In this document: one piece after another, positions 1 through 64,000 of the stretch
Layout: each line of letters begins with the position of its first letter
Position numbering within the stretch: the first letter of the stretch is position 1
Source: Burkholderiales bacterium
Lineage (GTDB): Bacteria; Pseudomonadota; Gammaproteobacteria; Burkholderiales; SG8-39
DNA: 64,000 bases
Assembly (NCBI GenBank): GCA_014860445.1
Contig: JACZJT010000008.1
Location: 62,001 to 126,000 of the forward strand
Direction of reading: 5' to 3'
Position numbers and translations under genes: made by a program
Notes under the pieces: model-generated
Seen by the model: only the letters and a program-made list of their open reading frames with translations
Databases searched by the model: none
Told to the model about the DNA's origin: nothing

Positions 1-1148
1 TCGGCGAGCGCTGGGATCGCAACGCCGAGGACCTCATGGTCGAAGCGTTCGAGGAATGCCTGCAGGACGCGGGCGTGGAGCGCAACCAGATCGAGGCCGC
101 CTGGTTCGGCACCGCGATCGAAGAGCAGCACGTGGGCAAGTCCGGCGTGCCGCTGGCGATGACCCTGCGACTGCCCTATATACCGGTGACCCGGGTTGAA
201 AATTATTGCGCCACCGGGACCGAGGCATTTCGCGGCGCGGTCTACGCGGTCGCATCGGGCGCCGTGGACATCGCGCTCGCGCTGGGCGTCGAAAAACTCA
301 AGGACACCGGCTACGGCGGCCTGCCGCAGCGCGGCCGCGGCGGACTGAACAATATGTACTGGGCGAATATCTCGGCGCCCGGGTCCTTCGCCCAGCTCGC
401 CGCCGCGTATCGCGCCAAGCACCGCGTCGATCCCAAGGACCTGAAGCGCGCCATGGCGCATATCTCGGTGAAAAGCCACGACAACGGTTCGCTCAATCCG
501 AAGGCGCATCTGCGCAACAAGATCACCGAGGACGACGTAATGAACGCGCCGATGATCGCCGATCCGCTCGGGTTGTACGACTGCTGCGGCGTGTCCGACG
601 GCTCGGCCTGTGCCATCGTCACCACGCCCGACATTGCGCGCGGCCTGGGCAAGAAGGACCTCGTATCGGTGAAGGCGGTGCAGCTTGCCGTGTCCAACGG
701 GCAGGAGGTGCAGTTCGGCGAATGGGACGGCTCCTATTTCGCGACCACGCGCGTTGCCGCAGGGCGTGCCTACAAGGAAGCCGGCATAGCCGATCCGCGC
801 AAGCGCATCTCCATGTTCGATGTGCACGATTGTTTCTCCGTCACCGAACTCGTGACCATGGAGGACCTCGGCATTTCACAGGAGGGCAAGGCGATCGGCG
901 ACGTGCTCGACGGCTTCTACGATGCCTCCGGCAAGATACCCTGCCAGATCGACGGCGGGCTAAAATGCTTCGGCCACCCGATCGGCGCGTCCGGGCTGCG
1001 CATGATCTACGAAATGTATCTGCAGCTGAACGGCCGCGCGGGCGAGCGCCAGCGTCCGGACCCGGTGCTGGGCATGACGCACAACCTCGGCGGCTTTCCG
1101 AGCCAGAACGTGTCGGCGATCACCATCGTGGGCCGCCACGGTGCCTAA
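1..1148 (+). CDS. Thiolase / acetyl-CoA acetyltransferase family (lipid-transfer-like), 5' truncated by window edge
   Basis: Frame open from base 3; thiolase motifs NYCATGTEAFRGAVYAVASG, DVHDCFSVTEL, GGLKCFGHPIGASGLRM. Confidence 0.9.
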   Translation, partial: GERWDRNAEDLMVEAFEECLQDAGVERNQIEAAWFGTAIEEQHVGKSGVPLAMTLRLPYIPVTRVENYCATGTEAFRGAVYAVASGAVDIALALGVEKLKDTGYGGLPQRGRGGLNNMYWANISAPGSFAQLAAAYRAKHRVDPKDLKRAMAHISVKSHDNGSLNPKAHLRNKITEDDVMNAPMIADPLGLYDCCGVSDGSACAIVTTPDIARGLGKKDLVSVKAVQLAVSNGQEVQFGEWDGSYFATTRVAAGRAYKEAGIADPRKRISMFDVHDCFSVTELVTMEDLGISQEGKAIGDVLDGFYDASGKIPCQIDGGLKCFGHPIGASGLRMIYEMYLQLNGRAGERQRPDPVLGMTHNLGGFPSQNVSAITIVGRHGA

Positions 1149-2259
1149 GCTAACAGCTGCCGGCGCGGGGCTGGGCGAGCAGGTCGAAAGACTGCGCGCG
1201 CTCTCCTTCCAGATCGGGACTTACCGTCCGCCCAGCGAGGGCGGCGCCGCGTCCCTGCTCTTGCAGGTCAGCGAAAACTGCCCCTGGAACAAATGCAGCT
1301 TTTGTGAAATGTACAAGGAGCACCGCTTCGTCTATCGGACGGTCGAGGAGGTCAAGTCCGACATCGACAGCGTCGCAGCGATTCGCGACGAAATCATCAC
1401 AGCCTCATGCAAGCTCGGCCTGGGCGGGGAGATCACGCGCGAACTCGGCAAGGCCCTGCTGGCCGAAGGTCGCGAGCTGATCGGGAACGCCGCTTTCGTC
1501 ACGGTATTCAACTGGCTCGCCGGCGGCGGCAGGACGGCGTTTTTGCAGGATGCCAACAGCATGATCATGCGCACGCAGGAGTTGGTCTCGGTACTGCAGC
1601 ACTTGCGCGGACGCCTGAATTCCCTGACGCGCGTGACCACCTACGCGCGCTCGAAAACGCTGGCACAGAAAAAACCCGACGAACTGCGCCGCATACGCGA
1701 GGCCGGCCTGGACCGCCTGCATATCGGTTTGGAGACGGGAGACGACGAACTACTGAGCCTGGTGCAGAAAGGCGTGACGCAGGCCGAACAGATCGCGGGG
1801 GGACGCAAGGCCATCGCCGCGGGTTTTCAGGTGTCGGAGTACTGGATGCCGGACCTCGGGGGCAGGGAGCGTCGGCGGCAGCACGCGAAGAATACCGCGC
1901 AGGCACTCACCGCGATCAATCCGCACTATATTCGCTCGCGGCCGCTGGTGCCGCGGCCGGGCACGCCGATATACGATGAAGTGGCGCAGGGCCGCATGCA
2001 GCTCTCGTCGCCGCATGAGCGTCTGGAGGAACTCGACTGGATGATCGGCGCGCTCGAGGTGAGTTCGAAGGTCTGCTTCGACCATGCGATGAACGCCTGG
2101 CGGGACCGGCGCGGCGGACTGCTGTTTCGACAGGACTACGAGGGCTACCAGTTTCCGCGGGAAAAGCCGCTGGTGATGGAACGGATACGCGAAGGCCTGA
2201 GCGTCGATGAATCCATGCATGTCCATGCGCGCGAGATGATGGCAGCGCAGTCGCTCTGA
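1141..2259 (+). CDS. Radical SAM protein with CX4CX2C cluster motif
   Basis: ENCPWNKCSFCEMYK; GLDRLHIGLETGDDELL; GTG start overlapping thiolase stop by 8 nt. Confidence 0.85.
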   Translation: MPKLTAAGAGLGEQVERLRALSFQIGTYRPPSEGGAASLLLQVSENCPWNKCSFCEMYKEHRFVYRTVEEVKSDIDSVAAIRDEIITASCKLGLGGEITRELGKALLAEGRELIGNAAFVTVFNWLAGGGRTAFLQDANSMIMRTQELVSVLQHLRGRLNSLTRVTTYARSKTLAQKKPDELRRIREAGLDRLHIGLETGDDELLSLVQKGVTQAEQIAGGRKAIAAGFQVSEYWMPDLGGRERRRQHAKNTAQALTAINPHYIRSRPLVPRPGTPIYDEVAQGRMQLSSPHERLEELDWMIGALEVSSKVCFDHAMNAWRDRRGGLLFRQDYEGYQFPREKPLVMERIREGLSVDESMHVHAREMMAAQSL

Positions 2260-2571
2260 GCCTATGGCAGCGGACCGCACCCCGGTCGTCGGCCATACAG
2301 GGTCTGTTTCCTGGAGCAGGGTTGGCAACGGCGCCATGGAGTCATCACGTCCAGTGATGGTCCAAATCCCGGTGCGTTGAATCGTTGACAAGCAAAACCG
2401 GCTTTCTATCGGCGGCGAAACACCCGGTTCGGCCAATGTCATGGGCGCAAAAGGGAATTAGGCGTAATCCCCTAGAGGGTGCTTTGCCGCAACAAGTCGT
2501 TCTTGCCTGGGCTTCGAATGGGGTATCCTCCACGGATATCGCCTTAATCAGGCGTAGGGAGGAGCGCAGTA

Positions 2572-5550
2572 TTGCACCACGATTTTCGCCATTTGACCTT
2601 TATTCCCTTGCAGCTGAACGTTCGCCCTGCTGCGCGGAAAACGAAGAACGGCACGTCCTCTGAGGTGATGCCAGGCATCAGGCGCTTCGTCCTTTCGAAC
2701 CCGCGCGCGCCGCGCTTCATGTTGGCATTCTTGCTTCTGCTCTCCCTCGTTTGGCCCATGCACGGCCACGCCAGCCCCAGCACGCCGATTTTCGTGCTGC
2801 ATTCCTACAGCCAGGAATACCCGTGGACCAAGCGCCAGCATGAAGGATTCCTGCGCAAACTCGGCACCGCCGTTCCCGGCATGGTCGCGCCCAGCGTCGA
2901 ATACCTCGATACCAAGCGGGTACCCTATACGGCAGCCTACGCCGATTTCTTTGCCGACTATCTGGTGCGCAAGTACGTCGGATTCGCGCCCAAGCTCATC
3001 TACGTAACGGACGACAACGCGCTGGTGTTCGCCTTGAGGCACCTCACGCGAATTTTTCCAAAGGCACCGATTTTCTTTTCGGGCGTAAATGACTATGACA
3101 TGAGGCAGCGCATAGACCCGAGCCGGGTGACCGGCGTGTACGAGAAAAAGGAGATCGCTCCGAACCTGGATTTGATGCGTCACCTCGACCCCAAGGCTCG
3201 CGATATCCTCGTGGTGGGAGACGAGTCGGGGACCTTCGAGGCGATCCGCCATGAGGTCGTCGCCGAGCTTGCGCGCGAGCCGGATATCAAGGCGCATTTC
3301 CTTTCTGCCGGCCGCATCGAGCAGCTGGTGGCGGCGCTGAAAGGGCGCAAGGAGCGCTTCGTGTTTCTTACGACCTTAGGCGAGATGAAAGACGCCGCGG
3401 GGCGTGTGCTCAGCCTGCCTGAGACCATCGCGGCCATTGCGCAGGCCGGGCGCTTCGTTATCATAAGCATGGAAGACGTCTATCTTTATCCCGGCGTGCT
3501 GGGCGGCTATGTGACCAGCGGCGACAAGCAAGGCGCTGTCACCGCCGAGCTGGTCGCGCGCTATCTTGCCGGGACCGCCGTCGCCGACATCAAACCCATA
3601 GAAACCAGCCCGAACGAGTACCTCATCGACGGCAGCGAACAGGAAAGACTCGGATTGACTTTGCCGCCTGCGATTGCCGCAGATGCGACCATCGTGAATC
3701 CCGTGCCGACGTTTATCGAACGCAACCTCGCGCTCATCGAGCGCGGGCTCTATGCATTCGCCCTGCTGTTCATGGTCTCGCTCGCCGTATTTGCGATTGC
3801 ATTGTTGCGCAAGAACCGGCAGATCGCGCGCGCCTCTGCGGAACTTGAGACCCTGAACGGACGCTTACACAACGTCATCGAAAGCTTCCCGGTGATTCTG
3901 TGGGCGATCGACCGGGAGGGCGTATTCACGCTTTCGCGCGGCGCCGGCCTCAAGGCGCTCGGATTGGCGCCAGATGAAGTGCTGGGAAGATCGGTGTTCC
4001 AGATGTACGCGGAATACCCGAAGATTATTTCGCAAGTGCGCCGAACGCTGGAGGGCGAGCCCCAGCTTTCGACCGTTTTGGTCGGCGCCATCGTGTTCGA
4101 AATGCACTACTCACCGATCTTCGACTCGCAAGGTGTAGTTATCGGTGCGAGTGGCGTTTCCATCGACATCACCGAGCGCAGGCGAGCGGAGAATGCGCTG
4201 AAAAGCAGCGAGGAGAAGTTCAGAAAAGCCTACAACGTCAACCCGGATGCCGTGAACATCAACCGGCTCGACGACGGGCGCTACGTATCGATCAACGCGG
4301 GCTTTACCAGGACCATGGGATACACCGAGGATGAAATCGTCGGGCATAGTTCGCTGCAATTCGACATCTGGGACGATCCCGAGGACAGGGTGCGGTTGGT
4401 GCAAGGCTTGAAGAACGACGGCACGGTAACGAATCTGGAAGCGCGCTTTCGTGCCAAGGACGGCAGCATCCGCTATGGCCTGATGTCCGCATCCCTGGTC
4501 GAGATCGACGGCGTTCCGCATATCCTCAGCATTACCCGAGACATCACGGAGCGAACACATTTCCAGCAACAGCTTGCCGAGGGCGAGGCCCAGTTCCGCA
4601 GTCTGGTTGAGCAGTCGATTGCGGGAACCTACATAGTCCAGGATGGAAAATTCGCCTACGTGAATCCGCGCTACGCCGAAATCTTCGGTTACGACTCGGC
4701 CGAGGAACTGATCGGTCGCGATATCTTGTCGATTGTCGCCGAGCAGGACCGCGGCACGGTAACGGAAAATGTCAGCCGGAGGATCGAGGGCGACATCGAA
4801 ACGATCAAGTACGACTTCGCCGGTCTGCGCAAGGACGGCTCGATTGTCGATATCGGCGTACACGGCGCGAGCGCCACCCACCGCGGCCGGCCGGCCGTGA
4901 TCGGGATGGTGCAGGACATCTCGGAAAAAAAGCGCGCCGAAGAAAAGATACAAAGCTATGTCGCGCAGCTCGAAACCGCGTTCATGAGCACGGTGCAGGT
5001 GGCCACGACCCTGGGCGAAATGCGCGACCCCTACACGGCCGGCCACCAGCGCCACGTGGCGGAAATCGCGGTTGCCATCGGCGCCGAGCTCGGCTTCGAT
5101 GCGCGCAGGCAGGAGGGGCTGCGCGTCGCGGGGTATTTGCACGATATCGGAAAAATCACCGTTCCCGCGGAGATCCTCTCCAAGCCGGGCAAACTCAGCC
5201 CGATCGAATTCCAGCTCATTCAGGGGCATCCGCAGTCCGGCTACGAGGTGTTGAAAGACCTGGTGTTCCCCTGGCCGGTGGCTGAAGTCGCGCTGCAGCA
5301 CCACGAGCGCATCGACGGCAGCGGTTATCCCCAAGGGCTCAAGGGCGAGGCCATCCTGCTCGAGGCGCGCATCATGGCGGTGGCCGATGTTGTCGAAGCA
5401 ATGTCGACGCACCGACCCTACCGACCGGGGCTGGGCATAGCCAGGACGCTCGCAGAAATCGAGCGCGGCCGCGGTAGCGCCTACGATGCAGAGGTTGCCG
5501 ACGCCTGCCTGCGCTTGTTCCGCGATAAAGGCTACTCGATCGCGGCATAG
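2572..5550 (+). CDS. Periplasmic ABC-substrate-binding-like sensor - TM - PAS repeats - HD-GYP phosphodiesterase
   Basis: N-terminal PIFVLHSYSQEYPWT..., TM near YAFALLFMVSLAVFAIALL, PAS/PAC repeats ending DITERR/DITERT/DISEKK, then HDIGK...HHERIDGSGYP. Start may be internal (e.g. MPGIRRF at 2668). Confidence 0.88.
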   Translation: MHHDFRHLTFIPLQLNVRPAARKTKNGTSSEVMPGIRRFVLSNPRAPRFMLAFLLLLSLVWPMHGHASPSTPIFVLHSYSQEYPWTKRQHEGFLRKLGTAVPGMVAPSVEYLDTKRVPYTAAYADFFADYLVRKYVGFAPKLIYVTDDNALVFALRHLTRIFPKAPIFFSGVNDYDMRQRIDPSRVTGVYEKKEIAPNLDLMRHLDPKARDILVVGDESGTFEAIRHEVVAELAREPDIKAHFLSAGRIEQLVAALKGRKERFVFLTTLGEMKDAAGRVLSLPETIAAIAQAGRFVIISMEDVYLYPGVLGGYVTSGDKQGAVTAELVARYLAGTAVADIKPIETSPNEYLIDGSEQERLGLTLPPAIAADATIVNPVPTFIERNLALIERGLYAFALLFMVSLAVFAIALLRKNRQIARASAELETLNGRLHNVIESFPVILWAIDREGVFTLSRGAGLKALGLAPDEVLGRSVFQMYAEYPKIISQVRRTLEGEPQLSTVLVGAIVFEMHYSPIFDSQGVVIGASGVSIDITERRRAENALKSSEEKFRKAYNVNPDAVNINRLDDGRYVSINAGFTRTMGYTEDEIVGHSSLQFDIWDDPEDRVRLVQGLKNDGTVTNLEARFRAKDGSIRYGLMSASLVEIDGVPHILSITRDITERTHFQQQLAEGEAQFRSLVEQSIAGTYIVQDGKFAYVNPRYAEIFGYDSAEELIGRDILSIVAEQDRGTVTENVSRRIEGDIETIKYDFAGLRKDGSIVDIGVHGASATHRGRPAVIGMVQDISEKKRAEEKIQSYVAQLETAFMSTVQVATTLGEMRDPYTAGHQRHVAEIAVAIGAELGFDARRQEGLRVAGYLHDIGKITVPAEILSKPGKLSPIEFQLIQGHPQSGYEVLKDLVFPWPVAEVALQHHERIDGSGYPQGLKGEAILLEARIMAVADVVEAMSTHRPYRPGLGIARTLAEIERGRGSAYDAEVADACLRLFRDKGYSIAA

Positions 5551-5749
5551 CCGGCTGCCGCCGACGATTTCGCCGATGCCGGCCGCCGGCCTCGGCCGTG
5601 TCGTGGTTAGGAACCCGGGTTTATTGTGCACATTATGAGAACTAATGCGCGGAACCGCACGGACGGCCGCGCGATTGCATGTTAGTTTGAACGTGTATCT
5701 TTCCAATCAATAGCGCAATCACGCGTGAACTATCAAAAGAAGTAACGCC

Positions 5750-6199
5750 ATGAACAAACAATTCCTGATCTTTATATCCTGTGCCGCCGTTTTGCTTGTT
5801 GCGAACCCGGCATTCGCGTCCCAGTCCGGTGTGATCAAGACCGTGCAAGGGCAAGTACGCATCGAGCGCGGCGACCGCAATCTGGTAGCCAAGGTCGGAG
5901 ATCCCGTACAGGAACTGGACCGCGTAATGTCACAGAGCGAGAGCAGCGTCGGCATCAGCATGAACGATGAAACCCTGCTCAGCCTGGGCCCAAACTCCAT
6001 GCTGGTGATCGACAGGTACGCCTACGATCCGGTCACCAGAACAGGGCAGGTTGCGACTTCGATTTTGAAGGGCACGCTGCGTTATGTCACCGGCCTGATC
6101 GGTCGCGCGCATCCGGAGGCGATCAAGGTAACAACCCAAAATTCCACCATCGGCATTCGTGGCACGGAGTTCATTGTCCAGGTCCCGGTTGACAACTAA
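5750..6199 (+). CDS. FecR domain-containing protein (signal peptide)
   Basis: Signal peptide, then GVIKTVQGQVRIERGDRNLVAKVGDPVQELDRV...NSTIGIRGTEFIV typical of FecR domain. Confidence 0.85.
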   Translation: MNKQFLIFISCAAVLLVANPAFASQSGVIKTVQGQVRIERGDRNLVAKVGDPVQELDRVMSQSESSVGISMNDETLLSLGPNSMLVIDRYAYDPVTRTGQVATSILKGTLRYVTGLIGRAHPEAIKVTTQNSTIGIRGTEFIVQVPVDN

Positions 6200-6812
6200 G
6201 CGTCTCGCAATATTATTCGCCCTGTCGGGCGCCGTCCTGGCGGCGTTCTACTATTTTTATTGGGCGGGTCCTGTCGATCGAATAATATTGCTGCCCCAGG
6301 CTGACGGCACACCCAGCGCTGTCGTCGTGCAGTCCAAGTCCGGCGTCGCGTTCGTGCTCGAGCGACCCTACAGCGTAGCCACGGTGGGCACGCAGCGGAT
6401 TGGCGTCGAAAAAACCGACGAAGCCGCCGTCAAGACGCGCTACAAGGAATTGTTCGATGCGTTTCCGCAAAGGCCAAGATCTTTCCGCTTGTTCTTTGAA
6501 TCCGGCGGGATAAGGTTGATGCCTGAATCGGAGGAGCGGCTACCGCTCATAGTCGACGCGCTGAAGGATCTGACGGACCTGCCGGCTTCGGAATTGATCC
6601 TGATCGGCCATGCGGACGACGTAGGCAGCGACACCTTGAACGACGCACTTTCGCGTCGGCGCGCTGAAAGTATTGCAAGCACCCTCAAGGCCAAGCATAT
6701 CGATACCGCGCACGTCGCCATTGTCGGACGCGGCAGCCGCGATCCGCTGGTGTCCGTGAAAGAAGGCTCGCCTGAAGCAAGAAACCGACGCGTCGAGATT
6801 CGCCTGAAATAG
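6189..6812 (+). CDS. OmpA family protein (TTG start proposed)
   Basis: N-terminal TM, C-terminal OmpA-like domain LILIGHADDVGSDTLNDALSRRRAESIASTL...GRGSRDPL..EARNRRVEIRLK. Confidence 0.85.
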   Translation: MTTKRLAILFALSGAVLAAFYYFYWAGPVDRIILLPQADGTPSAVVVQSKSGVAFVLERPYSVATVGTQRIGVEKTDEAAVKTRYKELFDAFPQRPRSFRLFFESGGIRLMPESEERLPLIVDALKDLTDLPASELILIGHADDVGSDTLNDALSRRRAESIASTLKAKHIDTAHVAIVGRGSRDPLVSVKEGSPEARNRRVEIRLK

Positions 6813-6851
6813 TCGCAGTCCGCGCTGACGTTTCAGCCGTCCTGGCGCACG

Positions 6852-8252
6852 TCAATAGCGCGCGTTCCCCGGCGTACGCGGGAACGGAATCACGTCGCGC
6901 ACATTGGCCAGCCCGGTGACATAGGACACGGTGCGCTCGAAGCCCAGGCCGAAGCCGGCGTGCGGCACGCTGCCGTAGCGGCGCAGGTCGCGATACCAGC
7001 CGTAGTGCTCCTTGTCCAGCCCGAGTTCGTCCATGCGCGCGTCGAGCATGGGGAGGCGCTCCTCGCGCTGGCTGCCGCCGACGATTTCGCCGATGCCTGG
7101 CGCGAGTACATCCATCGCAGCCACCGTTTTTCCATCGTCGTTCTGGCGCATGTAGAAGGCCTTGATCTCCTTCGGGTAGTTCATCAGCACCAGCGGGCCG
7201 CCTACGTGCTTTTCGGCGAGGTAGCGCTCGTGCTCGGATTGCAGGTCCATGCCCCAGCGCACCGGGAACTCGAATTTCGTCTTCGCTTTCTCCAGGATGG
7301 AAATCGCCTCGGTGTAATCCATGCGCACGAAAGCCTTGTCGACGATGCCCTGCAGTTTGGCGATCACACCTTTTTCGACGCGCTCGTCGAAAAAGGCCAT
7401 GTCGTCGCCGCGCTCCGTCAGCACCGTCGCGAACACGTACTTGAGCAGGGCCTCGGCCAGGGTCGCGTTGTCGGCCAGATCGGCGAACGCAATCTCGGGC
7501 TCGACCATCCAGAATTCCGCCAGATGGCGGCTGGTATTGGAATTCTCCGCGCGGAAGGTGGGGCCGAAGGTGTAGACCTTGGATAGCGCCAGGCAATAGC
7601 TCTCGACGTTGAGCTGTCCCGACACGGTGAGGAAGGTTTCCCGGCCGAAAAAATCCTGCGCGTAATCGATCTTCCCATCGGGCGTGCGCGGCAGGTTGGC
7701 GAGATCGAGCGTGGACACGCGGAACAATTCGCCCGCGCCTTCGGCGTCCGCACCGGTGATGATGGGCGTGTTGACCCAGAAGAAGCCGCGTTCGTGGAAA
7801 AAACGGTGGATCGCCTGCGCAACGGCGTGGCGCACGCGCGTGGTCGCGCCGATCACATTGGTGCGCGGCCGCAGGTGCGCCACCTCGCGCAGGTACTCCA
7901 TGCTGTGGGCTTTCGGCTGGATCGGATAGGTGTCGGGGTCTTCCACCCAGCCCAGCACCGTGATTTCGCTCGCCTGCATTTCGAAGGGCTGGCCTTTGGC
8001 GGGAGAGGGCACGATGCTGCCGCTTGCCCGCACTGCGCAGCCGGCGGTCAGGCGCAGTACTTCATCGGCGTAGTTGGCCAGGGTGTTCGGTGCCACCACC
8101 TGCACCGGCAGAAAGCAGGAGCCATCGGACAGGTGCACGAAAGAAATGCCCGCTTTGGAGTCGCGGCGGGTGCGCACCCAGCCTTCGAGGGTGACCGGCC
8201 CCCCCTGCGGGGCGCGACCGGCGAGTATGTCTTGGCAGCTGCAGCGGTTCAT
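6852..8252 (-). CDS. asnS: Asparaginyl-tRNA synthetase
   Basis: [13 protein letters not shown]...[14 protein letters not shown]; class II aaRS motifs [21 protein letters not shown] and [32 protein letters not shown]. Confidence 0.96.
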
Positions 8253-8268
8253 GATGATTGACGGCGCA

Positions 8269-9057
8269 TCAAGGCCGCGGCCGGCGAAACGGATGCGTGC
8301 TCGACAGTCCGCCGTCGACTGCAATCGCCTGTCCGTTGACGTAAGAGGCCTCGTCGCTCGCGAGGAAGGCCGCCATCGCGGCGATTTCGTGCGGCTCGCC
8401 GTAACGGTTCAGCGGATTCAACTGGCCGAGGTTGGCCTCGGTGCCGCGGCCCCGCGCGTAGTCGAAAATCGGCTTGGTCATGCCGGTTTCGATCAGCCCC
8501 GGGCAGACCGCGTTGACGCGCACGCCGCTGCCGAAAAACGAGTTGGCCGCGGTCTGCACCAAACTGATGATGCCGGCCTTGCTCGCGCTGTAGGGATTGC
8601 CGCCCGCATTCGCGCGCAGTCCCGCCACCGAGGCGGTGCAGACGATGGAACCCGATCCCTGTTTTACCATGTGGGCGCCCGCGTGCTTGAGCGCGAGAAA
8701 CGGGCCGATCAGATTCACGCGCAGTATTTCCTGCCAGTGCTTCACGGTCTGCTCGAACAACGGCACCAGTCCGCCGCTGATGCCTGCGTTGGCATAGACC
8801 ACGTCGAGTCCGCCAAACTCCGCGAGAGCGCGCGCGACATAGGCTTGGACATCGGCTTCGTCGCCGGCGTCTGCCGCCATGGCGACGGCTCGTCCGCCTG
8901 CCGCGGCGATCTGCGCGGCTGTTTCTTCAACGGCGTCGCGCGTCTTGTCCACCGCCAGCACCGCCGCGCCTTCGCGCGCAAACAGGAGCGCGCTCGCGCG
9001 TCCGATGCCGCTCGCCGCGCCGGTCACGATTGCGCGCTTGCCTTTCAATCGACCCAT
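8269..9057 (-). CDS. SDR family oxidoreductase
   Basis: [24 protein letters not shown], terminal [12 protein letters not shown]. Confidence 0.93.
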
Positions 9058-9209
9058 GATTTGTCTCCGCATGTTGGTATGCCGGGATTTCGAAACTCCC
9101 ACCGTGCACATTGTAAACGCTGCGGCCGCCCCGGCGGCGCCCTGTTCGACGAAGGCGTACTTCCGGCCTGTGGTAGTGTGCGCATTTCTTTCCCCGGGTG
9201 AGGCAGGCC

Positions 9210-9665
9210 ATGAGTGTCAACATACGCAGGATCGAAGCGGGCGACGAGCCGCGCTGGCGCGCGCTGTGGGAAGGCTATTGCCGGTTTTACGAACACGAGT
9301 TGACGGAGGCGGTCACGCGCCACACCTGGTCGCGCATCATGGACCCGGCCATGCCGGTCCACGCCATAGTCGCCGAACGCGCGGGCGCGGGTGTGATCGG
9401 CATGTGCAATTACGTCATCCACGAGAACACCTGGACGCTCTCACCGGTATGCTATCTCGAAGACCTGTACGTCGAACCCGATGTGCGGGCAGCAGGCGTG
9501 GGCAAGGCGCTGATCGACTGGCTGGTGGCCGAGATGCGGGAACAGGGCTGGTCGCGGCTTTACTGGAACACCAAGGAGAACAACTACCGTGCGCGCGGCC
9601 TCTACGACAAGTACACGCCGCACAGCGGGTTCCTGCGCTATGTGATCAGCAATCCGGCCGCCTGA
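9210..9665 (+). CDS. GNAT family N-acetyltransferase
   Basis: [52 protein letters not shown]. Confidence 0.9.
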
Positions 9666-9679
9666 GCCGGGGGCGCTCG

Positions 9680-9958
9680 CTATTTCCGGATGATGACTTC
9701 CGGGCCGCCGCTGCCCGCGGTCCGCTCGTACACGCCGTCGCCGGCCTTGGTGTACTTGGTGAGCCCGGAGTTCTTGATCTTGTCGTCCGACACCGAATAG
9801 GTGCCGCCCAGCGCGACCGCGCTGATGCGGCGCTCGCAGGGCTGGCCGCATTCGGGGCAGGCCGTGAGCCTGGCATCGGCAATGCGCTGTACCACTTCGA
9901 ACAGACCCTTGCATTTCTCGCAATGGCCGGATGTGGGCGCGTATTCGTAAATGGGCAT
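9680..9958 (-). CDS. FmdB-family zinc ribbon protein
   Basis: MPIYEYAPTSGHCEKCKGLFEVVQRIADARLTACPECGQPCERRIS: CxxC pairs. Confidence 0.85.
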   Translation of the reverse strand: MPIYEYAPTSGHCEKCKGLFEVVQRIADARLTACPECGQPCERRISAVALGGTYSVSDDKIKNSGLTKYTKAGDGVYERTAGSGGPEVIIRK

Positions 9959-10021
9959 GGCTGGATTTTACACCGCCTGCCAGGGAAATCGCGTGCGGCC
10001 TGCGCGCAGAACGGCGCGCCC

Positions 10022-10756
10022 CTAGTAGCTGCGACGCGGTCCGCTATAGGCGTCGTTCGGAAACACGAACGGCGGCTCGCGCCCAACCAATGCTTCGATC
10101 AACATCAGCTCCTGGTCGGTATGGTTGATGAACGGGGCCGCCAGAATGCTTTTTCCGCCCGATGGTTTCGCAAGTACATACAGCGGTCGATCATGATGCT
10201 TCGACACCACCGTCTCACGCGCGTTTGGGTCTTCCACTGCCGACACCTCCGTCGTCCCGTAGCAGGTGCAGAAATAGGTTTTCTCCGGATCGGCCTCCGC
10301 ATACCAGCCGGTGCCGCGTATACCTATAGTCGCGTTCGGCGTCGTGATCGTCAGTTTGGTATCCCGCGAAACCGAGAGCAGTTTGCCGGTGACCAGACGC
10401 AGCGCACCGAGTATCGGGCCTTTGACAGCGTCGACTATGCCTTCAATGGATAACTCACTATCCGCCCGGACGATCATGGCCTGGCCGCCGACGGCAAAAA
10501 TGAGTTCCGCGCCTTTTCCGGTACGGATGGTGTCGCCGGGCTGTATCTGGGCCGACGGATCGGCGGACTTGCCGTTCAGGGAAAAATCCCCGACAGCGCG
10601 GTAAATGCTGCGGCCCTTCGGCAATTTGTCCGGCCGTGATCCAAATACCGATTGCCCCAATGCAGTTTGCGGAATGGCGCCCGCGAGCATCCCCATCCCC
10701 AAGGCCCGTACCAGCCAGCGCCGACGGGGATCTTCAATCTCTTGCTGCGCAGCCAT
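10022..10756 (-). CDS. FecR domain-containing protein with Tat-like signal
   Basis: RRRWLVRALGMG followed by hydrophobic stretch; FecR-type GDFSLNGKSADPSAQIQPGDTIRTGKGAELIFAVGGQAMIVRADSELSIEG...ATIGIRGTG. Confidence 0.82.
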   Translation of the reverse strand: MAAQQEIEDPRRRWLVRALGMGMLAGAIPQTALGQSVFGSRPDKLPKGRSIYRAVGDFSLNGKSADPSAQIQPGDTIRTGKGAELIFAVGGQAMIVRADSELSIEGIVDAVKGPILGALRLVTGKLLSVSRDTKLTITTPNATIGIRGTGWYAEADPEKTYFCTCYGTTEVSAVEDPNARETVVSKHHDRPLYVLAKPSGGKSILAAPFINHTDQELMLIEALVGREPPFVFPNDAYSGPRRSY

Positions 10757-10796
10757 TGGAACTCTCCTCTGCTTGAACTCGGCGCATTGCGTCAGG

Positions 10797-13697
10797 TTAG
10801 AATCGCATCAGGTACGCGAGCGTAAATTGCTGTGCCGTGTAGTTTGAACCGCCTCCTGTCCCCGGCGCCCCCAATCCCGGATATCCAACAAGACCGGTGT
10901 AATCCGGGGTTTGCGTGGGGCTTACGCGCGCCTGGCGCCAGGAAAAATCAAGGGAGTCCCGGTTCCCCAGCCTGAGGTTGTAGCCTACGGTCCATATCGT
11001 GGTGCGTGCCGCATATCGGTAGCCCATCAGCCCGTCGCGTGCGAATGCATCGTCGGCGACGACCACCTTGGCGATCGCCGCAGTATCAGCCAAGGGCAAT
11101 CCCGCGGATACCGCATCGCCGCGCCTGAGTTCACCGCCCAGGTACAGCGTACCTCGCTGGCTGAACTGATAATCGGCACTCAATTTGGCGGAGACATCGC
11201 GCGTATCAAACAGGGTGTTCGATGCAAATCGATTGTTTCGCGCCAGGACGCCGAAGAGTTGTATCCGGTCGGTGACGGGCGCCCGGACATTGACCCCGGC
11301 CGAGGAGCGATGGCCGCGCCGCATTCTTGAACCGGTGTCGTCCCAGTTCGCCCGGGCAAATACGCCCCAGGTCGGCGTTTCGAAACGTCCGTCGTTCCGA
11401 TATTGCAGCTCGGTGCCGATGCCGAGAGAAACCGCGTCCAGTGCCTCATACCTCTCGAACTTGTCGACATCCAGGGCGCCGGTCAGCTTCAAGCGGGTAT
11501 TGCCTGAGGAGAAGACCGTAGTTGAAATCCCGCTGCCGAGAAAGTAGGTGCCGTCGCTGAGTTTGGTGCTTGCGCCGCCGGTGCGCGACACATTGTCGTC
11601 CCAGCGGAAACCCGCCTCCAGCGCAATCGGATTTCTGGAATGGCTGGAGAACAGGCCATCGAGCTTGGGGTTGCCATCGAGGTTTGCACTCAGCCAGACG
11701 CGCATCGTGTGATCGTTGTAGTCGCTTGCGCGCCGGGTGGCGCTGAAGTCGAATCCGAAAATCAATCCGTGCGTCGTTAGAAACTCCGATCCTACGCCCA
11801 GCAAAAGACTGTTTCGATCGGCGACAGCTGGAACGACCGTGTAAGTCGGACCGGTTTCCATATCGGCATAGGCTATCGTTGCATCGCCATCCTTCGACAG
11901 CTCGTGGCCGTACTCCGCCCGGATATGGGGAAGGGCCAGGCCGAATTCGGTTTCATGAAAGGACTGCGCACGAATGCCGAGAGCGATTCGAAAAGACGTC
12001 AGCTTTTGCTCGAAGTAAGTGAGCGAACTCAGACCGGCCCCGGTTTCGGTCGCCTTGTGCAGCTTTCCATCGGAGAACTCAAGCCTGCCGTAGGGGGAGA
12101 GCAGTAGATTGCGTTCCTGGAATTGAACCCTGCCGCCGATCGAGCCGAAGACCTGGTCTCCATCGCGGTTGCTGCGGCCAAAGCTGCCGACGCGGGCGAC
12201 GTACCGCTCTGAACGGCTCTCCAATGCGCCATAGCCGAGGAGGCTGTCGACAAAAAAGTCCGGTACGGGTTGATAGCTGCCGTACACGGCAACAGAACGT
12301 CCCTCGTTCTTGCCGTTTGAGCCGTCGCTGCCGAGCGACACGCCTGCGCGGGCGTACCCGATTCCCATGCCGACGATCCAATCGTCGTTCAGGCGGGTGT
12401 CGTATCCTGCGGTAAGGCCGGAAGTCGCAAACCGCATTCCACTGCTCGTCGGCGAGGCGTCCTGTTTTCCGAAACTGACCATGCCATCCGTCCAGAAGCC
12501 GCCCGCCGGGGTTTGCGTATTCCCGGAGCGGGATTCGCTCTGGTAAAGCACCGGAATCGAACCCGTGGTCGCCAAATTCGCGAGCAGTCGGGCTGCGCTT
12601 GTTCCTTGAGTCCGGCCTGGCCCGTACAGCGTGTCAACTTCGGCCGCGGTTGCGTCAGATGCGCCACTCGGCTCGGATTGTCGCAACTGGTCGGGATCCA
12701 CCATTCCATAGTCCGGATAAACCAGAGCGGGCTGGCCTCGACTCGCCGCCGGGGTGGACAATTGGCGGATCTTTTGCCAACGAGGACTGATGCCGAAGGA
12801 CCGGGACTGATCGGATTTTGATGAAACTCGGTGCAGCGATTCAAGCCGACGCGAGATATTGCTTATCTGTGTCATGCCGAATTGATGCGCGGTCATCGCC
12901 TGTGATGTTATCAGCGAAACCACGTGCGGCTCGGTAGCGGGAGTCGGTCGCGCGACTACCGACACCGTGACCACGGCCGGGGCCGACGTCTCAGTGCTGC
13001 TGAAAGTTTCATAGGAAAAAGTATCGGTGCCCAGGTAGCCTGCGGCGGGGGTGTAGGTCACGATATTGCTCTGGATTGTCGCCGATCCTTTGCTCGGGGC
13101 CGCGGAAATCCGGATTCCCGCAAGCTCGGCGCCGGAGATGAACGGGGTGAGGTCCAGCGTTGTCGGTGTGTTGGCCTGTACCGACAGCACGGTCGCCTGA
13201 GCGACGGGAGGGGCCAGGGTTCCGACCCCGGTGGCTGTGACTGTGCGCTCAGTGATGCACCCTGCGCACGGAGGGTTGAGCGGAACATGCACCGTGGCCG
13301 TTTTCGTTCCCGCGGTCGCGGGGTTGAAGGAAACCAGGATGGTGCAATCGGCACCTCCCTGAATCGGGCCCATCGTCAGGCAACTGCCACCGCTGATAGA
13401 AAACTGCGAGGCATCTGCGCCGGTGATGGTGATGTCGCCCAGCGTGGCCTGCGTCGCGGCCGGGCCGGTGACGGCAGCGACATAGATGGTCTTGGCGCTA
13501 CTGGTCGTCGCAATGACCTGGTTTCCGAAACCAAGCGTAAAGGTGGCTGGTCCGAGGCCGTGATGCGCGACGGCCGCCTCCTGCTCGCTCGCGCCGACGC
13601 CTATGCAATTCGTATTGCCGCCGCATTCGGCTGATGCCTGGAAAGAGAACATCAGCATGACAAGCAGGTGCACAAGCAATAGCAGGTGTCTACGCAT
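10797..13697 (-). CDS. Secreted Ig-like / choice-of-anchor-D-like protein with autotransporter-type beta-barrel plus a second predicted C-terminal barrel
   Basis: Signal peptide; Ig-like YTPAAGYLGTDTFSYETF; autotransporter-like WTDGMVSFGKQ...GYDTRLNDDWIVGMGIGYA; protein ends ...FTLAYLMRF (terminal Phe beta-signal). Confidence 0.78.
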   Translation of the reverse strand: MRRHLLLLVHLLVMLMFSFQASAECGGNTNCIGVGASEQEAAVAHHGLGPATFTLGFGNQVIATTSSAKTIYVAAVTGPAATQATLGDITITGADASQFSISGGSCLTMGPIQGGADCTILVSFNPATAGTKTATVHVPLNPPCAGCITERTVTATGVGTLAPPVAQATVLSVQANTPTTLDLTPFISGAELAGIRISAAPSKGSATIQSNIVTYTPAAGYLGTDTFSYETFSSTETSAPAVVTVSVVARPTPATEPHVVSLITSQAMTAHQFGMTQISNISRRLESLHRVSSKSDQSRSFGISPRWQKIRQLSTPAASRGQPALVYPDYGMVDPDQLRQSEPSGASDATAAEVDTLYGPGRTQGTSAARLLANLATTGSIPVLYQSESRSGNTQTPAGGFWTDGMVSFGKQDASPTSSGMRFATSGLTAGYDTRLNDDWIVGMGIGYARAGVSLGSDGSNGKNEGRSVAVYGSYQPVPDFFVDSLLGYGALESRSERYVARVGSFGRSNRDGDQVFGSIGGRVQFQERNLLLSPYGRLEFSDGKLHKATETGAGLSSLTYFEQKLTSFRIALGIRAQSFHETEFGLALPHIRAEYGHELSKDGDATIAYADMETGPTYTVVPAVADRNSLLLGVGSEFLTTHGLIFGFDFSATRRASDYNDHTMRVWLSANLDGNPKLDGLFSSHSRNPIALEAGFRWDDNVSRTGGASTKLSDGTYFLGSGISTTVFSSGNTRLKLTGALDVDKFERYEALDAVSLGIGTELQYRNDGRFETPTWGVFARANWDDTGSRMRRGHRSSAGVNVRAPVTDRIQLFGVLARNNRFASNTLFDTRDVSAKLSADYQFSQRGTLYLGGELRRGDAVSAGLPLADTAAIAKVVVADDAFARDGLMGYRYAARTTIWTVGYNLRLGNRDSLDFSWRQARVSPTQTPDYTGLVGYPGLGAPGTGGGSNYTAQQFTLAYLMRF

Positions 13698-13994
13698 GCT
13701 TATCCCCCCAAACTATTCTCCGGCTCAGAGCCGCTATCGCGCCACCGGACATGTCGTGGCGTATGCTTTGCGCGGCCGGAATATTGCCGAGGCTTGTGTT
13801 ATGTGTGCCCGCCAGGCCACTTTATTTTTGGCTAGTATGGTCCATTGATTTGGTCGTGTAAATAGGAACCAGTATCAGTCGCCCGGTCCGGCAGCTGCAG
13901 TGGCGCGCAAGGCGAGCCGCTTCAGTTTTGATCACCGGTAGACGTGATCAGGATGGCTATCCGTTGTTTCGACGGAGGCGGTAGGAGATTGCGG

Positions 13995-15092
13995 TTAAAC
14001 GGATGCTGGTACGGCGACGCCGAATTTTTCCGCCCAAGGCGCCAGTGCCGGCAGTATCGAGGGTTCCATCGCCACGCCCTCGCGCAGTTGCCGCTCGCGG
14101 CGCAGCAGACCCTTCTGGCCGGGGAGGCGTACCTGATCGACGCCCGGGCGCGGGGGGTTGTCCAGGCAGGCCTGCGCCACCCAGTCCATCTGGCGGCGGA
14201 ATGCATCGCCGCCCGCAAAGGCCTGCGGATCCAGAATCTGCACGAACACGCTGCCGCCCAGCGGTTCGCGGGGATCGGCGCGGCCGTGGCCGGCGAGGCC
14301 GGCGGTCAATGCTTCCACGAGCAGCGCCAGGCCGTAGCCCTTGTGTCCGGCATCGAGCCCGCCCAGCGGCAGGATGGTTCCCTTGTTCGGCGCAAGTAAC
14401 ACCGCGGGGTCGTCGCTCGCCTCGCCGTTCTCGTCGATCAACCAGTGATGCGGCAGATGCTTGCCTTCCTTGCGCAGACGCCCGGTATACATATTGGTGG
14501 TGATGGATGTCGACACGTCGACCAGCACCGGCGCATCGCCGGTCGGAAAGCCAATGGCGATCGGACTGGGCGAAAACACGGCGCGCGTTCCGCCGTGCGG
14601 CGCGACGCTGGCACCGGCCGGAGCGGAGGTGAGCAGCAGCATGACCAGGCCCTGGTCGGTGGCGCGCTTCAGGTAGGCGGCGAGGCAGGCGATGTGATGG
14701 CTGCGCCCTATGGTCACCGTGCCGCTGCCGTACTTCTTTGCGCGCTCGGTGGCGATTTCCATCGCGCGCAGCACCAGCCACGGGCCCGGCAGGCGCTGAC
14801 CGTTCCATGCGATGACGGCACCGTGATCGGACAGCGTAATCGGCTCGCCTTCCAGTTTCATGTGGCCTGCTTCGATATGCTGCAAATAGGTCGCGAGCAA
14901 ATGCAGTCCGTGCGTGTCGTGGCCGAGCAGGTCGGCTTCGACCAGGATCTCGGCAACGTCGCGCGCGCGGTCAGCCGGCATGCGGGCACTGCTCAGCAAG
15001 GAAGCCGCAAACTCGACGAGCGCGGGTGCGTCATAGCGCGGTTTGGCTGATGTGTCTGTAGAAGAGGACGAGCGAGTCTGCATAGTATTCAT
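13995..15092 (-). CDS. Ldh family (malate/L-lactate-type) oxidoreductase
   Basis: LLGHDTHGLHLL, GRSHHIACLAAY, LLLTSAPAGASVAPHGGTRAVFSPSPIAIGFPTG. Confidence 0.9.
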   Translation of the reverse strand: MNTMQTRSSSSTDTSAKPRYDAPALVEFAASLLSSARMPADRARDVAEILVEADLLGHDTHGLHLLATYLQHIEAGHMKLEGEPITLSDHGAVIAWNGQRLPGPWLVLRAMEIATERAKKYGSGTVTIGRSHHIACLAAYLKRATDQGLVMLLLTSAPAGASVAPHGGTRAVFSPSPIAIGFPTGDAPVLVDVSTSITTNMYTGRLRKEGKHLPHHWLIDENGEASDDPAVLLAPNKGTILPLGGLDAGHKGYGLALLVEALTAGLAGHGRADPREPLGGSVFVQILDPQAFAGGDAFRRQMDWVAQACLDNPPRPGVDQVRLPGQKGLLRRERQLREGVAMEPSILPALAPWAEKFGVAVPASV

Positions 15093-15158
15093 GCCCCAAG
15101 GAGCCGGAGGTGTTTGCACGTGGTCGCGAAATATTCAGTCATCGATCGACCCCGGTAT

Positions 15159-15191
15159 CAAAAAAAAGCAGGACTTCTCACGAAGTCCTGC
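15159..15191 (-). terminator. Rho-independent terminator downstream of nrdJ
   Basis: Perfect 10-bp inverted repeat GCAGGACTTC-tcac-GAAGTCCTGC followed on the minus strand by a run of Ts (AAAAAAAA at 15160-15167 on +). Confidence 0.88.
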
Positions 15192-15263
15192 ATCGCACTG
15201 TTCGCATATCCGGAACAGTCCGCGTCGGGCGCGGGTTAATGCGTTTTCGTCACGCCCCCAGGC

Positions 15264-18146
15264 CTAGCCGCATACCCCGACGTAACCGCAGGCGCTGCAA
15301 AAATCACAGCCGTCTTTCTTGATCACGGCGTAGTTGCCGCACTCGGGGCAGCGCGCACCTTTCATATGCGGTGCGGCGCCGCGCTGCGGCGTTTCCAGAA
15401 TGCCCATGGTCTGCACCGGCATCCCGTCCTCGGTGAGCAGGCCCAGCATCGCATAGCGGTGGATGATCAGGCGCGCGACATAGGACACGGTCGAGGGCCA
15501 GTTCTGTTGTTTGCGGCTGCCCGGGGTGAAGGCCATGAAATCACCGAGCGGCTCCGGGTAGTTGAGCAGTTTGCGCAGCTTCATGCCTATCCAGGCGGGG
15601 TCGATGATGCGCATGTCCAGCGACAGGATTTTGCACAGCCCGTCGAGCGCGCGCGGGTATTCTCCGGAGAGCCACATCGAGTAGGGTCGGGTCACGCCGT
15701 CGGGGAGGGTGATTTCCTTCAGGCCCAGTACGAAGTCGTCGCGGGTGCCGGGGTTGAGCACGTCCACGGTCCAGGACATGGTGCCGTCGGCGCCGGTCTT
15801 GGGTTCTTTCAGGCTGAACATCGCATCGAGCACCTGACCGTGCTTCACTTCGGGCAATGCGCCCAGGTGTTCGCAGCGCCAGCGCACCAGTTGCGCCACC
15901 GCGGCCGTCACGCTGGGCATGGTCTTCATTTCGCCGTGCGGCGGAAACGGCATGTCGAAGCCGTCGTCGCCCAGAGTCTTCGACAGCGTATCGAGTTTCA
16001 GCCGCAGCCAGGCCGGATCGTCGGCGCGCATGTCCATGGACAGCGTTTTCGCCACCGCGCCCAGGCCGCGCGGCTGTTCGCTGCCGTTGACCCAGACTTC
16101 GAAGGGATGCGGGGTCCCGTTTTCGACATGGCCGACGAACAGCGCGAAATGTCCGTGCGGATGTTCGATCATGTAAGTCCAGGACGGATTGCCTTCGGCG
16201 AGTTTGGGCCGGCCCGGCCAGCGCAGGCTGGCGAGCACGGGTTCGGGCACCGCCTTGATTTCGATGCGGCGATTGACGTCGCTGGAGACGAAATCTTGCG
16301 GCTGTTTGGCCTGCGCGCTGTCGACCGACAGCACCGAGCCGAGCACGCTGTTGGGCCGGTAGGTCGCGAGGCCCTTGAGTCCTGATTTCCAGGCGGCCAT
16401 GTACAGGCCCTGAAAATCTTCGTAGGGATAGTTCTCCGGCACGTTGACCGTCTTGGAAATGCTGGTGTCTACATAAGGCGCGACCGCCGCCACCATCTCC
16501 TCGTGCGCCGCGGCCGAGATGGCCAGTGCGGTGACGAAATAATCGGGCAGGGCGTCGGCGCCGCTGGCGGAAGCGGGCAGCACGCCGTTCGCGACCAGGT
16601 GGTGATACAGGCGCCAGGCGTAATCTTCGACGGCGAATTCCTGCAGCGTGCCGTCGGCCATGCGTTTCTTGCGCGTGTAGGTCCAGGAGAACGGCGGCTC
16701 GATGCCGTTGGATGCGTTGTCGGCGAACGCGAGGCTGATGGTGCCCGTGGGGGCGATCGACAGCAGATGGCTGTTGCGCAGGCCTTGCTTGCGGATCAGC
16801 GCCTTGATTTCGGCCGGCAGGCGCGTGGCGAAGCTGGTGCCCGACAGGTACATGTCCGCGTTGAACAGCGGGAACGCGCCGCGCTCGCGCGCGAGGTTGC
16901 TCGAGGCGCGGTAGGCGTAGTCGCGCATGACTTCGGAAATCCTGGCGGCAGTCGTGCGCGCGGCTTCGGTGTCGTAGCGCTGGCACAGCATGATCAACGC
17001 ATCGCCGAGGCCGGTGTAACCCAGGCCGACGCGGCGCTTGTTCATCGCTTCTTCGTGTTGCTGCTGCAGCGGCCAGGCGGTCGCATCGAGCACGTTGTCG
17101 AGCATGCGCACCGAAGTTTCGACCGTCGCGCCGAAGCGCTCGTAATCGAACGCCGCCTGTTCGGTGAACGGGGCGGAGACGAAGTTGGTCAGGTTGATCG
17201 AGCCCAGGCAGCAGCAGCCGTACGGGGGCAGCGGCTGCTCGGCGCAGGGATTCGTTGCCTCGATGGTCTCGCAGTAATTGAGGTTGTTGTCCCGGTTCAT
17301 GCGATCGAGGAACAGGATGCCCGGCTCGGCGTGATCGTAGGTCGAGCGCATGATCTGATCCCAGAGCTCGCGCGCGCGCAGCTTGCGGTAGACCCACTGC
17401 CCGTCGTCGCGCTGATAGCCGCCGTTGTCGAGGAACTCCTGGTGCGGGCGCGCCTTGTGCGCGAGTTCCGTTTCCGTATCGCTCTCCACCGCCTGCATGA
17501 AAGCGTCGGTGACGCCCACGGAAATATTGAAATTGGACAGGTCGCCGCGGTCTTTGGCATGGATGAATTCCTCCACGTCCGGGTGGTCGCAGCGCAGCAC
17601 GCCCATCTGCGCGCCGCGGCGCGAGCCTGCCGATTCCACCGTCTCGCACGAGCGGTCGAAGACACGCATATAGGATACGGGGCCGCTCGCGCGCGAATGC
17701 GTGCCTTTGACTTCCGAGCCCTTGGGCCGGATCGAAGAAAAATCGTAGCCGACGCCGCCGCCGCGGCGCATGGTTTCTGCCGCCTGTTGCAAGGCGGTGT
17801 AGATGCCGGGCTTGTCGTCGACGATTTCCGAAATCGAATCGCCCACCGGTTGCACGAAACAGTTGATCAAGGTTGCCTGCATCTGAATGCCTGCGGCCGA
17901 CATGATGCGACCGGCGGGAATGAAGCCCGCCTCCATCGCCTGCATAAAGCGCTTTTCCCAATGCGAGCGTTTGTCTTCTGTTTCAACGGCAGCGAGTGCG
18001 TGCGCAATGCGCGCGCGCACTTCGTTTATGCTGGCCTCTGTTCCTTTGGCGTATTTCTCCAGCAGTACTTCGCGGCTGATTATTTGATCTGGGAGGGCTG
18101 GAACGGTGATACTAGAAATCTTATTTTCTTTTTTTGTGATGTCCAT
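15264..18146 (-). CDS. nrdJ: Vitamin B12-dependent (class II) ribonucleotide reductase
   Basis: [78 protein letters not shown]-terminal zinc ribbon [28 protein letters not shown]. Confidence 0.95.
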
Positions 18147-18161
18147 GTTATCAATACCTTA

Positions 18162-18208
18162 TAATGTAATCTTGTGGTAATGTGTGATTAGCATACTACA
18201 AATTGTGT
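18162..18208 (-). promoter_or_regulatory. Candidate NrdR-box pair upstream of nrdJ
   Basis: 18193-18208 atactacaaattgtgt matches consensus acaCwAtATaTwGtgt at about 13/16; weaker second box 18162-18177 after a 15-bp spacer. Confidence 0.4.
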
Positions 18209-18249
18209 CCGTTTGCAGCCCTGCACAAAATAATTTTTTCTGGTATTAG

Positions 18250-18284
18250 GGGGTCGGAAAACCGACCCCGCGCGGCCGGGGTCG
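18250..18284. repeat. Three-segment hairpin element GGGGTCGG / CCGACCCCG / CGGGGTCG
   Basis: GGGGTCGG-aaaa-CCGACCCC (18250-18269) and CGACCCCG-cgcggc-CGGGGTCG (18263-18284): two perfect 8-bp stems sharing the middle arm. Confidence 0.75.
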
Positions 18285-18732
18285 CGCAGCTAAGCCGGCT
18301 AGGGCAGGCCGCTGGCAGTCTGCGATATTCTATTGTTTTTTAAAGATAAAATATTCAGAAAGCTACTTTTCGGCCAGCAAGCTGGAAACGGGCTGCGGCG
18401 ATGGTGCCGGTGCCCGATTCTTGCATATTATGGCGGCGGATGCCGGCGAAGCCGTGTTCGCGGCCTGATGGCGGATCGCGCGGGAAATCCTGCTCACCGG
18501 ATACAGCCTGACCCTCTTGCCATGAACGCAAATTGTGCATAAGCTGTTTTCCGTGCACCTTGCTTGGGCGAAAAATCCGCGCGCTCAGGTTTCACTTGCT
18601 CCATGTAACGGAGCCGAAACCCGCGCCGGTATTGATTGTCGGGTCAATCTGCGGTCCCTGGCATGCTCGTTGCGATGGATGCAAGCGAGGCAATACGGAA
18701 GGATTGCCGGGTTTGGATTTTTCTCAAGGGAG

Positions 18733-18981
18733 ATGAAAATGAAAAAAGCATTTGCAGTTCTGGTCGCGTCGCTGTTCCTTGCAGCCAACGCATTTGCGCA
18801 GTCCAGCGGTTCCGGCGGTGCGGGTGGCGCTGGTGGTGCGGCCGGAGCGGCGGCCGGAGGAATTACGGCAGGCATGGTCGCTGCGGCAGTGGCGGTTGCG
18901 GCGGTTGCGGTTGCGGCATCTTCCAGTTCGGACAATCCGGCGGAAGCCGCGGCCACCACGACGACTACGACCACGCAATAG
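18733..18981 (+). CDS. Small secreted low-complexity protein resembling YjbE (exopolysaccharide-associated)
   Basis: MKMKKAFAVLVASLFLAANAFA signal peptide; Gly/Ala-rich core; SSSSDNPAEAAATTTTTTTQ tail similar to E. coli YjbE; RBS aaggga at 18726. Confidence 0.7.
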   Translation: MKMKKAFAVLVASLFLAANAFAQSSGSGGAGGAGGAAGAAAGGITAGMVAAAVAVAAVAVAASSSSDNPAEAAATTTTTTTQ

Positions 18982-19006
18982 TTTCGCGACTGCGGGCGCG
19001 GCTACC

Positions 19007-19504
19007 CTAGAACAGGGAACCGCGCCGCCGCGGGTACTCGGGCAGGATCATGGTGCTGCGCACGCTGCCCTTGCTCGCGTCGAACAGCACCACGAAATGC
19101 GCGGGGTTGCCGTAGACCTCGCGAAAGCGCCACTCCCAGGCCAATTCGTCGCGCGCCTTGAAATACGCGCTGCGGCTCTCGTCGGGCGGGCCGATCCGGC
19201 GCAGCACTTCGTCCCGGCTCATACCGGCACGAATATGCTTGAAGTTCTCCTCGTCAAGTACGTTGGCTATGCTTTGCAGGCGTCCGTCCGGCGCTATTCT
19301 TGCCATAAACGTGTGGAAGCCCATCGGCCCGCGCGGATAGGCGAGCTGCATCGAACCGTCGGCGTCTTGCCAGCGCTGGGCGGGCTGCCCCATCAGCAAC
19401 TCGACCTGCTCCAGCCGCGACTCGCCGGGCTTCAGCGCCGAACCGGAGTAGGAGGCGCAGCCACCCAGCAGGATGATCGCGATCAGATTGCGCAGACGTT
19501 TCAT
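19007..19504 (-). CDS. Lipoprotein, SmpA/BamE-like domain organisation
   Basis: Lipobox ILLGGCAS; paired GESRLEQVELLMGQPAQRW and RAGMSRDEVLRRIGPPDESR. Confidence 0.7.
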   Translation of the reverse strand: MKRLRNLIAIILLGGCASYSGSALKPGESRLEQVELLMGQPAQRWQDADGSMQLAYPRGPMGFHTFMARIAPDGRLQSIANVLDEENFKHIRAGMSRDEVLRRIGPPDESRSAYFKARDELAWEWRFREVYGNPAHFVVLFDASKGSVRSTMILPEYPRRRGSLF

Positions 19505-19516
19505 TCGTGCAAGAGC

Positions 19517-19936
19517 CTAACGATCTGCTTGATCGTGACTCGCGCTAGCTAGAAAAGCGGCCAGTTCCTTGTCCGAGAACAGGATGTGAAAAGCCAGCCA
19601 GGCATCGGGGAACGCCGCGAGCGTGGTTTGCGATGCGATGAAGTCCCGCTCGACGCTGGCTCTCAATTCCAGCGCCTGACGCGTCAACATCGCGTGTTCC
19701 GCCTCATGCGGATCCGCTTTCGGGTAGGCAAATTTAGCCATCAACTCCCGTTCCCGATCGAAATGCGCCTGCGTGTGCGCGATGATGGCGTCGAGCTGCT
19801 TGATGCAGGACGTTTTTCCGCCACCGCTCTCGACGCAGACGCGCAGCTCATCGAACAGCCGGGCCAGTTCCTCATGGTCGGTGTCCATGCTGGCGTGTCC
19901 GGTATCCAGTGTGTCGTCCCACGCTATCCAGTTCAT
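19517..19936 (-). CDS. Bacteriohemerythrin
   Basis: WDDTLDTGHASMDTDHEEL, HTQAHFDRERELM, HEAEHAML, WLAFHILFSDKEL iron-ligand pattern. Confidence 0.92.
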   Translation of the reverse strand: MNWIAWDDTLDTGHASMDTDHEELARLFDELRVCVESGGGKTSCIKQLDAIIAHTQAHFDRERELMAKFAYPKADPHEAEHAMLTRQALELRASVERDFIASQTTLAAFPDAWLAFHILFSDKELAAFLASASHDQADR

Positions 19937-20099
19937 GGTGCGTTTCTCCCGCGCATGCGTTTGCAGGCTACGGCCGGGAGGCCGTCACCCGATATTTTAC
20001 TAGCTTCTCGTCTGCGGGCCGAAGCGCGGGTGGGGTGTCGCGCGAGCGACATGAAGATTCAAGGATACAATGCGATATCGACTCTAGCGCAACGCCGGC

Positions 20100-20951
20100 A
20101 TGCACCTCATTACCTGGAACATTCAATCCTGCCGCGGATGCGACGGCCACGTAGATGCCAAACGCATCGTCGACGTATGCCGCGACATGGCCGATTTCGA
20201 CGTGCTTTGCCTGCAGGAGGTGGCGAGCAATTATCCGGAACTGCCCGGATCGCCGGAACAGAACCAATTCGAGCAGCTAGCCGCACTGTTGCCCGGATTC
20301 GCTGCTGCGGACGGGATTGCGACCGATGTGCTCGGCGCGGGCGGCAGACGACGTTTGTTCGGCAATCTGATCCTGACGCGCTATCCGCTGATCCGGGTGT
20401 TCCGGCATCTGCTGCCCTGGCCGGCCGATCCGACCGTACCGGGGATGCAGCGCGTCGCGCTTGAAACCGTGCTCGCCGCGCCCTTCGGTCCACTGCGCGT
20501 GACCACCACTCACCTCGAATATTATTCCGAGATCCAGCGCCGGCAGCAGGTGAACCGTCTGCGCGAATTGCACGCCGAGGCCGCGCAGCACAGCGCCGAT
20601 CGCAGCCATGCGAAGAAAGAGGGCGGGCCGTTCCAGACCATGCCGCGGCCCGCGTCGTCGATCCTCACCGCGGACTTCAACTTTCGAGCGGACGATCCCC
20701 TGCACGCGCGCATCGTCTCTCCCTACAGCGACGGCACGCCTGCCTATCGCGACGCCTGGCAGGTGCGGCACGGTACGCGGCCGCACGATCACACCATCGG
20801 CGTGCACGACCGCAAGCAGTGGCCGGAAGCCTTCGCCTGCGATTTCATTTTCGTGACCGAGGATCTGGCCGGCCGCATCGAGGACATAAAGGTGAATCTG
20901 GACACCGACGCCTCCGATCACCAGCCGGTGCTCCTGCACCTGCAAGACTAG
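20100..20951 (+). CDS. Endonuclease/exonuclease/phosphatase family protein
   Basis: LITWNIQSCRG, LCLQEV, LTADFNF, SDHQPVLLHL. Confidence 0.92.
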   Translation: MHLITWNIQSCRGCDGHVDAKRIVDVCRDMADFDVLCLQEVASNYPELPGSPEQNQFEQLAALLPGFAAADGIATDVLGAGGRRRLFGNLILTRYPLIRVFRHLLPWPADPTVPGMQRVALETVLAAPFGPLRVTTTHLEYYSEIQRRQQVNRLRELHAEAAQHSADRSHAKKEGGPFQTMPRPASSILTADFNFRADDPLHARIVSPYSDGTPAYRDAWQVRHGTRPHDHTIGVHDRKQWPEAFACDFIFVTEDLAGRIEDIKVNLDTDASDHQPVLLHLQD

Positions 20952-20962
20952 GTGTCTAGTCC

Positions 20963-22210
20963 GTGACCGACGGCCGCTGGATCGGGTCGCTGTGCCTCGC
21001 TCGCGTCGGTTTCGCGCTGATATTCGTCGCCTATTCGGCTTCGCTCGGGCTGCTCAAGCAGGACTGGGGTCTGTCTTCGGCGCAGGCCGGCCTGATCCAG
21101 TCCGCGTTCCACATCGGCTATCTGGTGTCGCTGTTCGCAATCGGTTTTTTCGCCGACCGCTATGGCGCCAAGCGTACATTTCTTGCGACCAGTATCGCGG
21201 CCTGCGCAAGCGGTCTCGCATTCGCCTTGTTCGCGGACGGCTTCGTGTCGGCGCTGCTGCTGCACGGCCTCACCGGTCTGTGCTCGGGCGGGTCGTATAC
21301 GCCCGGCCTGACCCTGATTGCCGAGCGCTTTCCCGCCGCACGGCGTGGCCGCGCCATGGGTTACTACCTCGCGGCCTCGTCCCTGGGCTATGCGGTCTCG
21401 CTGTGGCTGTCCAGCGTGCTGATCGTGGCCTCCGGCTGGCGCGCCGCGCTCATCGCCTGCGCGTTCGGTCCGGTCGCCGCCAGCCTGCTCGCGGCCTGGG
21501 TGCTGCGCGGCACGCGCAACGTGGTGCATCCGGCCGGATATTTGAATCCCCTGCGCGCATTGCTGGATGTATGGCGCAACAGACCGGCGATGCTTGCAGT
21601 CTGGGCCTATGTGTTCCATTCCTGGGAACTGCTGGGCATGTGGGCCTGGATGCCGACCTATCTTGGCGTGGTGTTGGCGCACGGCCGTGAGAGCAGCGCC
21701 GGCATGGCGAGCCTGGGCATCGCGTTTGCCGCCCTGAGTTATCTCATCAGCACGGCGGGCAGCATCGGCGGGGGGGTGCTGTCCGACCGATGGGGGCGCA
21801 CGGCGGTGATCCTGCTGATGTCGATCGCCAGCCTGGTGTGCTCGTTCACGTTTGGCTGGCTGATCGCCGCACCGGCCTGGATCGTGGTGGCGGTCGCCAT
21901 TGCCTATAATCTGACGGCCATCGGCGACTCCTCGGTCTACTCCACCGCGATGACTGAACTCGTGCCCGCGCATTGTCTGGGGGCGGCGTTCGCGCTGCGC
22001 TCGGTGCTGGGCTTCGGCGTCGGCGCCATCAGTCCGTGGGTGTTCGGCCTGGTGCTCGACCTGGGGCAGGGCGCGGGCAGCGCGCACGCGGACGCGGCCT
22101 GGGGCTGGGCGTGGACGGCGCTGGGCATCGGCGCCATGCTGGGGCCGATCGCCACCTTGAGATTGCGCGCGCTGAAAGAAAGCACGCAGATGGCGGGCGG
22201 GAAACGCTGA
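20963..22210 (+). CDS. MFS transporter
   Basis: About 12 hydrophobic segments; GFFADRYGAKRTF; GTG start. Confidence 0.88.
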   Translation: MTDGRWIGSLCLARVGFALIFVAYSASLGLLKQDWGLSSAQAGLIQSAFHIGYLVSLFAIGFFADRYGAKRTFLATSIAACASGLAFALFADGFVSALLLHGLTGLCSGGSYTPGLTLIAERFPAARRGRAMGYYLAASSLGYAVSLWLSSVLIVASGWRAALIACAFGPVAASLLAAWVLRGTRNVVHPAGYLNPLRALLDVWRNRPAMLAVWAYVFHSWELLGMWAWMPTYLGVVLAHGRESSAGMASLGIAFAALSYLISTAGSIGGGVLSDRWGRTAVILLMSIASLVCSFTFGWLIAAPAWIVVAVAIAYNLTAIGDSSVYSTAMTELVPAHCLGAAFALRSVLGFGVGAISPWVFGLVLDLGQGAGSAHADAAWGWAWTALGIGAMLGPIATLRLRALKESTQMAGGKR

Positions 22211-22251
22211 GCGTCAGTCCGGCAGGGCCAGGATGTCGAATTGACGCCGGC

Positions 22252-22731
22252 TCAAAGATTTATCTTCAGCTTTCGGCCGCCGCTTATGGAAAAACCTTCA
22301 CGCATATAGAACTGCAATGTTCTGTCGAATTGCGGGAGGGGCGGTGTCGTGACTTCCAGTCGCGACCATTTGCGGGACGAACCGAAAGCTTTGGCTTGAG
22401 ACAGGAGTCGCAATCCCACTTCCCTGTCCCTGTGCCCGGGCCGAACATAGAGCTCGGGTATGGTGCCGAAGGCGCCCCCGGCGTAAAGCGAGTGGCTTTC
22501 AAAGAGTGAAATAAATCCGACCGGGTCCGTTCCGTCGGCGCGTGCGATGAAGACATAGTATTTTTCGACCCTGAAGAAGTCTTCGAGTCGGGCGGTGGTT
22601 TCTTCAAGGTCGAAATTGAACACCTGAGCGCCAATGGCGTTTTCGATCTCGGTCAGCAACTCGCCGGCCATCGTCGATACTTCACGCGCGTCGGCCGAGC
22701 CCGCTCTTTGAATCGTGATTTTCTCTTTCAT
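22252..22731 (-). CDS. GNAT family N-acetyltransferase
   Basis: IPELYVRPGHRDREVGLRLLSQAKAFGSSRKWSRLEVTTP. Confidence 0.82.
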   Translation of the reverse strand: MKEKITIQRAGSADAREVSTMAGELLTEIENAIGAQVFNFDLEETTARLEDFFRVEKYYVFIARADGTDPVGFISLFESHSLYAGGAFGTIPELYVRPGHRDREVGLRLLSQAKAFGSSRKWSRLEVTTPPLPQFDRTLQFYMREGFSISGGRKLKINL

Positions 22732-22771
22732 GGAAATCGCCGCAGTGTTTTTCCCTCGGTGTTGAATACGC

Positions 22772-23509
22772 TCAAATGCGCATGATGCCGCGGCGGGGTG
22801 TGACCGTGGCGTAAGTCTCGCTGGTCAGGGGTGCGCCCATTTCGGTCAGCACCGAGCGGTGTTTCGGAATCGGTGTGCGCATCAGCCGGTCTTCGTAGGG
22901 TTTGAGCCGGGCGAACGCTTCCAGGCCCAGCACGCGCCCGGCGAATGCCGCTGTCAGCGGCCAGCGTTCCGTGTCCACGCGAAAGCGCGCGAACGCGGCA
23001 TTGCGAAAGAATGCGGCAATGCTGATGTCGGCGATGGATAGATCGCCGAAGAGAAAGCCCTGTTGCGGTACCTGCGCCTCCAGATAGTCCAGGACTTGCG
23101 GCATTTCCTCGGTCGTCGTCTTGGCCAGTGCTGCTTCGTCGGGCTTCTTCCCCCAAACGTAGGGATTGATCGCCACCTGATTGAACAGCTGCCAGATGAA
23201 TACCTCGCCCATGCGCGTATCGGCGTATTCCTCCAGCCAGCGTGCGCGCGCGCGATCGGCGAGGTCCACCGGATACAGCGCGGGCTTCGGATAGCGGTCT
23301 TCCAGGTACTGGCAAATAATGGAGGAGTCCGAAAGGGTTACGGCGCCGTCGATGAGAACGGGTATGCGGCGCAGGGGGCTGAGTCCGGCGAAGCGCTCGT
23401 CGCCAAGAAAGGGAATGATGGGATCGATCTCGTAGCTCAATCCCTTGAGATCCAGTACGACCAGTACCTTGCGCACATAGGGCGAAAGATAAGTGCCGAT
23501 TATTTTCAT
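22772..23509 (-). CDS. Glutathione S-transferase family protein
   Basis: LSPYVRKVLVVLDLKGLSYEIDPI..., VTLSDSSIICQYLEDRYP, FLFGDLSIADISIAAFF. Confidence 0.9.
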   Translation of the reverse strand: MKIIGTYLSPYVRKVLVVLDLKGLSYEIDPIIPFLGDERFAGLSPLRRIPVLIDGAVTLSDSSIICQYLEDRYPKPALYPVDLADRARARWLEEYADTRMGEVFIWQLFNQVAINPYVWGKKPDEAALAKTTTEEMPQVLDYLEAQVPQQGFLFGDLSIADISIAAFFRNAAFARFRVDTERWPLTAAFAGRVLGLEAFARLKPYEDRLMRTPIPKHRSVLTEMGAPLTSETYATVTPRRGIMRI

Positions 23510-23562
23510 CCTGTCGCCCTCGAGTATTCTGCGGCGCGCGCTCCGTTCGCACCAGCGGCGCC

Positions 23563-24360
23563 TTATTTCAGGAATCCGACCAGCGCGTCCAGCACTTCGT
23601 CGGGTTTCTCGGCCATCATATTGTGTCCGCTGCCGTCGATGACCGTGGTTTGCGCGCCCTTGAGCGACTTCGCAAAATCGCGCGCTGCGCGCAAGGGTGT
23701 CATCTGATCACGCTTGGCCAGCAGCATCATCGCGGGGCAGCGCAAGCGGGCGGCGGCCTCTTCGCCGCCTGAATAGGCGTTGCATGCGAGGAAATCCACG
23801 TGCATCACGCCGGGTTTCTGCCGCTGCATCAGCCGCAGGTTCTCGCCGATCACCCAGAAGCCGGGCCCCGGACAGTTCGGGTACTGCGCATAGCCGGAGT
23901 GCGACCAGATGTTGACCATGTCCTGCGCGAGCGGCTCGCTGTCCCTGGTCGCGGCCAGCAGGTCCGCCGACACTTTCATCGGATAGGCGATGGCGAGCAG
24001 AGCGATTTTCGCCACGCGATCCGGATGGCGCGCTGCGCACTCCAGCGCGATCAGCGAGCCCATGCTGTGGCCCGCGATGGCCGCCTGTTTCACGCCCGCC
24101 GCGTCCTGCGCTGCGGCGACCCAATCGGCAAGCTCCCCGACGCTTGCGAGCGCAGGGCCCGCGCTGCGGCCGTGACCGGGGAGGTCGACTGCGAGTACCC
24201 CGTACCCGTGGTGTGCGAGATAGCGGCTCTGCAGGATCCACACGCTGTGATCGTGCTGGGCGCCGTGTACGAACATCACCGTCGGCAGCGTTGCGTCGAA
24301 GGGCTTGCCGCCCGTGTAGGCGTAGGCTAGTCTGCCGTTGACCTCGAATTGCATCGCCAC
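23563..24360 (-). CDS. Alpha/beta hydrolase
   Basis: FVHGAQHDHSVW, AIAGHSMGSLIALE (GHSMG nucleophile elbow), VIDGSGHNMMAEKP. Confidence 0.92.
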   Translation of the reverse strand: MAMQFEVNGRLAYAYTGGKPFDATLPTVMFVHGAQHDHSVWILQSRYLAHHGYGVLAVDLPGHGRSAGPALASVGELADWVAAAQDAAGVKQAAIAGHSMGSLIALECAARHPDRVAKIALLAIAYPMKVSADLLAATRDSEPLAQDMVNIWSHSGYAQYPNCPGPGFWVIGENLRLMQRQKPGVMHVDFLACNAYSGGEEAAARLRCPAMMLLAKRDQMTPLRAARDFAKSLKGAQTTVIDGSGHNMMAEKPDEVLDALVGFLK

Positions 24361-24363
24361 CTC

Positions 24364-25665
24364 CTATTTGCCGGATTTTTGCGACGCGCGCAGGCCCGCA
24401 CCCAGATCTTCGATCAGGTCGTCGGGGTCTTCCAGGCCGATGGAGAGCCGCATCGTGCCCTCGGTGATGCCGGCGGCCTTGAGCGCAGCATCGTCCATGC
24501 GGAAATGCGTGGTGCTCGCGGGATGGATCACCAGTGACTTCGCGTCGCCGACATTGGCGAGATGCGAAAAGATTTTCAGCGCCTCGACGAAACGCTGGCC
24601 CCCGATGCGGTCGCCCTTGATCGAAAAACTGAATACCGCACCGCAGCCTTTGGGCAGCAGTTTCTTCGCCAGTTCGTAATCCGGATGCCCGGGCAATTCC
24701 GGATAGGCCACCGATTCGACCGCCGGATGCTTCGCCAGGAATTCCACCACTTTGCGCGTGTTCTCCACGTGGCGGGCCATTCTGAGCGGCAATGTTTCCA
24801 CGCCCTGCAGAATCTGGAACGCGGTGGCCGGGCTCATGCAGGCGCCGAAGTCGCGCAGCCCCTCGCGCCGCGCGCGCAGCGAGAATGCCGCGACGGTGGA
24901 TTCCTCGGAGAAATTCATGCCGTGGAAACCCTCGTATTCGCTGGTGAGCTCCGGAAACTTGCCCGAGGCGACCCAGTCGAAATTGCCGCCGTCGACCAGG
25001 ATGCCGCCGATGGCGACGCCGTGCCCGCCGAGAAACTTGGTGGCCGAATGGAACAGCAAATCGGCGCCATGATCGAACGGCCTCATCAAATACGGCGTGG
25101 TGAAGGTCGAATCGACCATCAGCGGCAGGCCGTGTTCATGTGCGATCGCCGCGACCGCGGGGACATCGAGCACGTCCAGGCCGGGGTTGCCCAGCGTCTC
25201 GGCGAACAGGGCTTTGGTGTTCGGGCGAATGGCGGCGCGCCAGGCGTCCAGGTCGCGCGGCCTGACGAAGGTGGTTTCGACGCCGAAGCGCGGCAGGGTG
25301 TAGTGCAGCAGATTGTGCGAGCCGCCGTAGAGCGCGCCGGAAGAGACGATGTGGGAACCGGCGCCGGCGATGGTGGCGAGTCCCAGATGCAGCGCCGCCT
25401 GGCCGCTGGCGGTGGCGATGCCCGCGACCCCGCCTTCCAGTGCCGCGACTCTTTCTTCCAGAACCGCGTTGGTCGGATTGGAGATGCGCGAATACACATG
25501 GCCCGCGCGTTCCATGTTGAACAGCGCGGCGGCGTGGTCCGAATCGCGGAACACGAAGGACGTGGTGAAGTAAATCGGCGTGGCGCGCGCACCGGTGTGC
25601 GGGTCGGGCGCCTGCCCGGCGTGCAGGCTGAGCGTGTCGAAGCCTAGATATTTTGGTTGGGCCAT
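24364..25665 (-). CDS. metY: O-acetylhomoserine aminocarboxypropyltransferase/cysteine synthase-type PLP enzyme
   Basis: FDTLSLHAGQAPDPHTGARATPIYFTTSFVF, YSRISNPTNAVLEERVAALEGG, LLFHSATKFLGGHG. Confidence 0.87.
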   Translation of the reverse strand: MAQPKYLGFDTLSLHAGQAPDPHTGARATPIYFTTSFVFRDSDHAAALFNMERAGHVYSRISNPTNAVLEERVAALEGGVAGIATASGQAALHLGLATIAGAGSHIVSSGALYGGSHNLLHYTLPRFGVETTFVRPRDLDAWRAAIRPNTKALFAETLGNPGLDVLDVPAVAAIAHEHGLPLMVDSTFTTPYLMRPFDHGADLLFHSATKFLGGHGVAIGGILVDGGNFDWVASGKFPELTSEYEGFHGMNFSEESTVAAFSLRARREGLRDFGACMSPATAFQILQGVETLPLRMARHVENTRKVVEFLAKHPAVESVAYPELPGHPDYELAKKLLPKGCGAVFSFSIKGDRIGGQRFVEALKIFSHLANVGDAKSLVIHPASTTHFRMDDAALKAAGITEGTMRLSIGLEDPDDLIEDLGAGLRASQKSGK

Positions 25666-25739
25666 GAATCCTCCGCGAGGTGAGGGGCATTTTATCAGGA
25701 TGTTCACCAGGGACCGATCGCGTATCATCGCGGGTTCCC

Positions 25740-26993
25740 ATGGCCCAACAAGAAAACGTGCCCCCGCAGTTCGAACTTATGCTGAAGGTGTTTCTGCCTT
25801 TCGCGGGCGGCTACTATCTTTCCTATCTGTACCGCACCGTCAACGCCATCATCTCGCCCGATCTGGTGAGCGAGTTCGGCCTGGGCCCCGCCGATCTTGG
25901 GCTGCTGACCAGTTCCTACTTTCTGACCTTCGCCATGTTCCAGTTGCCCCTGGGAATACTGCTGGACCGCTACGGTCCGCGGCGCGTGAACGCCTCACTG
26001 CTGATGCTGGCCGGGACCGGTGCGGCGCTTTTCGGACTCGCCCAGGGACTGCCCGGCCTGATCGTCGCGCGCGCGCTGATCGGGCTGGGCGTCTCCGGTT
26101 GCCTGATGTCGAGCATGAAGGTATTCACCCTGTGGTTCCCGATGAACCGGCTGGCCACGCTCAATGGCTGGCTGCTTTCCTGCGGCGGACTGGGTGCCTT
26201 GTCCGCGTCCAAGCCGGCGGAAGAGCTGCTGCGCATCACGGACTGGCACAGCGTGTTCCTCATGCTCGCGGCGCTGACCTTTGCGGCGGCCGGCGCAATT
26301 TTTCTGGTGGTGCCCGAGCGCGAAGCCCCCAGCGCGCCGCAGAGTCTGGCGGACTCGTTGCGCAGCCTGCCGGCCATTCTGCGCAATGCGAATTTCTGGA
26401 GACTGGGCCTGCTCGTGATCGCCGGTCAGGGCGTGTTCATGTCGCTGCAGAGCCTCTGGATCGCGCCCTGGCTAAAAGACGTGGCCGGCCTGGGACGCGC
26501 CGAGGTCGGAACGCATTTGCTGATCGCCGCACTGGGCATGATCGTGGGCGCCGCGCTGTGGGGCGTGGTCGCCGACTGGCTGCTGCGTCATGGTGTTGAG
26601 ACGGTCAAAGTCGTGCTGGTCGGCGTCGGCTGCAATCTGATAATACTGACGATGTTCGCGTTCGGGGTGACGCGGGGGACGCTGCCCATGCTGTTCGCAC
26701 TGACCCTGTTCGGGCAGGCGCAACCGCTGGTCTACGCGATTCTGTCCAAGGAGTTTCCGCTGGAACTTTCGGGACGCGTCATCAGCACCCTGAATTTCAT
26801 GGTGTTCCTGAGTGCGTTCTCCGTGCAATGGGGTACCGGCCTGATCATCAACCTTTGGCCGGTCGAGGCGGGCAGCTACGCCAGGGCCGGCTATGCCACC
26901 GCGTTTGGAGCCTGCGTCGTGCTGCTGCTGGTGCCTTACCTGCTGTTGCTGCTGTCGCGCCGGCCCCGCGTACCTGACCCTGCCGCTCAATAG
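25740..26993 (+). CDS. MFS transporter
   Basis: Multiple TM segments; PLGILLDRYGPRRV. Confidence 0.88.
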   Translation: MAQQENVPPQFELMLKVFLPFAGGYYLSYLYRTVNAIISPDLVSEFGLGPADLGLLTSSYFLTFAMFQLPLGILLDRYGPRRVNASLLMLAGTGAALFGLAQGLPGLIVARALIGLGVSGCLMSSMKVFTLWFPMNRLATLNGWLLSCGGLGALSASKPAEELLRITDWHSVFLMLAALTFAAAGAIFLVVPEREAPSAPQSLADSLRSLPAILRNANFWRLGLLVIAGQGVFMSLQSLWIAPWLKDVAGLGRAEVGTHLLIAALGMIVGAALWGVVADWLLRHGVETVKVVLVGVGCNLIILTMFAFGVTRGTLPMLFALTLFGQAQPLVYAILSKEFPLELSGRVISTLNFMVFLSAFSVQWGTGLIINLWPVEAGSYARAGYATAFGACVVLLLVPYLLLLLSRRPRVPDPAAQ

Positions 26994-27012
26994 GCGCGGG
27001 AGCGCCGCCGGT

Positions 27013-27705
27013 CTATTTCTTTCCGCCCGCCTTGGCCGCTTCTTCCTGGGCGAGCATTTCCTGGCGCGCTTTCTTGATCACATCGGCCGTCGCGCCATGG
27101 CCCATTTTCAATGCCAATTCCACCGCGCTTTCGCCGTCCTTGCTGAGGAGGGCCACGTTGGCGCCGTTGCGTATGAACAATTCGACCATCTCCGCGTTGC
27201 CCCGCATCGCGGCGTACTGCAGCGGCGTATAGCCCTTGTCGCTGAGCACGTTCGGGTCGAAGTTCATGGAAAGGACTTTTTGCGCATACACCAGATTGTC
27301 TTTTTCGATCGCATAGAACATCGCCTTGACGCCTTCCGGACTTTTCTCCCGCGGTTTCGGTTCCAGTCCGGTGGGTAGAATGCTGACGACATAATTGATC
27401 AGCGAGATGCCGACCATGGCGATCAGCGCGATGATCAGCGGAACCTTGGAGATGCCCAGCGTGTCGGACCAGGCATCGGTGACGTTGGCGCCGACCACCA
27501 GCAAGGCCACCATGATGAAAAAGGCGAACTTCAAATAGAGGAACAGCGCGATCACCAGCAGGATGCCGAGGATCGCCGCGATATAGCCGCGGTCTACGCT
27601 CAATTGGTCGGCTACTTCGGCCGGAAGCAAAGCGAAGACAGTGGCTAGCCCAACCAGACCGACGAGCGCCCATTCCTGTATTTTTCTTGCCTGCAGAAAG
27701 TCCAT
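27013..27705 (-). CDS. Membrane protein with C-terminal ankyrin repeats
   Basis: Four N-terminal hydrophobic segments; DKGYTPLQYAAMRGNAEMVELFIRNGANVALLSKDGESAVELALKMGH. Confidence 0.85.
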   Translation of the reverse strand: MDFLQARKIQEWALVGLVGLATVFALLPAEVADQLSVDRGYIAAILGILLVIALFLYLKFAFFIMVALLVVGANVTDAWSDTLGISKVPLIIALIAMVGISLINYVVSILPTGLEPKPREKSPEGVKAMFYAIEKDNLVYAQKVLSMNFDPNVLSDKGYTPLQYAAMRGNAEMVELFIRNGANVALLSKDGESAVELALKMGHGATADVIKKARQEMLAQEEAAKAGGKK

Positions 27706-27836
27706 GACTTCCTCCGCTTAGCGATGGATTCCGGGATATTGTGAGCAAGCCCGCCGCCATTGGCAAGAGCCGCGCACTGCCGCTAGTATAATCCATCGAT
27801 GGAATTGGCGGTCTGCAAAAGGAGGCGGGAATCGCG

Positions 27837-28391
27837 TTGAGCAAGGCGTTCACCAAGGAGCAGGACGGGGCTGAAGAAGACGAACCGGCGCCCGAGCCCG
27901 AACAGCCGCAAGGGGTGAAGAACTACATCACGCCGGCGGGGTACGCGCGCATGCAGGCGGAGCTCAAGCGCTTGCTCGACGTCGATCGCCCGGAAACGGT
28001 CAACGCGGTGCACTGGGCGGCGCTGAACGGCGACCGCTCGGAAAACGGCGACTACATTTATGGCAAGAAGCGCTTGCGCGAAATCGACCGGCGCATCCGC
28101 TTTCTGATCAAGCGCATGGAAATCGCAGAGGTGGTCGATTCAGCCGGCCAGGACCAGGACCGCGTGTTTTTCGGCGCCACGGTCAGCGTGCGCGACGCCG
28201 GCGGCGAGCTTCGCAGCCTGAGCATCGTCGGCATGGACGAGGTCGATCCGACGCGGGGGCGGGTGAGTTGGGTCTCGCCGATCGCGCGCGCACTCATCAA
28301 GGCGCGCGAGGGCGATACGGTGATGTTGCGAACGCCGGCTGGAGCGGAACAGTTGGAGGTGGTGGAAGTGCGCTACCTGGAATTGCCCTGA
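27837..28391 (+). CDS. greB: Transcription elongation factor GreB
   Basis: NYITPAGYARMQAELKRLL...HWAALNGDRSENGDYIYGKKRLREIDRRIRFLIKRM; TTG start with RBS aggaggcggg. Confidence 0.93.
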   Translation: MSKAFTKEQDGAEEDEPAPEPEQPQGVKNYITPAGYARMQAELKRLLDVDRPETVNAVHWAALNGDRSENGDYIYGKKRLREIDRRIRFLIKRMEIAEVVDSAGQDQDRVFFGATVSVRDAGGELRSLSIVGMDEVDPTRGRVSWVSPIARALIKAREGDTVMLRTPAGAEQLEVVEVRYLELP

Positions 28392-28393
28392 TT

Positions 28394-31156
28394 TCAGTTC
28401 TTGCCCTGCACCGCACCACCGTTCTTGGCGATGCGCTTGAAGTCGCCGGCCTTGACGATCGATAATTTGCGCAGGTCGAGATATTGTTTCAACGCGTCCC
28501 GGATCTGCTCCGGTTTGAGCGCGGCGATCCTGGCCTCGAAATCCGCCTCCCATGCGAGGCGGCGGCCGAGGTAGAGATTGCCGGCGAGTTGTCCCACCAG
28601 CGCGCCATCCTGGGTGCGGCGCAGCTTGCGCAGTGCGAGGTAGCCCTTCTTCGCCTCGGCCACTTCGTCTTCGCTGAAGCCTTCGCGCAGGGTCTGCCGC
28701 AGCACATCCATGATCTCGGTTTCGATGCGCGCGCGGTTCTGCGGTGCATAAATGGCGCTGACGCCGAATTCGCCAACGTCGTCGAGCGATCCGGCCGTCA
28801 GCCAGGAGTGCACGCTGTAGGACAGGCCTTCCTGCTCGCGTATGCGCCGCCACAGGCGGGAATCGGAGGAGCCGCCCAGCAGGTAGTTGCCCAGCACCAG
28901 CGCCGGATACGCTTCCCCGTCGTCGCGCAATTTCAGGTTCAACCCGGCCCTGAACACGGCGTTGGCCTTGTCCGGCGTGTCGAGACTGCGATCAATGGGC
29001 GGCACGTCGTGGTAGCTGTCGGCGATGCGTTTGAACGGTTTCGGGCTGACCCAGGCGCCGAATAGTTCCTGCGCGAGACCGGTAATTTGCGCCGCGTCGA
29101 AATCCCCGACCACTGCGAGTTCACTATTGCTCGCGCCGTAGAAGTCGTCGTGGCAGCGCCGCATGTCTTCGATGCCCACCGACTGCAGGCGTTGCATGCG
29201 TTCATCAAGCGTGGGCGTGTACAGCCAGTGCTCGGGCGGGTAGGGGTTGAGATGGCGCGCCAGTTGCAGTCCCGCCAGCGCGCCCGGCTCGCTTTTCATG
29301 CTCTCCACGCTGGTCAGGGCGGAGCGCTTGAGTTGCGTGAACTCGCTTTCCGGAAAAGCGGGTTCGCGCAGGACTTCGGTAACCAGGCGCAGCACGGCAG
29401 GCAGATTGGCGCCCAGGGTTTCAATTGAAGCGCCGTTGCCGCTGACGCTCACGTTGGCTTTCAGGCGGTCGAACTCATCGCGCAATTGCTCGCGCGTGTG
29501 CTTCCTGGTGCCACGCATCAGCATGGCCGAGGCCAGCCTGCAGGCCGAAGAGCGGCCCATTTTGCTCTGCTCGTCGCCCCAATGCAGAACCAGTTGCGCC
29601 ACGACTGTGCCGCCTCGCGTTTTCTTCGGCAGCAGCGCGAGCTTCATCCCGCCCGGCAATTGTCGTACCGTGGTGCGTGCATCGATATTCGCCGCGGAAG
29701 GTTCGAAACTCTCGCCCGCCGCCACCGGCGCCGCCCCCTTGTAGTCCCGGACCAGCGCGGCGACATCGGGCGCCGGCGGAATCTCGGCGCGGTCCGGCTG
29801 AGCACTCGGAACGAACATGCCCAAGGTGCGGTTCGAGGTCTTGAGGTATTGCGTCGCAACGCGCTGCACGTCGGCGGGTGTCAGCTTTTTCAGGCCGTCG
29901 CGGTACAGGAAGAACAGGCGCCAGTCGCCCATGGCAATGAATTCGGACAGCGCGATGCCGAGTTCACGCGGATTCGCCAGGGCCATTTCAATGTCGTTTA
30001 GCAACTGCGTGCGCGCGCGCTCCACCTCCTCGTCGGTGATTGGTTTGGAGGCAAAGCCTTCGAGTGTCGTGAGCAGCGCAGCGCGCGCCGCATCCAGCGA
30101 CAGGTCTTTGCCCAGGCTGGCGCCAAAATAGGCGTAGCCGGCTTCGCGCAGCTGCTGGTCGCCCCCGTACACGCTGCTCGCCTTGCCTGACTCCACCAGT
30201 GCGCGGTGCAGGCGCCCGCCGGGTACCTTGGTAAGTGCGGTGACGAGCACGTCGATTGCAGGGAAATCGGCATGCGCGCCCGGCGGCAGGTGGTACAAGG
30301 CGCCGACCAACTGGATCTCGCCTGCGCGGCGCAGCGTCACGCTGCGCTCACCGTCCTGGGTCGGCTCGGCGGTGTAGGTCGGAATGAGTGCGCGTGCGGG
30401 CCTGGGAAGGCCGGCGAAATGGCGCTCGACCATTTTGAGCGCCGCGGCTTCGTCGAACTTGCCGCTGACCAGCAGCACCGCGTTATCGGGCTGGTAGTAT
30501 TTGCGGTAGAAGGCCTGCAGGCGTTCGATCGGCACGTTTTCTATGTCGGAACGGGAGCCGATGATCGCGTGTCCATAGTTGTGCCACAGGTAGGCGGCGG
30601 AGGCCATGCGCTCGCCCAGCACGTTGTGGGGGCTGTTCTCGCCCGCCTCGAATTCGTTGCGCACTACGGTCATCTCGCTGTCCAGATCCTTTTTCAGTAT
30701 CGTGGAATTGAGCATGCGGTCCGCTTCCAGTTCCAGCGCCCAGTCGAGATTGCTTTCGCTGGCAGCCAGGTTTTCGTAGTAGTTGGTGCGGTCGAACGAA
30801 GTCGAGGCGTTGAAGCGCGCGCCGCGGCCCTGAAACTCGTTCTTGGGATCGGGATGGCGCGGCGTGCCCTTGAATTGCATGTGCTCCAGCAGGTGCGCCA
30901 TGCCGTATTCGCCGTAGCCCTCGTTGCGCGAGCCGACGAGATAAGTGAGGTTGACGGTGACCGTGTCCTGGGTGGCGTCGGGAAACAGCAGCACCTTGAG
31001 GCCGTTCTCGAGCCGGTATTCGGTGATGCCTTCGACCGAAGTGATCTTGCTGATTGACGCGGCGGCCTGCGTGCTCGCGGGAGTGGCGTGCGCAGGTGCG
31101 AACAGAAATCCCGGCAGAAGCAGGGCGAGGGTAAGAGAAAGAATTCGGCGCAGCAT
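28394..31156 (-). CDS. M16 family zinc peptidase (fused two-half form)
   Basis: HLLEHMQFKGT (HxxEH); second inactive-type half GGTVVAQLVLHWGDEQSK; signal peptide. Confidence 0.92.
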   Translation of the reverse strand: MLRRILSLTLALLLPGFLFAPAHATPASTQAAASISKITSVEGITEYRLENGLKVLLFPDATQDTVTVNLTYLVGSRNEGYGEYGMAHLLEHMQFKGTPRHPDPKNEFQGRGARFNASTSFDRTNYYENLAASESNLDWALELEADRMLNSTILKKDLDSEMTVVRNEFEAGENSPHNVLGERMASAAYLWHNYGHAIIGSRSDIENVPIERLQAFYRKYYQPDNAVLLVSGKFDEAAALKMVERHFAGLPRPARALIPTYTAEPTQDGERSVTLRRAGEIQLVGALYHLPPGAHADFPAIDVLVTALTKVPGGRLHRALVESGKASSVYGGDQQLREAGYAYFGASLGKDLSLDAARAALLTTLEGFASKPITDEEVERARTQLLNDIEMALANPRELGIALSEFIAMGDWRLFFLYRDGLKKLTPADVQRVATQYLKTSNRTLGMFVPSAQPDRAEIPPAPDVAALVRDYKGAAPVAAGESFEPSAANIDARTTVRQLPGGMKLALLPKKTRGGTVVAQLVLHWGDEQSKMGRSSACRLASAMLMRGTRKHTREQLRDEFDRLKANVSVSGNGASIETLGANLPAVLRLVTEVLREPAFPESEFTQLKRSALTSVESMKSEPGALAGLQLARHLNPYPPEHWLYTPTLDERMQRLQSVGIEDMRRCHDDFYGASNSELAVVGDFDAAQITGLAQELFGAWVSPKPFKRIADSYHDVPPIDRSLDTPDKANAVFRAGLNLKLRDDGEAYPALVLGNYLLGGSSDSRLWRRIREQEGLSYSVHSWLTAGSLDDVGEFGVSAIYAPQNRARIETEIMDVLRQTLREGFSEDEVAEAKKGYLALRKLRRTQDGALVGQLAGNLYLGRRLAWEADFEARIAALKPEQIRDALKQYLDLRKLSIVKAGDFKRIAKNGGAVQGKN

Positions 31157-31421
31157 CGGACGACCTTGTAGTTGTTTGGGTTTCCGAAGAGACCGTAATT
31201 CTCTGGATTGGTTCAGATTCTAATACAAACAGTCGCAGGGTCCGCCGCGGCACCGCAAAAGTTATTCGCCTTATGTGCGACAACGTACAGCATATCTTTT
31301 GTGCAACAGCTATAAATGCGTGGTCGACGGACAAGCGCCCCGCCGGTTTCGCCGGACTTGGCTTGAAGAAAACCGGCATAGGACGGCTTGTCGTTCCGCG
31401 GTAAGCATTTCCATGCCGGCA

Positions 31422-31458
31422 CCCCAGTGCAGCACATCGGGATACACGCCCGCTGGGG
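31422..31458 (+). other. Leader hairpin upstream of DUF3494 gene
   Basis: CCCCAG(31422-31427)...CTGGGG(31453-31458) enclosing CGGG(31438-31441)/CCCG(31449-31452). Confidence 0.4.
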
Positions 31459-31502
31459 ATTGAGCCTTGTTCCCATGAAATACTTACAAAAGGAAACACA
31501 TC

Positions 31503-32411
31503 ATGAATGATCTTCGGAAACACCTATCCACATGTTTGCTGGCGACGGCGGCAATGCTAGCCGGCGCCGCTCCGGCATGGGCTCAAATCGTGCCATCATT
31601 GAACAGTGCGTCGAGCTTTGCGGCCCTGGCTGGCGGTCCGGCGGCCGGTGCGGTGACCTGTACCAATTCCACTGTCAACGGAGACGTGGGCGTCGTCCCC
31701 ATCGGCACCGTCGTACAAACGGGTTGCACGATTACAGGGGCGGTCGTCACGGACGCCACGGCGGCTTACGCTGACTTCATTTACGCGTACAAGCAGTTCG
31801 AGTCCATATCTTGCGACCAGACGCTGTCTGGTACGCTCGCGGGCGTAACACTTCCGCCCGGTGTCTACTGTTTCCCCGCGGCGGCGACATTGACAGGCAC
31901 GTTGACCCTCGACGGGCCCGCGGACGGAGTCTGGATATTCAAAATCGGGACCGGTGGCACCGGCGCTCTTACCGGCACCAACTTCTCGGTGGTCATGGCG
32001 GGTGGCGCACAGGAAGTCGATTGTCCAAACGTGTATTGGTGGGTAGCCGAAGCCGCGACGCTGACGACTTCGACCTTCCGGGGAACCATACTCGCGGGTG
32101 CGGACATCACGGTTACCGGTGGAACCTTTAAGGGGGATGCAATGGCGGGCGGAAAAGGCACCGCCGTGACGCCGACCGGCGCCGTGACATTGACTGGCTC
32201 CACAATCACCGCCTGCTCCGCACCAGGCGGCACCGTGACTCACGCGAAACTCAAGTGCAACCAAGGCGTCGGCAACGGGCCTGAAGCTTGCGATCCGGGC
32301 AATTCGAACCAGGACGACCACGGCACCGCCTATCCGTTTGGTGCGAACTCGAACGATGAAGTCGACGGCGTGCCCGGCAATCCGGGCCGCAAGGGCGGCA
32401 ACGGTAAGTAA
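31503..32411 (+). CDS. DUF3494 ice-binding-type secreted protein with GNGPEACDPGNSN...GNPGRKGG C-terminal module
   Basis: Signal peptide; LNSASSFAALAGGPAAGAVTCTNSTVNGDVGV, GVYCFPAAATLTGTLTLDG, WIFKIGTGG, VYWWVAEAATLTTSTFRGTILAGADITVTGGTFKGDAMAGG. Confidence 0.88.
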   Translation: MNDLRKHLSTCLLATAAMLAGAAPAWAQIVPSLNSASSFAALAGGPAAGAVTCTNSTVNGDVGVVPIGTVVQTGCTITGAVVTDATAAYADFIYAYKQFESISCDQTLSGTLAGVTLPPGVYCFPAAATLTGTLTLDGPADGVWIFKIGTGGTGALTGTNFSVVMAGGAQEVDCPNVYWWVAEAATLTTSTFRGTILAGADITVTGGTFKGDAMAGGKGTAVTPTGAVTLTGSTITACSAPGGTVTHAKLKCNQGVGNGPEACDPGNSNQDDHGTAYPFGANSNDEVDGVPGNPGRKGGNGK

Positions 32412-32432
32412 TCCTGCAGTCGCGAAGTACGG

Positions 32433-32460
32433 AAAAGGACCCGCGAGGGTCCTTTTTCTT
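32433..32460 (+). terminator. Rho-independent terminator after the DUF3494 gene
   Basis: AAAAGGACCC-gcga-GGGTCCTTTT perfect 10-bp stem with T-rich tail. Confidence 0.9.
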
Positions 32461-32530
32461 TTGGTGCGACACGCGCGGCGCGTTGTGCGCGAACGCCTTA
32501 CGCGGTGCCCGACAAGGCAGGTCGAGCGAT

Positions 32531-32851
32531 TTACTTCACCAGATAGTCAAAAAAGTGCAGGGCCAGCATGCCGATCACAATGGTGACCAGGGTATTGCGC
32601 GTGTGCCAGGCGACGATGGCGGCAAGAATGCCCGCCAGCAGGCGCGGATTGTCCAGGCCGATTTGAACCGAGCCCGCCGTCATCACGAATGCGGGCACGA
32701 GAATCGCCGAAAATACGGCCGCAGGCACGTAGCGCAGGGCGCGCCGCAGCAGCGCGGGTGCGGGCCAGCGTGCGAACAGCAGGATGAAGGACGCGCGCGG
32801 AATGAAACTGGTCAGCGCAAGCCCGAAGATCAACAGCAGGAAGGCGGTCAT
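32531..32851 (-). CDS. AzlD family branched-chain amino acid export subunit
   Basis: [25 protein letters not shown]...; start overlaps the end of the azlC-like ORF. Confidence 0.85.
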   Translation of the reverse strand: MTAFLLLIFGLALTSFIPRASFILLFARWPAPALLRRALRYVPAAVFSAILVPAFVMTAGSVQIGLDNPRLLAGILAAIVAWHTRNTLVTIVIGMLALHFFDYLVK

Positions 32852-33543
32852 GGACTGAATTTCTCCTGCAATTTTTCGACCAGCATGCCGGTGATGATCC
32901 CCGCTGCGGTCGCCAGCAGCAGTCCCAGGCGCAGCGGCAGGGACCAGGCGAGCACCGCGGTGACGCCGGCGGCACATGCGGCCGCGGCGATGGCGCGATC
33001 GCGGATGGTGGGCGCGACGATGCCCAGGAAGGCGAGCAGGATGGAAAACTCCAGATGCCAGCCCGCCGGGATGCCCGCGCCGAGCAGTACGCCGACCAGG
33101 GTGCCGGTCTGCCAGGTGATCCAGATGGCGGCGCAGCATCCGGAGTAGTACCAGACCTTGTCCAGCGCTTCCATGGGACGTTCATAGCCGCGCAGGGTCA
33201 TCGCGTAACCGTTGTCCGACAAGATGTAGGCGAGCAGGGGGCGCCAGCGCGGGCTGGCCGCTGACAAGTGCGGCGTAATCGCCAGGCTGTAAATGGAAAA
33301 TCGCAGATTGATCACCAGCGCCGCCATGATGGCAATCGCGATCGGGCTGCCCGAGGTGTAGAGTTGCAATGCGGCCAGCTGCGCGTTGCCCGCGTAGACC
33401 ATGACCGACATCAGTATCGCCAGGTAGTAGGGCATCCCCGCCGCGACCATGGCCACGCCGCTGATCATGCCGAAGGTCATCACCCCAGGCAGGACCGGCA
33501 GGCAGGCTTTGAATCCGGCGAGAAATTGGGGATGGAAGCGCAA
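32848..33543 (-). CDS. AzlC family ABC-type/branched-chain amino acid export protein
   Basis: [52 protein letters not shown]. Confidence 0.9.
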
Positions 33544-33692
33544 AAGCGGTCTGTATCGGTGATTGCGGCAGCGGGGCGAGCGCCATTCTAACCGCCATTG
33601 TGCCTATCGGCCGCCCGCCTCTTGAAAATTCGCCCTGCAGCCCGCATTTAACGGGACAATCGGGAAAAATCTGGACTATCGACGGAGAAACC

Positions 33693-35624
33693 ATGTCTGA
33701 CACTGCCACCAAGGAAACGCTGGGCTTCCAGGCCGAAGTAAAACAACTGCTGCATCTGATGATCCACTCCTTGTACAGCAACAAGGAGATTTTTCTGCGC
33801 GAACTGATCTCGAATGCGTCGGACGCTGCTGACAAGCTGCGCTTCGAAGCGCTGTCGGACGCCTCGCTTTACGGAACGGACGCCGATCTGAGAATACGCG
33901 TCAGTTTCGACAAGGCGGCGCGCACCCTGACCGTGTCCGACAACGGCGTGGGCATGTCGCGCGATGAAGTCATCGCCAACATCGGCACCATCGCGAAGTC
34001 GGGCACACGCGAATTTTTCCAGGCGCTCACCGGAGACCAGGCCAAGGACGCACACTTGATCGGCCAGTTCGGCGTGGGTTTCTACTCGTCCTTCATCGTC
34101 GCCGACCGCGTGAGCCTGGTGACGCGGCGAGCGGGCCTTGCCACGAGCGAAGGGGTGCGCTGGGAATCCGACGGCGGCGGCGAGTACAGCATCGAAGCAG
34201 TCGAGAAGGCGGGGCGCGGCACCGAGGTGACCCTGCACCTGCGCGAGGGCGAGGACGATCTGCTGGACGGTTTCCGTCTGCGCGCACTGATCCGCAAGTA
34301 CTCGGATCACATCGCGCTCCCGATTCGCATGGAAAAAAGCGTCTGGGACGAAGACACGAAGGAGCAAAAACCCGGCGGCGAGGACGAAACCGTCAACCAG
34401 GCGAGCGCGCTGTGGGCGCGTCCTAAGGCCGAGATCAGCGACGAGCAATACCAGGAGTTCTACAAGCACGTCGCGCACGACTTCGAAACGCCGCTCGCCT
34501 GGACGCACAACCGCGTGGAAGGCAGGCACGAGTACACGCAGCTGCTGTATCTGCCCGCGCATGCGCCCTTTGACCTGTATGACCGGACGCACCGCCACGG
34601 CATCAAGCTGTACGTGCGACGGGTGTTCATCATGGACGACGCCGAGCAATTGCTGCCGGCCTATCTGCGCTTCGTGCGCGGGGTGGTCGATTCCAGCGAT
34701 TTGCCGCTCAATGTGTCCCGCGAGATTCTGCAGCAGAGCAAGGACATCGAGGCGATCCGCTCCGGCTGCACCAAGCGCGTGCTCGCCTTGCTCGAGGACC
34801 TCGCGCAAAACCAGAAGGACAAGTACACCGGGTTCTGGAAGGAATTCGGCCTGGTGCTGAAGGAAGGCGTAGGCGAAGACCATGCGAACAAGGAAAAAAT
34901 CGCCGCGCTGCTGCGTTTTTCCAGCACCGAGAACGACAGCGAAGAGCAGGGCGTTTCCTTCGCCGATTATGTCGCGCGCATGAAACCGGGCCAGGAAAAA
35001 ATCTATTACGTCACCGCCGATTCGTTTCTCGCGGCGAAGAACAGCCCGCATCTGGAGGTGTTTCGCAAGAAGGGCATCGAGGTGCTGCTGCTTGCGGAGC
35101 GCGTGGACGAATGGCTGGTGTCAAATCTGACCGAGTTCGAAGGCAAGGCGCTGGTCTCGGTGGCCCGCGGCGATCTGGACCTGGGTAAGCTGGAGGACGA
35201 AGCGGAGAAAAAAGAACAGGAAAAGCAGGCCGGCGAATACAAGGATCTGACGGACAAGGTCAAGCAGGCGCTGGGCGAACAGGTGAAGGAGGTGCGCGTG
35301 ACGCTGCGGTTGACCGCCTCGCCCGCCTGTCTGGTCTCCGATCAGTACGACATGGGCGGCAATCTCGCGCGCATACTCAAGGCGGCCGGGCAAAAAGTGC
35401 CCGATTCCAAACCGATCATGGAGATCAATCCCGGCCATCCGCTGGTGCAGCGGCTCAAATACGAGGAAAGCCAATTCGCCGACTGGTGCCAGGTGCTGTT
35501 CGACCAGGCGCTGCTCGCCGAGGGCGGTCAGCTGGAAGACCCGGCCGGCTTCGTCAAGCGCTTGAACGAACTGATGCTGGCGCTTTCGGGCAGCGCGTCG
35601 AAAATCTGGACGCCGGGGAGCTGA
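33693..35624 (+). CDS. htpG: Molecular chaperone HtpG (Hsp90)
   Basis: [71 protein letters not shown]. Confidence 0.97.
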
Positions 35625-35642
35625 GAAACGCGTTCAGTACTC

Positions 35643-35722
35643 TTGTCATTCCGAAGCCGCAGGCTGAGGAATCTGCTTTTCTCGATTTAAAAGCAGATTC
35701 CTCGCTTCGCTCGGAATGACAA
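35643..35722. repeat. 80-bp palindromic intergenic repeat (REP/MITE-like) TTGTCATTCCGA...CGGAATGACAA
   Basis: Outer arms ttgtcattccga/tcggaatgacaa and inner arms gaggaatctgcttt/aaagcagattcctc. Confidence 0.85.
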
Positions 35723-35738
35723 TATTCGAAGCGCCGTC

Positions 35739-36242
35739 TTACATCTGCTTCAGCATGGTCGCGGCGTCGGAAACCTCAAATTTACCGGGACCTTCGACGT
35801 TCAGCTGTTTGACCACGCCACTATCCACCAGCATCGAGTAGCGGTTCGAGCGTATGCCCATATTGCGGGCGGTTAAATCGAGTTCCAGCCCCAGTGCCTT
35901 GGTCCAGAGGGCGCTGCCGTCGGCCAGCATGCGCACCTTGTCGCCGGCTTTTTGCGTACGACCCCAGGCGCCCATGACAAACGCATCATTGGTGGCCACG
36001 CACCAGATTTCGTCCACGCCCTTGGCCTTCAGCTTGTCGTAGTTGGCTACGTAGCTCGGTACGTGCTTCGCCGAACAGGTGGGGGTATAGGCGCCGGGCA
36101 GTGCGAAAATCGCGATTTTCTTGCCCTTGGTCGCTTCGGCCACGCTGATGTCCTTGGGGTTCAAGGGGCATCCGGCGGCTTCGTCGAATTCCGTGGCTTC
36201 GCTCAACTTGCCGTCGGGCAGAGTGTCTCCAATTTTGATCAT
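35739..36242 (-). CDS. Peroxiredoxin (Prx5/AhpE-type)
   Basis: KKIAIFALPGAYTPTCSAKHVPSYVANYDKLKAKGVDEIWCVATNDAFVMGAW. Confidence 0.93.
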   Translation of the reverse strand: MIKIGDTLPDGKLSEATEFDEAAGCPLNPKDISVAEATKGKKIAIFALPGAYTPTCSAKHVPSYVANYDKLKAKGVDEIWCVATNDAFVMGAWGRTQKAGDKVRMLADGSALWTKALGLELDLTARNMGIRSNRYSMLVDSGVVKQLNVEGPGKFEVSDAATMLKQM

Positions 36243-36492
36243 TGCGTGCTCCTATAAGTAATGGCAGCGCAGGGACGTCGCCCCTACACGCGCGAAATTG
36301 CGTGCTACGGGTATTTGCCGCGTGCAGAACCGCCGCACTACGGTAACCTGTGTCAATCCTAACATATTCACATGGGCGAATACCCGCGCGCAGCTCGGGT
36401 GTATGCGCGGATCGCTTTGCGCCGGGTACGCAATTCGCACCGCAATCAGCTTCAATTTGAACCGGCTGGGCAATGTGGCTATAGTGCAGACC

Positions 36493-38304
36493 ATGCAATC
36501 CGCCGCAGAAGCCGGGACCGACCGCAAATTAAGCCTCGCCGAAGTTCTCGACGAACTGGTCGGGGACGGCATCGTGGGCCGCGCCGAAGCCGACAAACTG
36601 ATCGCCGACCGGCGCATGCAGCGCGCCGATCATCACCCGCTGACAGTGATCGGCGATCAGAAATGGAAATCCCTGCTGCCGCCGAACAAGCTGCTGCATC
36701 TGGAGTTGCTCACCGAGTGGATGGCCGCCAAGGTCGGCCTGAAGTATTTTCACATCGATCCGCTGAAGATAAACTTTTCCGCGGTCACGGACATCATGTC
36801 CAACGCCTACGCGCAGCGCTTCAAGATCCTGCCCGTGGAAGTGAACACCAAGGAGGCGGTGATCGCCACCTGCGAACCCTACATCAAGGAATGGGAACGC
36901 GAGCTCAAGCCCATCCTGCGTCTCGATATCCGCCGCGTCATCGCCAATCCGCTCGATATCGCGCGCTTCCAGGTCGAGTTCTACAACCTGGCGAAGTCGA
37001 TCAAGGGTGCAGCCGAGAAAGGCGAACAGCGCAGCGGCATCGGCAACTTCGAGCAGCTGGTGGAGATGGGGAGCGCCAACCGGCAGTACGACGCCAACGA
37101 CCAGCACATCGTGCATGTGGTCGACTGGCTGTGGCAGTACGCGTTCGACCAGCGCGCAAGCGACATCCACATGGAGCCGCGGCGCGACGTCGGTCTGGTG
37201 CGCTTTCGCATCGACGGTGTTTTGCATCAGGTGTACCAGATTCCGGCGGCGGTGATGTCGGCCATGACCAGCCGCATCAAAATACTCGGCCGCATGGATG
37301 TGGTGGAAAAGCGCCGGCCGCAGGACGGCCGCATCAAGACACGCACGGCGGACGGACAGGAAATCGAACTGCGGCTGTCGACCATGCCCACGGCCTTTGG
37401 CGAAAAGCTGGTGATGCGGGTGTTCGATCCGGAAGTGCTGGTCAAGGATTTTTCCGAACTCGGCTTCTCCGAGGAGGATAAGGCGCGCTGGAGCCAGATG
37501 ACCGCGGCGCCGCACGGCATCATTCTGGTCACCGGGCCCACGGGATCGGGCAAGACCACCACGCTTTATTCGACGCTGAAGACGCTGGCCACCGAAGAAG
37601 TCAACGTCTGCACCATCGAGGATCCGATCGAAATGGTGGAGCCTGCGTTCAACCAGATGCAGGTGACGCACGGCATCGATCTCGGCTTTGCGGACGGCGT
37701 GCGCGCGCTGATGCGCCAGGACCCGGACATCATCATGGTGGGTGAGATTCGCGATCTGGAAACCGCGGACATGGCGATCCAGGCGGCGCTCACCGGACAT
37801 CTGGTGCTCTCCACCCTGCATACCAACGATTCGGTCGCGGCGATCACGCGGCTGCTCGACCTGGGCGTGCCGCCTTATCTGCTCAATTCGACCATCCTCG
37901 GCGTAATGGCGCAGCGTCTGGTGCGCACGCTGTGCCCGCACTGCAAGCAAAAAGTGCCCTTCGACAATGGACGGGCCGACGATCTGAACTGGGAGGAGTT
38001 CGTCGCACCCTGGAAGGCCAAGCGCCCCGCGCACATTTTCCACCCGGTAGGCTGCCTGGAATGCCGCAATACCGGATACATCGGCCGCATCGGCATCTAT
38101 GAAATCCTGCTCATGTCGCAACCGATGAAACGCCTCGTCGACGCCCGGGCCGATCTCGCCAGCATGCGCGAGCTCGCTTACAAGGAAGGCATGAAGCCGC
38201 TGCGCATCAGCGCTGCGATGAAAGTTGCAGCGGGCCTTACCACCGTAGAAGAAGCGATCAAGGTCTCACCGCCGCAGCAGCGCGACGGCAATCAATCCGC
38301 CTAG
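36493..38304 (+). CDS. GspE/PulE-type ATPase (orphan)
   Basis: Walker A TGPTGSGKTTTLYSTL; RQDPDIIMVGEIRDLETADMAIQAALTGHLVLSTLHTND; CxxC zinc site CPHC...CLECRNTGYIGR. Confidence 0.93.
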   Translation: MQSAAEAGTDRKLSLAEVLDELVGDGIVGRAEADKLIADRRMQRADHHPLTVIGDQKWKSLLPPNKLLHLELLTEWMAAKVGLKYFHIDPLKINFSAVTDIMSNAYAQRFKILPVEVNTKEAVIATCEPYIKEWERELKPILRLDIRRVIANPLDIARFQVEFYNLAKSIKGAAEKGEQRSGIGNFEQLVEMGSANRQYDANDQHIVHVVDWLWQYAFDQRASDIHMEPRRDVGLVRFRIDGVLHQVYQIPAAVMSAMTSRIKILGRMDVVEKRRPQDGRIKTRTADGQEIELRLSTMPTAFGEKLVMRVFDPEVLVKDFSELGFSEEDKARWSQMTAAPHGIILVTGPTGSGKTTTLYSTLKTLATEEVNVCTIEDPIEMVEPAFNQMQVTHGIDLGFADGVRALMRQDPDIIMVGEIRDLETADMAIQAALTGHLVLSTLHTNDSVAAITRLLDLGVPPYLLNSTILGVMAQRLVRTLCPHCKQKVPFDNGRADDLNWEEFVAPWKAKRPAHIFHPVGCLECRNTGYIGRIGIYEILLMSQPMKRLVDARADLASMRELAYKEGMKPLRISAAMKVAAGLTTVEEAIKVSPPQQRDGNQSA

Positions 38305-38407
38305 CGACAGGTCGCAGGCGTACTGAGGCAAAACACGAATATGGCGCGTAGTCCGTACAAAAAGCATCACCGTCTGCACGGCGCGATCCATGGGTTGCGC
38401 CCGCCTC

Positions 38408-39532
38408 ATGTCGATGCCGGAATCGACCGGATCTGCTGATCGCGTCGCCCGCCGCCGCGGGCCGCCGCTCAACCTGGTCATCCTTGCCGTGGTGCTGGTC
38501 CTTGCGGGCGTTTTCGGCTATCGCGAGTTCCGCGAACGCACGATGTTCGTGCACGAGGAGGACGCGCGCATCCGGGCCGACATGGTAATGGTCGCGAGCC
38601 GCGCGGCCGGTTGGGTGACACGGGTCGCGGTGCTGGAGGGCCGGGCGGTCGACGCCGACGCAGTGCTGCTCGAAATCGACCGGCGCGACGCCGAACTGGC
38701 GGTGAAGGAACTCGAGGCGCAGCTCGAAGCGCTCAGCGCCGATCGCGCGCGGCTCGCCGCCGAGCGCGCCCTGGTGCGCGGGCAGACAGAGTCGCGCCTG
38801 CAATCGATGCGCGCCGAGCTTGCCTCGGCGAAAGTGACGGTGTCGAGCCTGGAGCCGCAGCGCGCCCTGGCAAAAAGGGAACTCGAGCGCAGCCGCCGCT
38901 TGTTCGAGAAAAAGATGGTGTCGCAAAGCCAGCGCGATCTCACCGACGCCCAGTTGCAGCGCGTAGAGCGGGAATTCCACATGGCTGTCGCCAACCTGCA
39001 GGGGGCCGAAGCGCGGGTGCGCGAGGCCGAGGCCGACCGTGCGCGCATGGCGGTGCTAGCCGGACAGCTCGCAGTGCTCGAAAAGCGCGAGGCCGAGATC
39101 GCAGCGCGCGTGCGGCGCCAGCGCCTCGACCTCACAGACCGCAGCCTCAGGAGCCCGCTGAAGGGCGTGGTCGACCGTCTGTTTGTCGAGGCCGGAGAGT
39201 ACGTGTCGCCGGGGCAGCGGCTGATGCTGCTGCACGATCCGGAGCAGGTGTGGATCGAGGCGAATATCAAGGAAACCGAGCTGCGGCGGATTGAGATCGG
39301 TCAGAAGGTTCAGGTGGCGGTTGACGCCTATCCCGATGAGTCCTTCCAAGGCAAGGTCGAGCGCATCGGGCAGTCAGCCACCAGTACGTTCGCGCTGTTG
39401 CCCAGCCCGAACCCCAGCGGCAACTTTACCAAGATCACGCAGCGCGTCCCGGTGCGCATTGCGCTGGCACAGCGCGAAGCGCGTCTGCGCCCGGGAATGA
39501 TGGTCGAGATCAAGATTGCCACCGGCCGCTGA
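38408..39532 (+). CDS. HlyD/EmrA family efflux periplasmic adaptor
   Basis: TM near N-terminus, coiled coil, LTDRSLRSPLKGVVDRLFVEAGEYVSPGQRLMLLHD. Confidence 0.9.
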   Translation: MSMPESTGSADRVARRRGPPLNLVILAVVLVLAGVFGYREFRERTMFVHEEDARIRADMVMVASRAAGWVTRVAVLEGRAVDADAVLLEIDRRDAELAVKELEAQLEALSADRARLAAERALVRGQTESRLQSMRAELASAKVTVSSLEPQRALAKRELERSRRLFEKKMVSQSQRDLTDAQLQRVEREFHMAVANLQGAEARVREAEADRARMAVLAGQLAVLEKREAEIAARVRRQRLDLTDRSLRSPLKGVVDRLFVEAGEYVSPGQRLMLLHDPEQVWIEANIKETELRRIEIGQKVQVAVDAYPDESFQGKVERIGQSATSTFALLPSPNPSGNFTKITQRVPVRIALAQREARLRPGMMVEIKIATGR

Positions 39533-41090
39533 CGCAAGCCTCTTATTCGAGGCGCAGTTTCTGCGCTACGGGCCGGCATATCGCTGGCTGGTGACCGTCG
39601 CCGGCCTGCTCGGTTCGGTGTCGATGGTGCTCTCAGCGACCATGGTGAACGTCGCGGTGCCGAGCATCATGGGCGCATTCGGCATCGGCCAGGACCTGGC
39701 GCAGTGGGCGGCGACCGCTTTCCTCGCCACCATGGTAGCGAGCCAGCTGCTCAGCGCCTGGGCAGTGGAAGCATTCGGACAGCGCCTTACCTTCAGTTTC
39801 GCACTGGCGAACTTTGCGTTCGGCGCGCTGATCTGTGCTGCGGCGCCGAGCATGGAAATGCTGATCCTGGGGCGCATCCTGCAGGGATTTTCGGCCGGCC
39901 TGATCCAGCCGGTGGTGATGGCCACCGTGGTTGCGGTATTCCCGGTCGCACGCCGCGGCATGGCGGTCGGGATCTATACCATGGGGGTGACGCTCGCGCC
40001 GAGCTTCGGCCCCTGGGTCGGCGGACTTGCGATCGACGCCATGAACTGGCGCGAGATTTTCATCGTGCCCCTGCCGCTGGTTGCGGTGGCGTTCCTGATG
40101 GGGCTGGCGTTCATGCCTACCAAACGACTATCGACGCGGCTGCCCTCTTTCGACTGGGCCGGGTTCGCGCTGGTCGCGCTTGCGCTCTTCTGCGTGATGA
40201 GCGCCATCGGCAACGGCCACCGCTGGGGCTGGTCATCGGACCAGACCGTCGTGTTCTTCCTCATCGGGCTTGTCGCCGCGGCGCTGTTCATCGGCCTGCA
40301 ACTGCGCGCGCAGCACCCGCTGCTCGACGTGAGCCTGTTCGCGGACCTACGCTTTACGTCGGCGATGTGCATCGCGTTCGCGTTCGGCGCCGGCAATTTC
40401 GCCACCAACTACGCGATCCCGGTGTTCATGCAGACGGTGCAGGGTTTCACGCCGACGCAGGCCGGACTGGTGCTGGTGCCCGCGGGCGTGCTGTTGATGA
40501 TGCTGATTCCGGTCTCCGGCAGGCTGGCTGACACCCTGCCTGTGCACTATCCGCTCATGGCCGGCTGTGCCCTGTTTTCGGTGGCTGCCTGGCTGATGTC
40601 GGACACCGACGTCAACACCGCCTTCTGGGTGTTCGCCGGATACACGATAATGAGTCGCGCCGCGCTCGGCATGGTGATGCCGAACCTGGGCAAGGTGGCG
40701 ATGACGAGCGTGGCCGGCGACAAGCTGAACCAGGCCGCCGGCACCTACAACTTCATCCGCCAGATGGGCGGTGCGTTCGGCGTCAACCTCACCGCGGTGG
40801 CGATCGACATGCGCACCGCGCGCCATGCCGGACTGCTGACCGCAACGCAGACGCCGGACAATGCGCAAAGCGCCGAGTTGCTGGCGCAGGTTGGCGCGCT
40901 GCTGCATCGGTCGGGCGTTTCCGACGCAGCGCTGCAGCCGGGGGCGCTCGACTACCTGGGCAAGGTCATTCACGCGCAGGCACTTGCGCTCGGCTTTCAG
41001 GATGCGTTCTTCTTCACTTGTTTCGCCTTCGCGCTCGCCTTCGCGCCCGCCTGGCTGCTTGGCCGCGCCGCTGCCCCGACGGGTCGGTAA
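39516..41090 (+). CDS. DHA2/EmrB family MFS transporter
   Basis: About 14 TM segments; LSATMVNVAVPSIMGAFG, LILGRILQGFSAGLIQPVVMATV; overlaps adaptor gene. Confidence 0.9.
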   Translation: MPPAADASLLFEAQFLRYGPAYRWLVTVAGLLGSVSMVLSATMVNVAVPSIMGAFGIGQDLAQWAATAFLATMVASQLLSAWAVEAFGQRLTFSFALANFAFGALICAAAPSMEMLILGRILQGFSAGLIQPVVMATVVAVFPVARRGMAVGIYTMGVTLAPSFGPWVGGLAIDAMNWREIFIVPLPLVAVAFLMGLAFMPTKRLSTRLPSFDWAGFALVALALFCVMSAIGNGHRWGWSSDQTVVFFLIGLVAAALFIGLQLRAQHPLLDVSLFADLRFTSAMCIAFAFGAGNFATNYAIPVFMQTVQGFTPTQAGLVLVPAGVLLMMLIPVSGRLADTLPVHYPLMAGCALFSVAAWLMSDTDVNTAFWVFAGYTIMSRAALGMVMPNLGKVAMTSVAGDKLNQAAGTYNFIRQMGGAFGVNLTAVAIDMRTARHAGLLTATQTPDNAQSAELLAQVGALLHRSGVSDAALQPGALDYLGKVIHAQALALGFQDAFFFTCFAFALAFAPAWLLGRAAAPTGR

Positions 41091-41246
41091 GCAGGTGTTT
41101 GGCGTTTGTCGAGACGTTCCCCCGGGAAGGTTCTGGAAACCGCAACAACTGTTAAACTATGCGCGCCGCATGATGCTCCTGGTTCCAAGGACGGGCATGA
41201 AGCGGGATTCCGGCAAATCCGCCGCATACATTATTGAATTCGCGCA

Positions 41247-41831
41247 ATGAGCGAGACCAAACCCTCGGACGACGGCAAAACCATCGATCTGGATTTCACC
41301 GGGGTGTTCAAGTTTGCGGATCTGAAGCCGGAACCGCCGCCGCCACCGCCGCGGAAGATCCCGCAGGACATACTGATCGGCGCGAAGGCGCTGGGCCAGG
41401 GCGACTACTTCGTCAACGTGACGCGGCCGCGTCCGGCGCGCACCGTCGACCCGAAGAAGACCACCGTCCTGATCGTGGAAGACGATTTGCCCACCCTCAA
41501 CGTGCTCGAGATGTTGCTGTCGCGTGCGGGGGGCTACCAGACGCGCAAGGCGCAGGACGTGCAGACGTTCGTCCAGGCGATACAGAAGACGCCGCGTGTG
41601 GACGCGGTGATTCTGGATGTCAACCTGCCGGGCAATGTCAGCGGCTTCAAGATACTCGCCAAGATCCGCGCCCATGCCGCGCTTCGGGACCTGCCGGTGA
41701 TCATGCTGAGCGGCCACTCCAGCCCCGAGTACCTGCTGCAAGGCCTGAATCTGGGGGCGGATGCCTACCTGTCGAAGCCGGCGAAATCGAAAGCGGTTTT
41801 CGACGCGCTGAAGGCCGTGCTCGGCGGCTGA
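41247..41831 (+). CDS. Orphan response regulator receiver-domain protein with Pro-rich N-terminal extension
   Basis: TVLIVEDDLPTLNVLEMLL, DAVILDVNLPG, VIMLSGHSS, YLSKPAKSK; N-terminal PEPPPPPPRK. Confidence 0.88.
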   Translation: MSETKPSDDGKTIDLDFTGVFKFADLKPEPPPPPPRKIPQDILIGAKALGQGDYFVNVTRPRPARTVDPKKTTVLIVEDDLPTLNVLEMLLSRAGGYQTRKAQDVQTFVQAIQKTPRVDAVILDVNLPGNVSGFKILAKIRAHAALRDLPVIMLSGHSSPEYLLQGLNLGADAYLSKPAKSKAVFDALKAVLGG

Positions 41832-41876
41832 TTCGCCTACGGGCGCAATCCGAGCAGCAACCGGGAGAGCGGCCGA

Positions 41877-42152
41877 ATGAAGGGTGCAGACGCAATTGCA
41901 CGCTTTCTCAAGCAAGAGGGAACCGAATTCCTCGCCTGCTATCCGCGCAATGCTCTGATCGACGCCTGCGCGGCGATCGATATCCGCAGCGTGCTGTGCC
42001 GGCAGGAACGTGTCGGGGTGGCATGGCCGACGGCTTCTCGCGCATCCATCGCCGCTGTTATCAAGGAAGGCCTCGACACCAACGCGATCAACAAGCCGTT
42101 CCTGCTCGAGGTCGTGGCCAAGAAGGGCTACGACTTCTCGCGCTACGATTGA
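41877..42152 (+). pseudogene. Remnant of a thiamine-pyrophosphate-requiring enzyme (acetolactate synthase-like): N-terminus joined to extreme C-terminus with frameshift
   Basis: KGADAIARFLKQEGTEFLACYPRNALIDACAAIDIRSVLCRQERVGV, then MADGFSRIHR in another frame (42010 ORF), then NKPFLLEVVAKKGYDFSRYD C-terminal end. Confidence 0.75.
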
Positions 42153-42176
42153 ACTGCCGCGCCGGGAGGGGGCGAT

Positions 42177-42956
42177 TCAGGGACGCAGTGCGGCGTGCAA
42201 TGGGCTCCATCCCAGCGCACGCAGCTTGGCATTCGAGACGCGGAACGATCGCAGCCTATGCTCTCCGCCGGTCTCGGGCGGGGCGACGCCCGCCTGGGCC
42301 GCCGCGCGCGCGTACAACTCGCGAAGTTGCAGCGGCGCCTGGTCGCAGGCGATGTACGCGGCGCGCGGTTCTCCGCGCTCGAGTACGGTGATCAGCGCCC
42401 TGGCATAGTCTTCAACATGGACCGGCGACACCCAGGCGTTGCCGTTGCCCGGAATGCGGAACGCGCGGTCTTTGACCTCTTCGAGCCAGAACTCCTCGCG
42501 CAGGGTGCCGGGACCGTAGAACAACCCGCCGCGTACCAGGCGCCCGTCGAGCGGCGCAGCACGAACCAGAGCTTCCATATCGAACGCCGAGGCGAGGACG
42601 CTGTAGCCTTCGGTCGCATTGTCCTCGGCCTGTGGCCGATCGTCGGCGGCACAGTGCAGCATCGCCACGCTCTGTTGGACCAGGATCCGTACGCCGGCCG
42701 CGACGCAGGCGGAGAGCAGGTTCGCCGTTCCTTCGCGCCGGATCCGGTCGTTGGTGTTCCAGTTGCCGCGCCCGCCGGGTTTGGGGATCGAGGTGGCAAG
42801 GTTGACCGCTGCGTCGCAGCCTTGCACCAGCGCGTCGAGCGCCCGGCGGTCGAGAATGTCGGTTCGGTCGGTTCTGAGATTGTATCCCGCCGTGCTTGCC
42901 CTTGGTACAAACGCGCGACCAGCGGCCCCGGTCGCGCCGAGTACGGCGATGCGCAT
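42177..42956 (-). CDS. NAD-dependent epimerase/dehydratase family protein
   Basis: MRIAVLGATGAAGRAFVPRA Rossmann GxxGxxG; NLATSIPKPGGRG. Confidence 0.87.
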   Translation of the reverse strand: MRIAVLGATGAAGRAFVPRASTAGYNLRTDRTDILDRRALDALVQGCDAAVNLATSIPKPGGRGNWNTNDRIRREGTANLLSACVAAGVRILVQQSVAMLHCAADDRPQAEDNATEGYSVLASAFDMEALVRAAPLDGRLVRGGLFYGPGTLREEFWLEEVKDRAFRIPGNGNAWVSPVHVEDYARALITVLERGEPRAAYIACDQAPLQLRELYARAAAQAGVAPPETGGEHRLRSFRVSNAKLRALGWSPLHAALRP

Positions 42957-42966
42957 GGCGGAGCGC

Positions 42967-43383
42967 CTATTTGGCGCCGAGCTGCGCGAACAGCGTGGCG
43001 CGGTCGTAGTAGAACCGCTCGCCCTCCAGCAGTCCGTCGCGAAAGCTGATGAAAATGGCGACCGGGAGGTCGATGGGCCGGCCGGTAGGCGCCACGCCGC
43101 GGTAGGCGCCACGGTGAGTGCCAACGAAGCGCGTCTCGACAATCATGCTGTTGCCGGCCGGAATATACAGCCGGCTGCTGGAGGGCACGTTGCCGAAGGC
43201 GTCCCACCACTCGCGGTAGTAGCCGCCTGCGTCTTCGCGCCCGCGATAGACCTCGCCAGAGGGCACGTCCTCGAAGAGGCAATCCTCGGTGAGCGTGGCG
43301 AGGGTGCCTTCCAGGTCGAAGACGGTTTCGGCAGCGACATGCTTCTGCAGGATGGCTGCGTTGGGGGCATCGAGTTGTGTCAT
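42967..43383 (-). CDS. SnoaL-like/NTF2-fold nuclear transport factor 2 family protein
   Basis: FDLEGTLATLTEDCLFEDVPSGEVYRGREDAGGYYREWWDAFGN. Confidence 0.8.
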   Translation of the reverse strand: MTQLDAPNAAILQKHVAAETVFDLEGTLATLTEDCLFEDVPSGEVYRGREDAGGYYREWWDAFGNVPSSSRLYIPAGNSMIVETRFVGTHRGAYRGVAPTGRPIDLPVAIFISFRDGLLEGERFYYDRATLFAQLGAK

Positions 43384-43419
43384 GCGGTGGGTCTCCAGGT
43401 GGGGTAATGGCTGCGCAGA

Positions 43420-43437
43420 TTATCAGCACACTGATAA
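43420..43437. promoter_or_regulatory. Putative MarR-family operator
   Basis: TTATCAG-CACA-CTGATAA perfect inverted repeat between divergent genes, with a further ctgatata half-site just downstream. Confidence 0.6.
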
Positions 43438-43465
43438 TATGTCAACCTGCTGATATACTGTGCCG

Positions 43466-43942
43466 ATGGCGAGGAGTGCTCAACCTAGGGTGGTGCCTGC
43501 CGTCGGCGAGGGCCGGCGTGGCAGGCAGGGGCATATCGCCTACCTGCTTCGCCAAGCCCACGGCGCGGTGCGCTCAGCACTCGACGCGACGCTGGCGGAG
43601 GCCGGCCTGACGAGCCCACAGTTCCTCGTCCTCAACCTGCTCGACACCTATCCCGGCGCGTCGGGGGCCCATCTGGCGCGCGTCGCCCAACTGACGCCGC
43701 AAACGGTCAATCTGATCGTGCGCAAGCTCGAGCGCGAGCGGCTGATTGCACGCCGGGAACATGAAACGCACGGCCGCGTGCTGCGCATGGAGCTGACCGA
43801 GGCCGGCGCGCAGCGCCTGCGGCAGTGCAAGCAGCTTGCAGACGGAGTCGAAGCGCGCATTCTCGCACTGCTCGACCGGGACACCGAGACCAAGGTCCGC
43901 AGCTGGCTGACTGCGGTGGCCGTTGAGTTGCTGCGCTCTTAA
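43466..43942 (+). CDS. MarR family transcriptional regulator
   Basis: LTSPQFLVLNLLDTYPGASGAHLARVAQLTPQTVNLIVRKLERERLIARREHETHGRVLRMELTEAG. Confidence 0.92.
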   Translation: MARSAQPRVVPAVGEGRRGRQGHIAYLLRQAHGAVRSALDATLAEAGLTSPQFLVLNLLDTYPGASGAHLARVAQLTPQTVNLIVRKLERERLIARREHETHGRVLRMELTEAGAQRLRQCKQLADGVEARILALLDRDTETKVRSWLTAVAVELLRS

Positions 43943-44143
43943 GGATAGATCAGGCGCTCAGAGGCGCGCCTGCCGCGCGACGTACGCCGCGGTGGATGGG
44001 TAGGTCTGCTGCCTGTTCCATCCTGACACCAAGGCGAGGCAGTCGCCGAGCAGCTCAGGAAAGTCGAGCAGCGTGAACCAACATACCGCTCGAAATGACG
44101 GCGAATTAAAACGGACTTCTATCCGGCGGGAAATAGCGCCTGA

Positions 44144-45319
44144 CTACTTGCTGAGGTAGCGCATCGCGCGCTCCAGGCCCTCGATGGTGATCGGGTACAT
44201 GCGCGATTCCATGATCTCGCGGAGGATGGAGATCGACTGGCGGTAGGGCCAGAGCTGCTCGGGTTCGGGGTTGAGCCAGATCGCCTTCGGATAGGTATCC
44301 AGCATGCGCCGCAGCCACACCGCGCCGGCCTCGTCGTTGGAATATTCGATCGAGCCGCCGGGCTGCAGGATTTCGTAGGGGCTCATGGTCGCGTCGCCGA
44401 CGAATATGAGTTTGTAGTCGTGCCCGTACTTGTGCATGATGTCAGTGGTCGGGGTGCGCTCCGCATGGCGGCGGCGGTTGTCCTTCCACACGTAGTCGTA
44501 AAGGCAGTTGTGGAAGTAGAAATACTCCATGTGTTTGAATTCGGTCTTGGCCGCGGAAAACATTTCCTCGCACAGCTTGATGTGATCGTCCATCGAGCCG
44601 CCGATATCGAAGAACAGCAGCACCTTGACCTTGTTGTGGCGCTCGGGCCGCATCAGGATGTCCAGCATCCCGGCTTTTTTCGCGGTAGAGGTAATCGTGT
44701 TGTCCAGGTCGAGTTCCTCGGGCGCGCCGTCGCGGGCGAAGCGGCGCAGCCGGCGCAGCGCGATCTTGATGTTGCGCGTGCCGAGTTCCACCTGGTCGTC
44801 CAGGTTCTGGTATTCGCGCTGGTCCCAGACTTTCACGGCCGAGCGGTTGCGCGAGCCGTCCTGGCCTATGCGCACGCCTTCGGGGTTGTAGCCGTAGGCG
44901 CCGTAGGGCGAGGTGCCGCCCGTGCCGATCCACTTGCTGCCGCCTTGGTGGCGTCCTTTCTGCTCTTCAAGGCGTTTCTTGAGCGTCTCCATGAGCTTTT
45001 CCCAACCGCCCATGGCTTCGATCTTGGCCTTTTCCTCCGGGCTCAGGTTGAGTTCGGCCTGCTTGCGCAGCCACTCGAGCGGGATATCCGCTTCGACACC
45101 CATGATGGCTTCGACACCCTTGAAGTATTCGCCGAAAGCGCGGTCGAATTTGTCGAAGTTGGCTTCGTCCTTGACCAGGCAAGTCCTGGAGAAATAGTAA
45201 AAATCGTCGATCGATGAACCGACCACACCTTTTTGCATGCCCTCGATCAGCATGAGGTATTCCTTGGTCGTGACCGGGACCTTGGCACCCCTGAGTTTGA
45301 GGAAGAAATCGATCAGCAT
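44144..45319 (-). CDS. VWA domain-containing (CoxE-like) protein
   Basis: VKVLLFFDIGGSMDDHIKLCEEMFSAAKTEF (MIDAS DxGGS), paired with MoxR ATPase. Confidence 0.9.
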   Translation of the reverse strand: MLIDFFLKLRGAKVPVTTKEYLMLIEGMQKGVVGSSIDDFYYFSRTCLVKDEANFDKFDRAFGEYFKGVEAIMGVEADIPLEWLRKQAELNLSPEEKAKIEAMGGWEKLMETLKKRLEEQKGRHQGGSKWIGTGGTSPYGAYGYNPEGVRIGQDGSRNRSAVKVWDQREYQNLDDQVELGTRNIKIALRRLRRFARDGAPEELDLDNTITSTAKKAGMLDILMRPERHNKVKVLLFFDIGGSMDDHIKLCEEMFSAAKTEFKHMEYFYFHNCLYDYVWKDNRRRHAERTPTTDIMHKYGHDYKLIFVGDATMSPYEILQPGGSIEYSNDEAGAVWLRRMLDTYPKAIWLNPEPEQLWPYRQSISILREIMESRMYPITIEGLERAMRYLSK

Positions 45320-45346
45320 GAATGCACCGTCGCCTTGCTTGCCTTT

Positions 45347-46189
45347 CTATCGGTTATGCCGCGACATGAAGATCAGCCGCTCGAACAGGTGCACGTCCTG
45401 CTCGTTCTTGAGCAAGGCGCCGTGCAGCGGCGGGATGATGGTCTTCTTGTCCTTGCTGCGCAGGGCCTCGGGCGAAATGTCGTCGGCGAGCAGGAGCTTG
45501 AGCCAGTCGAGCAGTTCCGAAGTGGACGGTTTCTTTTTCAGGCCCGGCACTTCGCGCACTTCAAAGAAGACCTCCAGCGCCTCGCGCAGCAGGTGCTTTT
45601 TGATGCCGGGGAAGTGCACGTCGACGATTTTCTCCATCGTCTCCTTGTCCGGGAAGCGAATGTAGTGGAAGAAGCAGCGCCGCAGAAACGCGTCGGGCAG
45701 TTCCTTTTCGTTGTTGGAGGTGATGAACACGATCGGCCGGTGCTTGGCCTTGACCAGTTCGTGCGTCTCGTAGACGTAGAACTCCATGCGGTCGAGCTCG
45801 CGCAGCAGGTCGTTGGGGAATTCGATGTCGGCCTTGTCGACCTCGTCGATCAGCAGCACCACGGGTTCATCGGCATTGAAGGCTTCCCAGAGGGTGCCCT
45901 TGACGATGTAGTTCTTGATGTCGTGCACGCGCGGGTCGCCGAGCTGCGAATCGCGCAACCGCGATACGGCGTCGTACTCGTACAGGCCCTGCTGCGCCTT
46001 GGTGGTGGACTTTATGTGCCATTCGAAAATGGGCAGGCCGAGCGCCTTGGCGACTTCCTCGGCGAGCATGGTCTTGCCGGTTCCCGGTTCGCCCTTGATC
46101 AGCAGCGGGCGCTGCAGCGTGACGGCCGCATTGACGGCGAGCGTCAGGTCGTCGGTGGAGATGTAATTGTCGGAACCGTGGAAACGCAT
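45347..46189 (-). CDS. MoxR family AAA+ ATPase
   Basis: LLIKGEPGTGKTMLAEEVAKAL, VVLLIDEVDKADIEFPNDLLRELDRMEFYVYET. Confidence 0.93.
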   Translation of the reverse strand: MRFHGSDNYISTDDLTLAVNAAVTLQRPLLIKGEPGTGKTMLAEEVAKALGLPIFEWHIKSTTKAQQGLYEYDAVSRLRDSQLGDPRVHDIKNYIVKGTLWEAFNADEPVVLLIDEVDKADIEFPNDLLRELDRMEFYVYETHELVKAKHRPIVFITSNNEKELPDAFLRRCFFHYIRFPDKETMEKIVDVHFPGIKKHLLREALEVFFEVREVPGLKKKPSTSELLDWLKLLLADDISPEALRSKDKKTIIPPLHGALLKNEQDVHLFERLIFMSRHNR

Positions 46190-46375
46190 GGCAATACCCT
46201 GAAATGAAAAATGCATTATACGACGGGCAGGATGGACGGGACCGCTCCGGGCGGCCCCCAAACGCGCACTTTACTCGCCGGCGGCCTATCGTATAGAATC
46301 CACAGCCCTTTGAATATTGGCGGCTATTGGCATCAGGATCCGGGGGGGCCGGGCCGCCCGTTAAGAGTGAGAGCG

Positions 46376-46696
46376 ATGAAAACAATTCTGGGTTTGATCC
46401 TGTTTGTGCTGACGGGTGCGGCGCTCGCGCAGGCGCCGGTCGGCAACGCGGAGGCGGCCAAGAGCAAGATCTCCATGTGCATCGGATGCCACGGCATTCC
46501 AGGCTACAAGACTGTCTTTCCGCACGTCTATCGTGTGCCGATGATCACCGGTCAGTCGCCGCTGTACATCGTCAACGCCTTGCAGGCTTACAAATCGGGC
46601 GCGCGCCAGCATCCCTCGATGCGCGGCATCGCGCAAGGCCTCAGCGAGCAGGACATCGCCGATCTCGCCGCCTACTATTCCACCGAACACAAATAA
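46376..46696 (+). CDS. Class I cytochrome c
   Basis: Signal peptide; CIGCH heme motif; distal Met LSEQDIADLAAYYS. Confidence 0.9.
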   Translation: MKTILGLILFVLTGAALAQAPVGNAEAAKSKISMCIGCHGIPGYKTVFPHVYRVPMITGQSPLYIVNALQAYKSGARQHPSMRGIAQGLSEQDIADLAAYYSTEHK

Positions 46697-46705
46697 GGAG
46701 CGACC

Positions 46706-47047
46706 ATGAAAACAGTAATGCTTGCCGCTCTGCTGTGCATTGCGAGCCCGTTTGCTTACGCCGGGGGCGATGCCGGCGCTGGTGCGCAGAAATCCAAGGC
46801 CTGCGCGGCCTGCCATGGCGCAGACTTCGACACGCCCGTTTCAGCCGATATCCCGGTGCTGGCCGGGCAGCATGAGGATTACCTCGCCCGCGCGCTTGCC
46901 GACTACAAATCCGGCTCACGCAAGAACCCGGTCATGAGTGGCCAGGCCGCCGCGCTATCAGCGCAGGATATCGCGGACATTGCGGCCTACTTCTCCGGCC
47001 TGCCGGGAAAGCTGAAAGTCATCCGCTTGCACCGACTGGTCCAGTAG
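46706..47047 (+). CDS. Class I cytochrome c
   Basis: Signal peptide; CAACH; LSAQDIADIAAYFSGLPG. Confidence 0.9.
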   Translation: MKTVMLAALLCIASPFAYAGGDAGAGAQKSKACAACHGADFDTPVSADIPVLAGQHEDYLARALADYKSGSRKNPVMSGQAAALSAQDIADIAAYFSGLPGKLKVIRLHRLVQ

Positions 47048-47074
47048 TTCCCGTCCGCAGGTCCCTGTCTTCCG

Positions 47075-47497
47075 CTAACGCCGTTTCAGGCATTCCAGAT
47101 AGGCCTGTGCATCAGGGGCCGTGCCGTCGCGTTGCGCACGCCACACCATCTCCGCCAGGCATTCCATGACTTCGTGGCAGGCTGTGTGCCGGTCGCCGGA
47201 TTTTGTGGCAAGGCGCGCGAATTCCGCCTTTAGTCCCGGCGGCTGATCGATGGAAAGCTGCTCCTCAATCGCGAGATGCATGCTCATGTGCAGGAATGGG
47301 TTGGTGTCCCCCGTCTCGGGGCGGTATTCCCGCGCCTGATAGCGCTCTTTGTCCTCGAGTACCGGCTGGTATTCCGGATGCAGCAGGATGATATCGACTG
47401 CGAGGTGGTCCATTCCGGCCAGCACTTCGCGGTCGCGGTGTTTGCGCCAGGCGTCGAAGAAAAACTGTCGGACTTGATCGCGTGTGGGGTTGAACAT
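47075..47497 (-). CDS. DUF1841 family protein
   Basis: MFNPTRDQVRQFFFDAWRKHRDREVLAGMDHLAVDIILLHPEYQPVLED; NPFLHMSMHLAIEEQLSIDQP. Confidence 0.85.
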   Translation of the reverse strand: MFNPTRDQVRQFFFDAWRKHRDREVLAGMDHLAVDIILLHPEYQPVLEDKERYQAREYRPETGDTNPFLHMSMHLAIEEQLSIDQPPGLKAEFARLATKSGDRHTACHEVMECLAEMVWRAQRDGTAPDAQAYLECLKRR

Positions 47498-47511
47498 GAT
47501 GCGGAAGGATT

Positions 47512-48150
47512 TCAGTCTATGCGCGTCTTGGCCTTGAATTCGCACAGGTCCGTGATCGCGCATCTCGGACAGTCCGGTTTTCTCGCCTTGCACACATAGC
47601 GTCCGTGCAGAATCAGCCAGTGGTGGGCGTGCAATCGAAATTCCGGCGGCACGAACTTCAGCAGTTTCTGCTCGACTTCCAGCGGGTCCCTGCCCGGCGC
47701 GATTCCGCTGCGGTTGGCGATACGGAAAATATGCGTATCCACGGCGATGGTCGCCTCGCCGAACGCGATGTTCAGCACTACGTTCGCGGTCTTGCGGCCG
47801 ACGCCGGGCAAGGCTTCCAGCGCCGCGCGCTCCCTGGGCACCGCGCCTGCATGACGCTCGAGCAGCAAGGCGCAGGTCGCGAGTATGTTCTTCGCCTTGG
47901 TGCGGTAAAGGCCGATGCGCTTGATGTGGGCGACCAGGCCGTCCATGCCGAGTGCGAGCATCTGGGCAGGCGTGGACGCGATCCGGTAAAGGTTGCGCGT
48001 CGCCAGGTTGACGCTCTTGTCGGTCGCTTGCGCCGACAAGATCACCGCAATCAGCAGTTCGAACGGCGTGCGGTATTCCAGTTCTCCGCGCGGTTCCGGA
48101 TTGGCTGCGTGAAAACGTTCGAAGATATGCCGGCGTTTTGCCGGATTCAC
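47512..48150 (-). CDS. nth: Endonuclease III
   Basis: [55 protein letters not shown]-terminal Fe[18 protein letters not shown]. Confidence 0.95.
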
Positions 48151-48827
48151 GGTTTTTTCCCGGAAGCATTGCGCGCCCCGGACCCGGCTGCGACTCGCAC
48201 CGGCGCATTACCCGTTCGTCGCGCCCTGGCGCGCTCAAGCGCCGCGAGTATTACTGCCTTTTTGCCCTCAGGGATGGCTTCCCCGAGTTTTTCCTGCGCC
48301 TTGCGGGCGAGCCTCTCCGAGCGCTCGACAAGTTCGCGCGCGAGGCGCTCGCCGCGAAAGCGATAACGTGCGCGCGCGGCTTGCGCCATGGCCGGCGTCC
48401 AGCGCGATTCGGCCTCGGGCAGGGGAAGCATTTCTATGCAATCGACCGGGCAAGGCGGCAGGCACAGGTCGCATCCCGTGCACAAGCCCGCAATCACCGT
48501 GTGCATCAGCTTGGGTGCGCCGACGATGGCATCCACCGGACAGGCTTGAATGCACAGGGTGCAGCCGATGCAGCGCGCTTCGTCGATCAGCGCGACGGCG
48601 CGAACCTGCTCGGTGCACCTGTCCGTATCGAGCGGTTTGGCTTCGCGTCCGAGCAAGCTTGCAAGCTTCTTGATGCCCGCGGCGCCGCCCGGCGGGCATT
48701 GATTGATGTCCGCCTTGCCGGCTGCGATGGCGCGGGCATAGGGCAGGCAGCCGCTGTAGCCGCATTTGGTGCATTGCGTCTGCGGCAGCAGGCCGTCAAT
48801 CGTTTCGGCAAGCGTCCCCTCGTTCAT
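48147..48827 (-). CDS. rsxB: RsxB/RnfB-like electron transport complex ferredoxin subunit
   Basis: [35 protein letters not shown]; two 4Fe-4S motifs [16 protein letters not shown] and [16 protein letters not shown]. Confidence 0.88.
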
Positions 48828-49849
48828 GGACGTGGCGTACACAGGGCGCGCAGGATTTCGCCTATCAGTTGCGGGCCGTGGTAAATGAAACCGGTGTAGA
48901 TCTGCACCAGGCTCGCGCCGGCCGTAATCTTGTCGCGCGCGTCGGCTGCGCTCGTGATGCCGCCCACCCCGATGATCGGGATCCTGCCTTCGAGCAGTGG
49001 CGCGAGCTTGCGAATCACATCGGTCGAGCGTTCGCGCAACGGCATGCCCGACAAACCGCCGCCTTCGCCTGCGTGCCGCAGGCCGGCGACGCCGTCGCGC
49101 GAAATCGTGGTGTTGGTTGCGATGACGCCGTCCAGCTTGTGCTTGAGCAGGCACTTTGCGATGGCGGCGAGCGCCGCGTCGTCCAGGTCGGGGGCGATCT
49201 TCAGCACCAGGGGCACATAGCGCCCCTGCGCGTCAGCCAGCCGCTGTTGCTCGGTTTTCAGTTTGCCCGCCAGTGCGCCGAGTTCGTCCGCGCCCTGCAA
49301 CTGGCGCAGGTCCTTGGTATTCGGCGAGGACACGTTCACCGTGACATAGCTCGCGTGCGGATAGACCTTTGCCAGGCAGTACTCGTAGTCGTCGGCGGCT
49401 CGATCGATCGGCGTGTCGAAGTTCTTGCCTATATTGATACCCAGTATGCCGCGGTAACGCGTGCGCGCCAGGTTCGCGATCAGGTTGTCTACACCCTGGT
49501 TATTGAAACCGAGGCGGTTGATCAGCGCTTGGGCTTCGGGCAGACGGAATATGCGCGGCTTCGGGTTGCCCGGCTGCGGCCGCGGCGTGACCGTGCCGAT
49601 CTCGATGAAGCCGAAGCCCAGTGCTGCGAGTGCGTCGACATATGCGCCGTTCTTGTCCAGTCCTGCCGCCAAACCGAGCGCGTTCGGAAATTCCAGGCCC
49701 ATGAGCTTGACCGGCCGCGCGGACCCCTTGCCGACCAGCATGGTGGCGATACCGCCGCGCTCCAGCAGTTTGAGCGAACTCAGTGCGAGATCGTGTGCGG
49801 CCTCGGGATCCAGCGAAAAGAGCAGGGGGCGTGCCAGCGAATACAGCAT
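48824..49849 (-). CDS. pyrD: Quinone-dependent dihydroorotate dehydrogenase
   Basis: [77 protein letters not shown]. Confidence 0.97.
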
Positions 49850-49952
49850 GGCTGGATTTTACCGTGCAGCGCGCGCAACGGGCGAACGCCGTGAAACCCT
49901 GCGCGTGGTCGATGTTTGGAGCATTGGCGGCACCGCGGGTGCCCGGTGGAAA

Positions 49953-50690
49953 TCAGCCGAGATCTTCGCCGCCTAGCGGGCGCCACTCGCCGTCGACCAG
50001 GCCTTCGATTGGCTGGAACTTGGCTTTGTAGGCCATTTTGCGGCTGTCCTTGATCCAGTAGCCAAGATAGAGATAGGGCAGTCCAAGGCTGCGGCACTGA
50101 TCGATCTGCCAGAGGATATTGTAGGTGCCGAAACTGGCTGAGGGCGCGCCGGGTTCGAAGAAGGTGTAGACCGAGGACACGCCGTCTTCGAGAATGTCGA
50201 CGATGGATACCATCATCAGTTTGCCCGCGTCGCGGAATTCGATCAGGTGCGTGTTGACACGGCTTTGCAGCAGAAAGTGCGAATACTGGTCGCGGCTGTC
50301 CTGGTCCATGCCTCCGCCGGAATGACGATAGGCCTGGTAGCGCAGGTACAGCGCGTAATGCTCGTTGCGAAAACGCATGGTTTGTGACGAGGCCTCGAGC
50401 GCGGCATGCCGCTTCCATGCGCGGCGCTGTCCGCGCGCGGCCTCGAAGTGCGCAACCGGAATGCGCACCGGAATGCATGCGCGGCAGGCGTCGCAGTGCG
50501 GGCGATAAGTAAAAATCCCGCTGCGACGGAAACCGGCTTTCACGAGGCCGCTGTAGACTTCATTGGAGATCAAGTGGCTGGGCGTGGCGACCTGGGACCG
50601 CGCCAGCTTTTCCGGCAGATAGCTGCACGGGTAGGGTGCGGTCACATAGAACTGCAGTACTGAAGGCGGCAGATCGTTAAGCAGGGACAT
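49953..50690 (-). CDS. bpt: Aspartate/glutamate leucyltransferase (arginyltransferase family)
   Basis: [65 protein letters not shown]. Confidence 0.92.
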
Positions 50691-51396
50691 CGCTATCGGC
50701 GTTCGAAGTAATCCATTTGGTGGGCGTCGCCGCGTAGTCTACCAATTCCCGCAGCCGATGTGAAAACACGCTGCGCGGGATAGCGCGCGCGCCGAGACTG
50801 GCAAGGTGGGCGGTATGCATCTGGCAATCGATCATTCCGCAACCCTGCTGCTGCAACCGCTGAACCAGGTGCACCATCGCCATCTTGGAGGCGTCGCGCA
50901 CCCGGGTAAACATGGATTCGCCGTAGAACATGCGGCCGATCGCGACGCCGTACAAGCCTCCGGCCAGTTCGCCGTCGATCCAGGTTTCCGCTGAATGCGC
51001 GTAGCCGAGTTTGTGCAGGTGCAGATAGGCGTCGCGCATTTCATCGGTGATCCAGGTGCCCTTCGCAGTCGCGCCGTGCCCCGCGCCCCGCGTGGCGCAA
51101 CCCTCCATTACCGCCTCGAACGCGCTGTCGAATCGAATTTCGTGGCCACGATTGCGCAAAGTCTTGGCGAGCGAGCGGGAGATTTTCAGTTCGGACGGAA
51201 TCAGCACCATGCGAGGGTCAGGACTCCACCAGAGGATCGGTTCGTCAGCGGAATACCAGGGAAATATGCCCTGACGGTACGCTGCGAGCAGGCGTGCGGG
51301 GGACAGGTCTGCGCCGGCTGCGAGCAATCCGTTGGGGTGCTGCAGCGCGCTGGTCAGCGGCGGAAACGGCTCCTCGCCTTCGATCCAGGGGATCAT
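50677..51396 (-). CDS. aat: Leucyl/phenylalanyl-tRNA--protein transferase
   Basis: [70 protein letters not shown]. Confidence 0.96.
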
Positions 51397-51600
51397 CGCC
51401 GCACGCGGGCGCGCACGCCAACGGAATTGTGCCGAAATGGTCTGAGCACAGCTTGCCTTTCGCGTTCTCCGGTCTTGGACATGTCACACGCTAGCACATT
51501 ACAAATCGCCCGGAAAACTTCATAATGCGCAAAACGATCGCGCCGTGTAGCGTACGCGGCGATCCTGGCGATTCGAGCATTCGGAAAAAGGGGAGGGGGT

Positions 51601-52794
51601 ATGGAAAGCTTCAAATCGGGCGGGGATGTGCTGTTCGTGCTGCTTGGCGGAATCATGGTGCTTGCCATGCATTCGGGCTTCGCGTTTCTGGAGCTGGGCA
51701 CGGTGCGTTGGAAGAACCAGGTCAATGCGCTGGTGAAGATCCTGAGCGATTTTTCCGTGTCGACCGTGGCCTATTTTTTCATCGGATATGGGATCGCCTA
51801 CGGCGTCGGATTTTTCAACGGAGCCGAACAACTGGCGCAAAAAAACGGCTATGAACTGGTGAAGTTCTTCTTCTTGTTGACCTTTGCCGGTGCCGTGCCG
51901 GCCATCGTGTCCGGCGGCATCGCAGAGCGCGCCAAGTTCTATCCGCAACTCGCGGCATCTTTCCTTCTGGTCGGCTTCGTCTATCCATTCTTCGAGGGCA
52001 TCGCCTGGAACCAGCACTACGGGATACAGGCCTGGCTCAAGGCCGCGTTCGGCGCAGAGTTCCATGATTTCGCCGGTTCTGTCGTCGTGCACGCGGTCGG
52101 CGGCTGGATCGGTCTGGTCGCAGTGATTCTGCTAGGCGCGCGCAGCGGCCGCTATGCCAAGGACGGCAAGGGCATGACCGCGCACCCTCCCTCCAGCATT
52201 CCGTTTCTCGCGCTGGGCGCGTGGATACTCTCGGTAGGCTGGTTCGGCTTCAATGTCATGTCGGCGCAGACGCTGGACAAGGTGAGCGGTCTGGTGGCGA
52301 TGAACTCGCTCATGGCAATGGCAGGCGGCACGCTCGCCGCATTGTTTGTCGGGCGCAATGACCCGGGTTTCGTGCACAACGGCCCGCTCGCCGGTTTGGT
52401 TGCGGTTTGCGCTGGATCCGATGTAATGCATCCCGTTGCCTCGCTGTTGGTCGGCGCGGTGGCGGGCGTGATTTTCGTGAACATGTTCACGTTGACACAG
52501 AACCGCTGGAAGATCGACGACGTCCTTGGCGTATGGCCGCTGCACGGGCTTTGCGGCGCCTGGGGCGGTATCGCGGCGGGTATCTTCGGCCTGAAGGCCT
52601 TGGGGGGCATGGGGGGCGTGAGTTTCATGTCGCAACTCGCAGGCACTGCACTGGGTATTGTGGTCGCACTGGCCGGCGGCCTCCTGGTCTACGGCTCACT
52701 CAAGGCGGCGGTCGGTCTGCGTCTGGACGCCGAGGAGGAATTCAACGGCGCCGATCTGTCGATCCACAAGATCAACGCGACGCCGGAGATTTAA
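51601..52794 (+). CDS. amt: Ammonium transporter
   Basis: ESFKSGGDVLFVLLGGIMVLAMHSGFAFLELGTVRWKNQ; GSVVVHAVGGWIGLVAVILLGAR; VWPLHGLCGAWGGIAAGIFG. Confidence 0.93.
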   Translation: MESFKSGGDVLFVLLGGIMVLAMHSGFAFLELGTVRWKNQVNALVKILSDFSVSTVAYFFIGYGIAYGVGFFNGAEQLAQKNGYELVKFFFLLTFAGAVPAIVSGGIAERAKFYPQLAASFLLVGFVYPFFEGIAWNQHYGIQAWLKAAFGAEFHDFAGSVVVHAVGGWIGLVAVILLGARSGRYAKDGKGMTAHPPSSIPFLALGAWILSVGWFGFNVMSAQTLDKVSGLVAMNSLMAMAGGTLAALFVGRNDPGFVHNGPLAGLVAVCAGSDVMHPVASLLVGAVAGVIFVNMFTLTQNRWKIDDVLGVWPLHGLCGAWGGIAAGIFGLKALGGMGGVSFMSQLAGTALGIVVALAGGLLVYGSLKAAVGLRLDAEEEFNGADLSIHKINATPEI

Positions 52795-52813
52795 GGCCGC
52801 AACCTAGTCCGGC

Positions 52814-53350
52814 CTATTTGGGGGCCAATATGGCGCCGGAGTGGCAGCCGTAGCTGCCCAGCTTGCGGTCCTCGTAATAGTGTCTGAGCGTGGTCGAGAT
52901 CGTGCGAAAAGCGATCTCTTTCCACGGAATCTCGGCCTCTTCGAACAGCGCCACCTCCAGGCTTTCCGGGCCCGGTGAGAAATCCAGATCGAGCAGGCGC
53001 GCGCGGTAGAAGATGTGGACCTGGTTGACCTGCGGCACCGACAGCATGGTGTACAGGTCGCCGATTTCGACGCGGGCGTTGGCCTCCTCCAGCGTTTCTC
53101 GCAGCGCACCCTCCGCAGTCGTCTCGCCGTTCTCCATAAAGCCCGCCGGCGGCGTCCAGTAGCCTCGGCGTGGCTCGATCGCGCGCTTGCATAGCAGAAT
53201 CTTGTTTTCCCACTCGGGAATACAGCCGATCACCATTTTCGGATTCGAATAATGGATTGTGCCGCAGGATTCGCACACGTGACGCGGCAGGCTGTCGCCC
53301 GCGGGGATCTTGAGTACCACGCTGGTGCCGCAGTTGGGGCAGAATTTCAT
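52814..53350 (-). CDS. NUDIX hydrolase with N-terminal zinc ribbon
   Basis: FCPNCGTSV...CESCG; Nudix box GFMENGETTAEGALRETLEEANA. Confidence 0.92.
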   Translation of the reverse strand: MKFCPNCGTSVVLKIPAGDSLPRHVCESCGTIHYSNPKMVIGCIPEWENKILLCKRAIEPRRGYWTPPAGFMENGETTAEGALRETLEEANARVEIGDLYTMLSVPQVNQVHIFYRARLLDLDFSPGPESLEVALFEEAEIPWKEIAFRTISTTLRHYYEDRKLGSYGCHSGAILAPK

Positions 53351-53474
53351 TAAGGCGGGAGCCGGGAAGCCGAAGTATGCGCCCTATGATACCAGCCGGC
53401 GGTGGCTGACGGCTTCGGCTCTCTGCAGTATTTCAACGAATCCGGACAGATCGCCGAATCGCGCGCCGTGCCGC

Positions 53475-54137
53475 CTAGCCGATTAGTGCAGTGAGGTCGG
53501 TTAGCAGCGCAATCGTGTGGTCGGGCGTCGCGTCGAGGGCATCGAGCGGCGCGCCGGCGCGGTTGATCCAATAGGTGCGAAAGCCGAAGGCCTTGGCGCC
53601 GCAGGCGTCCCAGCAGTTGGACGAAACGAAGCCGATCGATTCTTTCGGGACGCCCAGTCGATCGACCGCGATCTGGTACACGCGCGCATCGGGTTTGAAG
53701 ACGCTTACCTCAGCCACGCTGAGCACCGCATCCAGCACTTTGTCCAGGCCGCTCGCAGCGACCACCGGATCAAGCATGTCCGGCGAACCATTCGACAAAA
53801 TTGCGAGCTTGCATCCGCCTAGCGTCGCAAGCGCGGGCTTAGCGTCGGGGTAGAGGCTGAGCTTGAGATATTGCTGCATCAGGGCGGATTGCTGCGCCGC
53901 GCTCAGGTCCAAACCGATCGCGGCGCAGGCATAGCGGAGTCCCGCTTCGGTAATGCTGCTGAAGGGCACATAGCGTTGCATCAGACTGCGTTGCCAGGTG
54001 TATTCGAGCTGCTTTGTGCGCCAAAGCTGGCTTACCGCGACGCCTTTGCCGGGCCAGTATCGGTCGCACAGCGCGACCACGGAATGCACGTCGAACAGCG
54101 TACCGTAGGCGTCAAAGACAAGTGCGAGTGGTTTCAT
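53475..54137 (-). CDS. Haloacid dehalogenase type II
   Basis: LVFDAYGTLFDVHSV, LAILSNGSPDML, FVSSNCWDACGAKAFGFRTYWINR. Confidence 0.92.
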   Translation of the reverse strand: MKPLALVFDAYGTLFDVHSVVALCDRYWPGKGVAVSQLWRTKQLEYTWQRSLMQRYVPFSSITEAGLRYACAAIGLDLSAAQQSALMQQYLKLSLYPDAKPALATLGGCKLAILSNGSPDMLDPVVAASGLDKVLDAVLSVAEVSVFKPDARVYQIAVDRLGVPKESIGFVSSNCWDACGAKAFGFRTYWINRAGAPLDALDATPDHTIALLTDLTALIG

Positions 54138-54427
54138 GGCGTTTCCCGAGGGGTGGATGCGCCCTCATTGTGCGCCTGATCGCTGCCAAGGACAAAGCGG
54201 CGGGGGTCGGTTCGGCGGAAATGGGCATGCGCGGATACAGGTCTAGGTGCGTTGGCGAACAGAGATTTTCCGGGCAAAGCGGGTAGTCTGGCAGCGCGGC
54301 AGTCGAGAACAATTTTGAAGAGGCGCATGTTCTTGGATATGCGCCATCTGAGCCGGAATCGATGTGTAAAACTTTGTCAAATAGACGCTGCAGGCTATTG
54401 TAAGAATTAAGGAATACTGTAAATTGC

Positions 54428-56755
54428 ATGCGTGAACATTCTTTGCGCAATGATTTTGCATCGCCGAAAATGATGGACCGAGCCTCAAACAGGAATATGC
54501 AGCTGCCCGCATTTTCGCCGATCGACGGAGAACCGCCCCCTCCAGACATCGTGCGCTATCTGCGCACGGTCAACCGCTACAAATGGGGCATTCTCATGGT
54601 CGTGATCGCGGTGGGCATGCTGGCGGCCATGTACGCCTCCAGCCTGCGGCCGATTTATCGATCCACCGCGACGCTCATGGTCGAAGGCGGGAAGCCGAAG
54701 GTGGTTTCGAGCCAGGACCTGTACGAATCCTACATGGGCTCGTCACGCGACTATTTTCTGACGCAATTCGAAATCATCAAATCGCGCGAGTACGCCGAAA
54801 GACTGGTGCGCACGATGCGCCTGACCAAGCACCCGGAATACGATCCGCGGCAGCGGCCAAAGCCCTGGTATGCGGAGTGGGTGCCGGCGCAGTTCCTTCC
54901 TGCCGAAAAACCCGTCGTGGTACCGGACGAGGAGGCGCTCGTTGAAAGCGTGACCTCGCAGGTGATGGCCGGCATCAGCCTGGAGCCGGTGCGCATGACC
55001 CAGTTGGTCAAGCTTAGTTTCAGCTCGCACGACCCCGTACTCGCCGAGCGCGTGCCGAACACGCTGGCGATGATTTATATCGTCTCGGACCTGGAGCAGC
55101 GCGGTGAAACAACGCGGCGCTCGATGGCGTTTCTGCGCGATCAGGCGGTCGAATTGAAGCAGAAGCTCAACGAATCGGAACAAGCGCTTCAGAATTTCCG
55201 CGAGCGAGAGCGGATCGTCGTTGCCAAGGGCGTCGCAGTGTCAGGGGTAATCCGGCAGTTGGAGGAACTTGAGACGGCGCTGGACGACGCGCGCAAGAAA
55301 CGGCTGGAAGCCGAGGCGCGCTACAACCAGGTGAAGGTCGCGCAGCAGGGAGCGACAGCGGCGAGGATGGAATCCCTGTCCGTCGTACAGAACAATCCGG
55401 TGGTTGCGCGCTTCAAGGAAGCCGAAGCCGAAGCTGCGCGCCGGGTGAGCGAGGCTTCGAAGCGATACGGGCCGGAGCATCCGCGGATGGTGTCGGCGCA
55501 GTCGGACCTCAAAGCGGTACGGGACAATCTGCGGCGTCAGATCGAGATCGTAATCGAGACGGTATTGAAGGATTACGAGGTTGCCAAAGCGAACGAGGCT
55601 TCCCTGGAACGGGCGCTTGCTCGTGCGAAGGTGGACAGCCAGGAATATAACCGCAAGGAATTTACCCTCGCCCGGCTGGAGCGCGAGGTGGCCTCCAATC
55701 GCCAGCTCTACGACCTGTTCACGCAGCGCGCCAAGGAGACGAACACGGGCGACGTGCCGTCCGCAATCGCGCGCGTGATCGACGCGGCGCAACTGCCCAA
55801 GGCTCCGTACGGGCCGAACAAGCGCAATATCGTCGGTACCGCCATGCTGGTCGCATTGGCCATTTCGATCGCGATCGCGCTCCTGCTCGCGCAGCTCGAT
55901 GTCACGGTCAAGACCAGCCACGAGGTCGAGTCGAAGCTGGATGTCAAGGCGGTCGGTGTGCTGCCGCGCATGGAGGTTAAACCGGGTTCGCCGATCGAAC
56001 GCTTATTCATGGATGACAATCAAAGCCCGTTTGCCGAGGGGATACGCAGCATACGCAGCGATTTGATGCTCTCTGGAATCGATTCGCCGCAGAAGGTCGT
56101 GCTCCTGACTTCATCCCTCCCCGAGGAAGGCAAGACCACGGTCGCGTGCAATCTTGCGTTTGCGTTCTCGCAGATCAAGAAGACACTGCTCGTGGAAGCC
56201 GACATGCGCAGGCCGAAAATTGCCCGAACAATCGGCGGAGACCCGCGCCGGGCGGGATTGTCCGAACTCGTGGCGGGCAGCGCGCCGCTGGACGAATGCG
56301 TCTATCCGGCAGAAGACTCGAACCTGTGGGTATTGCAGTCGGGACGGGTACCGTTCAACCCGCTGGAACTGATCTCTTCGCATCGTTTTGCTGAAGTCAT
56401 GCAATCGCTCAAGCAGGCGTTCGACGTGATTATCATCGACAGTCCGCCGATGCAGGTCGTCAGCGACGCGCTGCTGCTGTCGCAATTCGCCAGTTCGATC
56501 CTGTACGTGGTGAAGGCCGACAGCACGCCGTATCCGCTGGCTCGCCACGGACTGACGCGGATGAAACGTCTCAACGAACCGGCCCTGGTCGGCCTGGGCG
56601 TGGTCCTCAACCAACTCGACGTGGACAAGGCAAGCAAGTACTACGGCGAATACCGGGGCTACGGTGGCCGTTACTACCGCCACTATGGCTACGCGAGCGA
56701 CGCGGCAGGGCAAGCTGAGGGAGCGCCGGCCACTGGTGCGAAGATCACGGGTTGA
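54428..56755 (+). CDS. Wzz-type polysaccharide co-polymerase fused to BY-kinase (tyrosine autokinase)
   Basis: Wzz TM/coiled-coil region; Walker A SSLPEEGKTTVACNLA, A' LLVEADMRRP, B VIIIDSPP; C-terminal Tyr cluster YYGEYRGYGGRYYRHYGY. Start may be 54473-54500. Confidence 0.9.
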   Translation: MREHSLRNDFASPKMMDRASNRNMQLPAFSPIDGEPPPPDIVRYLRTVNRYKWGILMVVIAVGMLAAMYASSLRPIYRSTATLMVEGGKPKVVSSQDLYESYMGSSRDYFLTQFEIIKSREYAERLVRTMRLTKHPEYDPRQRPKPWYAEWVPAQFLPAEKPVVVPDEEALVESVTSQVMAGISLEPVRMTQLVKLSFSSHDPVLAERVPNTLAMIYIVSDLEQRGETTRRSMAFLRDQAVELKQKLNESEQALQNFRERERIVVAKGVAVSGVIRQLEELETALDDARKKRLEAEARYNQVKVAQQGATAARMESLSVVQNNPVVARFKEAEAEAARRVSEASKRYGPEHPRMVSAQSDLKAVRDNLRRQIEIVIETVLKDYEVAKANEASLERALARAKVDSQEYNRKEFTLARLEREVASNRQLYDLFTQRAKETNTGDVPSAIARVIDAAQLPKAPYGPNKRNIVGTAMLVALAISIAIALLLAQLDVTVKTSHEVESKLDVKAVGVLPRMEVKPGSPIERLFMDDNQSPFAEGIRSIRSDLMLSGIDSPQKVVLLTSSLPEEGKTTVACNLAFAFSQIKKTLLVEADMRRPKIARTIGGDPRRAGLSELVAGSAPLDECVYPAEDSNLWVLQSGRVPFNPLELISSHRFAEVMQSLKQAFDVIIIDSPPMQVVSDALLLSQFASSILYVVKADSTPYPLARHGLTRMKRLNEPALVGLGVVLNQLDVDKASKYYGEYRGYGGRYYRHYGYASDAAGQAEGAPATGAKITG

Positions 56756-56759
56756 TTTG

Positions 56760-56791
56760 AAATTCTAAGGTAGTAAAATTCTAAGGTAGTA
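56760..56791 (+). repeat. Tandem 16-bp direct repeat (AAATTCTAAGGTAGTA x2)
   Basis: 56760-56775 and 56776-56791 identical, directly after kinase stop codon. Confidence 0.9.
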
Positions 56792-56897
56792 TACGTTTTA
56801 GTCGATCTTCGCGAGCCGGATGTCGGTCGCGGGATCTCTCCCGACGGGTCAGCAGTGAGTCTGGCCCATGCCGCCGAGCCGGATCTGGGCCCCAACC

Positions 56898-57380
56898 ATG
56901 AGTCAGACCAAGCACCAGGAGGAGCAGGGCACCGAAGCGGCCGAACCTCGTGTGCGCAAAGGCTGGGAATTATTCTGGCGAATTATCGCCGGACTCATAT
57001 TGCTGGTCATCGCCTGGGTAGCCTGGGTGGCGTATCAGATCATGCCCAGATCCGTAGTGACACCCATGGCCTACGCGACGAAGGTCAGGCCCATCGGAAT
57101 ACAAACCCCTAACGGCGTTGCAGCGCCGTCGACGCCGGCGCCATCGGTCGTGCCGGCCGCGCCGCCGTCTGCGGCGGACGCTGCAACGATTGCGCCGTCG
57201 CGGACCGCCCCCGTGGAAACCCGGGAGGATTCTGACAAGAAGGAAGGGCTCAGGCTCGCAACCGAAATCTCCCTCCCGCGAGCCGAGAAACTAGGGACAG
57301 CGGCTACGCAGGAAACCAAACCGGGCGGTGCACCCGCGGCCCCTGCGGCAGTCGGCGCAGCGGGAAAAGCCCGGCCCTAG
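56898..57380 (+). CDS. Hypothetical single-TM protein with Ala/Pro-rich tail
   Basis: MSQTKHQEEQ...WELFWRIIAGLILLVIAWVAWVAYQIMPRS, then PSTPAPSVVPAAPPSAADAA low-complexity. Confidence 0.6.
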   Translation: MSQTKHQEEQGTEAAEPRVRKGWELFWRIIAGLILLVIAWVAWVAYQIMPRSVVTPMAYATKVRPIGIQTPNGVAAPSTPAPSVVPAAPPSAADAATIAPSRTAPVETREDSDKKEGLRLATEISLPRAEKLGTAATQETKPGGAPAAPAAVGAAGKARP

Positions 57381-57434
57381 ACCGATACGCGGTAGCGGGC
57401 GCGTTTCCCGCTTGTTCGAACTCTGGGAATCATT

Positions 57435-59258
57435 TTGCTTCCACGCATTCCGGCGCACATCAGCCTGGTTCTTGTCGGGGCGATGTTCCTGCTGCCGTTC
57501 CTGAACCCCTACCACTATTTTCCGCTGACCAATTTTTATACGGAGTGGCTGGCGCTCGCATTCGGCCTGGCCGCCCTCGCGCCGTTGTCCGTGAAGCGTT
57601 TTTGGGACGTGGTCGAAATCCCGAAACTGGCGCTCTGGTTGCTGGCGTTTGCCGCGTTGCTGATGCTGCAATTGGTCTGGGTAGACATCGCGTATCCGGA
57701 GCTGTCGCTGCTGGGCGCGCTCTATGTTATTTGGGCGGCGTGGCTGGTCTGGCTGGGGCGCGTGCTCACAAAATCCTGCGGCCTGGAAAAGATTACGCTC
57801 TGGCTGGCCGCACTGCTTGTTATCGGCGGGCTGCTGAATTCGGCAGCGGCGGTATTGCAATTTTACGGCATCGACTCGCTGCTCGACCCTGTGATCGCCC
57901 GATTGGGCGCGGACAAGGGTGGGGCATACGGCAATTTCGGACAGAACAATCACTTCGCCGACTATGTCACGCTCGCATTGTTATCCGCGCTTTACCTGCG
58001 CATCAAGGGGTGGCTGACCGGGCCTGCCACACTGGTCTGCGCCGGAATTTTCCTTTATGCCTTGTCTCTGTCCGGTTCGCGCACCACCTGGCTCTATCTG
58101 CTGGCGGCGCTCGCGCTGAGCCTCTGGTTTCGCACGCAATCCGACTCGCCGAGGCTGCGCAAAGCGGCACTGGCGATCGCGATATTGTTGCCCCTGTTCG
58201 CCCTGGTGCAGTACGCGATGTCCAGCCATGGGCTGGCAGTCCGGCCCGCACTGCCGGGCGCGGCCTACCTACCGGTTACGCCGATCGATCGCTTCAGAGA
58301 GGAAATGGCGCACGGCCTGTTGCCGCAGACCGGGGGGTCGGCCCTGGGCACGCGTCTCTATATGTGGCACCAGGCCCTGCTGATGTGGTCCAGGTCGCCG
58401 CTGCTGGGCGTCGGCTTCGGCCAGTACGCGGGTGTCTTTTTCGAGCAGGCCTCCGAACTGTCCCGCTACCACATCTCACACTACGATCGAAATTCGCACA
58501 ACGCGCTGATGAATTTGCTCGCTGAAACCGGGCTCATCGGTGCGGGCCTGGTGTGTGCCGGACTGGGCTCCTGGTTATGGGGACTGCGTCGTCGCTTCGC
58601 CGTGAGCGCCGAATCCTGGTGGATGCTGTGCCTGCTGTCGGTGCTGTTCCTGCACAGCATGGTCGAGTATCCCCTGTGGCACGCCGACTTTCTCGGCGTC
58701 GCGGCGATTCTGCTCGGCATGGGCAGCGAACGCTGCCTGCGCCTGCAGCTTACGGCCTTGTCGCGCTTTGCATTTCCGGTGATGGTGGCGGCCGGCGTTT
58801 TCGCGCTGGGCAGCGTGCTCCATGCATATCGCGACCTGGAACTCGCGATGTACCCGCCGGTGCTGCCCAAGAACAGGCAGGAGATCGTTGAACGCAACGA
58901 GGCCTTGCTGAAACTGCACCGGGATACGCTGCTCGCCCCCTATGTCGAACTCACCTATGCGGGCATTATCGTTGCCAATCGCAACAACCTTCAGGACAAA
59001 CTCGCCTTGAACCGGCGCGTACTGCGCCTGCTGCCGGCACCGGAATTGGTGTACAGACAGGTACTGCTGCTGGGGTTGAACGGCGAGCGCGACGCCGCCT
59101 TGCTGCAGCTGGATCGCGCGGCGGCGGTGTTCCCGGAGCGGCTGAACGGGTTCGTGACGGAAGTGGAAAAAGCGGCGCAAGACGAGCACGACGCATTCGA
59201 CGAGATCGCGAAGCGGGCCAGGGAGAAGCTAAAGCAGGTTGACAGAAACGTAGGGTAA
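57435..59258 (+). CDS. PglL/Wzy-type O-antigen ligase family (candidate O-oligosaccharyltransferase)
   Basis: Multi-TM; PFLNPYHYFPLTNFYTEWLALAFGL; GNFGQNNHFADYVTLALL; LGVGFGQYAGVFFEQAS...HNALMNLLAETGLIG; HSMVEYPLWHADFLG; TTG start. Confidence 0.85.
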   Translation: MLPRIPAHISLVLVGAMFLLPFLNPYHYFPLTNFYTEWLALAFGLAALAPLSVKRFWDVVEIPKLALWLLAFAALLMLQLVWVDIAYPELSLLGALYVIWAAWLVWLGRVLTKSCGLEKITLWLAALLVIGGLLNSAAAVLQFYGIDSLLDPVIARLGADKGGAYGNFGQNNHFADYVTLALLSALYLRIKGWLTGPATLVCAGIFLYALSLSGSRTTWLYLLAALALSLWFRTQSDSPRLRKAALAIAILLPLFALVQYAMSSHGLAVRPALPGAAYLPVTPIDRFREEMAHGLLPQTGGSALGTRLYMWHQALLMWSRSPLLGVGFGQYAGVFFEQASELSRYHISHYDRNSHNALMNLLAETGLIGAGLVCAGLGSWLWGLRRRFAVSAESWWMLCLLSVLFLHSMVEYPLWHADFLGVAAILLGMGSERCLRLQLTALSRFAFPVMVAAGVFALGSVLHAYRDLELAMYPPVLPKNRQEIVERNEALLKLHRDTLLAPYVELTYAGIIVANRNNLQDKLALNRRVLRLLPAPELVYRQVLLLGLNGERDAALLQLDRAAAVFPERLNGFVTEVEKAAQDEHDAFDEIAKRAREKLKQVDRNVG

Positions 59259-59411
59259 GTTCAGGATTTGTCTATAAAAGGTGGATTGGGGAACCTAGGG
59301 AGCCCAATATTCGCCGGTGCCGCTGTTTCGGTGGCTTGTTTTTCAGTGCCGCCCTGCCGCTTCATAGTTCTAAAGATTCTGTTTCCGGCTTGTCCGGTCG
59401 AGGACGCACAG

Positions 59412-61112
59412 ATGGCTAGGCCAGAGAAAGTTCGCATTGGTAACCTGCTCGTGCAGGAAAAGGTGATTTCGCAGGAACAGCTGGTTTTGGCGCTGGAGCA
59501 GCAAAAGCGCAGCGGTCGCAAGCTGGGCCGGGTGCTGATCGAAAACGGCTTCGTCACCGAGGAAGCCATCTCCGAGGCGCTGGCCACGCAACTCAGGATT
59601 CCCTACCTCAATCTCAAGTTCTACAACGTCAATCTTTCGGTGGCGCGCATACTTCCGGAAATGCAGGCGCGGCGTTTTCGCGCCCTGCTGCTGGAGGACA
59701 AGACCAGCACCTACCTGGTGGCGATGGCCGATCCCACGGACCTGTTTGCGTACGATGAAATCGCGCGCCTGCTGAAACGCGATATCGAGCTGGTTCTGGT
59801 CAACGAGAACCAGGTGCTCGAAACCATAGACCGCATCTACCGGCGCACCGAGCAGATCACCGATCTCGCGCGCGAACTGGGCGCGGACATGGCGGAGGTC
59901 GTGGATTTCGGCGAACTTTCCGTCGAGCCGGGCGCAGAGGATGCGCCGGTGGTAAAGCTGCTGCAGACCATGTTCGAGGACGCGGTCCAGGTGAACGCAT
60001 CCGACGTTCATATCGAGCCGCAGGAGCGCTTGCTGCAGATCCGCTTTCGCATCGACGGCATGCTGCAGCTGCAGACTGAATCCGACATGAAGATCGCTCC
60101 CGCGCTGGTGCAGCGCGTCAAACTGATGTCGGGACTGGACATCTCCGAAAAGCGCCTTCCGCAGGACGGGCGTTTCAACGTGCGCATAGGAGAACGGCGC
60201 GTCGACGTGCGCATATCGACCATGCCCACGCAATATGGCGAATCGGTGGCGATGCGCCTGCTCAGCCGCACCACCGATGTGCAGGGCCTGGATGGGCTGG
60301 GGATGCCGCCGCAATTGCTGGCGCGCCTGCAGCAGATCATCAGGCGCAGCACGGGCATGGTGCTGGTGACCGGACCGACCGGCAGCGGCAAGACCACCAC
60401 GCTGTATGCCGCGCTCAATGAAGTGAACACGATCGACAAGAAGATCATTACCGTCGAGGATCCGATCGAATACCGTCTGGCCGGACTGAACCAGGTGCAG
60501 ATCAACGAGAAGATCGACCTGAGTTTCGGGCGCGTCTTGCGCGCTGCCTTGCGCCAGGATCCGGACATCATCCTCGTGGGCGAAATGCGCGATCCGGAGA
60601 CGGCGCAGATCGGCATGCGCGCCGCGCTCACCGGCCACATGGTGTTCTCCACGCTGCATACGCGCGATGCGGCCAGCACCCCGATCCGCCTGGTGGACAT
60701 GGGCGCGCCACGCTATATGGTGGCATCTTCCCTGCAGGCGGTGATTGCGCAGCGCTTGGTGCGGATCAACTGCCCCAGCTGCGCCGAGCCCTATCAGCCA
60801 TCGGAGAAGGAAATGCAGTGGTTGCAGGGAATAGAGCGCGACGACGGCAAGCCGAACGCGATGATGCGAGGGCGTGGCTGCCAGTTTTGCCATCTCACAG
60901 GCTATGCGGGGCGAACCGGCGTATACGAAATGCTGGAAATGGACGCTGCGCTCACAGCGGCAGTCAATCGCGAGGACACGACTGAATTTTCCGAACTCGC
61001 CGTCAGCCATATGGCGGGACGGAGCATGCGCCATCACGCGGGTCAACTGGTGCTTGCGGGCAAGACGACCCTGGCCGAGGCGATACGCGTGAGTTCCGAA
61101 CTCGAGGACTGA
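59412..61112 (+). CDS. MshE-like type IV pilus assembly ATPase with N-terminal MshEN-type domain
   Basis: VRIGNLLVQEKVISQEQLVLALEQQKRSGRKLGRVLIENGFVTEEAISEALA; Walker A TGPTGSGKTTTLYAAL; CPSC...CQFCHLTGYAGR. Confidence 0.92.
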   Translation: MARPEKVRIGNLLVQEKVISQEQLVLALEQQKRSGRKLGRVLIENGFVTEEAISEALATQLRIPYLNLKFYNVNLSVARILPEMQARRFRALLLEDKTSTYLVAMADPTDLFAYDEIARLLKRDIELVLVNENQVLETIDRIYRRTEQITDLARELGADMAEVVDFGELSVEPGAEDAPVVKLLQTMFEDAVQVNASDVHIEPQERLLQIRFRIDGMLQLQTESDMKIAPALVQRVKLMSGLDISEKRLPQDGRFNVRIGERRVDVRISTMPTQYGESVAMRLLSRTTDVQGLDGLGMPPQLLARLQQIIRRSTGMVLVTGPTGSGKTTTLYAALNEVNTIDKKIITVEDPIEYRLAGLNQVQINEKIDLSFGRVLRAALRQDPDIILVGEMRDPETAQIGMRAALTGHMVFSTLHTRDAASTPIRLVDMGAPRYMVASSLQAVIAQRLVRINCPSCAEPYQPSEKEMQWLQGIERDDGKPNAMMRGRGCQFCHLTGYAGRTGVYEMLEMDAALTAAVNREDTTEFSELAVSHMAGRSMRHHAGQLVLAGKTTLAEAIRVSSELED

Positions 61113-62350
61113 TGCCCCATTTTGCCTACAAAGGGAGAAACGCCAGAGGCGAACTGGTCACGGGGGTGCTCGAGGACGAGGATAGCGGCGCCGTCGCAGA
61201 CCAGTTGGTCAATAGCGGGATTTCGCCGACCGAAATCGCGCTGACCTCTGCCCCCAGCACGGGAAGCACCAATTCACGGTTCACGCGCCTGTTTGCACCG
61301 CGCATTACGCTGAACGACAGACTGTTGTTCAGCCGCCAAATGTATACCTTGCTCAAATCCGGCGTACCCATCATGCGCGCGCTGGCGGGGTTGCAGGAGG
61401 CCGCCAAGAGTGTCGCCATGGCCAAGGTGCTGCAGGAGCTGCGCTCCAGCCTGGACAGCGGACGCGATCTCAGCTCGTCAATGCGCCGCCATCCAGAAGT
61501 GTTTTCGCAGTTTTTTGTGAGCATGGTGCGCGTGGGCGAGATGTCGGGCAGCCTGGAAGAGATCTTTCTGCGGCTTTTCAATCATCTCGAATTCGAGAAG
61601 GAGATGAAGGAGCGCGTGCAGCAGGCCTTGCGCTACCCGGCTTTTGTGATGGTGGCAATGGGGGTCGCCCTCGTAATCGTGAATCTGCTGGTGATCCCCG
61701 CTTTCGCGAAATTGTTCGCAGGACTCAAGACAGCATTGCCGCCGATTACGCAGATGCTGATTGGCTTCTCCAATTTCATGGTGCATTACTGGCCGGTATT
61801 GCTGGCCATGGGCATAGCCGCGATTATCGGTTTTCGCATCTATACCACCACACCGAGCGGACGTTACAACTGGGACAAACTCAAACTTCGGCTGCCGCTC
61901 GCGGGCTCGATCATCGAGAAAGTCACGCTGGCCAGATTCGCGCGCAGTTTTTCCATCTCGCTGAAAAGCGGCATGTCGATGGTGCAGACCTTGGCGGTGC
62001 TGTCCCAGGTGGTCGACAATTCCTATATCGCGCAGCGCATCGATCAAATGCGCGAAGGGGTTGAGCGCGGCGAGAGCGTGCTGCGAACGGCGCGGGCCAC
62101 CGGTGTGTTTACGCCGATTGTTTTGCAGATGGTGGCGGTGGGCGAAGAGACTGGCGAGCTCGACGACTTGATGCGCGAGGTCGCGGACATGTACCAGCGG
62201 GAGATCGATTACGAACTCAAGTCGCTTTCGGCCAACATCGAGCCGATCATGATCACCTTCCTGGGCGTTATGGTCCTGATCCTGGCGCTGGGCGTGTTCC
62301 TCCCCATGTGGGATCTGGGCCAGGCTGCGTTCGGGCATCGGGGTGGATAA
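61112..62350 (+). CDS. GspF/MshG-like inner membrane platform protein
   Basis: MPHFAYKGRNARGELVTGVLEDEDSG; LLFSRQMYTLLKSGVPIMRALAGLQEA; GEETGELDDLMREVADMYQREIDYELKSLSANIEPIMI. Confidence 0.93.
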   Translation: MPHFAYKGRNARGELVTGVLEDEDSGAVADQLVNSGISPTEIALTSAPSTGSTNSRFTRLFAPRITLNDRLLFSRQMYTLLKSGVPIMRALAGLQEAAKSVAMAKVLQELRSSLDSGRDLSSSMRRHPEVFSQFFVSMVRVGEMSGSLEEIFLRLFNHLEFEKEMKERVQQALRYPAFVMVAMGVALVIVNLLVIPAFAKLFAGLKTALPPITQMLIGFSNFMVHYWPVLLAMGIAAIIGFRIYTTTPSGRYNWDKLKLRLPLAGSIIEKVTLARFARSFSISLKSGMSMVQTLAVLSQVVDNSYIAQRIDQMREGVERGESVLRTARATGVFTPIVLQMVAVGEETGELDDLMREVADMYQREIDYELKSLSANIEPIMITFLGVMVLILALGVFLPMWDLGQAAFGHRGG

Positions 62351-62891
62351 GGTGCGTCACACCTTGATGTCGCATCGTCGAGGCCCGGATGCGGGCTTCA
62401 CGCTGTTCGAACTGGTTGTGGTCGTCTGCGTCGTGTCCGTCATGGCGTACTTCCTGCTCGATCGCATGCAGGGATACAAGGAGGGCGCCGAAAAAGCGTC
62501 GATGCAACAAACTGCGGCGGCAATCAAGAGCGCCCTGCAGATGCGCGTCGCCGCCTACATGATCGAAGGTCGTGATAAGCAGATAGAAATGTTGCGTCTC
62601 GAAAACCCGGTCGGCTGGCTGCAGGAACATCCTGATAATTACGCCGGCGAGTTCTACTCGGATGCCTACGCGCGCGTCAAGCCGGGCAGCTGGTATTTCG
62701 ATCTTTCCAGTCGGGAATTCATTTATGTCCCCAGGCTCAGCGCCAATTTCGTACCCGGGCCCGATGGCAGAAAGTGGGTGCGTTACCGGGTGAAGATAGA
62801 GTATGACGAAGTGCAGGAGAAAGACGCGCCGCCGCGTAAGGTGCTCAGTGCGGTCAATTTTTTACCGGTCGCCCGATTTACATGGTTTTAG
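62343..62891 (+). CDS. Type IV pilin-like/minor prepilin protein
   Basis: Prepilin signature DAGFTLFELVVVVCVVSVMAYFLLDRMQ; GTG start overlapping upstream stop. Confidence 0.8.
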   Translation: MDKVRHTLMSHRRGPDAGFTLFELVVVVCVVSVMAYFLLDRMQGYKEGAEKASMQQTAAAIKSALQMRVAAYMIEGRDKQIEMLRLENPVGWLQEHPDNYAGEFYSDAYARVKPGSWYFDLSSREFIYVPRLSANFVPGPDGRKWVRYRVKIEYDEVQEKDAPPRKVLSAVNFLPVARFTWF

Positions 62892-63108
62892 GCGATCGAT
62901 TCAATTCTCTTGGATTTGTGGCTTACCGTACAGACCTGAGGCCGGCGTTGTCGTATCAGGGCACAGGACCGGTGTGAAAAGGCGCTAACGAGCGTGAATT
63001 CGCGTTTCTGCGTTTGTGAAAGAGTGTGGATTGGAGAGTTTTTTATTGCAAGACAAAGGGATATGGACTAGTCTTAACAACATTGTACTAGGCGAAAAGG
63101 AGCATGAA

Positions 63109-63567
63109 ATGTTCAAGAAGCAATCGGGTTTCACCTTAATTGAATTGATCGTGGTGATCGTAATTCTCGGGATTCTGGCCGCGACGGCCCTGCCCAAGTT
63201 CATGGGTATTCAAAGCGGCGCCAGACTGTCCACGCTGCAAGGCGCGCGCGGGGCGGTGGCGTCCGCAATGAACATCGCGTATGCGACGCAGGCGTCGCTG
63301 GGGCTGGCCTCCAACGTGGGTATCACGCTGGACGGGGTCTCGATTGCCATGGTCAACGGCTATCCCTCTTCCGCCTCGCCGGCAGGGTCGAGCATCTACG
63401 CCGCGGCAGGCCTGTCTGCTGAATACACGGTAGTCAGCCCGAGCGCGACCTCGCTCACAATCGCTGTGGTTAACGCGCCTACGCCGAATGGATGCGCATT
63501 TTCCTATGTTGCGGCGACCGCGACGACTCCGCCAGTCGTAGGTACGATTGTGCAATCTGGTTGCTGA
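63109..63567 (+). CDS. MshA-like type IV major pilin, copy 1
   Basis: MFKKQSGFTLIELIVVIVILGILAATALPKFMGIQSGAR; C-terminal Cys pair NGCAFSY...VQSGC. Confidence 0.93.
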   Translation: MFKKQSGFTLIELIVVIVILGILAATALPKFMGIQSGARLSTLQGARGAVASAMNIAYATQASLGLASNVGITLDGVSIAMVNGYPSSASPAGSSIYAAAGLSAEYTVVSPSATSLTIAVVNAPTPNGCAFSYVAATATTPPVVGTIVQSGC

Positions 63568-63634
63568 CGGAACAACGAGCGCGCGGGCACCGCGAAAGTA
63601 GGGTACCCGCGCCAGAAAAATTTAGTGTGAGGGT

Positions 63635-64000
63635 ATGACGGTGAAAAAAGCACAGTCTGGTTTTACATTGATCGAATTGATCGTGGTGATCGTGATTCTG
63701 GGAATACTGGCTGCGACGGCCTTGCCCAAGTTCATGGGCATTCAGAGCGGAGCGAGAGCGTCCACCCTTAATGGGGCGCGCGGGGCCGTTAGCTCCGCAA
63801 TGAACATCGCTTATGCCGCGCAGGCTTCCCAGGGGCTGGGATCCAACGTGGGGATTACGCTGGACGGTATTTCGATCGCCATGGTCAATGGCTACCCAGC
63901 GTCCAATACACCGGCGGGCTCGAGCATCTACGCGGCTGCGGGCCTGACTGCGGAATATACAGTCGTCAGCCCGAGCGCGGCGTCGGTCACGATTACCGTG
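63635..64000 (+). CDS. MshA-like type IV pilin, copy 2, 3' truncated by window end
   Basis: Manual translation MTVKKAQSGFTLIELIVVIVILGILAATALPKFMGIQSGARASTLNGARGAVSSAMNIAYAAQASQGLGSNVGITLDGISIAMVNGYPASNTPAGSSIYAAAGLTAEYTVVSPSAASVTITV; absent from ORF track because it runs off the edge. Confidence 0.92.
   Translation, partial: MTVKKAQSGFTLIELIVVIVILGILAATALPKFMGIQSGARASTLNGARGAVSSAMNIAYAAQASQGLGSNVGITLDGISIAMVNGYPASNTPAGSSIYAAAGLTAEYTVVSPSAASVTITV

Follow-up and report, generated by a model that had tools for sequence, protein, structure and literature searches.

A textbook autotransporter ends with its one barrel, and the last strand of that barrel bears the signal that BAM reads. Multi-barrel chains are a known kind of outer-membrane protein (Solan et al. 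2021, as cited in PMC8592465 and PMC11494523), and fused porins are treated in section 17 of Reddy and Saier 2016 (PMC4827864), where they are reported from alphaproteobacteria only and include no named autotransporter. GfcD/YjbH is presented as a predicted dual barrel of 12 and 13 strands, with a globular domain between the two barrels of GfcD in the passages concerned (PMC8592465, PMC11494523).

The window analysed here is a stretch of 64,000 nucleotides from a Burkholderiales bacterium (SG8-39; GCA_014860445.1, contig JACZJT010000008.1, positions 62,001-126,000, forward strand). A sequence-only reading of one of its genes had listed a signal peptide, a choice-of-anchor-D-like domain and an Ig-like repeat, then an autotransporter-type barrel ending ...MRVWLSANLDG, and behind it a second segment of about 290 residues with a terminal-Phe outer-membrane end. 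All of these elements are present (Table 1). The signal peptide has, by eye, an RRH n-region, a hydrophobic core and ASA ahead of the likely cut; the PF03797 match covers residues 401-651 and is complete (profile 1-254 of 255, E 7e-43). From the end of that barrel the frame continues for about 290 residues to the C terminus, finishing in AQQFTLAYLMRF, or about 275 residues finishing ...LAYLMRF when counted from the inter-barrel linker.

Table 1 Features of the fused gene and its partner gene, in positions of the window
Feature	Positions	Strand	Basis or remark
Whole fused gene (protein P0001)	10797..13697	-	966 aa ORF without internal stop
Sec-type signal peptide, residues 1-23, MRRHLLLLVHLLVMLMFSFQASA	13629..13697	-	Read by eye
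Choice-of-anchor D domain (passenger), residues 42-141	13275..13574	-	NF012200, E 5.7e-13
Big_9 Ig-like domain (passenger), residues 163-245	12963..13211	-	PF17963, E 1.6e-8
Predicted helix (residues 257-287), then a linker of low confidence as far as strand 1	12504..12944	-	AlphaFold2
First barrel, autotransporter translocator, 12 predicted strands, residues 399-672	11682..12503	-	PF03797, AlphaFold2 and Foldseek
End of last autotransporter strand, TMRVWLSANLDG	11673..11708	-	Altered internal terminal signal
Inter-barrel linker, 17 residues (674-690)	11628..11678	-	Sequence; low pLDDT at model residues 424-436
Second barrel (residues 691-966), predicted to have 12 strands	10800..11627	-	AlphaFold2; stand-alone homologues with own signal peptide
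C-terminal outer-membrane signal QFTLAYLMRF	10800..10829	-	Terminal-residue counts in relatives
Partner FecR-domain gene, 244 aa, Tat-type signal (DPRRRW...)	10022..10756	-	PF04773, E 3.8e-5

The expectation that two consecutive barrels would be unusual is borne out within the order. The frames of 28 other same-order PF03797 autotransporters were read past their Pfam matches, and 27 were measured (L195, near a contig edge and with unmappable coordinates, was left out). The stop lies 20-35 residues past the match in 26 of the 27 and 315 residues past it in the window's protein; because nearly all the measured autotransporters of the order stop so soon, the fusion is not a product of chance. The sole exception, L190, itself joins an autotransporter to a TonB-dependent receptor. 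At L211 (726-5999, minus strand), one frame encodes a PF03797 barrel with PATR repeats followed by the plug and barrel of a TonB-dependent receptor (PF07715, PF00593); this is a second autotransporter-plus-barrel fusion in the order, unrelated to the window's type.

The whole protein as query gave no match against the genome contigs, and conservation in the second-barrel alignment is too low to help here. Because these two approaches gave too little, the conserved neighbouring FecR gene was taken as bait, which returned 80 loci. The fusion is found in 34 of the 80 and a near-complete stand-alone second barrel in about 30, with the stand-alone state unsure at L081, L090 and L123, where contig ends cut the loci; one further fusion, L153, comes from a different order. 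Another genus of the family (G063) has a full-length fusion homologue at 44-53% identity with the signal-peptide layout of the window's protein, and a second genome of that genus (G065) has a stand-alone second barrel with SDR and FecR neighbours as in G063. The fusion also occurs in another family of the order, in G467, G393, G244, G336 and G420, of which two are single-contig genomes, and its carriers include one complete chromosome, the genome GR16-43 (L120), and one isolate, Paucimonas lemoignei DSM 7445 (L106). The source genome is in 73 contigs, and a stop codon lost through an assembly or sequencing artefact would be one way to account for the long frame. Conservation of the fusion refutes this, since the same fusion is seen at 34 other loci and on chromosomes assembled as single contigs, and the inter-barrel gap is 15-21 residues and stop-free in all 34 fusions; we regard the chance of such an artefact as negligible. 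Because dozens of other bacteria carry it, the double-barrel arrangement is genuine and the original observation is confirmed. Separately, the loci L078, L108, L137 and L109 are titled Bordetella parapertussis or Mycobacteriaceae bacterium, yet the proteins they encode cluster with betaproteobacterial sequences of environmental origin; mislabelled metagenome bins would seem to lie behind the titles.

AlphaFold2 was run on residues 252-966 (715 residues) with a 64-row alignment; from the single sequence the pLDDT was 31 and the model unusable. The alignment-based model contains two separate sets of 12 strands, residues 399-672 and 691-965, with a low-confidence linker between them, and thus neither the one large barrel nor the soluble domain that the sequence-only reading had set against its proposal. 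Mean pLDDT is 82.6, with 422 of the 715 residues at 90 or higher and both strand runs mostly above 90; because pTM is 0.62, the model does not fix how the two barrels sit relative to each other. Ahead of the first barrel, residues ~310-394 have pLDDT below 50, and given this low confidence the region between passenger and strand 1 is no more than a candidate for holding a barrel-threading helix.

Foldseek comparisons support the first barrel as a closed 12-strand barrel, by the fit of the model to solved structures: TM-to-target values are 0.80 and 0.82 for NalP and 0.82 and 0.85 for BrkA, both closed 12-strand barrels, and EstA structures are matched as well. Twenty-four consecutive predicted strands might instead form one large barrel from both halves, and Foldseek does align the whole chain to 22-strand receptors too; however, the receptors among the best 50 matches reach a TM of at most ~0.28, with an rmsd of 14-20 A. 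Closed 12-strand barrels, by contrast, are fitted by the first half on its own with 3.5-4.6 A, and the halves occur apart in nature, making a 24-strand barrel very unlikely. For the second barrel, 10 of the 11 adjacent strand pairs show covariation above the median of non-adjacent pairs; the strand 1/12 pair is not above background, and strand 11/12 is low too. This barrel probably closes, judging from the prediction together with the existence of stand-alone relatives. By sequence and model, the chain would comprise two complete barrel domains and so belong with the multi-barrel outer-membrane proteins. The two-barrel interpretation is supported by the predicted strand sets, by relatives whose second half is a gene of its own and by the conservation of the fusion. 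From the domain order, the single conserved reading frame and the strand content, we consider it quite probable that an autotransporter has been fused ahead of an independently folding 12-strand barrel to give a double-barrelled outer-membrane protein.

The ends of the two barrels differ in their assembly signals. The reported BAM signal consists of a polar residue, x, Gly, x, x, and hydrophobic or aromatic residues at -2 and 0 (PMC10945584). Among single-barrel autotransporters, 22 of 26 are hydrophobic at position -2 as well as at 0 and 25 of 26 end in an aromatic residue, whereas the internal barrel of the fusions has Lys or Gln at -2 in 30/34 and Leu at 0 in 24/34, and keeps the hydrophobic -2/0 pair in only 1/34 (Fisher p 2e-11, which overstates independence because the sequences are related and is a guide only). 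In the window, TMRVWLSANLDG has L at the position of the final F of single-barrel autotransporters, followed by D-G. The second barrel ends in F in 33/34 fusions and 30/30 stand-alone relatives, with Tyr at -4 in 34/34 fusions, giving a Y-x-x-R-F-type end. In the fusions, the terminal signal of the first barrel is altered and that of the second is kept.

The altered signal, along with the background-level strand 1/12 covariation of the second barrel, counts in favour of a rival view in which only one barrel is inserted: either the autotransporter barrel would be non-functional, or the second half would form a beta domain in solution. Against this, the autotransporter barrels of the fusions show dN/dS of 0.02-0.38 and pLDDT mostly above 90, and the second barrel has a conserved terminal signal and homologues with signal peptides; we judge a single inserted barrel distinctly unlikely. 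The same dN/dS range holds for both barrels in pairs with computable dS (L096/L112 is saturated), and both halves are under purifying selection in these measurable pairs.

The search for genes that encode the second half alone, suggested by the sequence-only reading, was successful: several genomes have such homologues, at 35-47% identity, and their products are separate outer-membrane proteins, each bearing a signal peptide of its own. The second half has no match over cut-off to a curated family in Pfam or NCBIfam and none among solved structures. MtrB/PioB and SlipAM were considered because of weak matches and the CxxCH neighbour described below. PF11854 (MtrB/PioB) reaches 13 bits where its curated cut-off is 23, across 39 residues only; PF04575 (SlipAM, Slam) is matched in 5 of 42 members with E down to only 0.0013, and not by the window's barrel. 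Both assignments were rejected.

The existence of stand-alone second barrels indicates that this barrel works on its own, and it also bears on whether the fusion is a polyprotein, one precursor that is exported and then cleaved at the inter-barrel linker to leave two separate barrels. Many autotransporters are processed, and the linker is variable and of low confidence. Yet it has no evident conserved cleavage motif and its length is steady, at 15-21 residues, so that we hold cleavage to be unlikely. The linker is without a hydrophobic signal-peptide core, and one precursor is therefore needed in any case.

On the second-barrel tree, the stand-alone forms are nested among the fusions, with ~10 changes between the fused and stand-alone states (9 by eye without L090). 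The autotransporter halves of all 35 fusions form one group with weak support (71/32), outside which the nearest single-barrel autotransporters, L212 and L213, fall. A single fusion event, after which the autotransporter part was lost several times, would fit this pattern, the counts alone giving no direction of gain or loss.

The partner FecR gene starts 40 bp downstream of the fusion's stop on the same strand, with GAGGAGAG ahead of it. FecR is present in all 80 bait loci by construction; in loci found via the barrel, it adjoins the barrel gene except in three stretches where none was seen. In most loci a CxxCH/PKD-like lipoprotein gene lies between the barrel and FecR genes and reads with the barrel. 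This lipoprotein is ~650-680 aa long, with several CxxCH motifs and a PKD-like domain (L106:8804-10798, L120, L089, L124 and L109; it is longer in L027), and its cytochrome c matches are weak only. It was not found in the window's genome or in the 73%-complete G063, in a search with positive controls in three genomes. Stand-alone second barrels have the same FecR and lipoprotein neighbours as the fusions. These neighbours suggest that the second barrel and a periplasmic protein with a FecR domain are parts of one conserved envelope module. Elsewhere in the window, on the plus strand, a second FecR-domain ORF (5750-6199) overlaps an OmpA-domain ORF that lies in a different frame (6159-6812); the arrangement at 5750-6812 represents either overlapping genes or a frameshift.

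In the mechanism we propose for the double-barrelled protein, Sec would export the fused chain. Since the signal of the autotransporter barrel itself is altered, BAM would engage the chain mainly by the signal at the end of the second barrel, which is intact. The two barrels would come to lie side by side in the outer membrane with a short periplasmic linker between them, and the Ig-type passenger would be displayed through the first. We infer the membrane insertion of both barrels, and their function, along these lines. The fusion would then tie an adhesin-like surface passenger to the FecR module, which in most relatives also has the CxxCH lipoprotein. That a passenger translocator has ceded its assembly signal to a second barrel, which couples the passenger to the FecR module, and that such proteins form a distinct and widespread class, is a tentative reading to which we give slightly less than an even chance.

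A whole lineage keeps an autotransporter barrel mid-chain with its signal altered and an intact signal on the barrel behind it. If the proposal is true, BAM has to assemble both barrels of a single polypeptide that offers one strong terminal signal. The system makes testable how BAM handles two barrels per chain, their folding order and the sufficiency of an internal signal (PMC10945584). It would also link an uncharacterised envelope module, consisting of a FecR domain, a CxxCH lipoprotein and a 12-strand barrel, to surface display.

Among known systems, the fusion resembles type Va autotransporters (PF03797) in its signal peptide, N-terminal passenger and complete 12-strand translocator. Unlike them, it carries that translocator away from the extreme C terminus and without the terminal aromatic signal, since the final signal is altered and a second complete barrel stands behind. 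Intimin and invasin (type Ve) likewise have a barrel away from the C terminus, but there the passenger lies behind the barrel, whereas here it is N-terminal and a second barrel follows. The stand-alone relatives of the second barrel share the same kind of terminal signal but have their own signal peptide and no autotransporter part. GfcD/YjbH belongs to a capsule operon, with no passenger or autotransporter barrel described in the passages cited above, whereas the fusion belongs with a FecR module. Within the open-licence literature, mostly as titles and abstracts, we found no description of an autotransporter followed by a second barrel. Like the multi-barrel outer-membrane proteins, the fusion has, by sequence and prediction, two complete barrels in one chain; because such proteins are already known, the novelty lies in the autotransporter version only, and the placing of a second barrel behind an autotransporter seems to be new, widespread and little described.
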